A DNA stretch of 53,269 bases, taken from Bacillota bacterium (GTDB taxonomy: Bacteria > Bacillota > Clostridia > Peptostreptococcales > Anaerovoracaceae). This document shows positions 1 through 53,269 of this stretch, piece by piece (position 1 is the first letter of the stretch; every line of letters begins with the position of its first letter). The DNA lies in assembly GCA_017440275.1 (NCBI GenBank), contig JAFSHN010000037.1, forward strand, positions 1 through 53,269, read 5' to 3'. The notes under the pieces were generated by a model, which was given only the letters and a program-made list of their open reading frames with translations, did not search any database and was not told the DNA's origin. The translations under genes were made by a program, and so were the position numbers.

Positions 1-183
1 AACATGTCCAATACTCCTGAAATCGAAGGCGGTATCGGAACAATGGCTATGATTCTGAACACAATTCCTCACGTAATCAATGCTAGACCTGGTCTGAAGA
101 CTATGATCGATATCCCAGTTCCAAGAGCAATCATGGGCGACATGAGAGACATGATCGACGAAGAATGCAAATTAGTAAAATAA
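1..183 (+). CDS. ord: 2,4-diaminopentanoate dehydrogenase, C-terminal end (partial)
   Basis: Open from base 1 in frame 1 to TAA at 181-183, giving the last 60 residues of a protein whose start lies outside the window. The tail has a conserved Glu-Gly-Gly-Ile-Gly stretch, a Pro-His-Val-Ile-Asn-Ala segment and an amphipathic acidic C-terminus, as in 2,4-diaminopentanoate dehydrogenase. That enzyme oxidatively deaminates 2,4-diaminopentanoate to 2-amino-4-oxopentanoate in the ornithine pathway. The assignment rests mainly on position: ord precedes ortA directly in the C. sticklandii-type cluster, and ortA follows here after 36 bases. The short visible part cannot show the NAD(P)-binding domain. 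Confidence 0.8.
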
Positions 184-219
184 TTTAACTTTCAGATAAT
201 CAATTAGGAGATGACTAAA

Positions 220-519
220 ATGGTTAAAAAAGGCGAATGGGTACGCATTCACTCTGTTGTTCTCAAAGCCGACGAAAGAACTGCAAAGTTACCTGATGAC
301 ACTCAGAAGTGCGATCTTCAGATGTGGACAAAGGGTTTCCTGCAGGAAGATGCTGAAATCGGCGATGTTGTAACAGTAAAGACTGCGTCAAATCGTTTAG
401 AAAAGGGTACTTTAATCGAAGTAAATCCTTACTACACACACAGCTATGGCACATTTGTCCCTGAAATCGTTCAGATTGACAGACAGCTGAGAGAAGTTCT
501 GTTTGGAGGTGACGAATAA
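220..519 (+). CDS. ortA: 2-amino-4-oxopentanoate thiolase, alpha subunit OrtA
   Basis: Small subunit (99 residues) of the thiolase that cleaves 2-amino-4-oxopentanoate with CoA to D-alanine and acetyl-CoA. The sequence is a small beta-rich domain with a Gly-Glu-Trp-Val near the start and a conserved Pro-Tyr-Tyr-Thr-His-Ser-Tyr-Gly segment near residues 70-77. An ATG also occurs at 211, but it directly abuts the AGGAG at 206-210. The ATG at 220, 9 bases after that site, is the better start. Its stop overlaps the ortB start by one base (TAATG at 517-521), so the two subunits are translationally coupled, as expected for a heteromeric enzyme. The family is known from ornithine clusters. OrtA has no catalytic residues that can be named from sequence alone. 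Confidence 0.93.
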   Translation: MVKKGEWVRIHSVVLKADERTAKLPDDTQKCDLQMWTKGFLQEDAEIGDVVTVKTASNRLEKGTLIEVNPYYTHSYGTFVPEIVQIDRQLREVLFGGDE

Positions 520-1940
520 TGGCATTAGCAAAAGACTATAAATCCGTAATGGGAAGATCCAACGACATCATGAAGGAAGCTTTAGGTCTGGACTACAATG
601 ATTTTGAATCCGGCTCCGTTGCTTTCGACTATGAAGCACTGATGAAGGCTACAGGTTACACTTTAGACGAAGTAGCTAAGATTCAGGCAAGAACAGCAGT
701 TGGTAACACTCCGCTCATCGAGCTGAGAAACCTTTCCGCATTAGCAAGAAAATATGCAAAGCCAGGCTACGGTGCAAGAATCTTCGCAAAAGACGAAGCT
801 GCTAACGCATCCGGAAGCTTCAAGGCAAGAAGAGCAGCTTGCGCAGTAGCTCACGCAAAGAAGATGGGTTATAAGGGCGTAATCGCTGCAACATCCGGCA
901 ACTACGGTGCAGCAGTTGCTTCTCAGGCAGCTATGCAGGGTCTTGAATGTATCATCGTTCAGGAATGCTACGACTCCCGCGGAGTTGGACAGCCTGAAAT
1001 CGTTGAAAAGGCAAGAAAGTGCGAAGCTTACGGTGCAGAAGTAATTCAGCTGACAGTAGGACCTGAATTATTCTACACATTCCTTTCCGTACTGGAAGAT
1101 ACAGGATACTTCAATGCTTCCCTGTACTCACCATTCGGCATTGCAGGTGTTGAAACATTAGGTTACGAAATCGCAATGCAGTGCCGCGAATTAGTTGGCA
1201 AAGACCCTGATATGGTAGTTTGCACAAACGCAGGCGGCGGTATGATTACAGGTACAGCAAGAGGTCTGCAGAAGGCAGGTTGCGTGAACACTACAATGGT
1301 AGCTGCTTCCATCGACCTGACAGGGCTGCATATGGCTTCCGACGGTCAGTTCAACAAGAAGTCCTGCACAACAGGTCACACAGGTTTCGGTGTTCCTTAT
1401 GCAACTGACCCTGACCACTCCGACGTTCCTCGTTCCGCAGCAAGACCTCTGCGTTACATGGACCGTTATGTAACTGTTAAGCAGGGTGAAGTAATGTACA
1501 TGACAGAAGCACTGGCTAACCTGGAAGGTATCGAAAGAGGTCCTGCAGGTAACACAGCTCTGGCAGCAGCATTCTCACTGGCTCAGGAATTACCTGAAGA
1601 CGCAGTAATCGTAATCAGTGAAACTGAATACACAGGTGCCGGCAAGCACATCCAGCCTCAGCTGGCTTTCGCAAGAGAAAACGGCATCGAAATCAAGTTC
1701 GGCGATCCTGTTGCTGAAGACAACCCTGGTGTAAACATCGTTCTTCCTAAGGATCCAAGCTACATCAAGGCTCAGGACGCAGACATCAATCGTTTCAGAA
1801 AGTCTTTAATCAAGAAGGCCATCACTAAGGCTGGCGTATCCGAATTAACAGACGCTGACTACGAATTCTTAGCAGTTGAAACTAAGACTGACGTTGACTT
1901 CGTTAAGAAGGCAATCGACGAATTAGGCTTATTAAAATAA
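519..1940 (+). CDS. ortB: 2-amino-4-oxopentanoate thiolase, beta subunit OrtB (PLP-dependent)
   Basis: Large catalytic subunit (473 residues) of the PLP-dependent thiolase, related to the threonine synthase/tryptophan synthase beta fold (fold type II). A Ser-Gly-Ser-Phe-Lys-Ala-Arg motif near residues 98-104 supplies the expected PLP Schiff-base lysine. A Thr-Ser-Gly-Asn-Tyr-Gly motif near 127-132 matches the substrate-binding loop, and a Gly-Gly-Gly near 240 fits the phosphate-binding loop. It follows ortA with a one-base overlap and precedes oraS by 21 bases with an AGGAG site. Codon use is strongly biased (AGA for Arg, GAA/GAC, CTG/TTA), as in the whole ornithine cluster, suggesting high expression. 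The reaction is known from C. sticklandii; assignment here is by motif and context. Confidence 0.95.
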   Translation: MALAKDYKSVMGRSNDIMKEALGLDYNDFESGSVAFDYEALMKATGYTLDEVAKIQARTAVGNTPLIELRNLSALARKYAKPGYGARIFAKDEAANASGSFKARRAACAVAHAKKMGYKGVIAATSGNYGAAVASQAAMQGLECIIVQECYDSRGVGQPEIVEKARKCEAYGAEVIQLTVGPELFYTFLSVLEDTGYFNASLYSPFGIAGVETLGYEIAMQCRELVGKDPDMVVCTNAGGGMITGTARGLQKAGCVNTTMVAASIDLTGLHMASDGQFNKKSCTTGHTGFGVPYATDPDHSDVPRSAARPLRYMDRYVTVKQGEVMYMTEALANLEGIERGPAGNTALAAAFSLAQELPEDAVIVISETEYTGAGKHIQPQLAFARENGIEIKFGDPVAEDNPGVNIVLPKDPSYIKAQDADINRFRKSLIKKAITKAGVSELTDADYEFLAVETKTDVDFVKKAIDELGLLK

Positions 1941-1961
1941 AATTTATAGGAGATTTAAAGG

Positions 1962-2324
1962 ATGAAAAGAGCAGATGATTTTGAAGTAAGAAGACAGCAT
2001 ATCGCTAATCTTACTGACGAAGAACTTTATGCAAGATTCTGGGAATTAACTGATATGGTTGTTGACCCACTTCTTGAACTCGGCAGAAAAAACACTACTC
2101 CATCAGTTGAAAGATCAGTATTATTAAGAATGGGCGTATCCTCCCTGGATTGCATGCCTATCGTTAACCACTGCATGGACCACGGCTTAATGGGTAAAGG
2201 CGCTGGCCACTGTGTTTATAAGTTATCACAGTTAGAAAACATCTCAATCAGAGAAGCAAGCATCAAATTAGCTGCCGGCGAAGGTTGGGACAAAGTTGTT
2301 GAATCTTTCAAGGGAGGTAAGTAA
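1962..2324 (+). CDS. oraS: D-ornithine 4,5-aminomutase, S subunit
   Basis: Small subunit (120 residues, the usual family length) of the adenosylcobalamin- and PLP-dependent aminomutase that converts D-ornithine to (2R,4S)-2,4-diaminopentanoate. The protein is predicted mostly helical. It begins with a charged segment and contains a Gly-Lys-Gly-Ala-Gly-His stretch near residues 79-84. The ribosome site AGGAG sits at 1949-1953. The oraE start follows the stop after only two bases, so the subunits are coupled. OraS is known to be required for OraE activity but carries neither cofactor site. The adjacent oraE makes the call secure. Confidence 0.95.
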   Translation: MKRADDFEVRRQHIANLTDEELYARFWELTDMVVDPLLELGRKNTTPSVERSVLLRMGVSSLDCMPIVNHCMDHGLMGKGAGHCVYKLSQLENISIREASIKLAAGEGWDKVVESFKGGK

Positions 2325-2326
2325 TA

Positions 2327-4537
2327 ATGGCAGAATTAAAGAGAAATGAAAAGCTTGACATTGTCAATATTCTTAAAGACCTTGACAAGTATGAACCAAG
2401 AAGAAGAGGTTGGACTTGGAGAAAGAAAGCTGAAAACCAGAACATGGGACCTTTCGAATTCAGAGAAATTTCCGAACCTTTAAAGCAGAGCGTTCCATTA
2501 CCTCCAGCTAAATTCATGGAAAACATCGACCCACAGCCTATGCAGACAATCACTACTGAAATCGCTTCCGGAAGATTCGAAGACGATATCAGAAGAATGA
2601 GAATGGGTGCTTGGCACGGTGCTGACCATCTGATGGTAATCAGACATATGGGTCAGTCCCACATCGACGGTCTGATGGAAGGTACTCCACAGGGTATCGG
2701 TGGTGTTCCTATCACAAGAAAGCAGATCAGAGCTCAGAGAAAAGCTATCGATATGATCGAAGACGAAGTTGGTCGTCCAATCAACTACCACTCCTACGTA
2801 TCCGGCGTTGCTGGTCCTGACGTAGCAGTATTATTCGCAGAAGAAGGCGTAAACGGCGCTCACCAGGACCCTCAGTACAACGTACTGTACAGAGACGTTA
2901 ACTGCGTAAGATCCTTCGTAGACGCTTGCGAATCCAAGAAGGTTATGGCATGGGCAGACATGCTGCAGATCGACGGTGCTCACAATGCTAACGCAACAGC
3001 AAGAGAAGCTTGGAAAGTAATGCCTGAACTGATCGTTCAGCACGCTATCAACTCCAGATTCTCCGAAAAAGTTGGTATTAAGCCTGAAAACATTTCCCTG
3101 TCCACAGTTCCTCCAACAGCTACTCCTGCTCCATGCGTTTACATGGACTTACCATATGCAGTAGCTTTAAGAGAAATCTGCAACAGATACAAGATGAGAG
3201 CTCAGATGAACACTAAGTACATCCAGTCCTCAGCTAGAGAAGCAACAGTTACTCACGTAATGAACATGCTGATCTCCAAGTTAACAAGTGCAGACATTCA
3301 GTCCACAATCACTCCGGACGAAGGAAGAAACGTTCCTTGGCACATCTACAACATGGAAGCTTGCGACACTGCTAAGCAGACATTAATCGGTTTAGATGGT
3401 TTAATGGATATGATTGAACTGAAGAAGGACGGTCCATTAAGAGAAAACGCAAGAGACCTGAAGGAAAGAGCTCTGCTGTTCATGGAAGAAATCGTTGAAA
3501 ACGGCGGATACTTCCAGGCAGTTCAGGATGGATTCTTCGTTGACTCCGCAAAATATCCTGAAAGAAACGGCGACGGTATTGCAAGAAAGATTGAAGGCGG
3601 CGTAGGCTACGGCTTCATCTTCGAAAGAGATGAAGACTACATGGCTCCAGTAACTGCTCACTACGGATACAACAACGTAGAACAGTACGGCGGAAACCCT
3701 GAAGATCCGGCTGCATTAATCGGTGGATGTACTTTCGAAGACAGAAGCAAGATCGTTTACATCGACGAATTAGACGATGACAACGTAAATACAAGACTTG
3801 AAAAGGTTGCTAAGTACAGAACTGGCGAAGTAGTAACTCCAGAAGTAGAATGGTGCGGTGACAGAGTAGTAATGCTCACAATGATGCTCCCAGTTGAAAA
3901 GAGAGTTGCAGAAGCTGCTGCTGTAGAACTCGGCAAGAAGCTCGGTCTGGTTGATCCAGAAGTTATCTCTGCAGAAATCATGCAGGAAGCTGAAGGTACA
4001 AGAATCGAACTGAAGGGTAGAGTTGACTTCGATATCGACTTAACTACTCTGGAAGTACCACCTGAACCACACTACCTGACTGACAAAGAACTCTATGAAG
4101 AATTCGAAGGTCACGAACACATGAAGGTTGTTTGTGGTACAGTTGGCGAAGACGAACACTCCGTAGGTATGAGAGAAATCATCAACATCAAGCACGGCGG
4201 TATCGAAAAGTGGGGTATCGAATGCGTATACCTGGGAACTTCCGTACCGGTTGAAAAGATGGTTGACGCTTGTATCGAAGAAAACGCAGAAGCAATCCTT
4301 GCTTCCACAATCATTTCTCACGACAATGTTCACTACAAGAACATGAAGAGAATCCACGACTTAGCAGTAGAAAAGGGTATCAGAGACAAGATTATCATCT
4401 GTGCAGGTGGTACTCAGGTTATCCCTGAAGAAGCTGTTAAGACAGGTATCGACATGGGCTTCGGCAGAAACTCCCACGGTATCGACGTTGCTACATTCTT
4501 AGCTGAAGAAAGACAGAGAAGAAGAGGCGAAAAGTAA
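2327..4537 (+). CDS. oraE: D-ornithine 4,5-aminomutase, E subunit (B12 + PLP)
   Basis: Catalytic subunit of 736 residues. It has a TIM-barrel N-terminal two-thirds and a C-terminal Rossmann-type cobalamin-binding domain. The base-off B12 motif Asp-x-His-x-x-Gly is visible as D609-E-H611-S-V-G614, with H611 the predicted cobalt ligand. Lys622 lies 11 residues later, the spacing at which the PLP lysine follows the cobalt-binding histidine in the characterised C. sticklandii enzyme. A Gly-Gly-Thr near residues 690-692 fits the nucleotide-tail pocket of the Rossmann domain. The enzyme migrates the terminal amino group of D-ornithine by radical chemistry. It starts two bases after oraS and ends at a strong terminator, so here the cluster breaks before the MutL-like gene. 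Reading frame and key residues are intact. Confidence 0.97.
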   Translation: MAELKRNEKLDIVNILKDLDKYEPRRRGWTWRKKAENQNMGPFEFREISEPLKQSVPLPPAKFMENIDPQPMQTITTEIASGRFEDDIRRMRMGAWHGADHLMVIRHMGQSHIDGLMEGTPQGIGGVPITRKQIRAQRKAIDMIEDEVGRPINYHSYVSGVAGPDVAVLFAEEGVNGAHQDPQYNVLYRDVNCVRSFVDACESKKVMAWADMLQIDGAHNANATAREAWKVMPELIVQHAINSRFSEKVGIKPENISLSTVPPTATPAPCVYMDLPYAVALREICNRYKMRAQMNTKYIQSSAREATVTHVMNMLISKLTSADIQSTITPDEGRNVPWHIYNMEACDTAKQTLIGLDGLMDMIELKKDGPLRENARDLKERALLFMEEIVENGGYFQAVQDGFFVDSAKYPERNGDGIARKIEGGVGYGFIFERDEDYMAPVTAHYGYNNVEQYGGNPEDPAALIGGCTFEDRSKIVYIDELDDDNVNTRLEKVAKYRTGEVVTPEVEWCGDRVVMLTMMLPVEKRVAEAAAVELGKKLGLVDPEVISAEIMQEAEGTRIELKGRVDFDIDLTTLEVPPEPHYLTDKELYEEFEGHEHMKVVCGTVGEDEHSVGMREIINIKHGGIEKWGIECVYLGTSVPVEKMVDACIEENAEAILASTIISHDNVHYKNMKRIHDLAVEKGIRDKIIICAGGTQVIPEEAVKTGIDMGFGRNSHGIDVATFLAEERQRRRGEK

Positions 4538-4567
4538 AAAACTTTTAAGCATAATAGCTTGACTTGA

Positions 4568-4597
4568 GGGGCTGGGCCTTGGCCCGGCCCCTTGTTT
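4568..4597 (+). terminator. Rho-independent terminator after oraE
   Basis: An 11-bp GC-rich stem pairs 4568-4578 with 4581-4591 around a two-base TT turn, with one G-T wobble, followed by a short T-rich tail. It should end the ord-ortAB-oraSE transcript, separating it from the MutL/orr part of the pathway. Confidence 0.9.
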
Positions 4598-4625
4598 AAT
4601 GATTGGTAGCGGCTCTTTGAGCCTA

Positions 4626-4893
4626 ATGTTGACTATTTTAGAACAAATTAAAAAAGAGACAACATTTTTGTCGTAAAAAAAGCTTAGGCTACGAGAATTA
4701 GAACCATTTTCACCCCGATGTTGTCTTTATTTTGTAAAACTCAAAAAGAGACAACATAATTAGCGAAAAATGTTGACTAAATTGTAAAAAGTGCAATATA
4801 AAGTCAACGTAGGAGGGTGAACATGGTGCAAACAAGAGAATATTTCGAAAAAATGTTGACTGAAATGGAAGAATTATTAGAAAAAGTCAACAT
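4626..4893. repeat. Four imperfect 40-41-bp palindromes (locus A)
   Basis: Four units have arms ATGTTG(A/T)CT and the reverse complement: 4626-4665, 4718-4757, 4770-4810 and 4853-4893. Arm-to-arm start distances are 31, 31, 32 and 32 bases. The centres are 22-23 bases and AT-rich. Arms are identical or carry one mismatch. Unit 3 spans the promoter of the gene at 4823, and unit 4 lies inside its first 24 codons. The uniform length with variable centres argues against chance. Whether they act as DNA operators, RNA hairpins or nuclease targets cannot be told from sequence. Confidence 0.85.
4773..4802 (+). promoter_or_regulatory. Sigma-A-like promoter within palindrome unit 3
   Basis: TTGACT at 4773-4778 and TATAAA at 4797-4802 are separated by 18 bases, just upstream of the gene at 4823. 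The left palindrome arm overlaps the -35 box. The right arm (4802-4810) would cover the predicted start of transcription. Binding of any factor to the palindrome would therefore block this promoter. Confidence 0.6.
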
Positions 4894-5608
4894 ACAGTTA
4901 AAAGATTGTCCGGCGGGAAGTCTTGTTCAGTATAACAGAAACAACGCGCCAACTTATTTTCATGTTTTTAAAGAAAACGGACAAAGAAAGCGCAAAGGAA
5001 TTACAAAAGACCGCAACCTTATTGAGAAACTTGTAAGAAAAGTGTACCTTATCGAAGCGGCTTCAATTTTGGAGGCGGATATTCACGCAATCAGGAATTT
5101 TCTTAAAACATATAAGGAACCTACTTTCAACAATGTGATTAGCTGTGTTCCGGAAAGATTTAGGGAGATAGGGGAATCTTTGCTGAAACCGCAGCCTTCC
5201 GGATGGGCAACTGAAGCCTATAAACAATCTGACTACAAACCTGAAATGCGACGTTTCACAACTTCGAGATTTTTAAAAGTCAGAAGTAAATCGGAACTGT
5301 TGATCGCAGAAAAACTCTACGAACATGAAATAGACTTTAGATATGAGCAAGTGATTGCTTTTGAATATAAGGAGTTTGCACCGGATTTTACGATTCGAAG
5401 GAAATCCGACGGCAAAACCTTTTACTGGGAACATTGTGGGAGAACCTCCGACGAAATCTATAATAAGCACAATCGTTGGAAACTGGCCCAATATGAAAAG
5501 ATGGGAATAGTTCCCTGGGACAATTTGATTATTACATATGACACCGAGGACGGACTCTTGAATATGGCACTCATTGAGAGTGAGATTATAAATAAATTGA
5601 AAGGGTGA
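4823..5608 (+). CDS. Uncharacterised PD-(D/E)XK-nuclease-like protein
   Basis: A 261-residue protein of unknown function. The N-terminal 35 residues are a charged helix. Residues about 35-60 look like a small beta domain rich in Lys/Arg (Arg-Lys-Arg-Lys-Gly), a plausible nucleic-acid-binding part. The C-terminal third resembles a PD-(D/E)XK nuclease core: Ser-Lys-Ser-Glu with E158, Pro-Asp-Phe-Thr with D188, and Trp-Glu-His with E203. The usual final lysine is not obvious (E203-H-C). I recall similar unnamed proteins as widespread in gut Clostridia; that is memory, not a search. The start is ATG 4823, six bases after AGGAGG (4811-4816); an in-frame GTG at 4817 directly abuts that site and is less likely. 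The gene sits among palindromes, one of which lies within its 5' coding part, and the GNAT gene follows after five bases. Confidence 0.7.
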   Translation: MVQTREYFEKMLTEMEELLEKVNIQLKDCPAGSLVQYNRNNAPTYFHVFKENGQRKRKGITKDRNLIEKLVRKVYLIEAASILEADIHAIRNFLKTYKEPTFNNVISCVPERFREIGESLLKPQPSGWATEAYKQSDYKPEMRRFTTSRFLKVRSKSELLIAEKLYEHEIDFRYEQVIAFEYKEFAPDFTIRRKSDGKTFYWEHCGRTSDEIYNKHNRWKLAQYEKMGIVPWDNLIITYDTEDGLLNMALIESEIINKLKG

Positions 5609-5613
5609 GTCAA

Positions 5614-6123
5614 ATGATAGAAACTAAACGTATGCATTTATTGGAAGCAACGGAAGATCAAATCGAAGAGATTATTGAACTCGAAGCACACCCTGAAAAT
5701 CGTGACTACCTTTGGGTGGGCACCTACGAAGAACATAAAGATGAGATTGCAGATCCCAATCATCTTTTGCTTATTTTCAAAGCGAAAGAAACCGCACAAA
5801 CTGTGGGATACGCCCTCATTAGGCTTAATCTTAAGTCGGAAATTTTTGAACTGAGAAGAATTGCAATTTCAGAAAAACGAAAAGGCTATGGCAGAGAGGC
5901 GATGGAAGCGCTTTTCAAAGAAGCCTTTGAAAAATTAGGAATTAACAGATTTTGGCTGGATGTTTATCCGGACAACATCTTTGGTATAAATTTATATGAA
6001 AGCCTCGGCATGCACAGGGACGGCGTGTTGAGACAAAATTACAAAGCAGAAAGAGGTTATCTTGATCAGATAATTTACTCAATGCTAAAGAGTGAATATT
6101 TCGAAAGGAAGCAAAATGGATAG
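5614..6123 (+). CDS. GNAT-family N-acetyltransferase
   Basis: A 169-residue protein with the GNAT acetyl-CoA-binding signature: a beta strand followed by Arg-x-x-x-Gly-Tyr-Gly-Arg-Glu-Ala-Met near residues 89-99, then a C-terminal Asn-x-x-Gly-Ile-Asn-Leu-Tyr-Glu-Ser-Leu-Gly segment typical of RimI/RimJ-like members. It transfers an acetyl group from acetyl-CoA to an amine; the substrate is unknown. I prefer ATG 5614, nine bases after AAGGG, to the GTG at 5605, which abuts that ribosome site. The stop overlaps the next gene by eight bases. It is part of the three-gene block inserted between oraE and the MutL-like gene, co-transcribed with the nuclease-like gene upstream. Confidence 0.85.
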   Translation: MIETKRMHLLEATEDQIEEIIELEAHPENRDYLWVGTYEEHKDEIADPNHLLLIFKAKETAQTVGYALIRLNLKSEIFELRRIAISEKRKGYGREAMEALFKEAFEKLGINRFWLDVYPDNIFGINLYESLGMHRDGVLRQNYKAERGYLDQIIYSMLKSEYFERKQNG

Positions 6124-6550
6124 AGAACAATGGGAAAAATACGTCAAAGATAAGGTTGAAGGGTATACAAACCGCGGTGATGGAGTCTTTGACGATGTTA
6201 TGGGTGCATATTACGCTGACTGTGATTATGATGAACAGAGCGTTTCAATAGAACTGCCTACACACAAGTGGCAGATAAATGAAAGAGGAGGCATTCACGG
6301 CGGTGCCATTGCGGGGATGTTTGATACGGCCCTCGGCATTGTAGGTAATCTGGTGGCCGGCGAAAACGAAGCGGCAACTGCAGATATGAATATTTCCTTT
6401 ATAAGACCCGTAGAATATGGGCAACACACAGTAATTAAAACTTACATAGTGAAAAAAGGTCGCAGCCTCATCAGACTAAGGGGCGAAATGTACTGCAAGG
6501 AGACCGGCAAACTGGTTGCCACTGCAGTAGGAACCTGGATTCCACTATAG
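6116..6550 (+). CDS. PaaI-family hotdog-fold thioesterase
   Basis: A 144-residue hotdog protein. The motif Asn-x-x-Gly-x-x-His-Gly-Gly-Ala-Ile-Ala near residues 50-61, followed by a long helix with an Asp, is the PaaI/YbgC-type acyl-CoA thioesterase active-site region. A later Thr-Ala-Asp-Met-Asn-Ile-Ser-Phe strand is the usual second core strand. It probably hydrolyses an acyl- or aryl-CoA. The ATG at 6116 follows AAAGGA with good spacing and overlaps the GNAT stop; an upstream ATG at 6092 has no ribosome site. The MutL-like gene begins 13 bases after the stop. Co-occurrence with CoA-dependent ornithine degradation may be functional, but the substrate is not deducible. Confidence 0.85.
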   Translation: MDREQWEKYVKDKVEGYTNRGDGVFDDVMGAYYADCDYDEQSVSIELPTHKWQINERGGIHGGAIAGMFDTALGIVGNLVAGENEAATADMNISFIRPVEYGQHTVIKTYIVKKGRSLIRLRGEMYCKETGKLVATAVGTWIPL

Positions 6551-6563
6551 AAAGGAAGATAAT

Positions 6564-8321
6564 ATGAAAGTAGATGTTTTAGTAGCAGAAATCGGTTCAA
6601 CCACAACCGTTGTTAATGCATTTAAAGATTTGGACAGCGAAAATCCGGTTTTCTGGGCACAGGGGCAGGCTCCTACATCCGTTCTTGACGGCGACGTAAG
6701 AATTGGACTTCAGGGAGCAATCGACGATCTCTGCAAAAAGATGAATATTGAAAAACTGGAATATGACGAAATGCTGGCAACTTCTTCAGCAGCCGGCGGA
6801 CTTAAAATGACGGTTCACGGTCTGGTTTATGACATGACAGCAAAAGCTGCAAAGGAAGCAGCCCTTGGTGCAGGAGGAATAATTCACGATATTACAGTTG
6901 GTCGTCTCAGAAGAACTGACCTTGCACGCATCAAAGAGATTAATCCAAATCTTATTCTCATTGCAGGCGGCGTAGACTTCGGAGAAAGAGACACTGCTAT
7001 TTACAATGCGGAAATGATCAGAACACTGGGACTTAAGACTCCTGTCGTTTATGCAGGCAATATCGAAAATCAGGAGGAAATGAAACTGATTTTCGACGAA
7101 GAAAGCGGACAGTATCTGTATCTTGTAGATAACGTTTATCCTAAAATAGACACTCTCAACGTGGAACCTTGCCGTAAGGTAATTCAGGATGCCTTCGAAG
7201 ACCACATCACTCATGCACCGGGAATGGAACACGTCAGAGATATGGTAAACGGTCCAATCATTCCAACGCCGGGTGCAGTAATGGAATGCACAAAGCTTTT
7301 GTATGACTGCCTCGGAGACGTTATGGTTATTGACGTAGGCGGAGCTACAACTGATATTCACGCGGTGGCAGAAGATTCTGATGCGGTTGCAAGAGTTCTG
7401 ACAGCACCTGAACCAAAAGCAAAGAGAACAGTAGAAGGTGACCTGGGCGTTTATGTTAACAGAATGAAGGTTATCGAATCCATCGGCGAAGAAAAACTGA
7501 GAAAAGAGTGTGATGAAAAGCTGGGTATCGACCTGGACAAGACTCTTGAAACTTACGTGGCAATTCCAAAGACTGAGGACGAATTCAAACTGGTAGAAAG
7601 ACTCACTGAAGAGGCAGTGCTTCGTTCTGTGGAAAGACACGCAGGTCAAATCAGATATGTTTACGGACCATCAGGCCGTCAGACAGTGGCAGAAGGTAAG
7701 GACCTGACTCAGGTAAAATACATTGTCGGCACAGGCGGTGCACTCACAAGACTTCCACATCGTGTAGAAATAATGAAGAAAATTCCTAAGGACAACCAGA
7801 CAGGAATGAAGCTTTATCCGGGCGATGCAGTTAAGATTTTGGTAGACAACGACTATATCATGGCTTCTCTGGGGGTTCTTTCCAAGACTCATAGACAGGG
7901 AGCAATCAAGTTGCTGTCCAAGAGCCTGTGTGTAGATCTTAAAGAAACAGAACATACTGTAGGAAAAGCAGCGTTTATTGAAGAATTACAGAGAATGAAT
8001 GCTGCAAAACAGGCGAAGGAAGAAGAACGCCTGAAGCACATCGAAGAAATGGAAAAGATGGGCTATGATATGAGCGAATACAAGAATCCGGAAAAAATCG
8101 GCGGTGCAACAGCGGAAGAAGTGGCTGAAGCAAAGAAAGAAGCTTTGATGGGCGACAGAACAGTCAAGAAAGCGGCTGATTTTATCGAAAGCTCAGATAA
8201 GAATCCGGACGAATATAATAATCACGTTATGAGAGGATGCGGCGAAGTAGACGGAAGACCTAACTGCAATCGTGACTGCAAACACTGCATGCGCAAGCAC
8301 TGTCCATATCGCCAGGAGTAA
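6564..8321 (+). CDS. MutL/GlmL-like ATPase of the ornithine cluster
   Basis: A 585-residue protein of the GlmL/MutL family associated with B12-dependent carbon-skeleton and amino mutases (not the mismatch-repair MutL). It has an actin/hexokinase-like ATPase fold: Glu-Ile-Gly-Ser-Thr-Thr-Thr near residues 9-15 is the phosphate-1 loop, Asp-Val-Gly-Gly-Ala-Thr-Thr-Asp near residues 259-266 the phosphate-2 loop, and Gly-Thr-Gly-Gly-Ala near 391 the adenosine loop. The C-terminus carries five cysteines in a Cys-x3-Cys-x2-Cys-x3-Lys-x-Cys-Pro-Tyr arrangement, suggesting a metal or Fe-S site. The likely role is reactivation or protection of OraS/OraE cobalamin. The ribosome site GAAAGGA precedes it, and orr follows after 12 bases. 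Confidence 0.9.
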   Translation: MKVDVLVAEIGSTTTVVNAFKDLDSENPVFWAQGQAPTSVLDGDVRIGLQGAIDDLCKKMNIEKLEYDEMLATSSAAGGLKMTVHGLVYDMTAKAAKEAALGAGGIIHDITVGRLRRTDLARIKEINPNLILIAGGVDFGERDTAIYNAEMIRTLGLKTPVVYAGNIENQEEMKLIFDEESGQYLYLVDNVYPKIDTLNVEPCRKVIQDAFEDHITHAPGMEHVRDMVNGPIIPTPGAVMECTKLLYDCLGDVMVIDVGGATTDIHAVAEDSDAVARVLTAPEPKAKRTVEGDLGVYVNRMKVIESIGEEKLRKECDEKLGIDLDKTLETYVAIPKTEDEFKLVERLTEEAVLRSVERHAGQIRYVYGPSGRQTVAEGKDLTQVKYIVGTGGALTRLPHRVEIMKKIPKDNQTGMKLYPGDAVKILVDNDYIMASLGVLSKTHRQGAIKLLSKSLCVDLKETEHTVGKAAFIEELQRMNAAKQAKEEERLKHIEEMEKMGYDMSEYKNPEKIGGATAEEVAEAKKEALMGDRTVKKAADFIESSDKNPDEYNNHVMRGCGEVDGRPNCNRDCKHCMRKHCPYRQE

Positions 8322-8333
8322 GAGGAGGAAAAT

Positions 8334-9422
8334 ATGTACCCTAGATTAGTTGTAGATTTAAAAAAGTTAGAAAGCAACCTTGATGCGGTTGCAAAGATTA
8401 CAAAGGAAGAAGGAAAGTGCTCCCTGATGATCGTAACAAAGGGTCTTTGTGCAGATGCAGAAATGGCAAAGATGGTTGCGGGACACAAGGCAGTTGACTT
8501 TATGGCAGACTCCAGAGTAATGAATATTAAGACATACGCTGATGAAGCAAGAAAGAACGGCAAGAAGACAGTTCTTCTGAGAATCCCAATGCATGATGAA
8601 GTGGCAGATGTGGCAAAATATGTAGATTTGAGCTTCAACTCCGAACTTTCCACAATCAGACTTCTTAATGAAGAAGCAAAGAAACTGGGTCTGGTTCACA
8701 ACATCCTGCTGATGATTGACCTTGGTGACCTGAGAGAAGGTATTTTCTATCAGAACGAAGATCTGATTTTCGAAACAGTTGAAGAAATTCTTTCCCTCGA
8801 AAACATCAACCTTTACGGAATCGGCGTAAACCTGACTTGTTACGGCGCAATCATTCCTAAGAATGACAACCTTTCCAATCTGACTGCTCTGGCAGCTAAG
8901 ATTGAAGAAAAGTTTAATATCAAGCTGGAAATGGTATCCGGAGGAAACTCCAGCTCCATTTATTTAGTGGGCAAGGGAGAACTTCCTGCAGGCATTAACA
9001 ACCTGAGACTGGGCGAATCCTTCCTCCTTGGAAACGATACAGCTTACGGTGAAAAGTTACCTGGAACTGTAGGCGATGCACTGGTGCTGGAAGCACAGAT
9101 TGTTGAACTGAAAGAAAAACCATCTCTGCCTATCGGTGAAGTAGGCGTTGACGCTTTCGGCCAGAAGCCTTACTACGAAGATAGAGGAATCATCAAGAGA
9201 GCAATCATTGCAGTTGGTAAGCAGGACACTGATATCGACAGTATGGAACCAATTGATGAAAAAATCGACATTTTAGGCGGAAGTTCCGACCACATCATCC
9301 TGGACGTTACAAAGTCCGACAAGGAATACAAGGTGGGCGACGTTGTAGCATTCACGCTGGGTTACGGTGGAATGTTAAAGACTGCCACATCCGCTTATGT
9401 TGAAAAGGCTTACGTTAAATAG
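8334..9422 (+). CDS. orr: Ornithine racemase
   Basis: A 362-residue PLP-dependent racemase with an alanine-racemase N-terminal TIM barrel; the C-terminal part is shorter than in Alr. Lys36 in the Thr-Lys-Gly motif is the predicted PLP lysine. A Ser-Gly-Gly-Asn-Ser-Ser-Ser segment near residues 202-208 fits the PLP-phosphate pocket, and Arg-Leu-Gly-Glu near 224-227 is also conserved. It converts L-ornithine to D-ornithine, the OraE substrate. The ribosome site AGAGGAGG lies just upstream, and the MutL-like gene is 12 bases before it. Two paralogues occur at 47200 and 48309. Position within the pathway marks this copy as the true ornithine racemase. Confidence 0.93.
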   Translation: MYPRLVVDLKKLESNLDAVAKITKEEGKCSLMIVTKGLCADAEMAKMVAGHKAVDFMADSRVMNIKTYADEARKNGKKTVLLRIPMHDEVADVAKYVDLSFNSELSTIRLLNEEAKKLGLVHNILLMIDLGDLREGIFYQNEDLIFETVEEILSLENINLYGIGVNLTCYGAIIPKNDNLSNLTALAAKIEEKFNIKLEMVSGGNSSSIYLVGKGELPAGINNLRLGESFLLGNDTAYGEKLPGTVGDALVLEAQIVELKEKPSLPIGEVGVDAFGQKPYYEDRGIIKRAIIAVGKQDTDIDSMEPIDEKIDILGGSSDHIILDVTKSDKEYKVGDVVAFTLGYGGMLKTATSAYVEKAYVK

Positions 9423-9443
9423 AAAAAGAAAGTGTTTTAAAAG

Positions 9444-10748
9444 ATGAAAGACTACTTAACTCAGTATAAAGAAAAACTGACTTCTGCAGAAGAAATCGCT
9501 TCTCGTATCCAGTCGGGGCAGTATATAGCAACAGATAATATGTTGGCAGCACCTATCGCAATTCTTAACGCGATAGGTTCTCGTGCCGAAAAGAACCTGG
9601 TAAAAGGATTGTCCGTATATACTACACTAGACGTGTACGATTATCCTTGCTTTAAACCTGAAATTGCAGAAAACTTCCGCGGAATTTCCTGGTTTTGTGG
9701 TGCGAGTGCAAGAAAAGGTATAAACAGCGGACTGGGAGATGTTCTTCCGGGCTATTACAGAGATTTCCCAAGGATTGTGAGAGATTCGAGACCTATGGAT
9801 GTATTCTGTGCGGCAGTAGGACCTATGGATAAGCACGGCTATTTTACAATGGGAACTGTAGGCTCCCAGTCTGAAGCATGTATAGAAAAAGCAAAATATA
9901 TCTATCTTGAAATTAATGAAAATATGCCGAGAGTGTCAAGTGCACCGCTGATTCATATTTCACAGGTTGACGGTGTCTGCGAAAATACAATTCCTCTCAA
10001 GGGACTTCCACAGGTAGAACTTGATGAAAAGAGCAAGCTGATTGGACAACTGATTGCTGAAGAAATCCCAAATGGGGCGACTCTCCAGCTAGGGATAGGT
10101 GCAATTCCTGATGCAGTAGGAACCGCATTGATGAGCAAAAGAAATTTGGGAATACATACAGAAATGTTTACTGACAGTATGGTGGGCCTCCTGGAATGCG
10201 GAGCAGTGGATAATACCATGAAACCAATTCACAGAGGAAGAACCGTTTGTACATTTGCTTACGGATCCCAAAGACTTTATGACTACATAGACGACAATCC
10301 ATCAGTACTGATGTTACCTGTTGACTATGTAAATGACGTACAGAGAATCGCAAGTCATCCAAACTTTATGTCCATCAACTCCGCACTTGAAGTTGATTTC
10401 TTCGGACAGACTGCTGCAGAATCTGTTGGAACCTTCCAGATTAGCGGTACAGGCGGACAGGTTGACTATGTGAGAGGAGCTGTTGAGTCAAAAGGAGGCA
10501 AGAGTTTTATCGCTTTCCACTCTACTGCTAAAGACGATACTATCAGCAGAATCGTACCGATGCTTACTCAAGGAGCTATCGTAACAACCAGCAAGAACGA
10601 CATTGACAACATAGTTACTGAATACGGCATTGCCAGACTTAGAGGGAGAACTCTCAGCGAAAGAACAAAGGCTCTTATCGCCATTGCTCATCCAAAATTC
10701 CGTGAAGAGCTGACCTTTGCAGCTAAAAAGCAGAATATATTAATCTAA
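9444..10748 (+). CDS. Acetyl-CoA hydrolase/transferase family CoA-transferase (4-hydroxybutyrate/butyrate type)
   Basis: A 434-residue class I CoA-transferase of the 4-hydroxybutyrate CoA-transferase/butyryl-CoA:acetate CoA-transferase family. The predicted catalytic Glu240 lies in His-Thr-Glu-Met-Phe-Thr-Asp, close to Glu238 of the characterised Clostridium aminobutyricum enzyme. The Gly-x-Gly-Gly-Gln loop near residues 335-339 binds CoA. It moves CoA between acetyl-CoA and a short carboxylic acid; which acid cannot be fixed by sequence alone. It follows orr after 21 bases and ends at a terminator, so it is the last gene of the ornithine unit. It is well placed to use the acetyl-CoA from the OrtAB reaction, possibly for butyrate formation. 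Confidence 0.88.
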   Translation: MKDYLTQYKEKLTSAEEIASRIQSGQYIATDNMLAAPIAILNAIGSRAEKNLVKGLSVYTTLDVYDYPCFKPEIAENFRGISWFCGASARKGINSGLGDVLPGYYRDFPRIVRDSRPMDVFCAAVGPMDKHGYFTMGTVGSQSEACIEKAKYIYLEINENMPRVSSAPLIHISQVDGVCENTIPLKGLPQVELDEKSKLIGQLIAEEIPNGATLQLGIGAIPDAVGTALMSKRNLGIHTEMFTDSMVGLLECGAVDNTMKPIHRGRTVCTFAYGSQRLYDYIDDNPSVLMLPVDYVNDVQRIASHPNFMSINSALEVDFFGQTAAESVGTFQISGTGGQVDYVRGAVESKGGKSFIAFHSTAKDDTISRIVPMLTQGAIVTTSKNDIDNIVTEYGIARLRGRTLSERTKALIAIAHPKFREELTFAAKKQNILI

Positions 10749-10752
10749 AATT

Positions 10753-10780
10753 AAGAGTGGCTCTAACGGGCCGCTCTTTA
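10753..10780 (+). terminator. Terminator after the CoA-transferase
   Basis: A 9-bp stem pairs 10753-10761 with 10770-10778 across an 8-base loop (one G-T pair), with a short T run. It separates the ornithine operon from the two-component genes. Confidence 0.75.
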
Positions 10781-10802
10781 TGCAATTATAAGGAGACTAG
10801 TT

Positions 10803-11495
10803 ATGAAAGAGGGCAAATTTTGCATCCTTGCATGTGACGACGAAAAAGAAATCCGAGATATTTTAAGTCTTCTTTTGACAGGTGAGGGCTACTATGTTAT
10901 TACTGCGGAAAATGGTATTGAGGCTTGTCGGCAAGCATCTGAAGAAGTTGACCTATACATCCTCGATGTAAATATGCCGGAAATGACAGGCTTTATGGCC
11001 GGAGCAGAAATTCGAAAAAAATATGATGCACCGATGTTTTTCCTGACGGCCTATTCCGGTGAATCTGATAAAGTTATGGGATTTTCTATAGGCGCTGATG
11101 ATTATATTGTAAAACCATTTTCGAATATGGAACTGTTAATGCGCGTCAAAGCAGCACTCAGAAGAAGCTCTAAAACTTCAAAAGCAGCAGAACCCACAAA
11201 AAACCAACTTACATTAGGTGATGTAATCATAGATTTTGATAGTCAAAGTGTAGAAAAGAACGGAGAAGTAATTTCGTTGACATATACGGAATTTAAGATT
11301 TTGGAACTTTTGGCAACTCATCCAAAGAAAATCTACTCCCTGGATAATATTTATCAGAGTATTTGGAATGAGGAGGCGGTTGGTGATGAGACTATAATGG
11401 TTCACATTAAGAATCTGAGAAAAAAGCTGGGTGATAATTCCCGAAATCCGAAGTACATCAAGACTGCTTGGGGAAGGGGCTATTATGTGGAATAA
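10803..11495 (+). CDS. OmpR/PhoB-family response regulator
   Basis: A 230-residue two-domain regulator. The receiver domain (about 1-120) has the acidic pair D12-D13, the phospho-acceptor D55 in Leu-Asp-Val-Asn-Met-Pro, a conserved Thr near 83 and the Lys of Val-Lys-Pro-Phe near 105. Residues about 135-230 form a winged helix-turn-helix ending in Lys-Thr-Ala-Trp-Gly-Arg-Gly-Tyr-Tyr-Val-Glu. The ribosome site AAGGAG precedes ATG 10803. Its end overlaps the histidine kinase start by 11 bases. Direct repeats upstream of the membrane-protein gene at 12636 are candidate binding sites. The stimulus is unknown. Confidence 0.95.
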   Translation: MKEGKFCILACDDEKEIRDILSLLLTGEGYYVITAENGIEACRQASEEVDLYILDVNMPEMTGFMAGAEIRKKYDAPMFFLTAYSGESDKVMGFSIGADDYIVKPFSNMELLMRVKAALRRSSKTSKAAEPTKNQLTLGDVIIDFDSQSVEKNGEVISLTYTEFKILELLATHPKKIYSLDNIYQSIWNEEAVGDETIMVHIKNLRKKLGDNSRNPKYIKTAWGRGYYVE

Positions 11496-12519
11496 ACATC
11501 CTGTGAAAAAAGAAAAGTTATCAAAGCAAATTTTGCGAATCATCTTTGCAGATGTGCTTATCGCTGTCATTGCATTCTTTTTGTTTTTGCACATAGCCAA
11601 CGAAATTGTGGATGCCTACGTAGTTACCAACGATATGTATTTCACAGAGGGACAGGCCTATTCTCTGTACCTCTGGGTTATGAGCCTGTGTTTCCTTGGG
11701 TCTGTAATTTTGTTCTCGATTCTGTTTCTGACGATGACAGGGCAGAAACTTTCTTACTTGAAGGATATAATCAAGGGCATTGAGGCCCTGAGTCAGGAAA
11801 GATTCAATCATAAAATTCCTATTAAGGAGAATAATGAACTCACCGAACTGGCAGAAACTTTGAATCGCTTTGCTGAAAGCGAAAGAGATCTTAAAGAAAA
11901 GGAAGAAGCGCTGAAAAAGGAAAAAGAAACATTAGTAAGAAGTCTTTCTCACGACATCAGGACTCCTCTCACTGCTATCAAATCCTACTCCGAATATATG
12001 TCCGCAAAAGATGACTTGACGGTTGAAGAGGCTAAGGAATTTGCCCTTTTGATTCAAGATAAAGCAACTCAGATAAAAGAACTGACAGATATTCTTTTAA
12101 ACAAGGATTTGAAAAGTGTGGAATTTGTTGAAGACGGCAGACTTCTGATGGCTCAATTGACTGAGGAATGGGTTGAAATGTTGGAAGATAAATTTGAATG
12201 TCAAACCGATATGACTGAATGCCCTTCTTTCTTCGGGGAAATCCCTGTACAGGAACTAAGACGAATATTTAATAATCTTGCGTCCAATATAGAGAAATAC
12301 GCAGATTCTTCCGTTGCTATTAAGTTGAAAATTCTTAAAGATGCAGGTCGCCTGGTAATAGAACAAGAAAATGTAAAGACCAAAACAATCGGTCCTGTGG
12401 AAAGTCACAAACTAGGGATTGATAATATAAGAAGAATTGCCGAAAGTTACGGCGGCAGTGTAGTTATAACAGAAGACGAAAGAACTTTCAAAATCATCAT
12501 AAATTTATTCTCTGTCTAA
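11485..12519 (+). CDS. Sensor histidine kinase
   Basis: A 344-residue membrane kinase. Two hydrophobic helices (about 16-38 and 62-84) enclose a short extracytoplasmic loop of roughly 20 residues, too small for a classical sensor domain. A HAMP-like region, a charged coiled coil and the dimerisation motif Ser-His-Asp-Ile-Arg-Thr-Pro-Leu with phospho-acceptor H156 follow. The ATPase domain keeps an N-box-like Asn-Asn-Leu-Ala-Ser-Asn and a late Leu-Gly-Ile-Asp-Asn, but a clear Asp-x-Gly-x-Gly box is missing. The start at ATG 11485 follows a purine-rich site. An in-frame ATG at 11431 lies inside the regulator gene and would add 18 implausible residues. It is the partner of the adjacent response regulator. 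Confidence 0.92.
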   Translation: MWNKHPVKKEKLSKQILRIIFADVLIAVIAFFLFLHIANEIVDAYVVTNDMYFTEGQAYSLYLWVMSLCFLGSVILFSILFLTMTGQKLSYLKDIIKGIEALSQERFNHKIPIKENNELTELAETLNRFAESERDLKEKEEALKKEKETLVRSLSHDIRTPLTAIKSYSEYMSAKDDLTVEEAKEFALLIQDKATQIKELTDILLNKDLKSVEFVEDGRLLMAQLTEEWVEMLEDKFECQTDMTECPSFFGEIPVQELRRIFNNLASNIEKYADSSVAIKLKILKDAGRLVIEQENVKTKTIGPVESHKLGIDNIRRIAESYGGSVVITEDERTFKIIINLFSV

Positions 12520-12524
12520 AGAAT

Positions 12525-12579
12525 CTTTAGAATTCTTTAGAATTTGCTATGAATTTTCTTCAGAACCTCTTGGTATGAT
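12525..12579 (+). promoter_or_regulatory. Tandem 10-bp direct repeats and promoter before the membrane-protein gene
   Basis: CTTTAGAATT occurs twice back to back (12525-12534, 12535-12544), a one-helical-turn period typical of OmpR/PhoB-family sites. A looser related sequence follows near 12551-12565. A TATGAT at 12574-12579 could be the -10 box, with no good -35 box, as expected for an activator-dependent promoter. The likely binder is the regulator at 10803 (inference). Confidence 0.5.
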
Positions 12580-12635
12580 TAGACCATCAAAAGGAAATAA
12601 AAAAATTCTAAGTAAAGAAAGAGAGGATATATAAA

Positions 12636-12971
12636 ATGAACGATGCTTTAGGAATGTTAGTAATAATCTTTTTAGGATTATCAATTGTGGGACTTGCAGG
12701 AGTGATTCTGCAGTTCGTATTAAAAGATGAAAAGAAACAGAAGCTTTGCTTCTACATCTCAGCAATAACGGCCATGGTATTTTCATGGAACGCAGCGATG
12801 ATGACACCGGGGTATATGGAAGGCCACATCGCAATCATCCAGAGTTTCGCGGTTTTAGCGGCAGTCGCAATGATGTTGACGGCTTTAGGCAAGAACAAGA
12901 AACTCTTCACCGCCGCAAAGATATTAGTAACAATTGCAGTAGCAGCAGGTATGATATTAATGCTTGTATAG
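12636..12971 (+). CDS. Small four-helix membrane protein of unknown function
   Basis: A 111-residue, very hydrophobic protein with four predicted membrane helices (about 5-27, 36-54, 62-82 and 88-110) and short charged links containing Lys-Asp-Glu-Lys-Lys and Gly-Lys-Asn-Lys-Lys. The ribosome site AGAGAGG precedes ATG 12636. It lies downstream of the two-component pair, after direct repeats that look like regulator sites, and ends at a perfect terminator, so it is probably the local target of the system. I do not recognise a family and no catalytic residues are visible. Confidence 0.75.
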   Translation: MNDALGMLVIIFLGLSIVGLAGVILQFVLKDEKKQKLCFYISAITAMVFSWNAAMMTPGYMEGHIAIIQSFAVLAAVAMMLTALGKNKKLFTAAKILVTIAVAAGMILMLV

Positions 12972-12972
12972 T

Positions 12973-13008
12973 AATAAGGACCACAGAAATCTGTGGTCCT
13001 TATTTTGT
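12973..13008. terminator. Perfect 14-bp terminator hairpin, bidirectional
   Basis: 12973-12986 pairs without mismatch with 12991-13004 around an AAAT loop. Flanking A and T runs allow it to work for the membrane-protein gene and for the decayed gene on the minus strand. Confidence 0.9.
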
Positions 13009-13011
13009 GTA

Positions 13012-13357
13012 TTACATTGATTCGATTTCTTCAACAGACAACTTTGTTATTTTTGAAATAAGGGCAATTTCAATGCCTTCATTTTTCATAGCCCTAGCCG
13101 TCTCAAAAGTTTTGTTTTGGATTTCATTTTGCCAAAAACTGTTTCTTTCGTTAGCGACTTCTTCAGTAACTCTTTCCGTGACTTGCTCAGTAACTCTCTG
13201 GGTCACTTCTTCAGTTCTTCGTAACCTTGTCCTTGGCGCAAGATGTAACCATCCATATTAGATTGATACTTTCTGCTGCGTTTGCCTATGACTTTTCTTT
13301 CATTACTTCGTGAAAAAGAAAGTCGTCGCACAGGTTCAATTCTTTAATTGTTCTCAT
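13012..13357 (-). pseudogene. Decayed Rpn/PD-(D/E)XK-family transposase-like nuclease gene
   Basis: On the minus strand, GGAGG precedes ATG at 13357, followed by a start typical of the Rpn/PDDEXK_2 family (Met-Arg-Thr-Ile-Lys-Glu-Leu-Asn, then Asp-Asp-Phe-Leu-Phe). The frame stops after 23 codons. The region to 13207 can be read in other frames as a Tyr-rich helix typical of the mid/C-terminal part. The final 64 codons (13206-13012) encode the usual repetitive Val-Thr-Glu helix and a C-terminal Met-Lys-Asn-Glu-Gly-Ile-Glu plus Leu-Ser-Val-Glu-Glu-Ile segment. Most of the nuclease core is deleted. Full-length relatives are roughly 250-330 residues. It is a remnant of a mobile, recombination-promoting nuclease family. 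Confidence 0.75.
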
Positions 13358-13492
13358 AAATACCTCCATTACCTTTTGTAAGTGAAGTATAAACGAGAGG
13401 TTGAAACCAATGCAAGAAGAAAAAAACAAAATGTCTAAAATAGGTTTTTTAATGTCGAAAAACAGTGTTTAAATGTTTTTGGCATTTTTTGA

Positions 13493-14161
13493 TTACATCA
13501 TTTTCTGGCCGTTGATAACCAGCGAGAAGGATACGCTGAGAACCTCAGCAGCCTTTTTGCAGAGCATCATACGGGTCAGAAAAATTTCGAAATATTCCAT
13601 AAGGTCGCAGACATCAGTGTCAATCTCAAGGTCCAGGCAGATATTTTTTTCAGTAACCAGAACTTCTGATTTTGTAACAGAATAGTTTACTCTGTCGTGA
13701 ATGTCAAACTGAATCGTGGAACGGTTGCGCACGCGGGAACGGCGAACATCAGTCTTATCGGCAATAATCAGAGCTGCTGCAACCGGGTTTACCGGAAAAG
13801 CAGTTGACTCGTCGTGATTACCGATAGCAGTCACGATAGTAGCAATATCGGATGCACGCATATTCATTCTGTCGAGAAGTCTGAAGGCCATCATAGCACC
13901 GCTTTGGGCGTGATCGATACGGTTAATTACGTTGCCAATGTCGTGTAGATAGCCGGCAATTTGTGCCAGCTCTACTTCATGCTCAGAGTAGCCGAGAGTT
14001 TCGAGGATTTCCTTGGCAACAGAAGCTACTTTAAGAACATGCGGGAAACTGTGCTCAGTAAAACCTAAAGCAGTCAGCGACTCGTCAGCCTTTGAAATAT
14101 AAGCCTTAATGTCTTCGTTAGATTTGACATCTTCAAATTTGATATATTTGTTTTCTACCAT
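13493..14161 (-). CDS. HD-domain metal-dependent phosphohydrolase
   Basis: A 222-residue protein. The HD signature is present: H41, H73-D74 in Leu-His-Asp-Ile-Gly-Asn, H84, and a later Asn-His-Asp near residue 112. These are expected to bind one or two divalent metals for phosphate-ester hydrolysis. The C-terminal 70 residues are beta-rich and unfamiliar. The substrate (nucleotide or other phosphate ester) is not predictable. It starts within the end of the DUF2804 gene (7-base overlap), so the two are translated from one message. The region just downstream (13359-13492) holds only AT-rich sequence and the upstream part of the decayed nuclease gene. Confidence 0.85.
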   Translation of the reverse strand: MVENKYIKFEDVKSNEDIKAYISKADESLTALGFTEHSFPHVLKVASVAKEILETLGYSEHEVELAQIAGYLHDIGNVINRIDHAQSGAMMAFRLLDRMNMRASDIATIVTAIGNHDESTAFPVNPVAAALIIADKTDVRRSRVRNRSTIQFDIHDRVNYSVTKSEVLVTEKNICLDLEIDTDVCDLMEYFEIFLTRMMLCKKAAEVLSVSFSLVINGQKMM

Positions 14162-15204
14162 TTGTTGTGTACCTTTTCTGCAAATCCGAGAAGGTCTTTG
14201 ACTTCGATAACAGTGCCGTCATCAAGGACAACCTTGCCGGAGAATTTACCGAATACCTGATTCTGGTCGGAGAGAATTAACTTCACATCTGTGCAGGAAG
14301 CTCTGTTCATTACAGGTTCAAAATCCATTTCAAAACGTCCGTCATCGCTGGTGAAAGTCCAAGGACTCATGTAGTCTTCAGTCTGTCCGCCCTTACCGTC
14401 ATCCATCATAGGAATATTGAAAGTAACCTGGCTTAGTTTATGCGCTTTGCCGTTATAAAATACCATGTTTTCGCTGGCAGCTGATGTGTCACCGAAACCA
14501 TAGCCGATGTTCCAGCCGATAGGAACTCCGTCTACCTTGCCGGAAGCGCTTCCCCAGTACCAGGTGTTTTCGTAAGTCCATACACCGCGGCCCCAGTCCA
14601 GAACCCCAAAGGATTCGCCTTCACCGAAAATGTATTCTTCGTCACCAAATTTTACGCGGCCGGTTGCAGGCATGCAGTTAATCTTTTGGTTGTAGTAGAA
14701 AGCGGTTTTCTTCTGTGGGAAAGGAGTTACGATAACCATGGAATCCTGCTCAGGGTTTTCCAGTCTGAGCTCACCGGAAATAGGTTTTCCTTCAAAGAAG
14801 TTATCCATGTGGAAATGGAGAATGCGGTGGTCTCCATTGTGCTTAAAGTCTATGTAATATTTCTTGTTGCCGGCTTGAACGCTGCCGGATTCGCTGGAAG
14901 CAGGCAGGCCGATCTTGCCCAGAGTCATAACTCCCATAGGGCTGTTAGTGTGCTGGAAGCCTGTGCGGAAGTCCAGAAGAGAAATGCTGTCAAGGCTCAT
15001 ATATGAGTTATCAGCGATAGTCAGGCAAACTGCATAATCCTTTGTGTTAACGCAGTAATAGTCCCATTCCTTGATTCTTAGAGCACCGCCTTTGATTGCT
15101 TTGCGGTCATAGTCTAAAATCAGGCTTTTTGCATAGCCTGTCTCAATGAGATGGCCCTTTTCATCAAGTAAAGGGTGTCTTGTTGTAATTTCGTGCTGTG
15201 CCAT
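14155..15204 (-). CDS. DUF2804 family protein
   Basis: A 349-residue protein matching the DUF2804 family: an N-terminal Pro-Leu-Leu-Asp-Glu-Lys-Gly, a Trp-Asp-Tyr-Tyr segment near 46-50, a Trp-x-Trp-Gly-Ser-Ala-Ser-Gly stretch near residues 216-223 and many beta strands with tryptophans. Such proteins are predicted to form a lipocalin/hydroxyneurosporene-synthase-like beta barrel, so binding of a hydrophobic ligand is plausible. No signal peptide is visible; it is likely cytoplasmic. AGGAGG precedes the ATG at 15204. The HD gene follows with a 7-base overlap. Function unknown. Confidence 0.8.
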   Translation of the reverse strand: MAQHEITTRHPLLDEKGHLIETGYAKSLILDYDRKAIKGGALRIKEWDYYCVNTKDYAVCLTIADNSYMSLDSISLLDFRTGFQHTNSPMGVMTLGKIGLPASSESGSVQAGNKKYYIDFKHNGDHRILHFHMDNFFEGKPISGELRLENPEQDSMVIVTPFPQKKTAFYYNQKINCMPATGRVKFGDEEYIFGEGESFGVLDWGRGVWTYENTWYWGSASGKVDGVPIGWNIGYGFGDTSAASENMVFYNGKAHKLSQVTFNIPMMDDGKGGQTEDYMSPWTFTSDDGRFEMDFEPVMNRASCTDVKLILSDQNQVFGKFSGKVVLDDGTVIEVKDLLGFAEKVHNKW

Positions 15205-15293
15205 AATAAAATCCTCCTAGAATCGAAAGAGTTTGTATCAATATTTATACCATTAAGATAACAAATTTAAGAGATTTTGGCAAGGAAATAGGG

Positions 15294-15299
15294 TATAAT
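15294..15299 (+). promoter_or_regulatory. -10 box (TATAAT) for the nfo-buk operon
   Basis: A perfect TATAAT lies 20 bases before the nfo start. The -35 region is poorly conserved. The ATG inside this box (15298) would be upstream of or at the transcription start, which supports ATG 15319 as the nfo start. Confidence 0.5.
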
Positions 15300-15318
15300 G
15301 GAACAGGAGGAAAGAAAA

Positions 15319-16152
15319 ATGTTATACATCGGATGTCATCTTACATCATCAAAAGGATATGAAAATATGGCCAAAGAGGCCATTTCAATAAAAGCGAATA
15401 CGTTGCAGTTTTTTACGAGAAATCCTCGCGGCGGCAAAGCTAAAGCAATAGACCCGGAGGATGCGGCTCGCTACCGCGAGACGGCTGAAGCAAACCATTT
15501 CGGTAAGATAGTTGCTCATGCGCCATACACGCTTAATCCTTGCTCTGCAGAAAAGAAAACAAGGGAGTTTGCCTATATGGCAATGAAAGACGACCTTGAA
15601 AGAATGGAATATGTCCCGGGAAATTACTATAACTTCCATCCGGGAAGTCATGTGGGACAAGGTATAGAAACAGGCATCGAAATGATTGCTGCAATGCTCA
15701 ACGAGATTCTCACCCCGGAGCAGACTACTATAGTACTTCTTGAAACTATGGCAGGTAAAGGTAGTGAAGTGGGAGGCCGCTTCGAAGAACTGGCAGCAAT
15801 TATTGACAAAGTGAGCCTAAAAGATAAAATCGGAGTTTGTCTTGATACGTGTCACGTTCACGATGCAGGTTACGACATAGTCAATGATCTGGATGGTGTT
15901 CTTGAAGAATTTGACAGTATTGTCGGTCTTGAAAAACTCAAGGCTATTCACATAAACGACAGCAAGAACCCTTGCGGAGCCCGCAAGGACAGGCATGCGA
16001 AGATAGGCGAAGGATATATAGGTAAAGAGGCCTTTGCGCGAATTTTAAAACACCCGAAACTACAGGGACTTCCTTGCGTTCTTGAAACACCACAGGAAAC
16101 ACTTGCCGGATACGGCGAAGAAATAAAAATGTTAAAGGAGATGTGCGAATAA
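15319..16152 (+). CDS. nfo: Endonuclease IV (AP endonuclease)
   Basis: A 277-residue TIM-barrel AP endonuclease that cuts 5' of abasic sites in base-excision repair, normally with three zinc ions. Visible signatures are Gly-Cys-His-Leu near the start, Phe-His-Pro-Gly-Ser-His near residues 100-105, Leu-Leu-Glu-Thr-Met-Ala-Gly-Lys-Gly near 134-142, Asp-Thr-Cys-His-Val-His near 173-178 and His-Ile-Asn-Asp-Ser-Lys near 209-214, all expected metal or substrate ligands. ATG 15319 is chosen because it follows AGGAGG; an earlier ATG overlaps a TATAAT box. The stop directly abuts the butyrate kinase start. Confidence 0.95.
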
Positions 16153-17220
16153 ATGAAAAAGAAAATGGATATCTTAACAATAAATCCCGGCTCAACTACA
16201 ACAAAGATTGCAGTTTTCCGCGATATGGAGCCCCTTTTTACTGAGACCATAACTCATGACCCTGAAAAACTTAAAGAAATGGGGAGCATTTTCGGACAGC
16301 TCCACTTCAGAGAATCTTTGATTAAAGATGTTCTGGAGGAAAAAGGATATGATATGAAAAATCTTTCAGGCGTTGTTGCAAGAGGAGGAATGATTATAGG
16401 CCTCCACGGAGGCGGCTACAAGGTAACTCCGGCTCTTTGCAAAGCTATGAGAGATCCGAAGAACCCGCCTCATGCTTCAAGCACAGGAGCAGAACTGGCC
16501 TATGACATAGCAGAACCTCTCGGAATTCCTTCATTTATATATGATTCAACTATGGGCTGTGAACTAAGTGATGTAGCAAAGGTTTCAGGTCTTGCAGGAA
16601 TCGAAAGATATGGATGCTGCCATGTGCTTAACGCAAGAGCACAGGCTATGAACTATGCTCATTCAATCGGCAAAGATTACAAAGATCTTAAACTTCTGGT
16701 TTGTCATATGGGTGGAGGTATTACTGTCAGCGCACATCAAGGTGGCCAGATTATCGACGTAGCAAGTTACGACGACGGTCCAATGTCACCTGAGAGAACC
16801 GGCGGCATTCCTCTGGTTCTTTGGACAAAACTATGCTACAGCGGAGACTACAAAGAAGCAGAAGTGGAAAAACTCATAGCAGGACAGGGCGGACTTGTTT
16901 CTTACCTTGGAACAACCGATTGCAGAGAAGTGGAAAAAATGATTGCAGAGGGTAATGAAGAGGCTGCAATTGTTTACGAGGCAATGGCTTATCAGATTGC
17001 CAAGAGCATCGCCCAGATGTCCGTAGCACTTCGTGGTCAGGTGGATGGCATTATCCTTACAGGCGGAGCGGCTCACTCAAAGATGTTGACAGGCATGATT
17101 ATCAGCTATGCAAGCCACCTTGGAAACTTCGTTCTTATGCCGGGAGAAAACGAGCTGGAAGCTCTGGCGGCAGGTGCAGCCAGAATTATGAACGGCGAAG
17201 AAGAAGGAAGGGAATATTAA
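16153..17220 (+). CDS. buk: Butyrate kinase
   Basis: A 355-residue member of the acetate/butyrate kinase (ASKHA) family. Asn-Pro-Gly-Ser-Thr-Thr-Thr-Lys near residues 11-18 is the phosphate-1 loop, Gly-Gly-Gly-Ile-Thr near 191-195 the central loop, and Leu-Thr-Gly-Gly-Ala near 303-307 the adenosine loop. It interconverts butyryl phosphate + ADP and butyrate + ATP; branched-chain acids are also possible substrates. A phosphotransbutyrylase gene is not in the window. It begins immediately after nfo and abuts the reductase gene. Together with the CoA-transferase at 9444 it suggests butyrate as an end product. Confidence 0.95.
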   Translation: MKKKMDILTINPGSTTTKIAVFRDMEPLFTETITHDPEKLKEMGSIFGQLHFRESLIKDVLEEKGYDMKNLSGVVARGGMIIGLHGGGYKVTPALCKAMRDPKNPPHASSTGAELAYDIAEPLGIPSFIYDSTMGCELSDVAKVSGLAGIERYGCCHVLNARAQAMNYAHSIGKDYKDLKLLVCHMGGGITVSAHQGGQIIDVASYDDGPMSPERTGGIPLVLWTKLCYSGDYKEAEVEKLIAGQGGLVSYLGTTDCREVEKMIAEGNEEAAIVYEAMAYQIAKSIAQMSVALRGQVDGIILTGGAAHSKMLTGMIISYASHLGNFVLMPGENELEALAAGAARIMNGEEEGREY

Positions 17221-17808
17221 ATGAAATTACTTTTTATAGATTCTTGCATCAGAGGCCCAAAGTCCAGAACCAAGATTCTTTGCGATCATTTTATCAATAA
17301 ATTTACGGCGAAGAATCCTGATTGGCAGATTGAAAGAGTCTCCATAAACGACCTTGAAATTGAGGCATTTGACCTTAAAAGCCTTGAAGAACGTAATGAA
17401 CTGCTTGCCAAAAAGGATTTCTCGGATAAGTCCTTTGATCTAGCAAAGCAGCTTATGGAATCAGACCAGATTGTCCTCGGAGCACCTTACTGGGATCTGT
17501 CTTTCCCTGCAAAACTCAAGGCTTATCTTGAGCAGTGTTCAGTGACAGGACTCACATATATCTACAACGAAATGGGTATCCCCGAAGGTCAGTGCAGAGC
17601 CAAGGCTCTCACATATATAACCACATCCGGAGGACCCATTGGAGATATGAATTATGGCTACGACTATATTAAAGGTCTTTGTAAACTCTTCGGCATCGAA
17701 AAAACCTACTTTGCATCAGCCGAAATGCTGGATGTAATCGGCGTTGATGTGCAGCAGGCTATCGAAGATGCAAAGGTTAAAATTACCGAAATAGTTGAGG
17801 CTTTATAG
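17221..17808 (+). CDS. Flavodoxin-fold NAD(P)H-dependent oxidoreductase (azoreductase-like)
   Basis: A 195-residue flavodoxin-like protein of the NAD(P)H-quinone/FMN azoreductase family. An N-terminal beta strand and Ser-Arg-Thr loop (residues about 6-18) bind FMN phosphate. Gly-Ala-Pro-Tyr-Trp-Asp near residues 90-95 and Thr-Thr-Ser-Gly-Gly-Pro near 137-142 bind the flavin ring. It probably reduces quinones or azo compounds with NAD(P)H. ATG 17221 directly follows the buk stop, so it is the third gene of the nfo-buk operon. The physiological substrate is unknown. Confidence 0.85.
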   Translation: MKLLFIDSCIRGPKSRTKILCDHFINKFTAKNPDWQIERVSINDLEIEAFDLKSLEERNELLAKKDFSDKSFDLAKQLMESDQIVLGAPYWDLSFPAKLKAYLEQCSVTGLTYIYNEMGIPEGQCRAKALTYITTSGGPIGDMNYGYDYIKGLCKLFGIEKTYFASAEMLDVIGVDVQQAIEDAKVKITEIVEAL

Positions 17809-17844
17809 CCGTATATTAAAACCGCGTCCACTCATAATAAGGCT

Positions 17845-18243
17845 ATGAGTGAGAAGATTTTTGAGAGCGGAACCAATTCAATAATAATAGAACTTTTAGT
17901 TTTTACCTTGGGAGGCGTCTGTTATGGCCTCGTCGAGATACTGTTTCGGGGCTACACCCACTGGTCTATGGTACTGACCGGAGGTGCATGCATCCTGACC
18001 TTTTATCTGTTGGATGAATGTCTTTCGGCGCTGCCCCTGGTAACGGCCGCTTTGATTGGTGCGGCAATAATAACTTTATATGAACTGTGCGTAGGGCTAA
18101 TCGTCAATGTAGGCTTTAAGATGAATGTCTGGGATTACTCCGATGTGCCGGGAAACTTTATGGGACAGATTTGCCCTGTGTTTTCAATTGCCTGGTTCAT
18201 ATTAAGCTTTGTGTTTTTAGGCATTCTTAGATTGATTTCGTAA
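17845..18243 (+). CDS. Small membrane protein, putative ABC-transporter type IV (CmpB-like) family
   Basis: A 132-residue protein with four predicted membrane helices (about 14-34, 40-58, 62-86 and 108-130). The Trp-Asp-Tyr-Ser-Asp-Val-Pro-Gly-Asn segment near residues 94-102 and the Gly-x-x-Cys-Tyr-Gly start of helix 1 match the small membrane family annotated as ABC-transporter type IV, although no ATPase partner is nearby. The role is unknown. It sits 36 bases after the reductase and 11 bases before the phosphohexomutase, probably within one transcript. Confidence 0.7.
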   Translation: MSEKIFESGTNSIIIELLVFTLGGVCYGLVEILFRGYTHWSMVLTGGACILTFYLLDECLSALPLVTAALIGAAIITLYELCVGLIVNVGFKMNVWDYSDVPGNFMGQICPVFSIAWFILSFVFLGILRLIS

Positions 18244-18254
18244 AGGAGAAAAAA

Positions 18255-19778
18255 ATGAGTGTAGATTACAGCAAATTACAGAACGGAAGCGATATCAGAG
18301 GTGTTGCCATCGATGCAGGTGACGGCAAAGAAGTTAATCTGGACTATGAAACTACGGTAAGACTGACTGCCGGCTTTGCCCAGTGGCTTTCCGAAAAGAC
18401 AGGAAAAGACTATGGACAGCTGACAATTTCCGTGGGTCATGACAGCAGACTGACAGCAGAAGCTCTCAAAGAAGCCATTTGCGACAGCCTGGTTCCTGTG
18501 GGAGTCAAAGTCTTCGACTGCGGGCTGGCATCTACACCTGCCATGTTTATGTCCACCATCTTCGAGGACTACAACTGTGACGGTGCCATTATGATTACAG
18601 CAAGCCATCTGCCTTTTAACCGCAATGGTTTCAAATACTTCAGCAAGGACGGCGGTCTTGACAAAAAAGACATTTCAACCATCATTAAGTACGCAGAAAG
18701 CTGTGCCCTGATGGCAAACATAAAGACAATCGCAGAGCCTGATGCCAAGGCACAGAAAGTAGATTTGATTGATACATATGCAAAGCACCTCTCAAAGAAG
18801 ATCATTGAAGAGGTTGACCATCCTGAAACTTACGAAACTCCTCTCGCAGGACTGAAAATCGTAGTAGATGCAGGTAACGGTGCCGGTGGATTCTATGCGG
18901 AAAAAATCCTGAAGCCGCTGGGGGCAGATGTTATCGGACAGTTCCTTGAACCTGATGGAAACTTCCCTAACCACGCACCAAACCCTGAAAACAAGGAAGC
19001 TATGGAATCTATCTGCGCAGCCGTAAAGGAACATTCTGCAGACTTCGGCATCATCTTCGACACTGACGTTGACCGCTCCTCTGCAGTGGACAAGAACGGC
19101 AAGGAAATCAACAGAAATGCCATCGTTGCCATGGCGGCAGCACTTATTGCCAAGGAACATCCCGGCACAACTGTAGTAACTGACAGTATCACCAGTGATC
19201 AGTTGACCGTATACCTTGAGCAGTGCCTGGGTCTGAAACACCTGCGTTTCAAGAGAGGTTACCGTAACGTAATCAACAAGTCCGTGGAACTTAATGCAGA
19301 AGGCATCGACAGCCAATTGGCAATCGAAACTTCCGGACATGCCGCCTACAAGGAAAACTACTTCCTGGATGACGGCGCATACCTGGCAACTAAAATCGTA
19401 ATCAAGGCGGCTCAGATGAAGCTTGCCGGTGCAGGTCTTGAAGAAATTCTCTCAAGTCTTGAAGAACCTAAAGAAGCTATCGAAAAACGTTTTGCTATCG
19501 GCCGTGAAGACTTTGCGGACTATGCGGAAGAAGTCCTTGAGGACCTTAAGAGATGGTGCGGCGATGATGAGGGCAAAGCTCTCGGAGCAGACCTGGTAGA
19601 ACCTAACTACGAAGGCGTCCGCATCAACTTCGTAAATGAGGAAGTTAAGGGCTGGTGCCTTCTGAGAAAGTCTCTTCACGATCCACAGATGCCGCTGAAC
19701 GTGGAAGTTACAGAAGGCAAGTGCGAGACTATTTTGGGGTATATATTAGAGTTTTTGAAGGCGTATGATGTAGAATAA
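18255..19778 (+). CDS. Alpha-D-phosphohexomutase (phosphomannomutase/phosphoglucomutase)
   Basis: A 507-residue member of the phosphohexomutase superfamily, slightly longer than bacterial PMM/PGM (about 460). The phospho-serine is S117 in Thr-Ala-Ser-His-Leu-Pro. Asp-Thr-Asp-Val-Asp-Arg-Ser near residue 270 is the magnesium loop. Glu-Thr-Ser-Gly-His-Ala near 357-362 is the sugar-binding loop (the usual Gly-Glu-x-Ser-Gly is altered to Ile-Glu-Thr-Ser-Gly). It moves phosphate between C1 and C6 of glucose or mannose; which sugar is preferred is not decidable. The ribosome site AAAGGAG precedes it. Its stop codon lies inside the left arm of the foldback element starting at 19774. Confidence 0.9.
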   Translation: MSVDYSKLQNGSDIRGVAIDAGDGKEVNLDYETTVRLTAGFAQWLSEKTGKDYGQLTISVGHDSRLTAEALKEAICDSLVPVGVKVFDCGLASTPAMFMSTIFEDYNCDGAIMITASHLPFNRNGFKYFSKDGGLDKKDISTIIKYAESCALMANIKTIAEPDAKAQKVDLIDTYAKHLSKKIIEEVDHPETYETPLAGLKIVVDAGNGAGGFYAEKILKPLGADVIGQFLEPDGNFPNHAPNPENKEAMESICAAVKEHSADFGIIFDTDVDRSSAVDKNGKEINRNAIVAMAAALIAKEHPGTTVVTDSITSDQLTVYLEQCLGLKHLRFKRGYRNVINKSVELNAEGIDSQLAIETSGHAAYKENYFLDDGAYLATKIVIKAAQMKLAGAGLEEILSSLEEPKEAIEKRFAIGREDFADYAEEVLEDLKRWCGDDEGKALGADLVEPNYEGVRINFVNEEVKGWCLLRKSLHDPQMPLNVEVTEGKCETILGYILEFLKAYDVE

Positions 19779-20098
19779 AAAACAAATCTGTTGCATCCGC
19801 TCATATTTCAGATAATTTCTAAGCTTAATTCACAGAGTTTGGGCAAAAGCCTTTGTCTGCGTCGCTGTTTAAAATGAATCTTAGTCGCCGGCCTTACAGG
19901 CCAACTAAATGCTTCAAGCCCCTAAACCTTCTACGAGGTTTGGTGCCTTTCGCATTTAGTTAGTCCTTTCGGACTTCAGCGACTTTAGATAATTGCAGGC
20001 GACATCCGCAAAGTTCTTTTGACACCAAACTCTTTGTTCATTTTCGCTTGAAATTATGGCTGAAATATTCAAAGTCTGCCACAGATTTGTTTTTTATT
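19774..20098. repeat. 325-bp foldback element with internal cloverleaf
   Basis: The ends pair perfectly over 18 bp (19774-19791 with 20081-20098). The long helix continues inward: 19803-19811 with 20060-20068, 19812-19819 with 20050-20057, 19834-19842 with 20025-20033, 19844-19849 with 20016-20021, 19851-19855 with 20009-20013, and 19861-19865 with 19999-20003. Inside, 19883-19888 pairs with 19979-19984 and encloses three hairpins: 19890-19894/19898-19902, 19903-19912/19952-19961 (capped by 19924-19929/19936-19941) and 19962-19966/19971-19975. There is no credible coding frame. It may be a structured RNA or a MITE-like element. The T-rich right end could also terminate the upstream operon. 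Confidence 0.8.
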
Positions 20099-20208
20099 TA
20101 AGCTGGAGGGAAGAAAAGAACCGCTTCGCTTTGCATTTGTTCTTACCCAATACTTCAGATGTACTTTTCTTTGCTAAATGGGAAAAATGTACTAAATGTA
20201 CACAAAAC
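20099..20208. other. Gene-free stretch between the foldback element and the cob terminator
   Basis: No coding frame of interest. It holds a weak inverted pair AAGAAC/GTTCTT (near 20117 and 20140) and three copies of ATGTAC (near 20159, 20188 and 20197). No function is apparent. Confidence 0.4.
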
Positions 20209-20268
20209 TAGTAAAAACAACAAAAAAGTGGACATGCTTTCGGGGAAATCCTGAAGATATGTCCACTT
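20209..20268 (-). terminator. Terminator of the cob operon (minus strand)
   Basis: Arms 20226-20235 and 20259-20268 form a perfect 10-bp stem with partial pairing inside. On the minus strand the hairpin is followed by a long T-rich tail (20225 down to 20209). A second, smaller hairpin with the same GTGGAC core is at 20291-20307. Confidence 0.75.
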
Positions 20269-20354
20269 ATTATTTAAATTAATAGAGTTTGTGGACATTT
20301 GGTCCACTTTCTTACAAAATATGCGGATGTTGTGGTCGCAGACGAATCTAAAGT

Positions 20355-20975
20355 CTATATCTCCTCAAAATGTGTCGGCTGGCCATTCTCAAAATATGCC
20401 GTATACCCTCTGCCGGGCTTTGGAATCCACTTCCAGAAATCTTCTGCCGGAATGCCGAAGAGGTGGCACATGCAGGCGGATATTACGCCGCCGTGGCAAA
20501 CGAGAATTGTAACCGCATCGTCGCCGGATTCTTTGTAGAGGTTTTCCTTGATGTGATGGTAGCCGCGGAGTTCTTCGAGACCGTCAGCAACTCTTTCGTA
20601 GAAGCTCATGGCAGAATCGCCGCCGGGGAAGACGAAACCACCTGTCTGGTCGTTCATCCATTCATCGAAACCGGGCATTTCTTTTAGCTGGTCGAAGGTT
20701 TTGCATTCCCAGTCCCCGAAACTCATTTCCCGGAGATTAGGAATTACACGGTATTTTTCTTTGCCGTAAATAGTTTCAAAGGTTTCGTTGGCTCTGATCA
20801 TTCCTGAAGTGTAGCAATCTGCATCACCGAGGGGAGGATAGATACCTTCGGCTTTGAACCCTTCAAGCTCATCGATACCTTCCTGCACCAGAGGCATATC
20901 GGTAGCACCGTAGTACCACTTATTTTGAATTCCTTCAGTTATCCCGTGACGAATAAAATGTATACAAGATTTCAT
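20355..20975 (-). CDS. Histidine phosphatase, probable alpha-ribazole phosphatase (CobC-like)
   Basis: A 206-residue phosphoglycerate-mutase-like phosphatase. The Arg-His-Gly motif at residues 9-11 holds the phospho-accepting histidine; a conserved Glu lies near residue 83 (Glu-Met-Ser-Phe-Gly-Asp-Trp-Glu) and Cys-His-Gly-Gly near residues 160-163 supplies the second histidine. Its position as last gene of the cobT-cobU-cobS operon suggests it removes the 5' phosphate of alpha-ribazole phosphate or of cobalamin phosphate. By sequence alone it could be any small-molecule phosphatase of this large family. It starts nine bases after the short cobU-like gene. Confidence 0.8.
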   Translation of the reverse strand: MKSCIHFIRHGITEGIQNKWYYGATDMPLVQEGIDELEGFKAEGIYPPLGDADCYTSGMIRANETFETIYGKEKYRVIPNLREMSFGDWECKTFDQLKEMPGFDEWMNDQTGGFVFPGGDSAMSFYERVADGLEELRGYHHIKENLYKESGDDAVTILVCHGGVISACMCHLFGIPAEDFWKWIPKPGRGYTAYFENGQPTHFEEI

Positions 20976-20984
20976 AGTAACTCC

Positions 20985-21362
20985 TTATTTAATCTGCTGA
21001 CCGATGCCGCAGAAAACTCTGTAGACGCTGTCTGACTCTTTGGAGAGGTAGAGCATTGTGCGGCCTACCATTTCACGCCATGCGCGGAGTTCTTTGTCCA
21101 TTGGGACAACTCCTTGAGAAATGTCGTCTACAATAAAGATTTTATCATTTAAAAATTCTCTATTGTCCGCTAAAACATCTTTGGCTTCAACGCCTCTTTT
21201 AACGCAGCCTAATATGAACTGATGAAAGTTCACAAAAACTTTTTTAGTATAATCAAGATCCGCATCCTCGCTGCAACGGAAGATGTCGGAATCTTTTATG
21301 TCAAAATTGTCCTGTGCAAACTCAAGCTTGCCCTGGTAAGCACCGCCGAAAATTAAAACCAT
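20985..21362 (-). CDS. Short CobU-like P-loop protein in the cob operon
   Basis: A 125-residue protein with a Gly-Gly-Ala-Tyr-Gln-Gly-Lys P-loop at residues 6-12, as in adenosylcobinamide kinases. An Ile-Val-Asp-Asp-Ile-Ser-Gln-Gly-Val-Val-Pro segment near residues 76-86 matches the Walker B/loop region, with a final Arg-x-Met-Val-Gly-Arg. It is much shorter than CobU (about 180) and lacks the middle region containing the guanylated histidine. A full-length CobU lies two genes upstream (22148), so this is a second, divergent copy that may have kinase activity only or a regulatory role. It is flanked by cobS (8 bases) and the phosphatase gene (9 bases). Confidence 0.7.
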   Translation of the reverse strand: MVLIFGGAYQGKLEFAQDNFDIKDSDIFRCSEDADLDYTKKVFVNFHQFILGCVKRGVEAKDVLADNREFLNDKIFIVDDISQGVVPMDKELRAWREMVGRTMLYLSKESDSVYRVFCGIGQQIK

Positions 21363-21370
21363 AATGCCTC

Positions 21371-22138
21371 CTAGAGAATGAGCATACCGAAAATGCCCAT
21401 CAGTTCACCCCATACGATGCCGTAGCCGGCAATATCACCACTCATGCCGCCTAGAGATTTTTTTGCATAAAGAATTGCGATGAGAGTTCCAGTGATAGTA
21501 AATCCCATAACTACCATAGTAGGAATCAGGTCGCTTGCAAGAAGCAGACAAACTGTGGATACGATAAGAACCTGGACCGCAATTAAAATGGTAGCGTTTT
21601 TCTTCTGTTTTTTGTCGCTGGCACCAAGACCTTCTGCATACTGACTGTGGCCGATTGGCTTTGCATTGATAACGAAGAGCCCCGCAATACTTCTGCTGAG
21701 AACCGGCAGGAGAATTAAATCCACGAAGTCAAGGGCACCGCCAAGAGCAGTGGATATAAATGAGTAGTATGCCAGAATCATAAGTACAACGCTTACGATG
21801 GAGAATGCTCCGCAGTGAGAATCTTTGAGAATCTGTTGCTTTACTTCCAGAGGTTTTCGGCTCATGATAGCGTCGCTACAGTCCATAAAGCCATCAAGAT
21901 GCATAAACCCGCACATTGCAAAGAGCAGGAAAGTCATCATAAATGCCATTACGAGGAAAGGTGTGCCAAACCATACCATAAAAATGGTCAAAGCCGTCCA
22001 CAGTCCGCCTATAATCAAACCAACTGAAGGCAGAAATCCAAGCATATAATTTTTTAAATCTTTATCCCATTTCTTCAAAGGACAGGGGAGGGTTAAAAAG
22101 TTTCCCCACGCCATAAAAAATCCTGTAACTAGTTTCAT
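21371..22138 (-). CDS. cobS: Adenosylcobinamide-GDP ribazoletransferase (cobalamin synthase)
   Basis: A 255-residue integral membrane enzyme with six to seven hydrophobic helices. The N-terminal Phe-x-x-Leu-Pro motif and the Gly-x-x-His-Leu-Asp-Gly-Phe-x-Asp-Cys-x-Asp segment near residues 77-89 are the conserved CobS signature, with acidic metal-binding residues. It joins adenosylcobinamide-GDP with alpha-ribazole (or its phosphate) to complete the nucleotide loop of adenosylcobalamin. It lies nine bases after cobU and eight before the short cobU-like gene. The product is the cofactor needed by OraE in this window. Confidence 0.95.
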   Translation of the reverse strand: MKLVTGFFMAWGNFLTLPCPLKKWDKDLKNYMLGFLPSVGLIIGGLWTALTIFMVWFGTPFLVMAFMMTFLLFAMCGFMHLDGFMDCSDAIMSRKPLEVKQQILKDSHCGAFSIVSVVLMILAYYSFISTALGGALDFVDLILLPVLSRSIAGLFVINAKPIGHSQYAEGLGASDKKQKKNATILIAVQVLIVSTVCLLLASDLIPTMVVMGFTITGTLIAILYAKKSLGGMSGDIAGYGIVWGELMGIFGMLIL

Positions 22139-22147
22139 CCAAACCTC

Positions 22148-22699
22148 CTATTTATATTCACTGATAAAGCCGTAAGCCACTTCCACAACTTGATCGCAGA
22201 TCTTTGCAAGAGCCTTGTCAAGCTGCGCCAGGCCGCGGCGGTATTCTTCTGTAAAATCTTCATAGATAAACGCGTCCGAGTAGATATAGTCGGATACGAA
22301 AACGGTATTGCCGGTCTTTTTTGCAAACTCAGTCAATTCCTTTTCGAGTTTGTCAGCAGCACCAAGGTCAATCGTCCCGTCTGTCTTGAACATTTCATTT
22401 TGAAGCAGTGCCGTCACACTGTCCAGCAGGAAAACTCCTGATGGATTGACCGGATTGCCATCAACGGTGGTTCCTTCAAGGCAAGAGCAAATGTCTGTGC
22501 CCTGTTCAACAGTTTCAAAACCCCAACCGTCCCGTTCTGCCAAATGACGACGGATTCTGGCACGGTCCTCTTCGTCTGTCGGAATCATTGTGGCAAGATA
22601 GTACAAAGGAAGTCCTTTTTCGCGTGCTGTGTCGCGGGCCACCTGCTGGGCATAATAGGACTTACCGTTTTTGCATCCTCCGCTGATAAAATAATTCAT
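22148..22699 (-). CDS. cobU: Adenosylcobinamide kinase/adenosylcobinamide-phosphate guanylyltransferase
   Basis: A 183-residue protein of normal CobU length. Ser-Gly-Gly-Cys-Lys-Asn-Gly-Lys-Ser near residues 6-14 is the P-loop. An Arg-Arg-His segment near 50-52 fits the region containing the guanylated histidine. Leu-Leu-Asp-Ser-Val-Thr near residues 89-94 and Val-Phe-Val-Ser-Asp-Tyr near 127-132 match later conserved parts. It phosphorylates adenosylcobinamide and then attaches GMP. The ATG overlaps the cobT stop by one base, showing tight coupling. It is the full-length partner of the shorter paralogue at 20985. Confidence 0.93.
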   Translation of the reverse strand: MNYFISGGCKNGKSYYAQQVARDTAREKGLPLYYLATMIPTDEEDRARIRRHLAERDGWGFETVEQGTDICSCLEGTTVDGNPVNPSGVFLLDSVTALLQNEMFKTDGTIDLGAADKLEKELTEFAKKTGNTVFVSDYIYSDAFIYEDFTEEYRRGLAQLDKALAKICDQVVEVAYGFISEYK

Positions 22700-23829
22700 T
22701 AGAAGAAATTTCCTTTCTCTGCTTCTGCAAGATAATCCGCGTCTATTGCACCCTCTTCAAAGGTAGCCATTTCGTTCATTGTGGCACAAGCTGTTTCAAT
22801 TATGTTGAAACTGATTGGACAGCCGCTGCCTTCGCCCAGACGCATACCGAGGTCGAAATAAGGCTTGATTCCCATAGCATCAACGGCAATTTTATAGCCC
22901 TGTTCCTTGGACAGGTGAGAGCCGAAGAGAAAGTTGAAAACATTAGGTGCAAGGCGCACTGCCGCAAGGGCTGCAACTGCAGAAATATATCCGTCAACTA
23001 CTACAGGAAGTCTGTAGTAAGCAGCACCGAGGAACGCACCTACCATAGCACAGATGTCGAAACCGCCCACTTTTGCCAGGATATCAATAATGTCATCGTC
23101 CTTGCATTTTGCAACAGCTTCGTCAACGATGCGGACTTTTTTAGCAAGACCTTCGTCGTTGAGACCGCCGCCTCTTCCCACAACTTCTTCACCGGTAGCT
23201 CCGGTCAGAGCAGAAAGTATGCAGGCGCTTGTGGTAGTGTTTCCAATACCCATTTCACCTACGCCGAAAATATGATAATCACAATCTTTGATAGCTTTGG
23301 CAGCATCAAGACCTGTGTAGATTGCAGTTAAAGCCTGCTCTCTTGTCATAGCAGGTTCTTTCGCAAGGTTTTTAGTACCGTTTGCAAGTCTTTTGTTGTA
23401 GATTTTATTTGTAAGTCTGTTGTCTTCGACCATAGAATCTGTGTAGAGAACTTCAGGAATAGGAAGTTTTACTCCGATGTCCACAACCAGCAAATCTATA
23501 CCAAAGTGTTTTGCCATGGAGCTTACGCCTGTAAGACGTCTTGTAAAGTTTATTGTCTGGGAAAGTGTTACAGACTGAGGAGCAGAAGCTACGCCTTCCT
23601 CAACTACACCGTTATCTGCGGACATAATTACGATGGCTCTCTTGTCAACACAGTTTTTTACCTGGCCTGTGATACCGGCAAGCTGAATTGAGATGTCTTC
23701 AAGAGTTCCGAGAGCGCCTGTAGGCTTTGCCAGGACTTTTTGACGGGACTGTGCCTGTGCAATAGCTGCCTCGTCCAAGATACCGTGTTCTTTAATATGT
23801 TCTAAAACAGAAGTTAAACGTGTTTCCAT
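22699..23829 (-). CDS. cobT: Nicotinate-nucleotide--dimethylbenzimidazole phosphoribosyltransferase
   Basis: A 376-residue CobT. Family signatures: Lys-Pro-x-Gly-Ala-Leu-Gly near residues 35-41, Ser-Ala-Asp-Asn-Gly-Val near 69-74, Gly-Glu-Met-Gly-Ile-Gly-Asn-Thr-Thr near 191-199, and the C-terminal Leu-Gly-Glu-Gly-Ser-Gly segment with a following Glu-rich end. It makes alpha-ribazole phosphate from a lower-ligand base and nicotinate mononucleotide. Length is slightly above the usual 350. AGGAGG lies before ATG 23829, 12 bases after the TIM-barrel gene. DMB or another lower-ligand base must be made or imported elsewhere. Confidence 0.95.
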   Translation of the reverse strand: METRLTSVLEHIKEHGILDEAAIAQAQSRQKVLAKPTGALGTLEDISIQLAGITGQVKNCVDKRAIVIMSADNGVVEEGVASAPQSVTLSQTINFTRRLTGVSSMAKHFGIDLLVVDIGVKLPIPEVLYTDSMVEDNRLTNKIYNKRLANGTKNLAKEPAMTREQALTAIYTGLDAAKAIKDCDYHIFGVGEMGIGNTTTSACILSALTGATGEEVVGRGGGLNDEGLAKKVRIVDEAVAKCKDDDIIDILAKVGGFDICAMVGAFLGAAYYRLPVVVDGYISAVAALAAVRLAPNVFNFLFGSHLSKEQGYKIAVDAMGIKPYFDLGMRLGEGSGCPISFNIIETACATMNEMATFEEGAIDADYLAEAEKGNFF

Positions 23830-23841
23830 TGTAAGTCCTCC

Positions 23842-24618
23842 TTAGATATATCCGCGTTCCAAAAGCCATTTTACGCAGTTTTCGCATTCTCTGGCTTCAA
23901 TAGTAAATGTTACATCTGCCTCACAGTATTTTTCGATGGCACTGAAAATGGAATCCATATCCATTGAGCCGGTGTTGAAATCACTGTGAGTGTCGTTATC
24001 CTGATAATTGTTGTGAAGGTGGAAATGGCTTATGTAAGGTCCCAGTTCTTTAATCCAGACCTCTACAGGAAGCTCTTTTGAAGTAACCGCATTGGCATGA
24101 CCGATATCCAGGCACAGTTTGATTCTGGGATCCTCGATGCGGTGCATCATATCTGCCAGCATATAGGGTTCATCATCCAAAACGTTTTCAACACAAATAG
24201 AAAAATCATCAGGTTTATCTTTCATAAACTTTTGCCAGAAGTCAGCACCCTTTTGGGCCTGCCATTCCTTGAAATAAATGAAAGGAATCCAACCTGTGTG
24301 AACAACCATTTTTTTAATCCCAAGAGCCTTGCAGACTTCATAGGCTTCCTCTATACGCATCATAGCAAGATCGCGGGCGCGGTAATCAATGGCAGCAGGA
24401 TGAATCTCCGTAAAAGGGCCATGAAGCACAGCTGTGCCGAAACCCACATTTTCAAAATCTTTTTTCATATCCGCTAAGAGCTTTTCTCTGTTCTGAGAAT
24501 CGAGAGTCTCTGAAATGCAAGTATTATTAAATTCAAGGCCTAAACCGTAGTTTTTTGCAACTTCTACAGCGTTGTTCTGAAAAGTTGCAATATATAACTT
24601 ATTCTTTAAATTGAGCAT
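23842..24618 (-). CDS. Sugar-phosphate isomerase/epimerase-like TIM barrel protein
   Basis: A 258-residue protein of the xylose-isomerase-like TIM-barrel (AP endonuclease family 2) superfamily. Metal-site-like motifs are seen: Val-His-Thr-Gly-Trp near 106-110, Cys-Val-Glu-Asn-Val near 137-141, Leu-Asp-Ile-Gly-His-Ala near 164-169, His-Phe-His-Leu-His near 195-199 and a final Ile-Glu-Ala-Arg. It is expected to bind a divalent metal and isomerise or lyse a small polar molecule. As first gene of the cob operon, 12 bases before cobT, it may work on a cobalamin intermediate, but this is only context. ATG 24618 follows GGAGG; an upstream in-frame TTG overlaps that site and is less likely. A TATAAT at 24650-24645 on the minus strand serves as promoter. 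Confidence 0.75.
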   Translation of the reverse strand: MLNLKNKLYIATFQNNAVEVAKNYGLGLEFNNTCISETLDSQNREKLLADMKKDFENVGFGTAVLHGPFTEIHPAAIDYRARDLAMMRIEEAYEVCKALGIKKMVVHTGWIPFIYFKEWQAQKGADFWQKFMKDKPDDFSICVENVLDDEPYMLADMMHRIEDPRIKLCLDIGHANAVTSKELPVEVWIKELGPYISHFHLHNNYQDNDTHSDFNTGSMDMDSIFSAIEKYCEADVTFTIEARECENCVKWLLERGYI

Positions 24619-24695
24619 AGTAAACCATTCCTCCAAATTAATATTATAGCATAGCGAATTGTAAAAAAAAAGATGGGACCTATGAAGAGGTGATG

Positions 24696-24724
24696 TTGCA
24701 AGGATGAAGTTTTTTTGATAGAAT
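24696..24724 (+). promoter_or_regulatory. Promoter of the DMT transporter operon
   Basis: TTGCAA (24696-24701) and TAGAAT (24719-24724) are separated by 17 bases, the ideal sigma-A spacing, 47 bases before the start codon. Confidence 0.6.
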
Positions 24725-24771
24725 AAAGCGTAGCTTAATAATTAAATTTAACTAGAAAGGAAAAGGCAATT

Positions 24772-25704
24772 ATGAGCAAAAAAATGCAGAGCAACATTCT
24801 GTTGCTGATCACAGCCTTTATTTGGGGGTCAGCTTTTGTAGCTCAAAAGAGTGGAATGGATTACATTGAACCTTTCACTTTCAATGGAATCAGAACAATT
24901 ATTGGTGCTTTGGTTCTTGTTCCTGTCATCATTATTATGAACAGAGGCAAGGCCGCAGAGGAAACCCTATCTCCGGGGGAAAAGAAGGCAGAGAACAAGC
25001 AGCTCTTGATTGGCGGTGTATGTTGCGGTACGGCGCTGTTTGTAGCAAGTTCACTGCAGCAGTTTGGTGTAATGTACACAACTGCTGGTAAGGCAGGATT
25101 TATTACAACTCTGTATGTTGTAATCGTTCCGATTATCAGCATAGTTATTGGCAAGAAAATTAGAGGGTTAATGTGGATTTGTGCCGGAATGGGTGTAGTA
25201 GGACTGTACTTGCTTTGCATGACAGATGCTACCTTTAAGCTTACTTTCGGCGATACGCTGGTACTACTTTGTGCCTTTGGATTCTCCGTACATATCATGG
25301 TGGTTGATCATTTTTCGCCGAAGATGGATGGAGTTAAACTTTCCTGTATTCAGTTCTTCACGTCAGGAACATTGGGAATTATCGGTATGCTTCTGTTTGA
25401 AGATCCGGATATCAACGCTATTCTTGATTGCTGGATGCCTATTTTATACGCAGGGGCTCTTTCATCAGGTGTAGGCTATACACTTCAGGTTGTTGCACAG
25501 AAACACGCAGAGCCTACAGTAGCATCGCTTTTGATGAGTTTGGAATCAGTATTTGCAGTTATTGCAGGTGCATTCTTACTCAATGAAGTTATGTCAGGAA
25601 GAGAACTCCTGGGCTGCGCAGTAATCTTTGCGGCAGTAATTCTTGCACAGCTGCCATCTAAAGAAGAAAGAATGGAAAAGAGGCTGAAAGCAAATGATAA
25701 ATAG
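24772..25704 (+). CDS. EamA/DMT-family membrane transporter
   Basis: A 310-residue protein with ten predicted membrane helices in two homologous five-helix EamA halves. The starting Ala-Phe-Ile-Trp-Gly-Ser-Ala-Phe-Val motif and the later Phe-Ile-Thr-Thr-Leu-Tyr-Val segment are typical. It exports or imports a small metabolite; substrates of this family (amino acids, nucleosides and others) cannot be predicted by sequence. The ribosome site GAAAGGA precedes it. The end overlaps the next HD-domain gene by 11 bases. It is transcribed divergently from the cob operon. Confidence 0.88.
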   Translation: MSKKMQSNILLLITAFIWGSAFVAQKSGMDYIEPFTFNGIRTIIGALVLVPVIIIMNRGKAAEETLSPGEKKAENKQLLIGGVCCGTALFVASSLQQFGVMYTTAGKAGFITTLYVVIVPIISIVIGKKIRGLMWICAGMGVVGLYLLCMTDATFKLTFGDTLVLLCAFGFSVHIMVVDHFSPKMDGVKLSCIQFFTSGTLGIIGMLLFEDPDINAILDCWMPILYAGALSSGVGYTLQVVAQKHAEPTVASLLMSLESVFAVIAGAFLLNEVMSGRELLGCAVIFAAVILAQLPSKEERMEKRLKANDK

Positions 25705-26245
25705 AGAAGACGCTTTTGAATTATTAAAAAAGTATAATAAAGAAGATTTTCATATTCATCACGGCAAAATGGTAGAAGGAACTATGCGTTATTTCGCAGA
25801 AAAGCTTGGTTACGGTGAAGAAGCGGACTTCTGGGCAACGGTGGGACTGCTTCACGATATAGACTTTGAAATGTGGCCTGAAGAACACTGTAAGAAGGCA
25901 CCTGAACTTCTTGAAGAAGCCGGTGTTGATGAAAGAATGATTCACGCAATAGTATCTCATGGATACGGTCTGTGTTCAGATGTTAAGCCTGAACACGAAA
26001 TGGAAAAAGTTCTCTTTGCTTGCGACGAATTGACAGGACTTATCGGTGCTGCAGCACTTATGAGACCTTCAAAGAGTTGTCAGGATATGGAGCTCAAATC
26101 TTTGAAGAAAAAATTCAAAGACAAGAGATTTGCAGCAGGTTGTGACAGAGAAGTTATTTTACAAGGGGCTGAAATGCTTGGTTGGGAGCTGGATTACCTC
26201 TTAAACGAAACTCTTGAAGCGATGAAAACCTGCGAGGAAGTTTAA
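25694..26245 (+). CDS. HD-domain hydrolase
   Basis: A 183-residue HDIG-type protein. His residues near 20-23 and H54-D55 in Leu-Leu-His-Asp-Ile-Asp form the expected metal site, and His87 in Val-Ser-His-Gly-Tyr-Gly is the next ligand. Such small HD proteins hydrolyse nucleotides or related phosphate esters; the substrate is unknown. The start overlaps the DMT transporter gene by 11 bases, so the two are translationally coupled. The purine permease follows after 24 bases, giving weak support for a nucleotide link. Confidence 0.85.
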   Translation: MINREDAFELLKKYNKEDFHIHHGKMVEGTMRYFAEKLGYGEEADFWATVGLLHDIDFEMWPEEHCKKAPELLEEAGVDERMIHAIVSHGYGLCSDVKPEHEMEKVLFACDELTGLIGAAALMRPSKSCQDMELKSLKKKFKDKRFAAGCDREVILQGAEMLGWELDYLLNETLEAMKTCEEV

Positions 26246-26269
26246 TCTATAAAAGAAAGGAAAAGATGG

Positions 26270-27673
26270 ATGGACAAGTTTTTTAAAATCACAGAGTCAG
26301 GTTCCAGCGTTAGAACAGAAATAATTGCCGGTCTGACCACCTTTTTTGCGATGGCGTATATCGTCTTCGTAAATCCTAATCAGGTTACAGGTTTTACACC
26401 TGGATTAGACAATATTTGGAATGCTGTATATGTGGCATCAATCATTGCAGCGACCATCGGTACACTGATGATGGCACTATATGCTAAAAAGCCTTTTGCA
26501 CAGGCTTGCGGAATGGGATTAAATTCCTTCTTCTTTGTAAGCTTTATTCTGCCTCAGGTTATCAGCGGAGGCGATGCAGTTGAAGGTTATCAGGCAGGTC
26601 TGGTAATTATCCTGATTTCAGGTATTATCTTTATGATTTTATCAGTAACAGGAGCAAGAGAATATATTGCAAAATCAATGCCTGATTGTCTAAAGAAATC
26701 AATTTCAGCAGGCATCGGCTTGTTCATCACATTTATTGGTTTCCAGAATGTAGGAATCATTCAGGCTAACCAGTATACATTGACCCAGTTCGTAGACATC
26801 CACGGAGCTATTCAAAACGGTAATGTTATGAGCATTGTTCCGGCTTTATTGGCACTGGTTGGATTCTTGATTATCGTTTCTCTCAGAAAGATGAATGTTA
26901 AAGGCGATGTTATGCTTGGCATCATTGCAACAACAATTCTGTACTACATTGTAACAGGAACAACTCCTTCTTTCGATATGGGACAGATTGGTCAGTCTTT
27001 CAAGGACTTCGCGTCCGTAGGTGTTGTAGGCGTATTCCAGGCTGACTCCTGGGCACACGCATTCAGCCCTGAATTTGTAGGCGGCGTATTCAGTGCAGTT
27101 ATGTATGTAATTACTTTCTGCTTAGTAGATATGTTCGATACAATCGGAACTCTTTATGGTACTGCTACACAGGCTAAGATGCTGGACGAAAATGGTGACC
27201 CTATTGATTTAAATAAGTGTATGGCTTGTGACTCCGTTGCTACAGTAGCAGGTGCAGTACTGGGAACTTCAACTTGTACAACTTTCGTAGAGTCTGCTTC
27301 CGGTGTTGCTGCAGGCGGCAGAACCGGTTTAACAAGTTTAGTAACAGCTGCTTGCTTCTTCGTATGCTTATTCTTAAGCCCTCTGGCAAGCATTGTTCCA
27401 AGCTGCGCTACAGCTCCTGCATTAATTTATGTAGGGGTTCTGATGCTGGCTAACTTCAAGAATGTAGATATGAGCGATATGAGATCTGCAGCTCCTGCAT
27501 TCCTCACATTAATCATGATGCCTTTAACTTACTCTATTGCAAATGGTATCGGTATTGGTGCAATCGCGTACACATTAATTACACTCTTTACTGGCAAATT
27601 TGAAAAGAAAGATATCATGGTATCAGTTATCGGTATCTTATTCTGTCTGAAGTTTATCTTCATCACAATGTAA
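26270..27673 (+). CDS. NCS2-family purine permease (AzgA/PbuG-like)
   Basis: A 467-residue permease with 12-14 predicted membrane helices. It resembles the AzgA-type branch of NCS2, which carries adenine, guanine or hypoxanthine by proton symport: an N-terminal Arg-Thr-Glu-Ile-Ile-Ala-Gly-Leu-Thr-Thr-Phe-Phe-Ala-Met-Ala-Tyr segment, Cys-Gly-Met-Gly-Leu-Asn near residues 78-83 and Glu-Ser-Ala-Ser-Gly-Val-Ala near 342-348 are the characteristic substrate-site motifs. ATG 26270 follows AAAGGA. The phosphoribosyltransferase after the terminator supports a purine-salvage role. No purine riboswitch fits in the 24-base upstream gap. Confidence 0.92.
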   Translation: MDKFFKITESGSSVRTEIIAGLTTFFAMAYIVFVNPNQVTGFTPGLDNIWNAVYVASIIAATIGTLMMALYAKKPFAQACGMGLNSFFFVSFILPQVISGGDAVEGYQAGLVIILISGIIFMILSVTGAREYIAKSMPDCLKKSISAGIGLFITFIGFQNVGIIQANQYTLTQFVDIHGAIQNGNVMSIVPALLALVGFLIIVSLRKMNVKGDVMLGIIATTILYYIVTGTTPSFDMGQIGQSFKDFASVGVVGVFQADSWAHAFSPEFVGGVFSAVMYVITFCLVDMFDTIGTLYGTATQAKMLDENGDPIDLNKCMACDSVATVAGAVLGTSTCTTFVESASGVAAGGRTGLTSLVTAACFFVCLFLSPLASIVPSCATAPALIYVGVLMLANFKNVDMSDMRSAAPAFLTLIMMPLTYSIANGIGIGAIAYTLITLFTGKFEKKDIMVSVIGILFCLKFIFITM

Positions 27674-27678
27674 TGAAA

Positions 27679-27704
27679 AAAGGCTGCCTGCCGGCAGCCT
27701 TTCC
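27679..27704 (+). terminator. Terminator after the purine permease
   Basis: Stem AAAGGCTGCC pairs with GGCAGCCTTT around TGCC (27679-27702), with short T-rich tail. The following gene starts only 27 bases later, so it may act as an attenuator-type partial stop. Confidence 0.75.
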
Positions 27705-27730
27705 TTATGTATCATAGAAAGGACAAAAAT

Positions 27731-28282
27731 ATGTTTTACGAAATGACTATTGCAGGGCTCAAAAGACAACTGCCTCTTTGTAAAGTTGCAGATGACTTCT
27801 ATATTGCGGCCTTCATTATGTTCAGCGATGTTGAAATTACAAAAGCAACTGCAGCGGCTCTGCTTGAAAAAGCTCCGGAATTTGATTTGGTAATGACTGC
27901 AGAATCAAAAGGTATTCCTTTAGCTTATGAAATGACCAGGCAGGCTGAAAAAAACGACTATATCGTAGCAAGAAAAGGCCTGAAAGTTTATATGGAAGAT
28001 GTAATTGAAACAGACGTAAACTCTATCACTACTCAGCATCTTCAGCATCTGTATCTGGGTAAGACTGAGATTGAAAAGGTCAGAGGAAAGAAAGTTCTCA
28101 TTGTTGATGACGTCATAAGTACAGGAGCATCTCTCAAATCCATCGAATCTTTGGTTGAACAGGCAGGCGGCGAAATTGTAGGTCGTATGGCAGTTTTGGC
28201 TGAAGGAGAAGCGGCTGACAGACAAGACATCATTTACTTGGAAAAATTACCTGTATTTAATGCAGACGGCAGCGTAAAATAA
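27731..28282 (+). CDS. Purine phosphoribosyltransferase (APRT-like)
   Basis: A 183-residue type I phosphoribosyltransferase. The PRPP motif Val-Leu-Ile-Val-Asp-Asp-Val-Ile-Ser-Thr-Gly-Ala-Ser is at about residues 121-133, and an Ala-Glu-Ser-Lys-Gly-Ile loop lies near 57-62, as in adenine phosphoribosyltransferase and its relatives. It converts a purine base and PRPP to the nucleotide. It sits next to the purine permease, so uptake and salvage are adjacent. The ATG at 27731 is seven bases after AAAGGA; an in-frame upstream start at 27707 lacks such a site and adjoins the terminator. The exact base (adenine or another) is unsure. Confidence 0.85.
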   Translation: MFYEMTIAGLKRQLPLCKVADDFYIAAFIMFSDVEITKATAAALLEKAPEFDLVMTAESKGIPLAYEMTRQAEKNDYIVARKGLKVYMEDVIETDVNSITTQHLQHLYLGKTEIEKVRGKKVLIVDDVISTGASLKSIESLVEQAGGEIVGRMAVLAEGEAADRQDIIYLEKLPVFNADGSVK

Positions 28283-28286
28283 TCTT

Positions 28287-28583
28287 ATGAAAGAGATAAA
28301 ACTGGTGCCGGATATTCCTTTTGCCCATAAAGTAGATGTGGCTGTAATAGACTTTCCTGAGGAAGGGAAAGAACGTCAAAGATGCAAAATAACAGTAGAA
28401 TACAGCAAGTTCGATGTTTCCCAGCTCCAAAAAGGCGGCTTGGACTACAAAGGCGCATTGGATTGGTATGAAAAACGTATTTATAATGTGGTCAAATATC
28501 ATATTTCTCAGGACTGGGAATGCGTCAGTGGATGGGAAGATGTTATGGGTATCGTCAGAGAAAAAATCAAAGAATATTATTAA
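28287..28583 (+). CDS. Hypothetical 98-residue protein
   Basis: A small acidic-to-neutral protein without signal peptide or membrane segments. Visible features are a Phe-Ala-His-Lys-Val-Asp-Val-Ala start, a central Lys-Gly-Gly-Leu-Asp-Tyr-Lys-Gly segment and a C-terminal helix with several Trp and Tyr residues. I recognise no family. The start is four bases after the phosphoribosyltransferase stop with no clear ribosome site of its own, so translation is probably coupled. The stop lies in the terminator stem. Its proximity to purine-salvage genes is the only functional hint. Confidence 0.6.
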   Translation: MKEIKLVPDIPFAHKVDVAVIDFPEEGKERQRCKITVEYSKFDVSQLQKGGLDYKGALDWYEKRIYNVVKYHISQDWECVSGWEDVMGIVREKIKEYY

Positions 28584-28612
28584 AAAAGAACCTTGTGAAA
28601 GGTTCTTTTTTA
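28582..28612. terminator. Bidirectional terminator between the 98-residue gene and birA
   Basis: 28582-28592 pairs with 28601-28611 (11 bp) around an 8-base loop, with A run on one side and T run on the other. It includes the stop regions of both convergent genes. Confidence 0.9.
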
Positions 28613-29608
28613 GTACAAATCTTTTCTTATGGTCACTTCACCACTGGTAATTGTATCCATTTCGCGAGCCCTGCGACCTTCGGAATATTCCACCACAAGG
28701 CCACCGTTTTCGTCGATGTCAATGGCGCGGGCTTTGACACCACGGCCGCCGTTTTCAGGAAGAGCATCGTAGGAAGTTCCGAATATGAGAATCGGCTCTC
28801 CGAGAATCAAGGAGCGAGATTTGTAATCTCTGAGGAGTCGTCTCTTGTCGAAATTGCTCAATAAATCGAAGAATTTTTCTGCAACAGAAGCAATCAAATC
28901 ATTTCGCGTGTATTCTTTTTGAGCTTTTTCAATATAAGTTGCCTTTTGTGCGAGCTCATCGGGAAAAGACTGCTCGAAGCAGTTAATTCCGATGCCAAGG
29001 ATTATTTTGCTTATTTTCCCGGTTTCAAAATTGCTTTCGGCTTCAGTCAGAATGCCGCAAACCTTTTTGCCGTTGAGATAAATGTCATTGACCCATTTTA
29101 TTTTAGGACCTAAACCGACAGTTGCTTCAAAGGCCTGACAAACGGCCAGTGCTGAGATAGTGGTGACAAGCATGGCCTTATCAAGCCCAAAGTCGGGTTC
29201 GAAAGCGATTGTCATATAAATGCCCTTTGATGCCGGCGAATAGAAGGAACGGCCTAAACGGCCCTTTCCTTTGGTCTGCTCATTGGCAATAACGATGTTG
29301 GGCACTGACAAATCCGTAAGGGTTTTAGCATAATCATTGGTTGAATCGACACAATCGAGGATATGTATTTTACATGGAAAAGGAACTTTCTCCTGTATGT
29401 ATTCGCCTGAAAGCACATCGCTCTTTTGAATGAGTCGATAACCGAGTGACGGTTTGCTTTCAATTTCATATCCCTGGTCCTGGAGTTTTTTGATAGCCTT
29501 CCATATGGAATTACGAGTGATTCCAAGCATATCGGCAAGCTTTTGCCCTGATATAAACTCGTTCTCGTGTAGAGAAAATATTTCTAACAGTTTAAGTTTC
29601 GTAGACAT
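28610..29608 (-). CDS. birA: Biotin protein ligase / biotin operon repressor
   Basis: A 332-residue two-function BirA. An N-terminal winged helix-turn-helix (about residues 8-60, with Gly-Ile-Thr-Arg-Asn-Ser-Ile-Trp-Lys) gives DNA binding. The ligase core has Gly-Lys-Gly-Arg-Leu-Gly-Arg near residues 112-118 and Lys-Trp-Val-Asn-Asp-Ile near 173-178. It makes biotinyl-AMP and attaches biotin to carboxylases, and as a dimer can repress biotin genes. The ATG at 29608 is preceded by AAGGTGAT; a longer in-frame reading would begin at a TTG within that site. A small inverted pair TTGTC/GACAA (29662-29666, 29671-29675) lies upstream and could be an operator. Confidence 0.93.
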   Translation of the reverse strand: MSTKLKLLEIFSLHENEFISGQKLADMLGITRNSIWKAIKKLQDQGYEIESKPSLGYRLIQKSDVLSGEYIQEKVPFPCKIHILDCVDSTNDYAKTLTDLSVPNIVIANEQTKGKGRLGRSFYSPASKGIYMTIAFEPDFGLDKAMLVTTISALAVCQAFEATVGLGPKIKWVNDIYLNGKKVCGILTEAESNFETGKISKIILGIGINCFEQSFPDELAQKATYIEKAQKEYTRNDLIASVAEKFFDLLSNFDKRRLLRDYKSRSLILGEPILIFGTSYDALPENGGRGVKARAIDIDENGGLVVEYSEGRRAREMDTITSGEVTIRKDLY

Positions 29609-29795
29609 TGTAATCACCTTCAAAAAAATATGTACCTAAAGTATATATTCGACACAAAAGATTGTCAACCGACAAAATTAGAAAGGGTGACGACATTCCA
29701 AAGCCTTTATTTCTTCCTTATTGTGTGATATAATATCTAAATCTATGAGCATAAAAAGGTCATCATCAATTTACATATTATAGGGAGGCACGGAT

Positions 29796-31049
29796 TTGAC
29801 TTACGATATAATAATTATCGCTATATGCGTTTTCTTTTCTGCATATTTTTCAGCAACAGAAACGGCGTTTACATCATTGAACAGAATCAGGCTTAAAAAT
29901 ATGGCCAATGACGGCAACCAAAAGGCAAGGGAAGTTTTGGAACTGTCAGAAAACTACGATAGTTTGCTTTCTACAATTCTTGTTGGAAATAACATTGTAA
30001 ACATTGCTCTTTCATCTACTGCGACAGTACTGTTCATCGGTCTTTATCCAAAATACGGAGCAACAATTGCTACTGCAGTGGCGACTATTGTCGTACTGAT
30101 TTTCGGTGAAATATCACCGAAGAGTCTGGCCAAGGAACATCCGGAAAAGTTTGCTATGTTTGCGGCACCTTTTATTAAACTGTTGATGGTTATTTTAAAA
30201 CCTATAAACTATCTATTTTCCCTATGGAAAAAGCTTTTGGCTAAAGTTTTCAATGCAGACGGCTCAAGGCCAATTACTGAAGATGAGCTTTTGACAATAG
30301 TAGAAGAAGCTGAAACAGAAGGCGGTATCGATGAAGGTCAAAGTGAACTGATTCAGAATGCAATTGAGTTCAACAATCTTGAAGCTTGGGACGTTCTTAC
30401 GCCGAGAGTTGATATTATGGCTATCGAAGTTGATGAGGATGAAGATGAAGTTGCAAAGATGTTCCTTGAAACCGGTTTTTCAAGACTGCCGGTTTATGAA
30501 GACGACCTTGATAACATTGTCGGTGTTCTTAATCAGAAAGATTTCCATAATCACATCAAGGGTGGCAGGGCTGCTATATCCGAATGGGTCAAACCGGTTA
30601 TATTCGTTGCAGGTTCAATGAGAATCGCACAGCTTTTGAGAAAACTTCAGACTGTTAAGACTCACATAGCTATCATCGTCGACGAATATGGCGGCACTTC
30701 AGGTCTTGTAACAATGGAAGACATTATCGAAGAACTTATCGGTGAAATTTACGATGAACACGACGCCGTTGAACTCCAGGATATTGTGCAGCAACAGGAC
30801 GGAAGCTACAGAGTTCTCTGCGGAACCAATATTGACAAAATGTTCGATTATTTCGACGTGGAAGAAGAAATAGATGCGACTACAGTAAACGGATGGGTTG
30901 TTCTGCAGCTGGACAAACTGCCGTCTGTCGGAGATCACTTTGTTTACAAGGCGGATTATAAGGAATTTGATGTAACGGTAACCAAGGCAGACCCTCGTAA
31001 GTCACTGGAAATTCATATGATGGTGCGCGACCTGCCTGAAGAAGAATAG
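29796..31049 (+). CDS. CNNM/CBS-domain membrane protein (HlyC/CorC, hemolysin family)
   Basis: A 417-residue membrane protein: three to four N-terminal hydrophobic helices (CNNM domain, about 1-140), a paired CBS domain (about 195-330) and a C-terminal CorC/HlyC domain (about 340-417). The first helix ends in the conserved Phe-Ser-Ala-Thr-Glu-Thr-Ala-Phe-Thr motif. Members are linked to magnesium or cobalt ion export; the substrate here is unproven. The start is TTG at 29796, seven bases after GGGAGG, with no better ATG nearby. secA follows after 13 bases with its own ribosome site. Confidence 0.9.
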
Positions 31050-31062
31050 AAAGGGGAACAAA

Positions 31063-33822
31063 ATGGGATTTATGGAAAAAATCTTTGGAGATCTAAACTC
31101 CAAAGAAGTTAAAAAATTGGAAAAAATCGCAGACGAGGTTATGGCGCTTGAAACTAAGATGGCTGACCTCACAGACGATGAACTAAAAGCAAAGACGATA
31201 GAATTTAAAGAAAGAATAGCGGCAGGGGAAACGCTGGATGATCTGCTTCCTGAAGCTTTCGCCGTATGCCGTGAAGGTGCGTGGAGAAGTGTAGGTATGA
31301 AGCACTTCAGAGTTCAGATTATAGGGGCTATTGCGCTTCATCAGGGCAGAATTTCCGAAATGAAAACCGGTGAAGGTAAGACACTGGTTGCAACTTTGGC
31401 GGCTTACCTTAATGCTCTTGAAGGCAAAGGTGTACACGTTGTAACCGTAAACGACTATCTGGCAAAACGTGACGCTGAGTGGATGGGTAAGATTTATACA
31501 TTCCTCGGTCTGTCCGTAGGATGTGTAATCCACGGACTTACAGACCAGCAAAAGAAGGCTGCTTACGCTGCCGATATTACTTACGGCACAAACAATGAGT
31601 TCGGTTTCGATTATCTGCGTGACAATATGGCAACATACAAAGAGCAGCTCACTCAAAGAGACTTGAACTATGCCATCGTCGACGAAGTTGACTCCATACT
31701 CATCGACGAAGCCAGAACTCCATTGATTATTTCAGGTCGAGGTGACAAATCTACTGACCTTTATCAGACTGCAGACCGCTGTGTCAAAGGACTGAAACCG
31801 GGCACTGATTTTACCATTGAAGAAAAAGACAAAAAAGTTACACTTACAGAGGAAGGTGTTGCTAAGTGTGAAAAATTCTTCGGAATTGAAAACCTGGGCG
31901 ATCCTGAAAATATGGAAATCAACCATCACGTTGTAGAAGCTCTTAAGGCTCGTAATATTATGAAACGTGATGTGGACTATATAGTAAAAGATGGTGAAAT
32001 CATCATCGTTGACGAATTCACAGGTCGTTTTATGTTCGGTCGTAGATACTCCAATGGTCTCCACCAGGCCATCGAAGCAAAAGAAGGCGTGCTGGTTCGT
32101 TCTGAGTCAAAAACTTTGGCAACAATCACGCTGCAAAACTACTTTCGTATGTACAACAAACTGGCCGGTATGACAGGTACAGCCAAGACTGAAGAAGAAG
32201 AATTCCGTGAAATTTACAACATGGACGTTGTAATTATTCCGACCAATAAACCAATCGAGAGAATCGATATGGATGATGCGATTTATGCGACAACAAATGC
32301 TAAATTAAAGGCTATTATTGACAGAATCGCAGAAGTCCACGCAACAGGACAACCTGTTCTTGTGGGCACAATTTCCATAGAGAATTCCGAACTCCTGAGC
32401 AGCCTGCTTAAGAAGCGTGGAGTTAAGCACAATGTCTTAAATGCAAAGCAGCACGAAAAAGAAGCTCAGATTATCGCGGAAGCAGGACGTCTCGGGGCTG
32501 TTACCATTGCAACAAATATGGCCGGCAGAGGTACCGACATTATACTGGGTGGCAACCCTGAATTCGAAGCGAAGAAGGAAATGGAAAAACTGGAATATAC
32601 TCCTGAACAGATTTCCTTCGCAACAAGTTTCGTGCAGAGCCAGGACCCTGTGATGAACGATGCGCGAGAAACATTTGCAAAACTTCACGAAAAATATAAG
32701 GCAGAACGTGCCGAAGAACAGCAGCAGGTAAGAGACCTTGGAGGTCTTTGCATTATCGGTACAGAAAGACACGAATCAAGACGTATCGACAATCAGCTTC
32801 GTGGACGTTCCGGACGTCAGGGCGACCCGGGCAGAACACAGTTCTTCATTTCTCTTGAAGACGATTTAATGAGACTTTTCGGAGGCGAAAAGATTCAAGG
32901 ATTTATGGGCAAGATGGGCATGGAAGAAGAAGCTATTGCAGCAGGAATGCTTTCCAAGACCATTGAAGGTGCTCAGAAGAAAGTTGAAGGACGCAATTTT
33001 GAAATCAGAAAATATGTCCTCCAGTATGACAATGTAATGAACAAGCAGCGTGAAATCATCTACGATCAGCGCCGCACCGTTCTCTTTGGCAATGACATAA
33101 AGGCTAACATTATGGAAATGATGGAAGACTTGGTAAGAACCACCGTTACGCCGATTACTGTGGACAGCAAATACGCGGAAGAATGGGATATCGAATTGCT
33201 TAACGAAAATCTGAAGCAGATTACTCCAAACTTCCCAGGCCTTTCTTATACAAAAGAAGAACAATACGATCTTACTGAGTCTAAACTGGCAGAAGATGCA
33301 CTTGAAGTTTTCTATAAGCTCTATGCTGATAAGGAAGCCGAAATCGGCGAAGAACGCATGAGAGAAGTGGAAAAGATGATTCTATTAAGAGTTGTAGATA
33401 ACCACTGGATGGATCACATCGACGCAATGGATGACCTGAAGCGCGGTATCGGCCTGAGAGCATTGGGACAAATCAATCCTGCTCAGGCTTACACAGCAGA
33501 AGGGTTTGATATGTTCGAAGCTATGGTTGCCGACATCCGTGAACAGGCGGTTCGTTACTGCTACAGTGTAACAGAACAGACAGGAACCGAAAGACGCCAG
33601 GTTATTGCAGGTGGCGAAAACCGTAAAGATGAGTTCCATGATGATGCACTTGATAGACGTCAGCAGTCTCAACAGCAGATGCCTCAGGCGGCTCCAAAGC
33701 CTGTTCAGCGTCAAAAACCGGAGACGGTAAGACGAGATGCTCCAAAGGTGGGCCGTAACGACCCTTGCCCATGCGGTAGTGGTAAGAAGTACAAGAATTG
33801 TTGTATGAATAAGACTGAATAA
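31063..33822 (+). CDS. secA: Protein translocase ATPase SecA
   Basis: A 919-residue SecA, the motor of Sec-dependent protein export. The Walker A loop Thr-Gly-Glu-Gly-Lys-Thr is at residues 102-107 and the DEAD-like Val-Asp-Glu-Val-Asp near 207-211. Gly-Arg-Arg-Tyr-Ser-Asn lies in the NBD region, and Gly-Arg-Ala-Gly-Arg-type motifs in NBD2 (Gly-Arg-Gly-Thr-Asp near 490) are present. The C-terminal SEC-C zinc site is C902-x-C904-x8-C913-C914. Length is a little greater than in Bacillus (about 840), owing to the linker before the zinc site. AAGGGG precedes ATG 31063. The gene is intact and ends before an intergenic region with a strong hairpin. Confidence 0.98.
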
Positions 33823-33952
33823 ATCGGAGGTGCACTAACTGACGAAATCGACAGCCGGGAAATGTATATGAAGGGAATCGATCACAGCTATTATTACGAA
33901 GGATATACGACATTTAGTCTGGCAAAAAGTTAAAACGATATTGTGATGTTTA

Positions 33953-34004
33953 TTAAAGGCAAAGGAAAAACTTTGGATTTTCAATGTAATTCCTTTGCCT
34001 TTAA
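33953..34004. terminator. 15-bp hairpin downstream of secA
   Basis: 33953-33967 pairs perfectly with 33990-34004 across a 22-base loop. It probably terminates secA transcription, although the loop is long and the T tail interrupted by A residues. Confidence 0.65.
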
Positions 34005-34020
34005 ATATATTTATGTAATG

Positions 34021-34050
34021 TTTTAGTTGCAAAACACAACGCAACTAAAA
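34021..34050. promoter_or_regulatory. Perfect 10-bp inverted repeat upstream of the XRE gene
   Basis: TTTTAGTTGC (34021-34030) is repeated in inverse at 34041-34050, with a 10-base spacer. It lies 58 bases before the regulator start and may be its own operator. A hairpin function is also possible. Confidence 0.5.
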
Positions 34051-34107
34051 GTAGATAGTCAAAAACTATATTAAATGTTAGACTTAATTAAGAAGGGAGT
34101 TAGTCTA

Positions 34108-35004
34108 ATGAAATTTGGAGATAATTTAAGACAAATTAGGAAAAGCAAAAAAATGTCGCAGGAGCAACTTGCAGAAAAAATGAATGTGACAAGACAATCG
34201 GTTTCGAAATGGGAAAATGGAGAGGCCTACCCCGAAATGAACAATATATTGCAGCTCTGCAAAATATTTAACTGCAGTATATATGATCTGGTTCAAACGG
34301 AAATGAGCGATATTTCCTCGTTGGATGATGAGATTGTTTTGAATGCTGCTAAACTCAATAATGAGAAACAAAAGCAGGTGAAGACTTTAAGCAATATCAT
34401 CAGCTTAATAGGAAAGATAGGAGCAATCGTACTGAAGGTTGCAATACCGTTTATAATTATCGCTATGATAATAGTTCCGTACATTATAAATAATGTAGAA
34501 CTGCAGGGTGAAGAGCTTGTTTTCAGTACGGAAAACATTAAAATTATTGACGGCGACAAGCTTGAAGTAGGAGAATTGATTATAGGAGAGCTAGATGAAG
34601 AAGCCTTGCAAAGCGATGTAGCAAATATGATTAGGAATAATACGAAAACCGAAATAATAATATATGCAGAAGTTGCTTTTGTGTTGCTTGTCATATATAT
34701 ATTGCTTATGGTAGATATCTTGAATAATATAGAAAAATTGTTTAGCAACATCAAAAATAACGACACACCGTTTACTCTTGATAATGTCGGTTATATTAAA
34801 AGAATATCATATTTAATGATTGCACTGATTATAATCGTGCCGCTATCGGGTCTGATTCTTAATTCTGTTTTAGGTTTTACGCAAGGAGAAAGCAGCCTTG
34901 GATTGATTAGTGTCTTAGAAATACTGATTATTTTTAGTATGTCATATATATTTGAATATGGATATGAAATCCAAAAAGATTCAAAGGGGAAAATATATAG
35001 CTAA
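34108..35004 (+). CDS. Membrane-anchored XRE-family regulator
   Basis: A 298-residue protein: an XRE helix-turn-helix at residues about 5-60 (Arg-Gln-Ser-Val-Ser-Lys-Trp-Glu-Asn-Gly), then a helix near 98-124, a short extracytoplasmic segment and further membrane helices near 186-206, 240-262 and 268-287 resembling DUF2975. DNA binding is thus tied to the membrane, which suggests sensing of an envelope or membrane signal. The start at ATG 34108 is eight bases after GGGAG; an upstream in-frame ATG at 34075 has no such site. Flanking genes (secA, lipoprotein) do not reveal a target. The 10-bp inverted repeat upstream may be an autoregulatory site. Confidence 0.85.
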   Translation: MKFGDNLRQIRKSKKMSQEQLAEKMNVTRQSVSKWENGEAYPEMNNILQLCKIFNCSIYDLVQTEMSDISSLDDEIVLNAAKLNNEKQKQVKTLSNIISLIGKIGAIVLKVAIPFIIIAMIIVPYIINNVELQGEELVFSTENIKIIDGDKLEVGELIIGELDEEALQSDVANMIRNNTKTEIIIYAEVAFVLLVIYILLMVDILNNIEKLFSNIKNNDTPFTLDNVGYIKRISYLMIALIIIVPLSGLILNSVLGFTQGESSLGLISVLEILIIFSMSYIFEYGYEIQKDSKGKIYS

Positions 35005-35012
35005 TAAACAGT

Positions 35013-35723
35013 TTATTTCAATACATCATTAATATTGGTTGAGAACGCAGCACCCACCGGGAAGAGTGAATTATTGGACTGTGTTACCTTCAAAAGACCG
35101 TTGCTCTGCAGAACCAGTTTGATAGTCACAGCGTCAGCGCTTCCACCCCAGAAACTTCCTTTTACAATTACCTCTGAATCGGTCAATTCATAATAATGAG
35201 GTTCCTGACCTCCGCCTTCGGAGTAATACTTAGTTCCTTTGAAGACAATAGGTGACTGATTAGGGTCGGTCTGCACGGAATTGAAGTATCTTTCTGTAAC
35301 CACACAGGCATCGCTTTCAAACTGAAGAGCACCTCCAATGAGCATATCCCCTGACACATGAAGATTGCCGATGTATTCCGTATTAGTTTTTAAATTACTT
35401 GTTGGGTTCAGATAGTTTTTGGCACCGCAAACAGTACAAACTCCATTTGAATAATTGTGGCTACCTTTGCCCCCTGTTGTCGCTCCGCATGAACAGGTTG
35501 CCGGAGCCTGACAAGTGGCCTTCGAGTAAGAATGCGAATGAGATTCGGTGTTTTTTTCATCTGTTTTGTCATCCGTCTGAGGCTGGTCTTCGTCACCTGT
35601 CTGAGTTTGTTCATCGTCGAGAAGAACATTGCCTTCACCTTCATTTTTAGGCGTGTCGCCACAGGATGCAAGGGAGAAAATAAGGCACAAGACCATAAGG
35701 ATTATAAAAAGTTTCTTTGCCAT
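35013..35723 (-). CDS. Lipoprotein with zinc-ribbon-like cysteine pairs
   Basis: A 236-residue secreted lipoprotein. The signal peptide (residues 1-20) ends in the lipobox Leu-Ala-Ser-Cys, so C21 is the lipidated residue. An acidic Glu/Asp/Gln/Thr-rich linker (about 25-62) follows. Then two cysteine pairs (Cys-x-Cys near 80-82 and Cys-x-x-Cys near 95-98) with His residues resemble a small zinc-binding unit, often found in Firmicutes surface proteins. The C-terminal 135 residues look beta-rich and have no recognised motif. The start ATG 35723 is preceded by AAGGAGC. Function unknown. Confidence 0.8.
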   Translation of the reverse strand: MAKKLFIILMVLCLIFSLASCGDTPKNEGEGNVLLDDEQTQTGDEDQPQTDDKTDEKNTESHSHSYSKATCQAPATCSCGATTGGKGSHNYSNGVCTVCGAKNYLNPTSNLKTNTEYIGNLHVSGDMLIGGALQFESDACVVTERYFNSVQTDPNQSPIVFKGTKYYSEGGGQEPHYYELTDSEVIVKGSFWGGSADAVTIKLVLQSNGLLKVTQSNNSLFPVGAAFSTNINDVLK

Positions 35724-35776
35724 AATATAAGCTCCTTTTTAATAGGTTGCCTTACTTATACCATATTTTTCCGTAT

Positions 35777-35806
35777 TTGACAAATCCAAACTTCACATGC
35801 TAGAAT
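35777..35806 (+). promoter_or_regulatory. Promoter of mntP
   Basis: TTGACA (35777-35782) and TAGAAT (35801-35806) are spaced by 18 bases. No manganese (yybP-ykoY) riboswitch is visible in the short leader. Confidence 0.65.
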
Positions 35807-35830
35807 TACATAGTTTAGAAGGAGGATAGG

Positions 35831-36406
35831 ATGGGATTTAATTTTTATTTCAGCAGCATAATGCTTGGAGTAGGGCTTGCTATGGATGCCTTTTCTGTAT
35901 CATTGGCAAATGGTCTCAATGAGCCAAATATGAAAGCAGGCAAGCTTTTAGGTGTTGCGGGAATCTTTGCGGGATTTCAGTTTGCAATGCCTTTGATGGG
36001 GTGGGTGCTCGTTTCAACGGCAGCCAGTTATTTTGAAGTACTTAACAGATACATACCGTGGATTGCCCTGATTCTCTTGTGTTTTATCGGTGGCAAAATG
36101 CTCAAAGAGGGCATAGAGAGCCTCGGATGCTGCGACTGTGAGAAACCTCCGGTAGGTTTGATGGGGCTGATGGTGCAGGGAGTTGCAACATCTATCGACG
36201 CATTATCGGTGGGATTTACCATCGCATCATACAATTTCGGTGAAGCACTTCTTGCATGCGGTCTCATTGGAATTGTTACCTTCTTCATATGTGCAGCAGG
36301 CATAGAAATCGGTAAAAAGGCCGGTTGTGCACTTGCAGGAAAAGCAGGAATACTCGGAGGGGTAATTCTTATAGCAATTGGTATTAAGATAGGATTTCTT
36401 GGATAG
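35831..36406 (+). CDS. mntP: Putative manganese efflux pump MntP
   Basis: A 191-residue membrane protein with six predicted helices in two repeats. Each repeat has an Asp-Ala-Phe/Leu-Ser-Val motif: Met-Asp-Ala-Phe-Ser-Val-Ser near residues 18-24 and Ser-Ile-Asp-Ala-Leu-Ser-Val near 121-127, the paired aspartates needed for manganese export. Length is normal for MntP (about 185). The start follows AGAAGGAGG. It stands alone, with its own promoter and a strong terminator. Regulation by a manganese riboswitch, common elsewhere, is not seen. Confidence 0.92.
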   Translation: MGFNFYFSSIMLGVGLAMDAFSVSLANGLNEPNMKAGKLLGVAGIFAGFQFAMPLMGWVLVSTAASYFEVLNRYIPWIALILLCFIGGKMLKEGIESLGCCDCEKPPVGLMGLMVQGVATSIDALSVGFTIASYNFGEALLACGLIGIVTFFICAAGIEIGKKAGCALAGKAGILGGVILIAIGIKIGFLG

Positions 36407-36416
36407 GTTATATAAA

Positions 36417-36453
36417 AACCCGTGTTGTAATTAACAACGCGGGTTCTTTTTTT
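36417..36453 (+). terminator. Terminator after mntP
   Basis: A 12-bp stem (36417-36428 with 36434-36445, one G-T pair) is followed by C and seven T residues. Confidence 0.92.
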
Positions 36454-36513
36454 GGACAAAACTATAAGGAAGAGTTTCCCGTTTTTTAATTTCGTAAGCA
36501 GATGGGGAACTGC

Positions 36514-36739
36514 GGTCTCCCTTTTGTGGAAGTAATGTCTTGTGGGAGACTATAGTTTCTCAAATTTCATACTTCGAGGTAAATTCGAGATAAATTTGAG
36601 ATAAAAGGGGCACAAAAGTCTCCCATATAGACTTGAAAAGCAAAAGAAGGATACAGAAGTCTCCCAATCAAGCAAAAATTATATTTCGAGGGAAACCTTA
36701 GTCTCCCAAAAGTTTTCCTCGAAATTAAAAAAGGAAACT
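36514..36739. repeat. Cluster of ~40-bp palindrome-like units with AGTCTCCC arms (locus C), no gene
   Basis: AGTCTCCC occurs at 36617-36624, 36658-36665 and 36700-36707 (41 and 42 bases apart). GGTCTCCC/GGGAGACT form an inverted pair at 36514-36521/36544-36551. Right-hand partners lie 32 bases from the left arm at 36690-36697 and 36732-36739 (each 6 of 8 bases matching); the unit starting at 36617 lacks a recognisable partner. Three tandem 12-base repeats with TTCGAG/TTTGAG are at 36572-36605. A longer pair, 36683-36696/36712-36725, matches at 13 of 14 bases. The 358-base gap between mntP and the PAQR gene contains no convincing coding frame. Confidence 0.75.
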
Positions 36740-36764
36740 TTTTAAGAGTCTTATGATCAACGAT

Positions 36765-37427
36765 TTAAAACCACACTAAATAATAGAACATAAACACATA
36801 ATGACACGCCGTTCCACCCATCACGAAGAGGTGGAATATTTCGTGAGAACCGAAGTGCTTGAAGCGTTCATCGAAAGCTTTTAATTTCAACGCGTAGATT
36901 ACGCCACCTACTGTATAGAGAATTCCACCTGCCAAAAGCCAGAGGAAACCTCCTAAAGGAAGAGTGTCGATAATCTGAGGCATTGCATAAACGCAGGACC
37001 AACCCATTACAATATAAATCACAGAAGACACCCATTTTGGGCAGTTGGTCCAGAAGAATTTGAACACAATGCCTAAAACAGCAAGGCTCCACACCAGAGC
37101 CAGAAGTTTATAACCCTTGGAATTGTTCAAAGCATTGAGACAAATAGGCGTATAAGTTCCGGCGATGAGAACACAAATCATCATGTGGTCCATCTTCTTC
37201 AGAAGTGCGTTAATCCGCGGTGAAACATCAAAAGTGTGATATGCAGTACTTGCACCGTAGAGCAAAACCGCGCTGGTCATAAAAACGCTGTAACTGATTA
37301 TTTCAGGAATATCGGCACCGACCATAGCAACCTTGACCAGCAGAGGTGAAGTAAACAACATTGCCGCCACAAAAGCTATGAAATGGGTGATAGCGCTGCC
37401 CGGATCCTTTATCTTTGTTAAAACCAT
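36765..37427 (-). CDS. PAQR/hemolysin III-family membrane protein
   Basis: A 220-residue protein with seven predicted membrane helices. The motif Ser-Thr-Ala-Tyr-His near residues 60-64, with a conserved Asp in Lys-Met-Asp-His near residues 78-81 and a final His-x-x-x-His arrangement (His-Glu-Ile-Phe-His near residues 193-197), matches the hemolysin III/PAQR family with a predicted zinc site. Some members are described as hemolysins or lipid hydrolases; a real function here is unknown. The ATG at 37427 follows AAGGGG. It is divergent from the DUF1836 gene, with palindromic sites between them. Confidence 0.88.
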   Translation of the reverse strand: MVLTKIKDPGSAITHFIAFVAAMLFTSPLLVKVAMVGADIPEIISYSVFMTSAVLLYGASTAYHTFDVSPRINALLKKMDHMMICVLIAGTYTPICLNALNNSKGYKLLALVWSLAVLGIVFKFFWTNCPKWVSSVIYIVMGWSCVYAMPQIIDTLPLGGFLWLLAGGILYTVGGVIYALKLKAFDERFKHFGSHEIFHLFVMGGTACHYVFMFYYLVWF

Positions 37428-37444
37428 AATAGTACCCCTTTCGC

Positions 37445-37521
37445 ATCGGTTTTTTAAAAACCGTTCACCTAGAGTTTATAATGTTATTAAAACCATGTCA
37501 AGAGTTTTTCGAAAACCGATG
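37445..37521. promoter_or_regulatory. Paired ATCGGTTTT operator-like sites between divergent genes
   Basis: A palindrome CGGTTTTTTAAAAACCG lies at 37447-37463. The inverse AAAACCGAT recurs near 37513-37521. They lie between the PAQR gene and the DUF1836 regulator, with a TATAAT-like sequence between. They are plausible sites of the DUF1836 protein, by position only. Confidence 0.5.
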
Positions 37522-37589
37522 AGCCCTTTTTGCTTTGACCTTACGGGCAAAATAGTGTAAAATAATTGATGGAATTATGGAGGCTTAAT

Positions 37590-38120
37590 ATGAATAAAAA
37601 TATTCAGGAAAATATAAAAAACGAACTTATCGAGTCCATCAAGGACTTTAAATTACCGAGATATAATGAAATACCAAGTGTGGGCCTTTATCTTGAGCAA
37701 GTGACAAAATATATCGGTGAGTATATTGAACCTTTGGGTATGTCCATTACGTCTTCGATGATAAGCAACTATGTCAAAAAAGACCTGATTGCAAATCCAA
37801 TCAAGAAGCAGTACACCAGAGAGCAGATTGCTTACCTGATTTTCATCGCTATGGCGAAATCTGTTTTGCCGCTGGAAGAAATAAAACTTTTTATTGGCCT
37901 GCAAAAAGCTTCTTATGAAAGTGAAGTTGCATATAACTATTTTTCTCGCGAAATGGAAAAAATATTACAGATAGTTTTTGCACAGGGCGACTATGTGGAC
38001 GGCAGCGAGCAAGAATTCTCTTTGGAGAAGAATATGCTCAGAAATACAGCTGTAGCCATCAGCCACAAAGTTTATCTTGAAAAATTCTTTACCATTATCG
38101 ACGAGAAAGTTAATTTATAA
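37590..38120 (+). CDS. DUF1836-family putative regulator
   Basis: A 176-residue, mainly helical protein of the DUF1836 family. Residues about 55-95, with Met-Ile-Ser-Asn-Tyr-Val-Lys-Lys and Tyr-Thr-Arg-Glu-Gln-Ile-Ala-Tyr-Leu, look like a MerR-type winged helix in which the regulator recognises DNA; the remainder is a helical bundle. It probably acts as a transcription factor. ATG 37590 follows GGAGG at 37579-37583; earlier in-frame starts at 37566 have no such site. It heads the operon with prfB (22 bases downstream). Operator-like sites lie between it and the divergent PAQR gene. Confidence 0.8.
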   Translation: MNKNIQENIKNELIESIKDFKLPRYNEIPSVGLYLEQVTKYIGEYIEPLGMSITSSMISNYVKKDLIANPIKKQYTREQIAYLIFIAMAKSVLPLEEIKLFIGLQKASYESEVAYNYFSREMEKILQIVFAQGDYVDGSEQEFSLEKNMLRNTAVAISHKVYLEKFFTIIDEKVNL

Positions 38121-38142
38121 GTGACATTGAAAGGAGACTGAA

Positions 38143-39244
38143 ATGATTCAATTAGAACACATTAAGTTAGAAATCCCAAATCTAAGGGACACTCTGATGG
38201 AAGTCGGTGACTCTCTTTGACCTGGAAAATTTGGAATCAGAATTAGATAGAATTAATTACGAAATAGAAGAGCCTGACTTTTGGAACGATCCGGAAAAGG
38301 CGCAGAAAAAGATGAAAGAAAAGAAGGCTATGGAGAACAAACTGGACGCCTTCGAAACTCTCGAAGATGCGCTTGATGATATTGAGGAACTCATCGAAAT
38401 TTCGGAGATGGAGGACGACAACTCGGCAGTGAAGGAAATAGAAAAAATGTATGAAGATTTCCAAAACCGATTGGAAGATATGAGAATTTCCACGCTGCTG
38501 ACAGGTAAGTACGACAACTGCAGTGCCATCGTTTCAATCCATGCAGGAACAGGAGGAGTTGATGCTCAGGACTGGGCAGATATGCTGCTCAGACTGTATA
38601 CCCGTTGGTGCGACAAGAAGGGCTATAAAGTGACTTTGACCGACTATCAGCGAGACACAGAAGCAGGTATTAAGAGTGCTACAATGATGGTAGACGGTGA
38701 AAACGCCTATGGATATTTGAAGAATGAAAAAGGCGTTCACCGCCTGGTGCGTATTTCTCCGTTTAACACAGCGGGCAAGCGACAGACTTCTTTTGCTCAG
38801 CTTGATGTTATGCCTCAGGTTGAAGAGGATCTTTCCGTGGAAATTGCACCTGACGATTTGAAAATAGATACTTTCAGAGCCAGCGGAGCCGGTGGACAGC
38901 ACGTCAACAAAACTGACTCGGCTATAAGAATCACCCATTTGCCGACTAATATCGTTGTAAGCTGCCAAAACGAACGAAGCCAGCATCAAAACAAGGAAGT
39001 GGCAATGAAAATTCTGTTTGCCAAGCTGGCAGAGCTGAAGGAACAGGAACATAAGGAAACATTGCAGGAACTGAAAGGCGATTACTCTATGAACACTTGG
39101 GGTTCTCAGATTCGATCTTATGTATTCCAGCCATATACGATGGTCAAAGACCACAGAACAGGAGCTGAAACCTCAAATGTAAACGCTGTGATGGACGGCG
39201 ATATCGACTATTTCATCAATGAAAAATTAAAACAGAAGGACTAA
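38143..39244 (+). CDS. prfB: Peptide chain release factor 2 with programmed +1 frameshift
   Basis: RF2 of 366 residues made by joining 38143-38217 with 38219-39244. Translation starts at ATG 38143 after AAGGAG. After 25 codons it meets CTT TGA C, the classic RF2 autoregulatory site, with the in-frame stop at 38218-38220; slippage by +1 continues as Leu-Asp-Leu-Glu-Asn. A GGTGA lies shortly before the shift site as the likely stimulatory Shine-Dalgarno-like element, weaker than the E. coli one. The downstream part contains Ser-Pro-Phe for stop-codon recognition and Gly-Gly-Gln for peptide release. RF2 recognises UGA/UAA; low RF2 promotes the frameshift. Confidence 0.96.
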
Positions 39245-39251
39245 AGATAGA

Positions 39252-41426
39252 ATGAATATTATACAAAAACTTGCTGCGGAATTTAAAGTAAAAGTTACTC
39301 AGGTAGAGCAGACGATTGCCCTCATTGACGAAGGAAATACAATTCCTTTTATTGCCCGTTACAGAAAAGAAGTGACAGGTGGTCTTACTGACGTCACACT
39401 GCGTGATATGGACGAAAGACTCAAATATCTCCGCAACCTGGAAGAAAGAAAAGAAGAAGTTATCAGACTCATTGAAGAACAGGGCAAACTTACTGAAGAC
39501 CTGAAAGCTGAAATCGAAAAAGCAGAAGTTCTCCAGAGAGTTGAAGACCTTTACAAGCCATTTAAGCAGAAGAAGGCAACCCGTGCCTCTAAGGCAAAGG
39601 AAAAGGGTCTGGAACCGTTGGCTATGTTCATCTATGCTCAACTCGAAACCAAGGGAACACCTGAAGATGAGGCACAGAAATACATCAATCCTGAAAAGGA
39701 AGTAAATACTGCAGCAGAAGCACTTGCAGGAGCTTTAGACATCATAGCAGAAATGATTGCCGACGATCCTGAAATCACAAAGGCTGTCCGTGAAAAGACT
39801 TTTGCCTCCGGTATCATTTCCACAGAAGCCACAGATCCTGAAGAAAAGACTGTATATGATATGTATTACGACCGTCAGGAAGCGCTTGCGAAGATTCCTA
39901 ACCACAGAGTTCTCGCTGTGAACCGCGGCGAAAAGGAAAAGAAACTGAAGGTTAAGGTCAATGTTAACGTGGAAGAAATCCATGCACTTATTGCCAAGGA
40001 TGTAATTAAAAACGAAAAATCTATTTTCTTTGGATTACTGCAGGATACAATCGCTGATGCTTACAAGAGACTTATGGCTCCTTCCATCGAAAGAGAAATG
40101 AGAAATCTCCTGACTGAAAGAGCAGAAGCAGAAGCTGTAAAGATTTTCGCAAAGAACACAGAAAGCCTCTTGATGGCACCTCCTGTCAAAGGCAAGAGAG
40201 TCATCAGTATTGACCCGGGTTACAGAACAGGCTGTAAGGTGGCAGCTCTCGACGAGACAGGCAAGTTGAAAGCATATACTACAGTGTACCCTACTGAACC
40301 TAAAAAGGATATCGCTGGCACAGAAGCTGTCCTGAAAAAGATGGTAGAAAAGTACAACATCGACATCATTGTTGTAGGTAATGGTACTGCTTCAAGAGAG
40401 ACTGAAGAAGTGGTTGCAAACTTCATCAAGAAAAACAATTATCCAATTCAATATACTATCGTAAACGAAGCAGGAGCCTCCGTTTACTCTGCATCCAAGC
40501 TGGCAACGGAAGAATATCCTGACCTGGATGTTACAACAAGAGGTGCTATGTCTCTTGGCAGACGTCTGCAGGACCCTCTTGCAGAACTTGTTAAAATCGA
40601 CCCTAAGAGCATCGGCGTTGGTCAGTATCAGCACGACATTAACCAGAAGCTGCTGGAAGGTGCTCTTACAAATGTAGTGGAAAACTGTGTAAACAGAGTA
40701 GGCGTTGATCTGAACACCGCTTCACCGTCACTGCTTTCTTACATTGCCGGTATCAATATGGGTATCGCAAAGAACATCGTTGCTTACAGAGAAGAAAAAG
40801 GTAAATTTACTGACAGAAAAGAACTTCTCAAAGTTTCTAAGCTGGGAGAAAAGGCCTTCGGTCAGTGTGCCGGCTTCCTCAGAATTGCTGACGGAAAAAA
40901 CCCTCTTGATGCGACTTCCGTTCACCCTGAATCCTACGGCGCGGCTAAAGCAATGATGGAAAAACTGGGAGTTGACCCTGAAGCAATCCGTAAGGGTGGC
41001 GATCAGACTATCGAAAAGAAAATTAAAGAAATTTATAAGGCAAAGAGCCTTTCCCAGAGTATTGCCAAGATGGCAGAAGAACTGGGTATCGGTGAATTGA
41101 CACTTACAGACATCATCGAAGAAATGAAAAAACCTGCAAGAGACCCTCGTGAAGATGCACCTCCTGTAGTTTTCAGAAACGATGTAAAGAGTTTTGAAGA
41201 CCTGAAAATAGATATGGAAATGACAGGCACCGTTCGTAACGTAGTTGACTTTGGTGCTTTCGTGGATATCGGCGTTAAGAATGATGGACTTGTTCACATA
41301 TCGCAAATGAGCGATAAGTACATTAAGCATCCTATGGATGTGGTTTCTGTAGGTGATACAGTAAAAGTAAAAATCATCTCCATTGACTATGACAAGATGA
41401 AAGTCGGACTGACAATGAAACTCTAA
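39252..41426 (+). CDS. tex: Tex-family RNA-binding protein
   Basis: A 724-residue Tex/YqgF-S1 protein: N-terminal helical Tex domain (1-190), YqgF-like RNase H fold near residues 320-445 (Ser-Ile-Asp-Pro-Gly-Tyr-Arg-Thr-Gly), helix-hairpin-helix near 490-560 (Gly-Ile-Asn-Met-Gly-Ile-Ala-Lys-Asn) and C-terminal S1 domain (about 648-718) with Val-Asp-Phe-Gly-Ala-Phe-Val-Asp. Tex proteins bind nucleic acid and act in transcription or RNA turnover. It is separated from prfB by seven bases. No predicted catalytic activity is certain. The gene is complete. Confidence 0.95.
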   Translation: MNIIQKLAAEFKVKVTQVEQTIALIDEGNTIPFIARYRKEVTGGLTDVTLRDMDERLKYLRNLEERKEEVIRLIEEQGKLTEDLKAEIEKAEVLQRVEDLYKPFKQKKATRASKAKEKGLEPLAMFIYAQLETKGTPEDEAQKYINPEKEVNTAAEALAGALDIIAEMIADDPEITKAVREKTFASGIISTEATDPEEKTVYDMYYDRQEALAKIPNHRVLAVNRGEKEKKLKVKVNVNVEEIHALIAKDVIKNEKSIFFGLLQDTIADAYKRLMAPSIEREMRNLLTERAEAEAVKIFAKNTESLLMAPPVKGKRVISIDPGYRTGCKVAALDETGKLKAYTTVYPTEPKKDIAGTEAVLKKMVEKYNIDIIVVGNGTASRETEEVVANFIKKNNYPIQYTIVNEAGASVYSASKLATEEYPDLDVTTRGAMSLGRRLQDPLAELVKIDPKSIGVGQYQHDINQKLLEGALTNVVENCVNRVGVDLNTASPSLLSYIAGINMGIAKNIVAYREEKGKFTDRKELLKVSKLGEKAFGQCAGFLRIADGKNPLDATSVHPESYGAAKAMMEKLGVDPEAIRKGGDQTIEKKIKEIYKAKSLSQSIAKMAEELGIGELTLTDIIEEMKKPARDPREDAPPVVFRNDVKSFEDLKIDMEMTGTVRNVVDFGAFVDIGVKNDGLVHISQMSDKYIKHPMDVVSVGDTVKVKIISIDYDKMKVGLTMKL

Positions 41427-41435
41427 GGAGGCCAA

Positions 41436-42083
41436 ATGGTAAATACGGTTATTTTCGATTTTGACGGAACTCTCATCGACACCAACGATGTAATTCTGGC
41501 ATCCTGGCAGCACACATACAGACACTTTCTGGGTCACGATGTTTCCGTTGAACACATTACGAAGACATTTGGAGAACCGCTGATGAAAACTTTAGCCAGG
41601 GAATTTCCGGACGTACCGCCACAGGAGAGCGCAGAAGTGTACAGAACTTATCAGCGTAAAATGGCTGCAGATATGGTCAAGCTGTTCCCGGGTGTTGTTG
41701 AAATGCTTCAGACTGTTAAGGACAGAGGTTATAAAATAGGAATAGTCACATCAAGAACCAAAGAATCTACCATGAATTATCTCGAAATGTTCAATATAGG
41801 AGGCTTCTTTGACGGACTTGTAAGCTGTGATGATACCAGTATTCACAAACCTAATCCTGAGCCACTGTTAATGGGCCTTGAAAAACTAGGAGCGTCAGCA
41901 GAAGAATCCATAATGGTGGGAGACAGCATTTTTGATATAAAATGTGCTAATAATGCAGGTGTCAAGTCTGTGCTTGTAGACTGGCGCGTGGCGAGTGACA
42001 ATGAGAATTTATCACAGTGTCAGATTGATTATAAAATTACTGCGCCATTGGAACTTATAAAGGTACTTGAAGAGGTGAAATAG
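41436..42083 (+). CDS. HAD-family phosphatase, PpaX-like
   Basis: A 215-residue HAD hydrolase: Asp-Phe-Asp-Gly-Thr-Leu near residues 8-13 holds the nucleophile and the acid/base Asp, Thr-Ser-Arg-Thr near residues 104-107 is motif II, and Lys-Pro-Asn-Pro near 137-140 with Gly-Asp-Ser-Ile-Phe-Asp near 159-164 are motifs III/IV. The cap sequence resembles pyrophosphatase PpaX, which hydrolyses the pyrophosphate formed by HPr-Ser-P dephosphorylation, but phosphoglycolate phosphatase is also possible. It follows tex after nine bases (AAGGAGG). Its stop overlaps the addB start by one base. Confidence 0.85.
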   Translation: MVNTVIFDFDGTLIDTNDVILASWQHTYRHFLGHDVSVEHITKTFGEPLMKTLAREFPDVPPQESAEVYRTYQRKMAADMVKLFPGVVEMLQTVKDRGYKIGIVTSRTKESTMNYLEMFNIGGFFDGLVSCDDTSIHKPNPEPLLMGLEKLGASAEESIMVGDSIFDIKCANNAGVKSVLVDWRVASDNENLSQCQIDYKITAPLELIKVLEEVK

Positions 42084-45000
42084 TGCTCAATATTTTCTAC
42101 GGCAGAGAAAATCTGGACAAGGAAAAGTTTATATTCAGTAATTTGGGCAAACGAGCGTTGATTATCGTTCCTGACCAATATACTCTTGAGGCGGAAAGGC
42201 AAGCTTTCCGCCATCTTGGCGTTGAAGCACTTATGGATGTTGAAATTCTTTCTCCTACAAGACTTGGAAGCAGAATTCTCGGAGAACTGGGCGGAGGCCG
42301 AAAGAATTTTATCGACAAGTATGGACGCCATATGCTCCTTTATAAGAGCGCCCTTCGACAGAGAGAATCTCTTCATGTCTTTAGAGGTATGGAGAAGAAA
42401 GCTTCCTTTCTGGAGTCGGTAAATAACTTTATTTCCGAAATGAAACAGTACGGATGCGGTGCAGAAGATTTGCTGACTATGGCCAATGAGGGAGAAAAAG
42501 ATTCATACACTCAGCAAAAATTAATGGATATCTATACTTTGTTTGCTGATTATGAAAAGCAGATTGAAGGGAAATACACTGACTCGGAAGACTATGTTGA
42601 CCTTTACATAAACAGAGTGTCAGAGTCCGGACTCGTTCGAGACAATCAGATTTGGATTTATGGCTTTGACAGCTTTGCACCTAAAACTATGGCACTTGTG
42701 GGACAGCTTATGGCATGTGCTGCAGATGTGAATTTGGTTATAACCTATGACCGCGGAGGTAAAGATGAGGAACTTTTTGACCTGGCGGACATGATTATAT
42801 ATCAAGCAGAGAAACTGGCAGATTCCTTGGCAGTTGAGTATAAAAGGCATCCGATACCTGCAGAGTATGACTGCAAAGAAAAGAAGCCGGCTTTGGTTCA
42901 TCTGGAAAAAGAACTTTATGCGGTTCCTGCATCGCCAATAGACGATGTTGAAGGAGTTGCATTGGTTGAAGCAGCCAATATATATAACGAAGCAGAAAGT
43001 GCGGCTTCTTATATACTTCATTTGGTAAGAGATAAGGGATTAAGATACAGAGATATTCTGCTTTTGTGCAACGATATGGAAACGAGGGGTGAAATACTTG
43101 TAAGGGTATTCGAAGAGTATGGAATTCCTCTGTTCACCGACATAAAAAAAGATATTCTGTCTAATCCTGTGGTTCAAACCATCATATCGTTATTAGACGT
43201 TGTAGTTGAAAAATACAGGACTGAAGATGTTTTTAAACTACTCAAATCGGGATTTGGCGATTTGTCGAGCGACGAACTTGCCGACTTGGAGAACTACAGC
43301 ATTAAATACAAAATCAAAGGATATCTTTGGAAAAAACCTTTTTTGAGAGGCAAATTGGAATACGGTGAAGAAGGGCTTGCGGTGCTGGAAACCCTGCGTC
43401 AAAAAGCAATAAACCCTGTGCTGCCTTTGGAACCGATTTTCAAAGCAGATTCTACAGGTGAATTCATAAAAGGTTTTTACAAGTATCTGACAGACCAAAT
43501 AAATCTTCCTGAAAAGATACTTGGGTTTATAGGAGAACAAGAAGAAAAAGGATTTTGGGATTTGGCCGATGAAACGGCTCAGATTTGGCAAAGTCTGGTC
43601 AATATATTAGACCAGATTTATGACATAATGGGGAATGATGAATTCGAGGCAGACTCTTTTAGAGATATTTTCGTTACCGGATTGTCACAGGTGCAGATAG
43701 GTCTGCTTCCGCCTACAGAAGACGGTCTCGTGATGGGAACCGTGCAGAGAAGCAGAAGCGGAAGGGTTAAAGCAGTTGTTGTGGTAGGTGCTAACGAGGG
43801 AGTGCTACCTCAGGAAAAGCCTTCTCAAGGGATTTTTTCCGCAGAAGAAAGAGAACTTTTCCGTCAAAAAGGAAGGGAACTCTGTAAGGTGGATTCCGTA
43901 AGATTTATGGAAGAAAAGATGGCTATCTACAGAAACCTTACGGGTGCAACAGACTATCTATGGATGAGTTACAGCATAGCTGACGGTGAAGGCAATCAAA
44001 CTAAACCGTCGAGCGTTTTCGGTAAGATGAAAGAACTCTTCCCCGACGTTCAGGTTGAGAGAGACGTCCTTAACAGAGAAGATGCTAAAGCACTTATAAA
44101 CAGCAAAACCAGCGGACTCAGACACTTGTCAAAGGCGCTGCAGGATTTGAGCGAAGGGGTTCCTGTGTCAAGTCAGTGGGCGGAAACTCTGCGCTGGTTT
44201 GAGGAAAATAAACAAGAAACGATTGAAAAACTAAAAGAAGGAATCGCATTTACAAACAAGCAGGAGGCACTAGGAAGTTCTGCAGCAGAAGCAATTTTCA
44301 AAAAAGATCTGACTAAGGCGATGTCTTTGAGCCCGTCGAGGCTTGAGAAGTTTTCCAGATGTCCATTCTCTCATTTGGTACTGTATGGTCTGCGCCCTGA
44401 AGAACGCCGCATTTTTGAAGTGGCTCCTCGGGAAATAGGAGATATTTATCACCAGTGCCTTATGGAAATGACCAAGGAGCTGACTGTGGATGGCCTGGAA
44501 ATAACCGATGAAAAATCTCCGTGGATGACAATAACGCGAGAAGAGTGCGACCAAATTGTTTCAAAAGAAATGGAGAAAATAGCCTCTGAATACAGAGAAG
44601 GCGTTTTTGTGGATAATGCAGCCAGCGAATACAGAACCGGCAGAGTACTGGAAATATGTCAGGAAGTCTGCTGGACTGCCGTTGAGCAGGTAAGATGTGG
44701 CCACATCAAGTCAATAATGCCGGAGGTTGCTTTCGGAAGATTCGGCAAAATACCTCCGATAACTGTAGAACTTGATAATCAAAAGGTCTTTATCGAGGGG
44801 ATTATCGACAGAGTCGACATACTGTCAGACGACAAAGTTAAAATTATAGACTATAAGACCGGAAATGAATCATTCAGCGTAGCTGAGGCGGAACAAGGCT
44901 ACAGACTGCAGCTTATGCTTTACCTGCAAGCCGCCTGCAAGGATGAGTACAAACCGGCAGGTGTATTCTACTTTAAAATAAAAGAACCGAGCATAGATCT

Positions 45001-45388
45001 TTCTGCTAGGGATATAGATAAGGAAACTCTCGAAAAGGAAATCCGGAAGTCCTTTAAGCTGGATGGGGTTATGGTTGACGACCCTCTGGTAATCAAAGAT
45101 ATCGCCGGTGAGTTCGAAGGCTTTTCCGAAATTGTACCTATCAGAGCGACGAAAGAGGGCATAAAAAACAGCGGTAAAGAAGGTCTTCTTACTGAAGAGG
45201 AGTTTGCAGCCCTTCAAAAAGCTGTTCGTGACAACGTCGGACAAGCTGTCCGCGATCTGATGGACGGCAAAATCCAGGCTCATCCGATGAAGACAAAAGA
45301 ACGCTCGGCCTGTGCATTTTGCCAATACAAAGGTATATGCCGATTTGATACGGTCTTTGACAACTGTAAATATAACATAATAAGATAA
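42083..45388 (+). CDS. addB: AddB/RexB-like helicase-exonuclease subunit
   Basis: An 1101-residue AddB-like protein from a GTG start overlapping the upstream stop. The C-terminal nuclease has Ile-Asp-Tyr-Lys (D923, K925), the expected RecB-type PD-(D/E)XK core. C760, C1077, C1080 and C1086 (Cys-x-x-Cys-x5-Cys) match the iron-sulphur staple of AddB. The protein normally works with AddA to resect double-strand breaks until it reaches a Chi site. Two oddities: the N-terminal Walker A loop is not preserved (Gly-Arg-Glu-Asn-Leu-Asp-Lys at the expected place), and no addA follows. A GNAT gene comes next instead. AddA is expected elsewhere in the genome. Confidence 0.88.
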   Translation: MLNIFYGRENLDKEKFIFSNLGKRALIIVPDQYTLEAERQAFRHLGVEALMDVEILSPTRLGSRILGELGGGRKNFIDKYGRHMLLYKSALRQRESLHVFRGMEKKASFLESVNNFISEMKQYGCGAEDLLTMANEGEKDSYTQQKLMDIYTLFADYEKQIEGKYTDSEDYVDLYINRVSESGLVRDNQIWIYGFDSFAPKTMALVGQLMACAADVNLVITYDRGGKDEELFDLADMIIYQAEKLADSLAVEYKRHPIPAEYDCKEKKPALVHLEKELYAVPASPIDDVEGVALVEAANIYNEAESAASYILHLVRDKGLRYRDILLLCNDMETRGEILVRVFEEYGIPLFTDIKKDILSNPVVQTIISLLDVVVEKYRTEDVFKLLKSGFGDLSSDELADLENYSIKYKIKGYLWKKPFLRGKLEYGEEGLAVLETLRQKAINPVLPLEPIFKADSTGEFIKGFYKYLTDQINLPEKILGFIGEQEEKGFWDLADETAQIWQSLVNILDQIYDIMGNDEFEADSFRDIFVTGLSQVQIGLLPPTEDGLVMGTVQRSRSGRVKAVVVVGANEGVLPQEKPSQGIFSAEERELFRQKGRELCKVDSVRFMEEKMAIYRNLTGATDYLWMSYSIADGEGNQTKPSSVFGKMKELFPDVQVERDVLNREDAKALINSKTSGLRHLSKALQDLSEGVPVSSQWAETLRWFEENKQETIEKLKEGIAFTNKQEALGSSAAEAIFKKDLTKAMSLSPSRLEKFSRCPFSHLVLYGLRPEERRIFEVAPREIGDIYHQCLMEMTKELTVDGLEITDEKSPWMTITREECDQIVSKEMEKIASEYREGVFVDNAASEYRTGRVLEICQEVCWTAVEQVRCGHIKSIMPEVAFGRFGKIPPITVELDNQKVFIEGIIDRVDILSDDKVKIIDYKTGNESFSVAEAEQGYRLQLMLYLQAACKDEYKPAGVFYFKIKEPSIDLSARDIDKETLEKEIRKSFKLDGVMVDDPLVIKDIAGEFEGFSEIVPIRATKEGIKNSGKEGLLTEEEFAALQKAVRDNVGQAVRDLMDGKIQAHPMKTKERSACAFCQYKGICRFDTVFDNCKYNIIR

Positions 45389-45398
45389 GGAGACTGAT

Positions 45399-45926
45399 AT
45401 GGAAACGGAACGTTTAATAATCAGAGAATCTGTTTGGGAGGATATAGAAATATTTCATAAGTGGGAACAGATGCCGGAAGTGACAGAGTTTTTCAGCATC
45501 AGAGATGGTCAAACCAAGGAAGATGTAATAAGAAAATTCGTAGCAGATGACAATAACCCACAATCAAAGCAGCTCACTATTATCCTTAAGGAAACAGGTA
45601 AGCCTATCGGCAGAATCGTCCTTGGAGACATTGAAGATGGCTGGAAAGCGGAAATCTGGCGTATTTACATAGGGGAACTGGAACTGCGAGGCAAAGGGCT
45701 TGGAAAAGAAGCTATGAAAGCGATGATGAAATATTGCTTCGAAGAGCTGGGCCTTGAACGTGTGTATCTTGACCACTACACAGGAAATCCTGCATCATAT
45801 CTGTACTTGTCTTTGGGCTTTAAGTACGAAGGTGTCCTTCGCAAAAATTGTCGTAAGAACGGGATACTGTACGATGTACATTTGATGTCTATGCTGAAAG
45901 AAGAATATATAGAATTATACAAATAA
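45399..45926 (+). CDS. GNAT-family N-acetyltransferase
   Basis: A 175-residue GNAT protein, RimJ-like. The acetyl-CoA loop is in Leu-Arg-Gly-Lys-Gly-Leu-Gly-Lys-Glu-Ala-Met near residues 94-104, with a terminal Asn-Pro-Ala-Ser-x-Leu-Tyr-Leu-Ser-Leu-Gly-Phe segment. It acetylates a protein terminus or small amine; the target is unknown. It starts ten bases after addB with AAGGAGA and is the last gene before a strong bidirectional terminator. It shows no close resemblance to the GNAT at 5614 beyond family motifs. Confidence 0.85.
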   Translation: METERLIIRESVWEDIEIFHKWEQMPEVTEFFSIRDGQTKEDVIRKFVADDNNPQSKQLTIILKETGKPIGRIVLGDIEDGWKAEIWRIYIGELELRGKGLGKEAMKAMMKYCFEELGLERVYLDHYTGNPASYLYLSLGFKYEGVLRKNCRKNGILYDVHLMSMLKEEYIELYK

Positions 45927-45931
45927 AATAC

Positions 45932-45964
45932 AAAGGAGAGTTCAATTTGAACTCTCCTTTTTCT
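45932..45964. terminator. Bidirectional terminator between the GNAT and asparaginase genes
   Basis: A perfect 13-bp stem pairs 45932-45944 with 45948-45960 around a three-base loop, with T-rich tails on both strands. Confidence 0.92.
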
Positions 45965-46977
45965 TATTTACTTAGTTCACCTCTCAAATCGGTTTCCATC
46001 AAATCTTTAATGCGTTTTGTGGAATAGCCGCAGCTGAAGAGGTAATAAAGTTTGGTTACTGCTGCTTCTGTAGTCATATCATATCCACTGACAGCGCCCG
46101 CTTCTTTGAGAGGGCTGCTGGTTGCATAAGCTCCAAGCATAGTTGAACCGTGGAGACATTGACTGCAAACAGTTACGATTGTACCTTTGTCAAAGGCCTT
46201 CTGGATGATTCCCGGAAGGTCGTTGTTATAACTTGGAATATTGCCTGCACCGAAGGTTTCGAGTACGATTCCCCTGAGCTTATCAGTCATAATAGATTCA
46301 AAAAGATTGAACTGAATTCCCGGGAAGAACTTCAGAACACCAATAGGAACCTGATGCATAGGTCTGAAGTTAAAGGTTCCGTACTGCGGAGGTGTCAGCA
46401 GAGCAGCACTGTTATATTTGATATCAATACCAACCTTAGCCAGTACAGGGTAATTTGGTGATTCAAAGGCAACCAATTGGTCGGCAGATACTTTGGTTGA
46501 GCGATTTCCCCTCAAAAGTTTACCGCCGAAATAAAGGCAGACTTCACGTGCTACGCCTTCCGCTGCGATAATCATTGAGTCGATAATGTTATCACGGCCA
46601 TCACTTCTCAATTTGCACAAAGGAATCTGAGAACCTGTAAGAATGACAGGTTTGTTGAGGTTTTCAAGCATAAAGGAAAGGGCAGATGCGGTATAGGACA
46701 TAGTGTCTGTGCCGTGAAGAATCACAAACCCGTCGTAGTCCTCATAATGCTGGTCAATAGTACTTCCGATTGCATCCCAGTGTTCGGCTGTCATATTTGA
46801 AGAATCAAGAAGGGGATCGAATTCAATTACTTCCCATTCAGGCATTGCCGCATCTTTGAGTTCGGGCATTTCATCGAGAAGAGAGGCCAAGAACCCTTTT
46901 TGCGGTGCATATCCTTGCTCTGTAGGCACCATACCGATAGTGCCTCCTGTATTTAAAATGCAAATTTTCTTTTTCAT
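45964..46977 (-). CDS. ansA: L-asparaginase, type I (cytoplasmic)
   Basis: A 337-residue asparaginase. Asn-Thr-Gly-Gly-Thr-Ile-Gly near residues 8-14 contains the nucleophilic Thr, and Leu-His-Gly-Thr-Asp-Thr-Met near residues 85-91 contains the second catalytic Thr-Asp pair. The lack of a signal peptide indicates a cytoplasmic type I enzyme. It hydrolyses asparagine to aspartate and ammonia, in line with amino-acid fermentation. The start at ATG 46977 follows CGGAGA; an upstream in-frame start at 47040 would add 21 residues without a ribosome site. Confidence 0.92.
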   Translation of the reverse strand: MKKKICILNTGGTIGMVPTEQGYAPQKGFLASLLDEMPELKDAAMPEWEVIEFDPLLDSSNMTAEHWDAIGSTIDQHYEDYDGFVILHGTDTMSYTASALSFMLENLNKPVILTGSQIPLCKLRSDGRDNIIDSMIIAAEGVAREVCLYFGGKLLRGNRSTKVSADQLVAFESPNYPVLAKVGIDIKYNSAALLTPPQYGTFNFRPMHQVPIGVLKFFPGIQFNLFESIMTDKLRGIVLETFGAGNIPSYNNDLPGIIQKAFDKGTIVTVCSQCLHGSTMLGAYATSSPLKEAGAVSGYDMTTEAAVTKLYYLFSCGYSTKRIKDLMETDLRGELSK

Positions 46978-47055
46978 AACAATCTCCGTAAAAGGTATAT
47001 ATTTATGAATATAATACCACAGAGGGCGTATACATTTCAATTATTCAATAGGAGC

Positions 47056-47093
47056 ACATTTACCTTGTTGCAGACGTGTGCCGAAGTAAATGT
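47056..47093. promoter_or_regulatory. 38-bp inverted repeat upstream of the second Orr-like gene
   Basis: ACATTTAC (47056-47063) and GTAAATGT (47086-47093) are inverse copies, 22 bases apart. Possible operator or hairpin. The unit length resembles the palindromes at 4.6 and 36.6 kb, but there is only one copy and its centre is not AT-rich. Confidence 0.35.
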
Positions 47094-47121
47094 ATTATAT
47101 CAAGGAAAATATATTATATAC

Positions 47122-47150
47122 TTGAGAAAAATCACAGAATTAGGTAAAAT
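47122..47150 (+). promoter_or_regulatory. Promoter of the Orr-like gene pair
   Basis: TTGAGA (47122-47127) and TAAAAT (47145-47150) lie 17 bases apart, 49 bases before the start codon at 47200. Confidence 0.6.
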
Positions 47151-47199
47151 ATAGATAATATTGTATTAAAAAAATTATGACATAGTTAGGAGAAGGATC

Positions 47200-48288
47200 A
47201 TGGAAAACAGATACCCTAGACTGGAAGTTAATTTAGAACATTTAAGACACAACGTTGTTAACATTGTTGAAAAGTGCGGAGCACACGGCATTCAGATTGC
47301 AGGCGTAATCAAAGGCGCAACAGGTCTTCCTGAAGTAGCCAAAGCTTATGATGAAGGCGGCGCAGCAATGATAGCATCTTCAAGACTTGAACAGCTTCAG
47401 GCAGCAAAAGATGCAGGTATCGAAAAGCCACTGATGCTTATCAGAATTCCAATGCTTTCTGAAGTAAAGGAAGTTGTTAAACTGACAGATATCAGCCTTA
47501 ACAGCGAAATGGAAGTAATCAAGGCTCTCAATCAGGCAGCAAGAGAAGAAGGGAAACTTCATAAAGTTATTTTGATGGCGGATCTGGGCGACCTTAGAGA
47601 AGGTTTCTGGGACAAAGATGAACTTATTGAAGCTTGTGAATACATAGAGAATAAAATGATCAATGTTCAGCTTGTAGGTATCGGAACTAATTTAGGTTGT
47701 TATGGTTCAGTTATGGCTACAGTTGAAAAACTGGAAGAACTTTGCGAACTGGCGGAAGCTGTTGAAGCTAAGCTGGGCCGTGAACTGGAATATGTGGCAG
47801 GCGGAGCAACAAGCAGCTTGACCAGAATCTGGGATCACGACATTCCTAAGAAGATTAACCTTCTGAGAATCGGCGAAGGTATCCTGACAGCCCTCGATAT
47901 GGGAAGATTCTATGGATATGATATAAGTGAACTTTATCAGGACGTTTTCAAACTGAAGGCAGAAGTAATCGAAGTTAAGAATAAACCTACACATCCTGTA
48001 GGAACAATTACAATTGATGCCTTTGGACAGACTCCTGAATATGTGGACAGAGGAATCAGAAGAAGAGCGCTCCTGGGTGTGGGCAGAGTTGACTACGGTC
48101 ATTGGGAAGACCTTATTTGCTGCGAAGAAGGTGTTGAAGTTATCGGAGCATCTTCAGACCACACAATCGTTGACGTTGAAGATGCAGTTAAAGATTATAA
48201 AGTCGGCGATATTATGGAATTTGAAATTTGTTATTCAACTTTAGTTTATGTAACATCCAGTGACAATGTAAATATCGTTTTCGTATAG
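47200..48288 (+). CDS. Orr-like PLP-dependent racemase, paralogue 2
   Basis: A 362-residue protein of the alanine-racemase N-terminal family, closely similar along its length to the ornithine racemase at 8334. Lys38 in Val-Ile-Lys-Gly is the predicted PLP lysine. Ala-Gly-Gly-Ala-Thr-Ser-Ser near residues 201-207 is the phosphate pocket, and Arg-Ile-Gly-Glu near 223-226 and Ile-Asp-Ala-Phe-Gly-Gln near 271-276 match Orr. It probably racemises an amino acid or decides substrate range in Stickland metabolism; the substrate is not deducible. It has its own promoter (47122) and AGGAGAAGG site. Paralogue 3 follows after 20 bases. Confidence 0.8.
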   Translation: MENRYPRLEVNLEHLRHNVVNIVEKCGAHGIQIAGVIKGATGLPEVAKAYDEGGAAMIASSRLEQLQAAKDAGIEKPLMLIRIPMLSEVKEVVKLTDISLNSEMEVIKALNQAAREEGKLHKVILMADLGDLREGFWDKDELIEACEYIENKMINVQLVGIGTNLGCYGSVMATVEKLEELCELAEAVEAKLGRELEYVAGGATSSLTRIWDHDIPKKINLLRIGEGILTALDMGRFYGYDISELYQDVFKLKAEVIEVKNKPTHPVGTITIDAFGQTPEYVDRGIRRRALLGVGRVDYGHWEDLICCEEGVEVIGASSDHTIVDVEDAVKDYKVGDIMEFEICYSTLVYVTSSDNVNIVFV

Positions 48289-48308
48289 TTTGCGAAGGAT
48301 AATAAAAA

Positions 48309-49352
48309 ATGGAAAAACAATATCCAAAATTTATAATAAATCTTCCCTATTTGAGCGAAAATGTTGCACAGGTTAAATCACGCTGCAGAGCTCAAGGCAT
48401 TGAAATCGCAGGGATTATCAAAGGAATTAACGCTGTTCCTGAAGTTGCAAAAGCATATGAGGAGGGCGGGGTTGAGATTCTTGGAACTTCCCGATTAGAA
48501 CAAATAAGGAAAATCAAAGAGTATGGCGTCAAAACGCCTATGATGTACATCAGAATCCCTATGCTCAGCGAACTTGAAGAAGTGGTCGAACTTTGTGAAA
48601 TAAGTCTGGCTTCCGAAATTGAAGTTTTAAAGGCCATTAATGAAGAAGCAAAGCGACAGGGCAAAGTCCACAAAATTATGCTGATGCAGGATGTGGGAGA
48701 TCTGCGCGAAGGATTTTTCATTGTAGAAGAGTTGGTAGAAGCCGCACGGATGATAGAGTTTGATTTAGAAAATCTCCATCTTTGGGGCGTAGGCACCAAT
48801 GTGGGCTGCTATGGAGCCCTCGAACCGACAGTAGAGACCCTCAGCAAAGTAGCTTCGGCAGCGGAAGAAATAGAGAAGGCAATAGGACGCGAATTGGAAA
48901 TCGTATGCGGCGGCGGAAGCAGCAGCCTGATGCGAGTATGGGATCGCAATATGCCTCCGAAAATCAACTATCTCAGAGCCGGAGGCGAAATTATGCTTGC
49001 CTACACCAATCAGGTGGTTTACGGGTATGATGAAAGTTTTTTGCACAGCGATGCATTTCAGCTTGATGCTGAAATCGTAGAAGTCAAGAAAAAACCTGAT
49101 AAAGAAGGCCATATGCGAAAAAAAGCCTTAATTGCGCTGGGGACAGCCGATTACTGTAATCTGGACGGGCTGCATCCTAAGGATCCGGGAGTCAGAATAC
49201 TGACCGGTTTTCAGGACTATACGCTCCTTGATGTGGAAGATGCACAGAAGGATTATAAGGTGGGCGACATAATACGCTTCGATTTGAGCTATTCCGGTAT
49301 GGTTTATTTAGCAAAGAGCCCGGGCGTAAAGCTTGAATTCATTGACAAGTAG
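48309..49352 (+). CDS. Orr-like PLP-dependent racemase, divergent paralogue 3
   Basis: A 347-residue relative of the preceding gene. The PLP lysine is kept (Lys38 in Ile-Ile-Lys-Gly), and Cys-Gly-Gly-Gly-Ser-Ser-Ser near residues 200-206 fits the phosphate site. The conserved Pro-Val-Gly-Thr-Ile-Thr-Ile-Asp-Ala-Phe-Gly stretch of the other two copies is absent; the chain passes from Lys-Lys-Lys-Pro-Asp directly to Met-Arg-Lys-Lys-Ala. The Arg-Leu-Gly-Glu motif reads Arg-Ala-Gly-Gly. Substrate or activity may thus have changed. It starts 20 bases after paralogue 2 with a weak GAAGGA site. The greA promoter overlaps its last codons. Confidence 0.78.
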   Translation: MEKQYPKFIINLPYLSENVAQVKSRCRAQGIEIAGIIKGINAVPEVAKAYEEGGVEILGTSRLEQIRKIKEYGVKTPMMYIRIPMLSELEEVVELCEISLASEIEVLKAINEEAKRQGKVHKIMLMQDVGDLREGFFIVEELVEAARMIEFDLENLHLWGVGTNVGCYGALEPTVETLSKVASAAEEIEKAIGRELEIVCGGGSSSLMRVWDRNMPPKINYLRAGGEIMLAYTNQVVYGYDESFLHSDAFQLDAEIVEVKKKPDKEGHMRKKALIALGTADYCNLDGLHPKDPGVRILTGFQDYTLLDVEDAQKDYKVGDIIRFDLSYSGMVYLAKSPGVKLEFIDK

Positions 49353-49370
49353 CCATTTGTGGGTTATAAT
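49342..49370 (+). promoter_or_regulatory. Consensus sigma-A promoter for greA-lysS
   Basis: TTGACA (49342-49347) and TATAAT (49365-49370), exactly 17 bases apart. The -35 box lies in the last codons of the upstream gene, whose stop is at 49350-49352. Confidence 0.85.
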
Positions 49371-49414
49371 ATTTGGCACGGCTATATACAAGGTCGAAAG
49401 GAGAAATATAAATA

Positions 49415-49888
49415 ATGTCAGAAGAAATTTTATTAACCCAGGAAGGGTATGACAAAATAGTTGCAGAACACGAAGAATTAGTTTCAGTAAGAAGAAAGGA
49501 AGTTTCCGAAAGATTAAAGGAAGCTATCTCCTACGGAGACATTTCCGAAAACGCTGAATATGATTCTGCAAAGAATGAACAGGCTGAACTGGAAGAAAGA
49601 ATCCTTAAGCTTGAAAATATGATTCGTAAGGCTACAATCATTAACGAAGCAGATATGACAAATGATGTAGTTAAGGTTGGTCTGACTGTTAAAGTTTTAG
49701 ATGTTGAACTGGGAGAAGAAGACGAATACACAATCGTAGGTTCAACAGAAGCTGATCCGTTCGGCGGCAAGCTTTCCAATGAATCAGAACTTGGCAAAGG
49801 CCTTTTAGGAAAGAAAAAAGGCGACGAAATTGAAATCATTGTTCCGGATGGAATTCTGAAGTATAGAGTGTTAGACATCACTAAGTAA
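49415..49888 (+). CDS. greA: Transcription elongation factor GreA
   Basis: A 157-residue GreA of normal length. The N-terminal coiled coil (1-75) contains Tyr-Gly-Asp-Ile-Ser-Glu-Asn-Ala-Glu-Tyr near residues 41-50, whose acidic tip reaches the RNA polymerase active site to promote cleavage of backtracked RNA. The C-terminal FKBP-like domain (about 80-157) has Gly-Lys-Leu-Ser-Asn-Glu-Ser and Pro-Asp-Gly-Ile-Leu-Lys-Tyr. A consensus promoter lies 45 bases upstream. lysS follows after 25 bases, probably on one transcript. Confidence 0.97.
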   Translation: MSEEILLTQEGYDKIVAEHEELVSVRRKEVSERLKEAISYGDISENAEYDSAKNEQAELEERILKLENMIRKATIINEADMTNDVVKVGLTVKVLDVELGEEDEYTIVGSTEADPFGGKLSNESELGKGLLGKKKGDEIEIIVPDGILKYRVLDITK

Positions 49889-49913
49889 GTGCAGGCAGAG
49901 AGGTACTAAAAAA

Positions 49914-51884
49914 ATGAGTGAAGAAATGAAGAACACACAAGTTCCTGAAGAACAGGAAGTTGAAGTTACAGAAGAAAGTTTAAATGAGCTTCGCAAAATC
50001 AGAAGAGAAAAGTTAAAGGCCCTTCAGGAAGCAGGCCGCAACCCATTCCTTCAGGAAACATGGGATGTAACTGCTCACAGTATGGACATCAAGGATAATT
50101 TCCTTGCGATGGAAGAACAGGAAGTTTCCTGTGCCGGCAGAATTATGGCATTTAGAAATATGGGTAAGGCTTCCTTTATCGATATCCAGGATAAACAGGG
50201 AAGAATCCAGTGCTATGTCAGAAAAGATGAAATCGGCGAAGAAGAATATAAATGGTTCAAGACTTACGACATCGGTGATATCGTAGGCGTTGAAGGTACA
50301 GTATTTAAGACAAAGCACGGAGAAATCTCCATTAAGGCTACAAATGTTGTTTTACTGTCAAAGTCACTCCAGATGCTTCCTGATAAGTGGCATGGACTGA
50401 AAGACACTGACCTCAGATACCGTCAGAGATACATTGACCTGATTGTAAATCCTGAAGTTAAAGAAACTTTCATCAAGAGAGCTAAAATTATCAAAGAAAT
50501 CAAGAGAGTTCTGGAAGAAGAATACGGCTACTTAGAAGTTGATACACCAATCCTGACAACTATCGCAGGTGGAGCAAACGCAAGACCTTTCAACACTCAC
50601 CACAACACTCTGGATCTGGATATGAAGATGAGAATCTCCAACGAACTTTACTTAAAGAGACTGATTGTTGGCGGTCTTGACAGAGTATACGAAATGGGTA
50701 AGATGTTCCGTAACGAAGGTATGGACAGAAACCACAACCCTGAGTTTACAAGTATGGAATGTTACATGGCTTACGGCAATATGGAAAGCGTAATGGATGT
50801 AACTGAACAGTTAGTATACAAAGCTGCATTAGCTGCAAACGGAACTCCAATTATTACTTACCAGGGTAAGGAATTTGATGTAACTCCTCCTTGGAGAAGA
50901 CTGGATATGACAGATGCAGTTAAGGAGATCACAGGTGTTGATTTCCACAAGCTGGACTCTGATGAAGAAGCAAGAGCAGCTGCTATTGCATACGGTATGG
51001 ACGCAGAAGAAGTTAAGGAAATGCCTCGTGGCAAGATTATCGCAGAAATGTTCGAAGAATACTGCGAAGATGTTCCTGGCTACTTAGACGGACCTGTATT
51101 CGTAGTAGGACATCCTGTTGAAATATCACCTCTTGCAAAGAGAGACCCTCAGGATCCAAGAATTACAAGAAGATTCGAAGGTTACATCAACGGCTGGGAA
51201 ATCTGTAATGCGTTCTCCGAGCTGAACGACCCAATCGACCAGTTTGAAAGATTTACAGTACAGCAGGCTCAGCTTGACTCCGGCGCTGACGACGAAGCTC
51301 ACCCAATGGATATGGACTTCGTAAATGCTCTGGAAGTTGGTTTACCTCCAACAGGCGGACTGGGCGTAGGTATCGACAGAGTAATTATGTTAATCTGCGA
51401 TGCTCCAAGCATCAGAGACATCATCCTCTTCCCAACAATGAAGCCATTAGAATCCGAAAAGAAAAAGGCTCCTGTTGTTGAAGAAGAAAAAGTTGACCTT
51501 TCAACTATCGACTTCTCTAAGGTAGAAATCGAACCTCTATTTGAAGAATTCGTAGACTTTGATACATTCTCAAAGTCCGACTTCAGAGCAGTAAAGGTTA
51601 AGTCCTGTGAAGCAGTTCCTAAGTCTGCTAAGTTATTAAAGTTCGTATTAGATGACGGTACAGATACTGACAGAATTATCTTAAGTGGTATCCACCCTTA
51701 CTACGAACCTGAAGAATTAGTTGGTAAGACACTGGTTGCAATCACAAATCTGCCACCAAGAAAGATGATGGGTATCGAATCTAACGGTATGCTGTTATCC
51801 GCTATCCACAGCGAAGAAGGAGAAGAAAAGCTGAACCTCTTAATGGTTAGCCCAAGAATCCCTGCAGGTGCTAAATTATATTAA
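49914..51884 (+). CDS. lysS: Lysyl-tRNA synthetase with C-terminal EMAP/MetG-like tRNA-binding domain
   Basis: A 656-residue class II LysRS. The OB-fold anticodon-binding domain is at about residues 75-170. The catalytic core (about 190-510) has motif 2 with Phe-Arg-Asn-Glu-Gly-Met near residues 264-269 and motif 3 with Gly-Leu-Gly-Val-Gly-Ile-Asp-Arg near 482-489. Typical bacterial LysRS ends near 500. Here a Lys/Glu-rich linker is followed by an extra domain (about 545-656) of the type found at the C-terminus of bacterial MetRS and in EMAP/Arc1p proteins (Phe-Arg-Ala-Val-Lys-Val near 560-565, and a final Asn-Leu-Pro-Pro-Arg-Lys-Met-Met-Gly-Ile-Glu-Ser-Asn-Gly-Met segment). It should give extra tRNA binding or dimerisation. 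Confidence 0.95.
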   Translation: MSEEMKNTQVPEEQEVEVTEESLNELRKIRREKLKALQEAGRNPFLQETWDVTAHSMDIKDNFLAMEEQEVSCAGRIMAFRNMGKASFIDIQDKQGRIQCYVRKDEIGEEEYKWFKTYDIGDIVGVEGTVFKTKHGEISIKATNVVLLSKSLQMLPDKWHGLKDTDLRYRQRYIDLIVNPEVKETFIKRAKIIKEIKRVLEEEYGYLEVDTPILTTIAGGANARPFNTHHNTLDLDMKMRISNELYLKRLIVGGLDRVYEMGKMFRNEGMDRNHNPEFTSMECYMAYGNMESVMDVTEQLVYKAALAANGTPIITYQGKEFDVTPPWRRLDMTDAVKEITGVDFHKLDSDEEARAAAIAYGMDAEEVKEMPRGKIIAEMFEEYCEDVPGYLDGPVFVVGHPVEISPLAKRDPQDPRITRRFEGYINGWEICNAFSELNDPIDQFERFTVQQAQLDSGADDEAHPMDMDFVNALEVGLPPTGGLGVGIDRVIMLICDAPSIRDIILFPTMKPLESEKKKAPVVEEEKVDLSTIDFSKVEIEPLFEEFVDFDTFSKSDFRAVKVKSCEAVPKSAKLLKFVLDDGTDTDRIILSGIHPYYEPEELVGKTLVAITNLPPRKMMGIESNGMLLSAIHSEEGEEKLNLLMVSPRIPAGAKLY

Positions 51885-51913
51885 TTAAAACAGACAAAAT
51901 AGGTTATGATTTG

Positions 51914-51956
51914 AAAATCCCCCTTTACTGAACAGAATCAGCAGAGGGGGTTTTGT
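51914..51956 (+). terminator. Terminator after lysS
   Basis: CCCCC and GGGGG (51919-51923, 51946-51950) with AAAA/TTTT flanks and partial inner pairing (CTGA with TCAG) form a strong hairpin ending in TTTT. Confidence 0.88.
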
Positions 51957-51983
51957 GCTATACTGAAACAAGAGAGGTGGCAT

Positions 51984-52892
51984 ATGTTTTTAGAAAGATT
52001 CAGAATACCGATTGAAGAAGAGAGTACACTGCTTGAACGCAGAGCAGAATACAACGGCGGCAAATTCGGATACATAGATAATCCATACCCGTGCTTTCTG
52101 TTTGCTAAAAAGGAGTTGTCAGAGATAAAGTTTGACAAAATTACTATATTTTACGGCGGCAACGGTTCCGGAAAGAGTACTCTGCTCAATCTTATTGCCG
52201 AAAAGTTAAATTTGCGGCGCATCGCGCCTTTCAATTCCGGCGAAATGTTTGAATCTTACGTTGAAAACTGCCAATACGAAACGGGCTGTGACGAAGAAGG
52301 TTTTCGTAACAAGATCCCCGGCGGCAGCAGCATAATTACGAGTGACGATATCTTTGATTATATGCTTACCGTCAGAACTGCCAGCGATGAAATCGGCGAA
52401 AACAAACAGATTGCAAGAGAAAAATGGACGGATCTGAAATACGGAGAAAACATTCGATTCGGAAGTCTTAAGGATTATGAAGCATTTCATATGCAGGTTA
52501 TGTCCAGAAGAAAATCCGTATCCAGGCGTCAGTTTATAAGAAACACGGCAGGGAACGAACTGGAATTGTACAGTAATGGAGAAACAGCACTGCAATATTT
52601 TAACGCAAGACTAAAGAATGACACATTATATTGCCTGGACGAGCCTGAAAACAGTCTTTCTCCGAAAATGCAGCTTGAGTTGGTAAAGAGACTGGAAGAA
52701 AAAGCCTATTATTGCGGCTGCCAATTCATAATAGCTACCCATTCGCCGTTCTTGTTGGCATTGGACGGAGCCAAAATTTATGACCTGGACAGTTCCCCTG
52801 TGGAGACTAAAAAATGGTGGGAACTTGAAAATACGCAGATTTACTATGAATTTTTCAAAAAACACGAAAAATTATTTAAAAATTTTATTTAG
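51984..52892 (+). CDS. AAA/ABC-type ATPase of the SMC-like single-domain class
   Basis: A 302-residue P-loop ATPase. Gly-Gly-Asn-Gly-Ser-Gly-Lys-Ser-Thr at residues 58-66 is Walker A, a Tyr-Ser-Asn-Gly-Glu segment near 197-201 matches an ABC signature-like loop, Cys-Leu-Asp-Glu-Pro-Glu-Asn near residues 218-224 is Walker B, and Ile-Ala-Thr-His-Ser-Pro-Phe near residues 252-258 contains the switch histidine. There are no membrane helices. Such single-gene ATPases occur in defence or repair settings, but no partner nuclease is adjacent. The ribosome site AGAGAGG precedes ATG 51984. Function unknown. Confidence 0.85.
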   Translation: MFLERFRIPIEEESTLLERRAEYNGGKFGYIDNPYPCFLFAKKELSEIKFDKITIFYGGNGSGKSTLLNLIAEKLNLRRIAPFNSGEMFESYVENCQYETGCDEEGFRNKIPGGSSIITSDDIFDYMLTVRTASDEIGENKQIAREKWTDLKYGENIRFGSLKDYEAFHMQVMSRRKSVSRRQFIRNTAGNELELYSNGETALQYFNARLKNDTLYCLDEPENSLSPKMQLELVKRLEEKAYYCGCQFIIATHSPFLLALDGAKIYDLDSSPVETKKWWELENTQIYYEFFKKHEKLFKNFI

Positions 52893-52920
52893 GAATGATT
52901 ATTATTCTCAAAACGGTGTA

Positions 52921-52926
52921 TATAAT
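52921..52926 (+). promoter_or_regulatory. -10 box (TATAAT) of the ferritin gene
   Basis: TATAAT lies 44 bases before the start codon; the -35 region (near 52898) is weak. Confidence 0.45.
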
Positions 52927-52969
52927 ACTCAAGAGAGAGAAACAATACATAATTAAGGAGGATAATGTT

Positions 52970-53269
52970 ATGTTAGATAAAAAAGTAAAAGAATTATTAA
53001 ATCAGCAAATTGAAAAAGAACTGTATTCAGCTTATTTATACTTAGACTTTTCAGATTATTTCTATGATTTAGAACTTAACGGTTTCGGCAATTGGTATCA
53101 GATTCAGGCGCAGGAAGAACGCGACCATGCGATGATGTTCCTTCAGTATCTGAGAGACAACGGAGAGAGAATCAGATTTGAAGCGATTGCAAAACCTGAA
53201 ATTGAAAGCGAATGTCCAAAGTGCATTCTGGCACAGGGACTGAAGCATGAACAGTATGTAACTTCACTG
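52970..53269 (+). CDS. ftnA: Ferritin, N-terminal part (runs off the window)
   Basis: The first 100 residues of a non-heme ferritin, open at the right edge. Four-helix bundle motifs are visible: Glu17 in Gln-Ile-Glu-Lys-Glu-Leu-Tyr-Ser-Ala-Tyr, then Glu-Glu-Arg-Asp-His-Ala near residues 49-54, both ferroxidase-centre regions, and a later Glu in helix 3. It stores iron as a 24-mer in the cytoplasm. ATG 52970 follows AAGGAGG; another ATG at 52965 leads at once to a stop. A Cys-x-x-Cys near residues 82-85 is unusual but within the family's variation. Confidence 0.92.
   Translation, partial: MLDKKVKELLNQQIEKELYSAYLYLDFSDYFYDLELNGFGNWYQIQAQEERDHAMMFLQYLRDNGERIRFEAIAKPEIESECPKCILAQGLKHEQYVTSL

Follow-up and report, generated by a model that had tools for sequence, protein, structure and literature searches.

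Why should four palindromes of matching size lie upstream of, and inside the start of, a gene for a PD-(D/E)XK-like protein? The locus was found in the window, by which is meant the whole stretch of 53,269 bases that was analysed. A sequence-only reading had proposed that the encoded protein may recognise these palindromes as an autorepressor, as a nuclease with protected sites, or as part of a selfish element comparable in logic to REP/RAYT pairs. The array, the gene and its relatives are described here, and these proposals are weighed against one another.

Palindrome array in the window

The four palindromes were present at the positions first read, with the two arm starts of each unit 31 or 32 bp apart (Table 1). 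An array score based on the number of units that are alike in arms and spacing gave 4 units and 68 on positions 4300-5300 and was matched by none of 1000 shuffles (best shuffle: 4 units, 60). The arms had been described as ATGTTG(A/T)CT and its reverse complement; this holds overall, except that the right arm of unit 3 (ACGTTGACT) carries one mismatch and that the A/T position is unequal between the arms of unit 1 (ATGTTGACT / ATGTTGTCT), pairing at this position between the two arms of a unit not being constant. Some units show extended partial pairing. The placement of unit 4 within the gene was likewise correct, and unit 3 does overlap a TTGACT/TATAAA pair, which is taken as promoter boxes by reading only. 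Rather than being scattered at random, the outcome on which the first reading was to fall, the 7 exact copies of the 9-mer ATGTTGWCT in the 53,269 bases all lie inside the array (shuffle mean 1.11; 7 copies reached in 1 of 100 shuffles). No second array of at least 4 units was found when the window was scanned in overlapping 2-kb pieces.

Table 1. Features of the palindrome array and its gene in the window
Feature	Coordinates	Strand	Remarks
Palindrome unit 1	4626..4665	.	half-sites 4626-4634 and 4657-4665; start distance 31
Palindrome unit 2	4718..4757	.	half-sites 4718-4726 and 4749-4757; start distance 31
Palindrome unit 3	4770..4810	.	half-sites 4770-4778 and 4802-4810 (the latter with one mismatch); start distance 32; overlaps promoter-like boxes
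Palindrome unit 4	4853..4893	.	arm starts 4853 and 4885; start distance 32; intragenic, codons 11-24 counted from ATG 4823
Promoter-like boxes, TTGACT 4773-4778 and TATAAA 4797-4802	4773..4802	+	spacing 18 bp; by reading only
PD-(D/E)XK-like gene	4823..5608	+	261 aa from ATG 4823; open frame from GTG 4817 = 263 aa
N-terminal part, putative site-reading domain	4823..5149	+	limit approximate; assigned from the Fibrobacter contrast
Nuclease-like core, E158, D188, E203, H204	5282..5434	+	invariant in the 62-sequence alignment
Self-contained unit (array and gene)	4598..5617	+	between oraE terminator and GNAT start; limits approximate

Unit 4 has a counterpart at the gene start in three relatives of the same genus, in which both arms are altered alike (TGTTGGC..GCCAACA in L019 and L015, TGCTGAC..GTCAGCA in L027). 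The half-site can thus change in concert, even through coding sequence. The oraE-type neighbour of the window gene also adjoins L019 and L015 and does not adjoin L027 (by reading).

The protein family

Judged by its conserved residues, the family is an unnamed PD-(D/E)XK-like family of ~260 aa. Invariant columns in an alignment of 62 sequences include R154, S155, K156, E158, D188, E203, H204 and G206, which supply the acidic triad E..D..E conserved in PD-(D/E)XK proteins. The lysine expected two residues after the last acid is absent: the six copies in the window's own genome read E-H-F/C/M/N where the ExK lysine would stand, and catalysis is uncertain for that reason. A lysine at position 220 is at least 90% conserved in the alignment.

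No match to the window protein was found in Pfam, NCBIfam or PHROG, and Pfam searches with the 62 relatives returned only scattered weak matches, each in one or two members. In PADLOC, the C-terminal half matched the end of PDC-S68, a candidate defence protein of ~1,200 residues (E 6e-28). Seven plasmid records gave partial matches, five of them annotated AAA family ATPase, and three phage records matched weakly and in part. The likeness to PDC-S68 (PADLOC-DB) and to the plasmid AAA ATPases consists in a similar C-terminal nuclease part; PDC-S68 proteins are large multi-domain proteins of ~1,200 residues, whereas the window protein (261 aa, matching through its C-terminal part only) joins a short N-terminal part to the nuclease part and is paired with arrays. 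Sequence searches against solved structures gave no significant match, the nearest being the Holliday-junction resolvase T7 endonuclease I (E 0.29-0.42). The order of its motifs, RS..E ... PDF, is similar (profile match E 0.29, not significant), but the ExK lysine is absent from the window protein, and we know of no sequence-specific arrays associated with T7 endonuclease I.

Pairing of gene and array

Scanning of genome contigs yielded 196 confirmed relatives, of which the best 80 loci were kept. These best 80 belong to Lachnospiraceae, other Bacillota, Fibrobacter and Treponema, and a few of them are genes that also occur in the same-genus set. A locus passed the array test when it had at least 3 units and exceeded all 20 shuffles. 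By this measure 48 of the 80 fetched relatives passed, against 13 of 126 distal stretches of the same loci, and at least two of the 13 passing distal stretches are arrays themselves (L081, L086). The distal stretch of L081 is a diverged, gene-less array, and the gene at L081 has arrays on both flanks, which are direct repeats of 248 bp with 93% identity. Another kind of repeat accounts for at least two of the 48 passes (L072, L080), L080 having a real array as well. In eight Fibrobacter genomes 17 of 19 tested loci passed; 8 of the 19 were already among the 80, so that the new loci amount to 9 of 11 passing, and seven rows (second pieces, a 40-aa fragment and ~1,077-aa proteins) were left out. 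The family is patchy, with a member at E <= 1e-20 in 8 of 118 genomes of the window's class, the window's own included, and with up to 9 matches in one genome.

The window genome holds five paralogs at 30-35% identity, and next to each of its six copies is an array whose arms differ from those of the others: TGTTGWCT (window), CCTAAAA, TCCCA, TTCCAT, GGATAGTT and TGTATCAA. The unit count was above all 10 own shuffles at 6 of 6 copies. The copies are embedded among different housekeeping-type genes, each standing alone and not in a defence island (names by reading). Among same-genus rows from other genomes, 6 of 16 passed the array test (L013, L014, L019, L020, L023, L028) and no array was detected in the other 10; some of the failing rows are gene fragments, and the detector misses arrays, as at L025, which fails the test yet has three units in separate inspection.

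Homologues without nearby palindromes had been expected to count against the link between protein and palindromes. Arrays were found at 48 of the 80 relatives, and none was detected at the remaining 32 or at the 10 same-genus rows; since detector misses and gene fragments are among the failing rows, the array-less homologues weaken the pairing without refuting it. The observations support the conclusion that gene and palindromes belong together.

Geometry and constraint of the units

Neighbouring units have centre-to-centre distances that group around 42, 52, 63, 72, 83, 95 and 105 bp. The best period was 10.4 bp (R = 0.65, 156 distances; 99.9th percentile of a jittered null 0.32), and R was 0.64 (p about 4e-8) when one distance per motif was used (42 motifs). 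Units therefore tend to be separated by whole turns of DNA, the spacing to be expected if a protein assembles on a single face of the double helix. The centre distances in the window are 92, 52.5 and 83 bp, of which 92 is not a whole number of turns.

Covariation between arms was assessed in 39 arrays (199 units), a few of which (e.g. L072, L080) are not true arrays of this kind. Complementarity was kept in 18 of 295 variant cells, against 16.1 +/- 3.0 after shuffling. As no compensatory change is seen between arms, the symmetry is that of two half-site copies and not of a stem, and the arms have the look of half-sites paired on double-stranded DNA rather than of hairpins.

In orthologous Fibrobacter array pairs, 0 of 144 arm positions, 14 of 171 centre positions and 57 of 347 linker positions had changed, the totals being taken over three pairs in one direction. 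By pair, arms, centres and linkers had changed at 0/64, 6/76 and 28/138 positions (L092/L105), 0/48, 2/56 and 28/160 (L148/L155), and 0/32, 6/39 and 1/49 (L150/L153). Half-sites were picked as exact in the first member of a pair, so only the second member could differ. The reverse comparison L153/L150 gave 1 of 48 arm positions changed, and comparisons with the more distant L118, which is the same place as L139, gave 0 to 6 changed of 56-73.

Protein part that probably reads the site

Two Fibrobacter loci with related surroundings, L105 and L109, have nuclease parts that are 98% identical (dS 0.19), N-terminal parts that are 58% identical (dS 0.70), and different arms. High DNA identity between them starts ~300 bases into the gene, spans about L105:2801-3500 and is lower on both sides, a pattern suggesting that copies with unlike arms have exchanged nuclease segments or have them in common. 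A swap of array and N-terminal part as one block was considered and dropped, since identity falls on both sides of the nuclease segment.

Pairs with the same arms have N-terminal identities of 84-99%, except with L118 (55-60%) and for L109 against L106 and L116 (51%); the arms of L109, L106 and L116 share the TACATACT core. Arm similarity was correlated with both protein parts in 30 of the 48 arrays, after exclusion of those with fewer than 4 units, fewer than 230 aa or no motif, and of L040, L072, L079 and L080. The correlation was 0.63 and the partial correlation 0.28 for each part (N-terminal part: partial p 0.0005; 0.12 among 422 more distant pairs). Arm similarity tracks both parts equally, so the assignment of site reading to the N-terminal part is drawn from the Fibrobacter contrast, by which the N-terminal part probably reads the half-sites.

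Empty site and dispersed arrays

In a genome of the same genus (G001), a short spacer separates the terminator of the oraE-type gene from GNAT, with no array or gene between; in the window, the oraE terminator and GNAT are about 1.0 kb apart, and the interval holds the four palindromes and the gene. By this empty site in a relative, as known for transposable elements, the unit behaves as a self-contained insertion, though it is one case and loss by deletion in G001 is possible. At the pepT locus, where 4 of 8 genomes gave a match and G007 and G011 have a different neighbour, no clean empty site was found.

The window arm pattern was found at 6 places in its genome, 3 at the gene and 3 elsewhere (reversed control 0), and the three places away from the gene make up two gene-less arrays between other genes. 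Units with ACCTATAAA arms numbered 20, 50, 12 and 35 in four Fibrobacter genomes that have the cognate gene, where 3-4 units lie at the gene itself, and 0, 6, 0 and 1 in four Fibrobacter genomes where no cognate gene was found; reversed-pattern controls gave 0 in all 8. In this clearest case the scattered arrays accompany the resident cognate gene. Units with TACATACT arms numbered 12, 4, 38 and 8 in Fibrobacter genomes with a gene beside that arm and 13, 0, 9 and 0 in G006, G007, G008 and G013, draft genomes in which no gene was found; the counts overlap, so units and gene are poorly linked for TACATACT. The Fibrobacter array regions that were fetched lie mostly between open frames and have varied neighbours.

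Six Lachnospiraceae genomes were chosen for TGGGYRTA-type arms. Four Lachnospiraceae genomes had 40, 29, 7 and 4 TGGGYRTA units, and counts in the remaining eight genomes searched were 0-1 (reversed controls 0-1); G018 and G019, chosen for a similar gene arm, had only 1 and 0 exact units. Nine three-unit elements were fetched from G017, eight with 51-52/70 spacing and one with 51/91, which is longer by about two turns. The elements lie in either orientation, their flanks are unrelated, one of them (L201) adjoins a family gene, and no target-site duplication was seen by eye around the nine. A search for scattered array copies in G003 found none. Most scattered copies are unlike each other in their centres, so recent movement is not evident. 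In viral contigs, no encoded relative was confirmed among 52 candidate peptide-pattern stretches, and two scans for arm patterns gave single units only among the matches listed (36 stretches in one scan), which by a rough estimate is chance level.

Proposed explanation and its rivals

The explanation put forward, which we regard as about evenly balanced between right and wrong, is a self-contained, mobile-like module whose protein would read its own palindromes and cut or nick there, and whose arrays would spread as non-autonomous copies. Its components would be a single gene, encoding a protein of two parts, and next to it an array of units ~40 bp long, in each of which two half-sites face each other at a distance of about three helical turns. 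The N-terminal part would read the half-sites on double-stranded DNA, the protein would assemble on one helix face across several units, and the C-terminal PD-(D/E)XK-like part would cut or nick at or near the array. Recombination or transposition begun at the array would let arrays spread, and the gene would move together with its array. As each module keeps its own half-site, several could coexist in one genome without crosstalk. Gene-array pairing, helical phasing, the lack of compensatory arm change, scattered arrays that accompany a resident cognate gene in the clearest case, and one empty site support this explanation. Points against it are the missing ExK lysine, the relatives at which no array was detected, the 92-bp distance in the window, the failure to see target-site duplications by eye, the TACATACT counts, the negative search for scattered copies in G003 and an arm similarity that tracks both protein parts equally. 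Binding of the protein to its own half-sites would follow well from the data; which part binds, cutting and mobility are further steps that we infer. Somewhat short of even probability is the more far-reaching proposal of a new class of selfish element, in which a PD-(D/E)XK nuclease would spread or copy helically phased palindromic half-site arrays as the double-stranded-DNA counterpart of REP/RAYT, with a fast-changing, possibly exchangeable N-terminal reader and with coexisting orthogonal versions that have private targets.

The protein could instead be a DNA-binding regulator with a nuclease-derived fold, repressing its own gene and a regulon with the arrays as operators. The overlap of window unit 3 with promoter-like boxes and the position of unit 4 at the gene start are in its favour, as are half-sites of a protein-binding type (no arm covariation) and, in two of three array pairs, conserved arms next to drifting linkers. 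However, the 48 arrays divide into 17 that lie solely upstream of the gene, 19 solely downstream and 12 that occupy both of its sides, so sites at the gene's own promoter are not the general arrangement and simple autorepression, one of the roles first proposed, fails as a general rule. The varied neighbours of the Fibrobacter array regions, about 6 of 20 of which lie between convergent open frames (longest-frame calls only), also fit poorly, and a pure regulator would not need E158, D188 and E203, which are invariant in 62 sequences; we consider this reading unlikely. A host-maintained guard network, in which scattered sites would keep the nuclease in an inactive assembly until destruction or takeover of the chromosome frees it against an invader, is quite improbable in our judgement. 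The match of the nuclease part to PDC-S68, the conserved arms of orthologous arrays and the viral-contig results (no relative confirmed among the 52 stretches, single arm units among the matches listed) agree with such a network. The genes of the window genome, however, stand alone among housekeeping-type genes (by reading) and not in defence islands, three phage records do match the protein weakly and in part, and the patchy presence (8 of 118 class genomes) fits selfish elements equally well.

Hairpins in RNA or single-stranded DNA, as in a REP-like or guide-like RNA array, would account for inverted symmetry with variable centres and for the extended partial pairing of some window units. 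With 18 of 295 cells complementary where 16.1 are expected, the arms do not covary, and helical phasing between units also speaks against hairpins; this reading was rejected as very improbable. Chance clustering or a detection artefact would explain the detector background of 13 passing distal stretches in 126 and the passes, at least two of 48, that stem from another kind of repeat, but not an array score reached in 0 of 1000 window shuffles, the recurrence of the in-gene unit in three relatives or reversed-pattern controls of 0 in all 8 Fibrobacter genomes. For the main cases chance is refuted, and its overall probability is negligible.

Comparison with known systems

RAYT genes are described as flanked by their own palindromes, with different sets in different genomes, and REP copies as dispersed and going with a resident RAYT gene, palindromes and gene coevolving (PMC2817692). 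RAYTs are HUH tyrosine enzymes that act on single-stranded, folded REPs (PMC8266576). The self-contained module proposed above is similar in that a gene lies beside its own palindromes, sets are private and copies are dispersed; it differs in its PD-(D/E)XK-like protein, in the lack of arm covariation, in its helically phased units and in lower copy numbers (0 to 50 exact-arm units per genome searched). Where a REPtron has an HUH tyrosine (IS200/IS605-type) protein, E158, D188 and E203 form a PD-(D/E)XK pattern; where it has folded hairpins, the statistical test on 39 arrays and 199 units gave no sign of them; and where its gene is flanked by two inverted palindromes, arrays on both sides were found in 12 of 48 cases. 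The link in abundance between gene and palindromes is clear for ACCTATAAA and unclear for TACATACT. Since the HUH enzyme, the hairpin and obligate two-sided flanking are all missing, the module is not filed as REP/RAYT. The REP/RAYT-like logic suggested from the sequence survives in the private arrays at 6 of 6 own-genome copies, in the arrays at 48 of 80 relatives and in the scattered copies, but not in the form of hairpin palindromes. In its genome organisation the module works, by analogy, like REP/RAYT.

MITEs and other non-autonomous elements are short dispersed copies in which the recognised parts are conserved and the interiors diverge. The array copies resemble them in being dispersed, with conserved arms and diverging interiors, and differ in having multiple internal phased units in place of one pair of ends and in that target-site duplication was unseen by eye at array elements.

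No published description of such a gene-plus-array system was found in a literature search that had preprints and most subscription papers outside its reach, and the module looks like a gene-plus-target genetic element of a previously undescribed kind. The family is found in many gut and rumen bacteria, e.g. Lachnospiraceae and Fibrobacter. If the proposed explanation is true, it would be a hitherto undescribed means by which repeats establish and maintain themselves in bacterial genomes, and REP/RAYT-like logic would have arisen with a different enzyme. It would also provide dozens of natural protein-site pairs with long (~40 bp) bipartite sites, in which the recognition code is directly testable, and a possible source of new DNA-binding tools.

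Additional observations

A palindromic motif resembling TATGGTAAAATTTTACATA lies at most 150 bases upstream of several family genes (L050, L045, L003 and others). With up to 5 mismatches allowed, 9 of the 80 fetched loci and 2 of the 6 copies in the window genome have it, compared with 24 of 1600 shuffles, and it may be a shared operator. A Rhizobium plasmid AAA ATPase gene (L366 1336-9336), with the same C-terminal nuclease part, adjoins a gene for a NACHT protein, a defence-like setting. Downstream of the intact gene at L109, a stray fragment resembling the nuclease part (4642-4731) suggests past duplication and decay. The arrays of G014 (Agathobacter; L193, L196, L199, L200) show expansion with periods of ~145 or ~83 bp, and the ends of several contigs fall near or within arrays. 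A gene-less array of the window arm type (L009 1500-1950) lies directly upstream of a T-box-like leader, which precedes a synthetase-like gene (both by reading).

The module in the window is surrounded by what we take to be an ornithine fermentation-type cluster (211-4537 and 6564-10748), presumably with OrtA/OrtB, D-ornithine aminomutase-like, MutL-like and racemase-like genes. Further on, a short open frame on the minus strand (13012-13206) resembles, as we assume, an Rpn/YhgA-type PD-(D/E)XK tail and is possibly a gene remnant.
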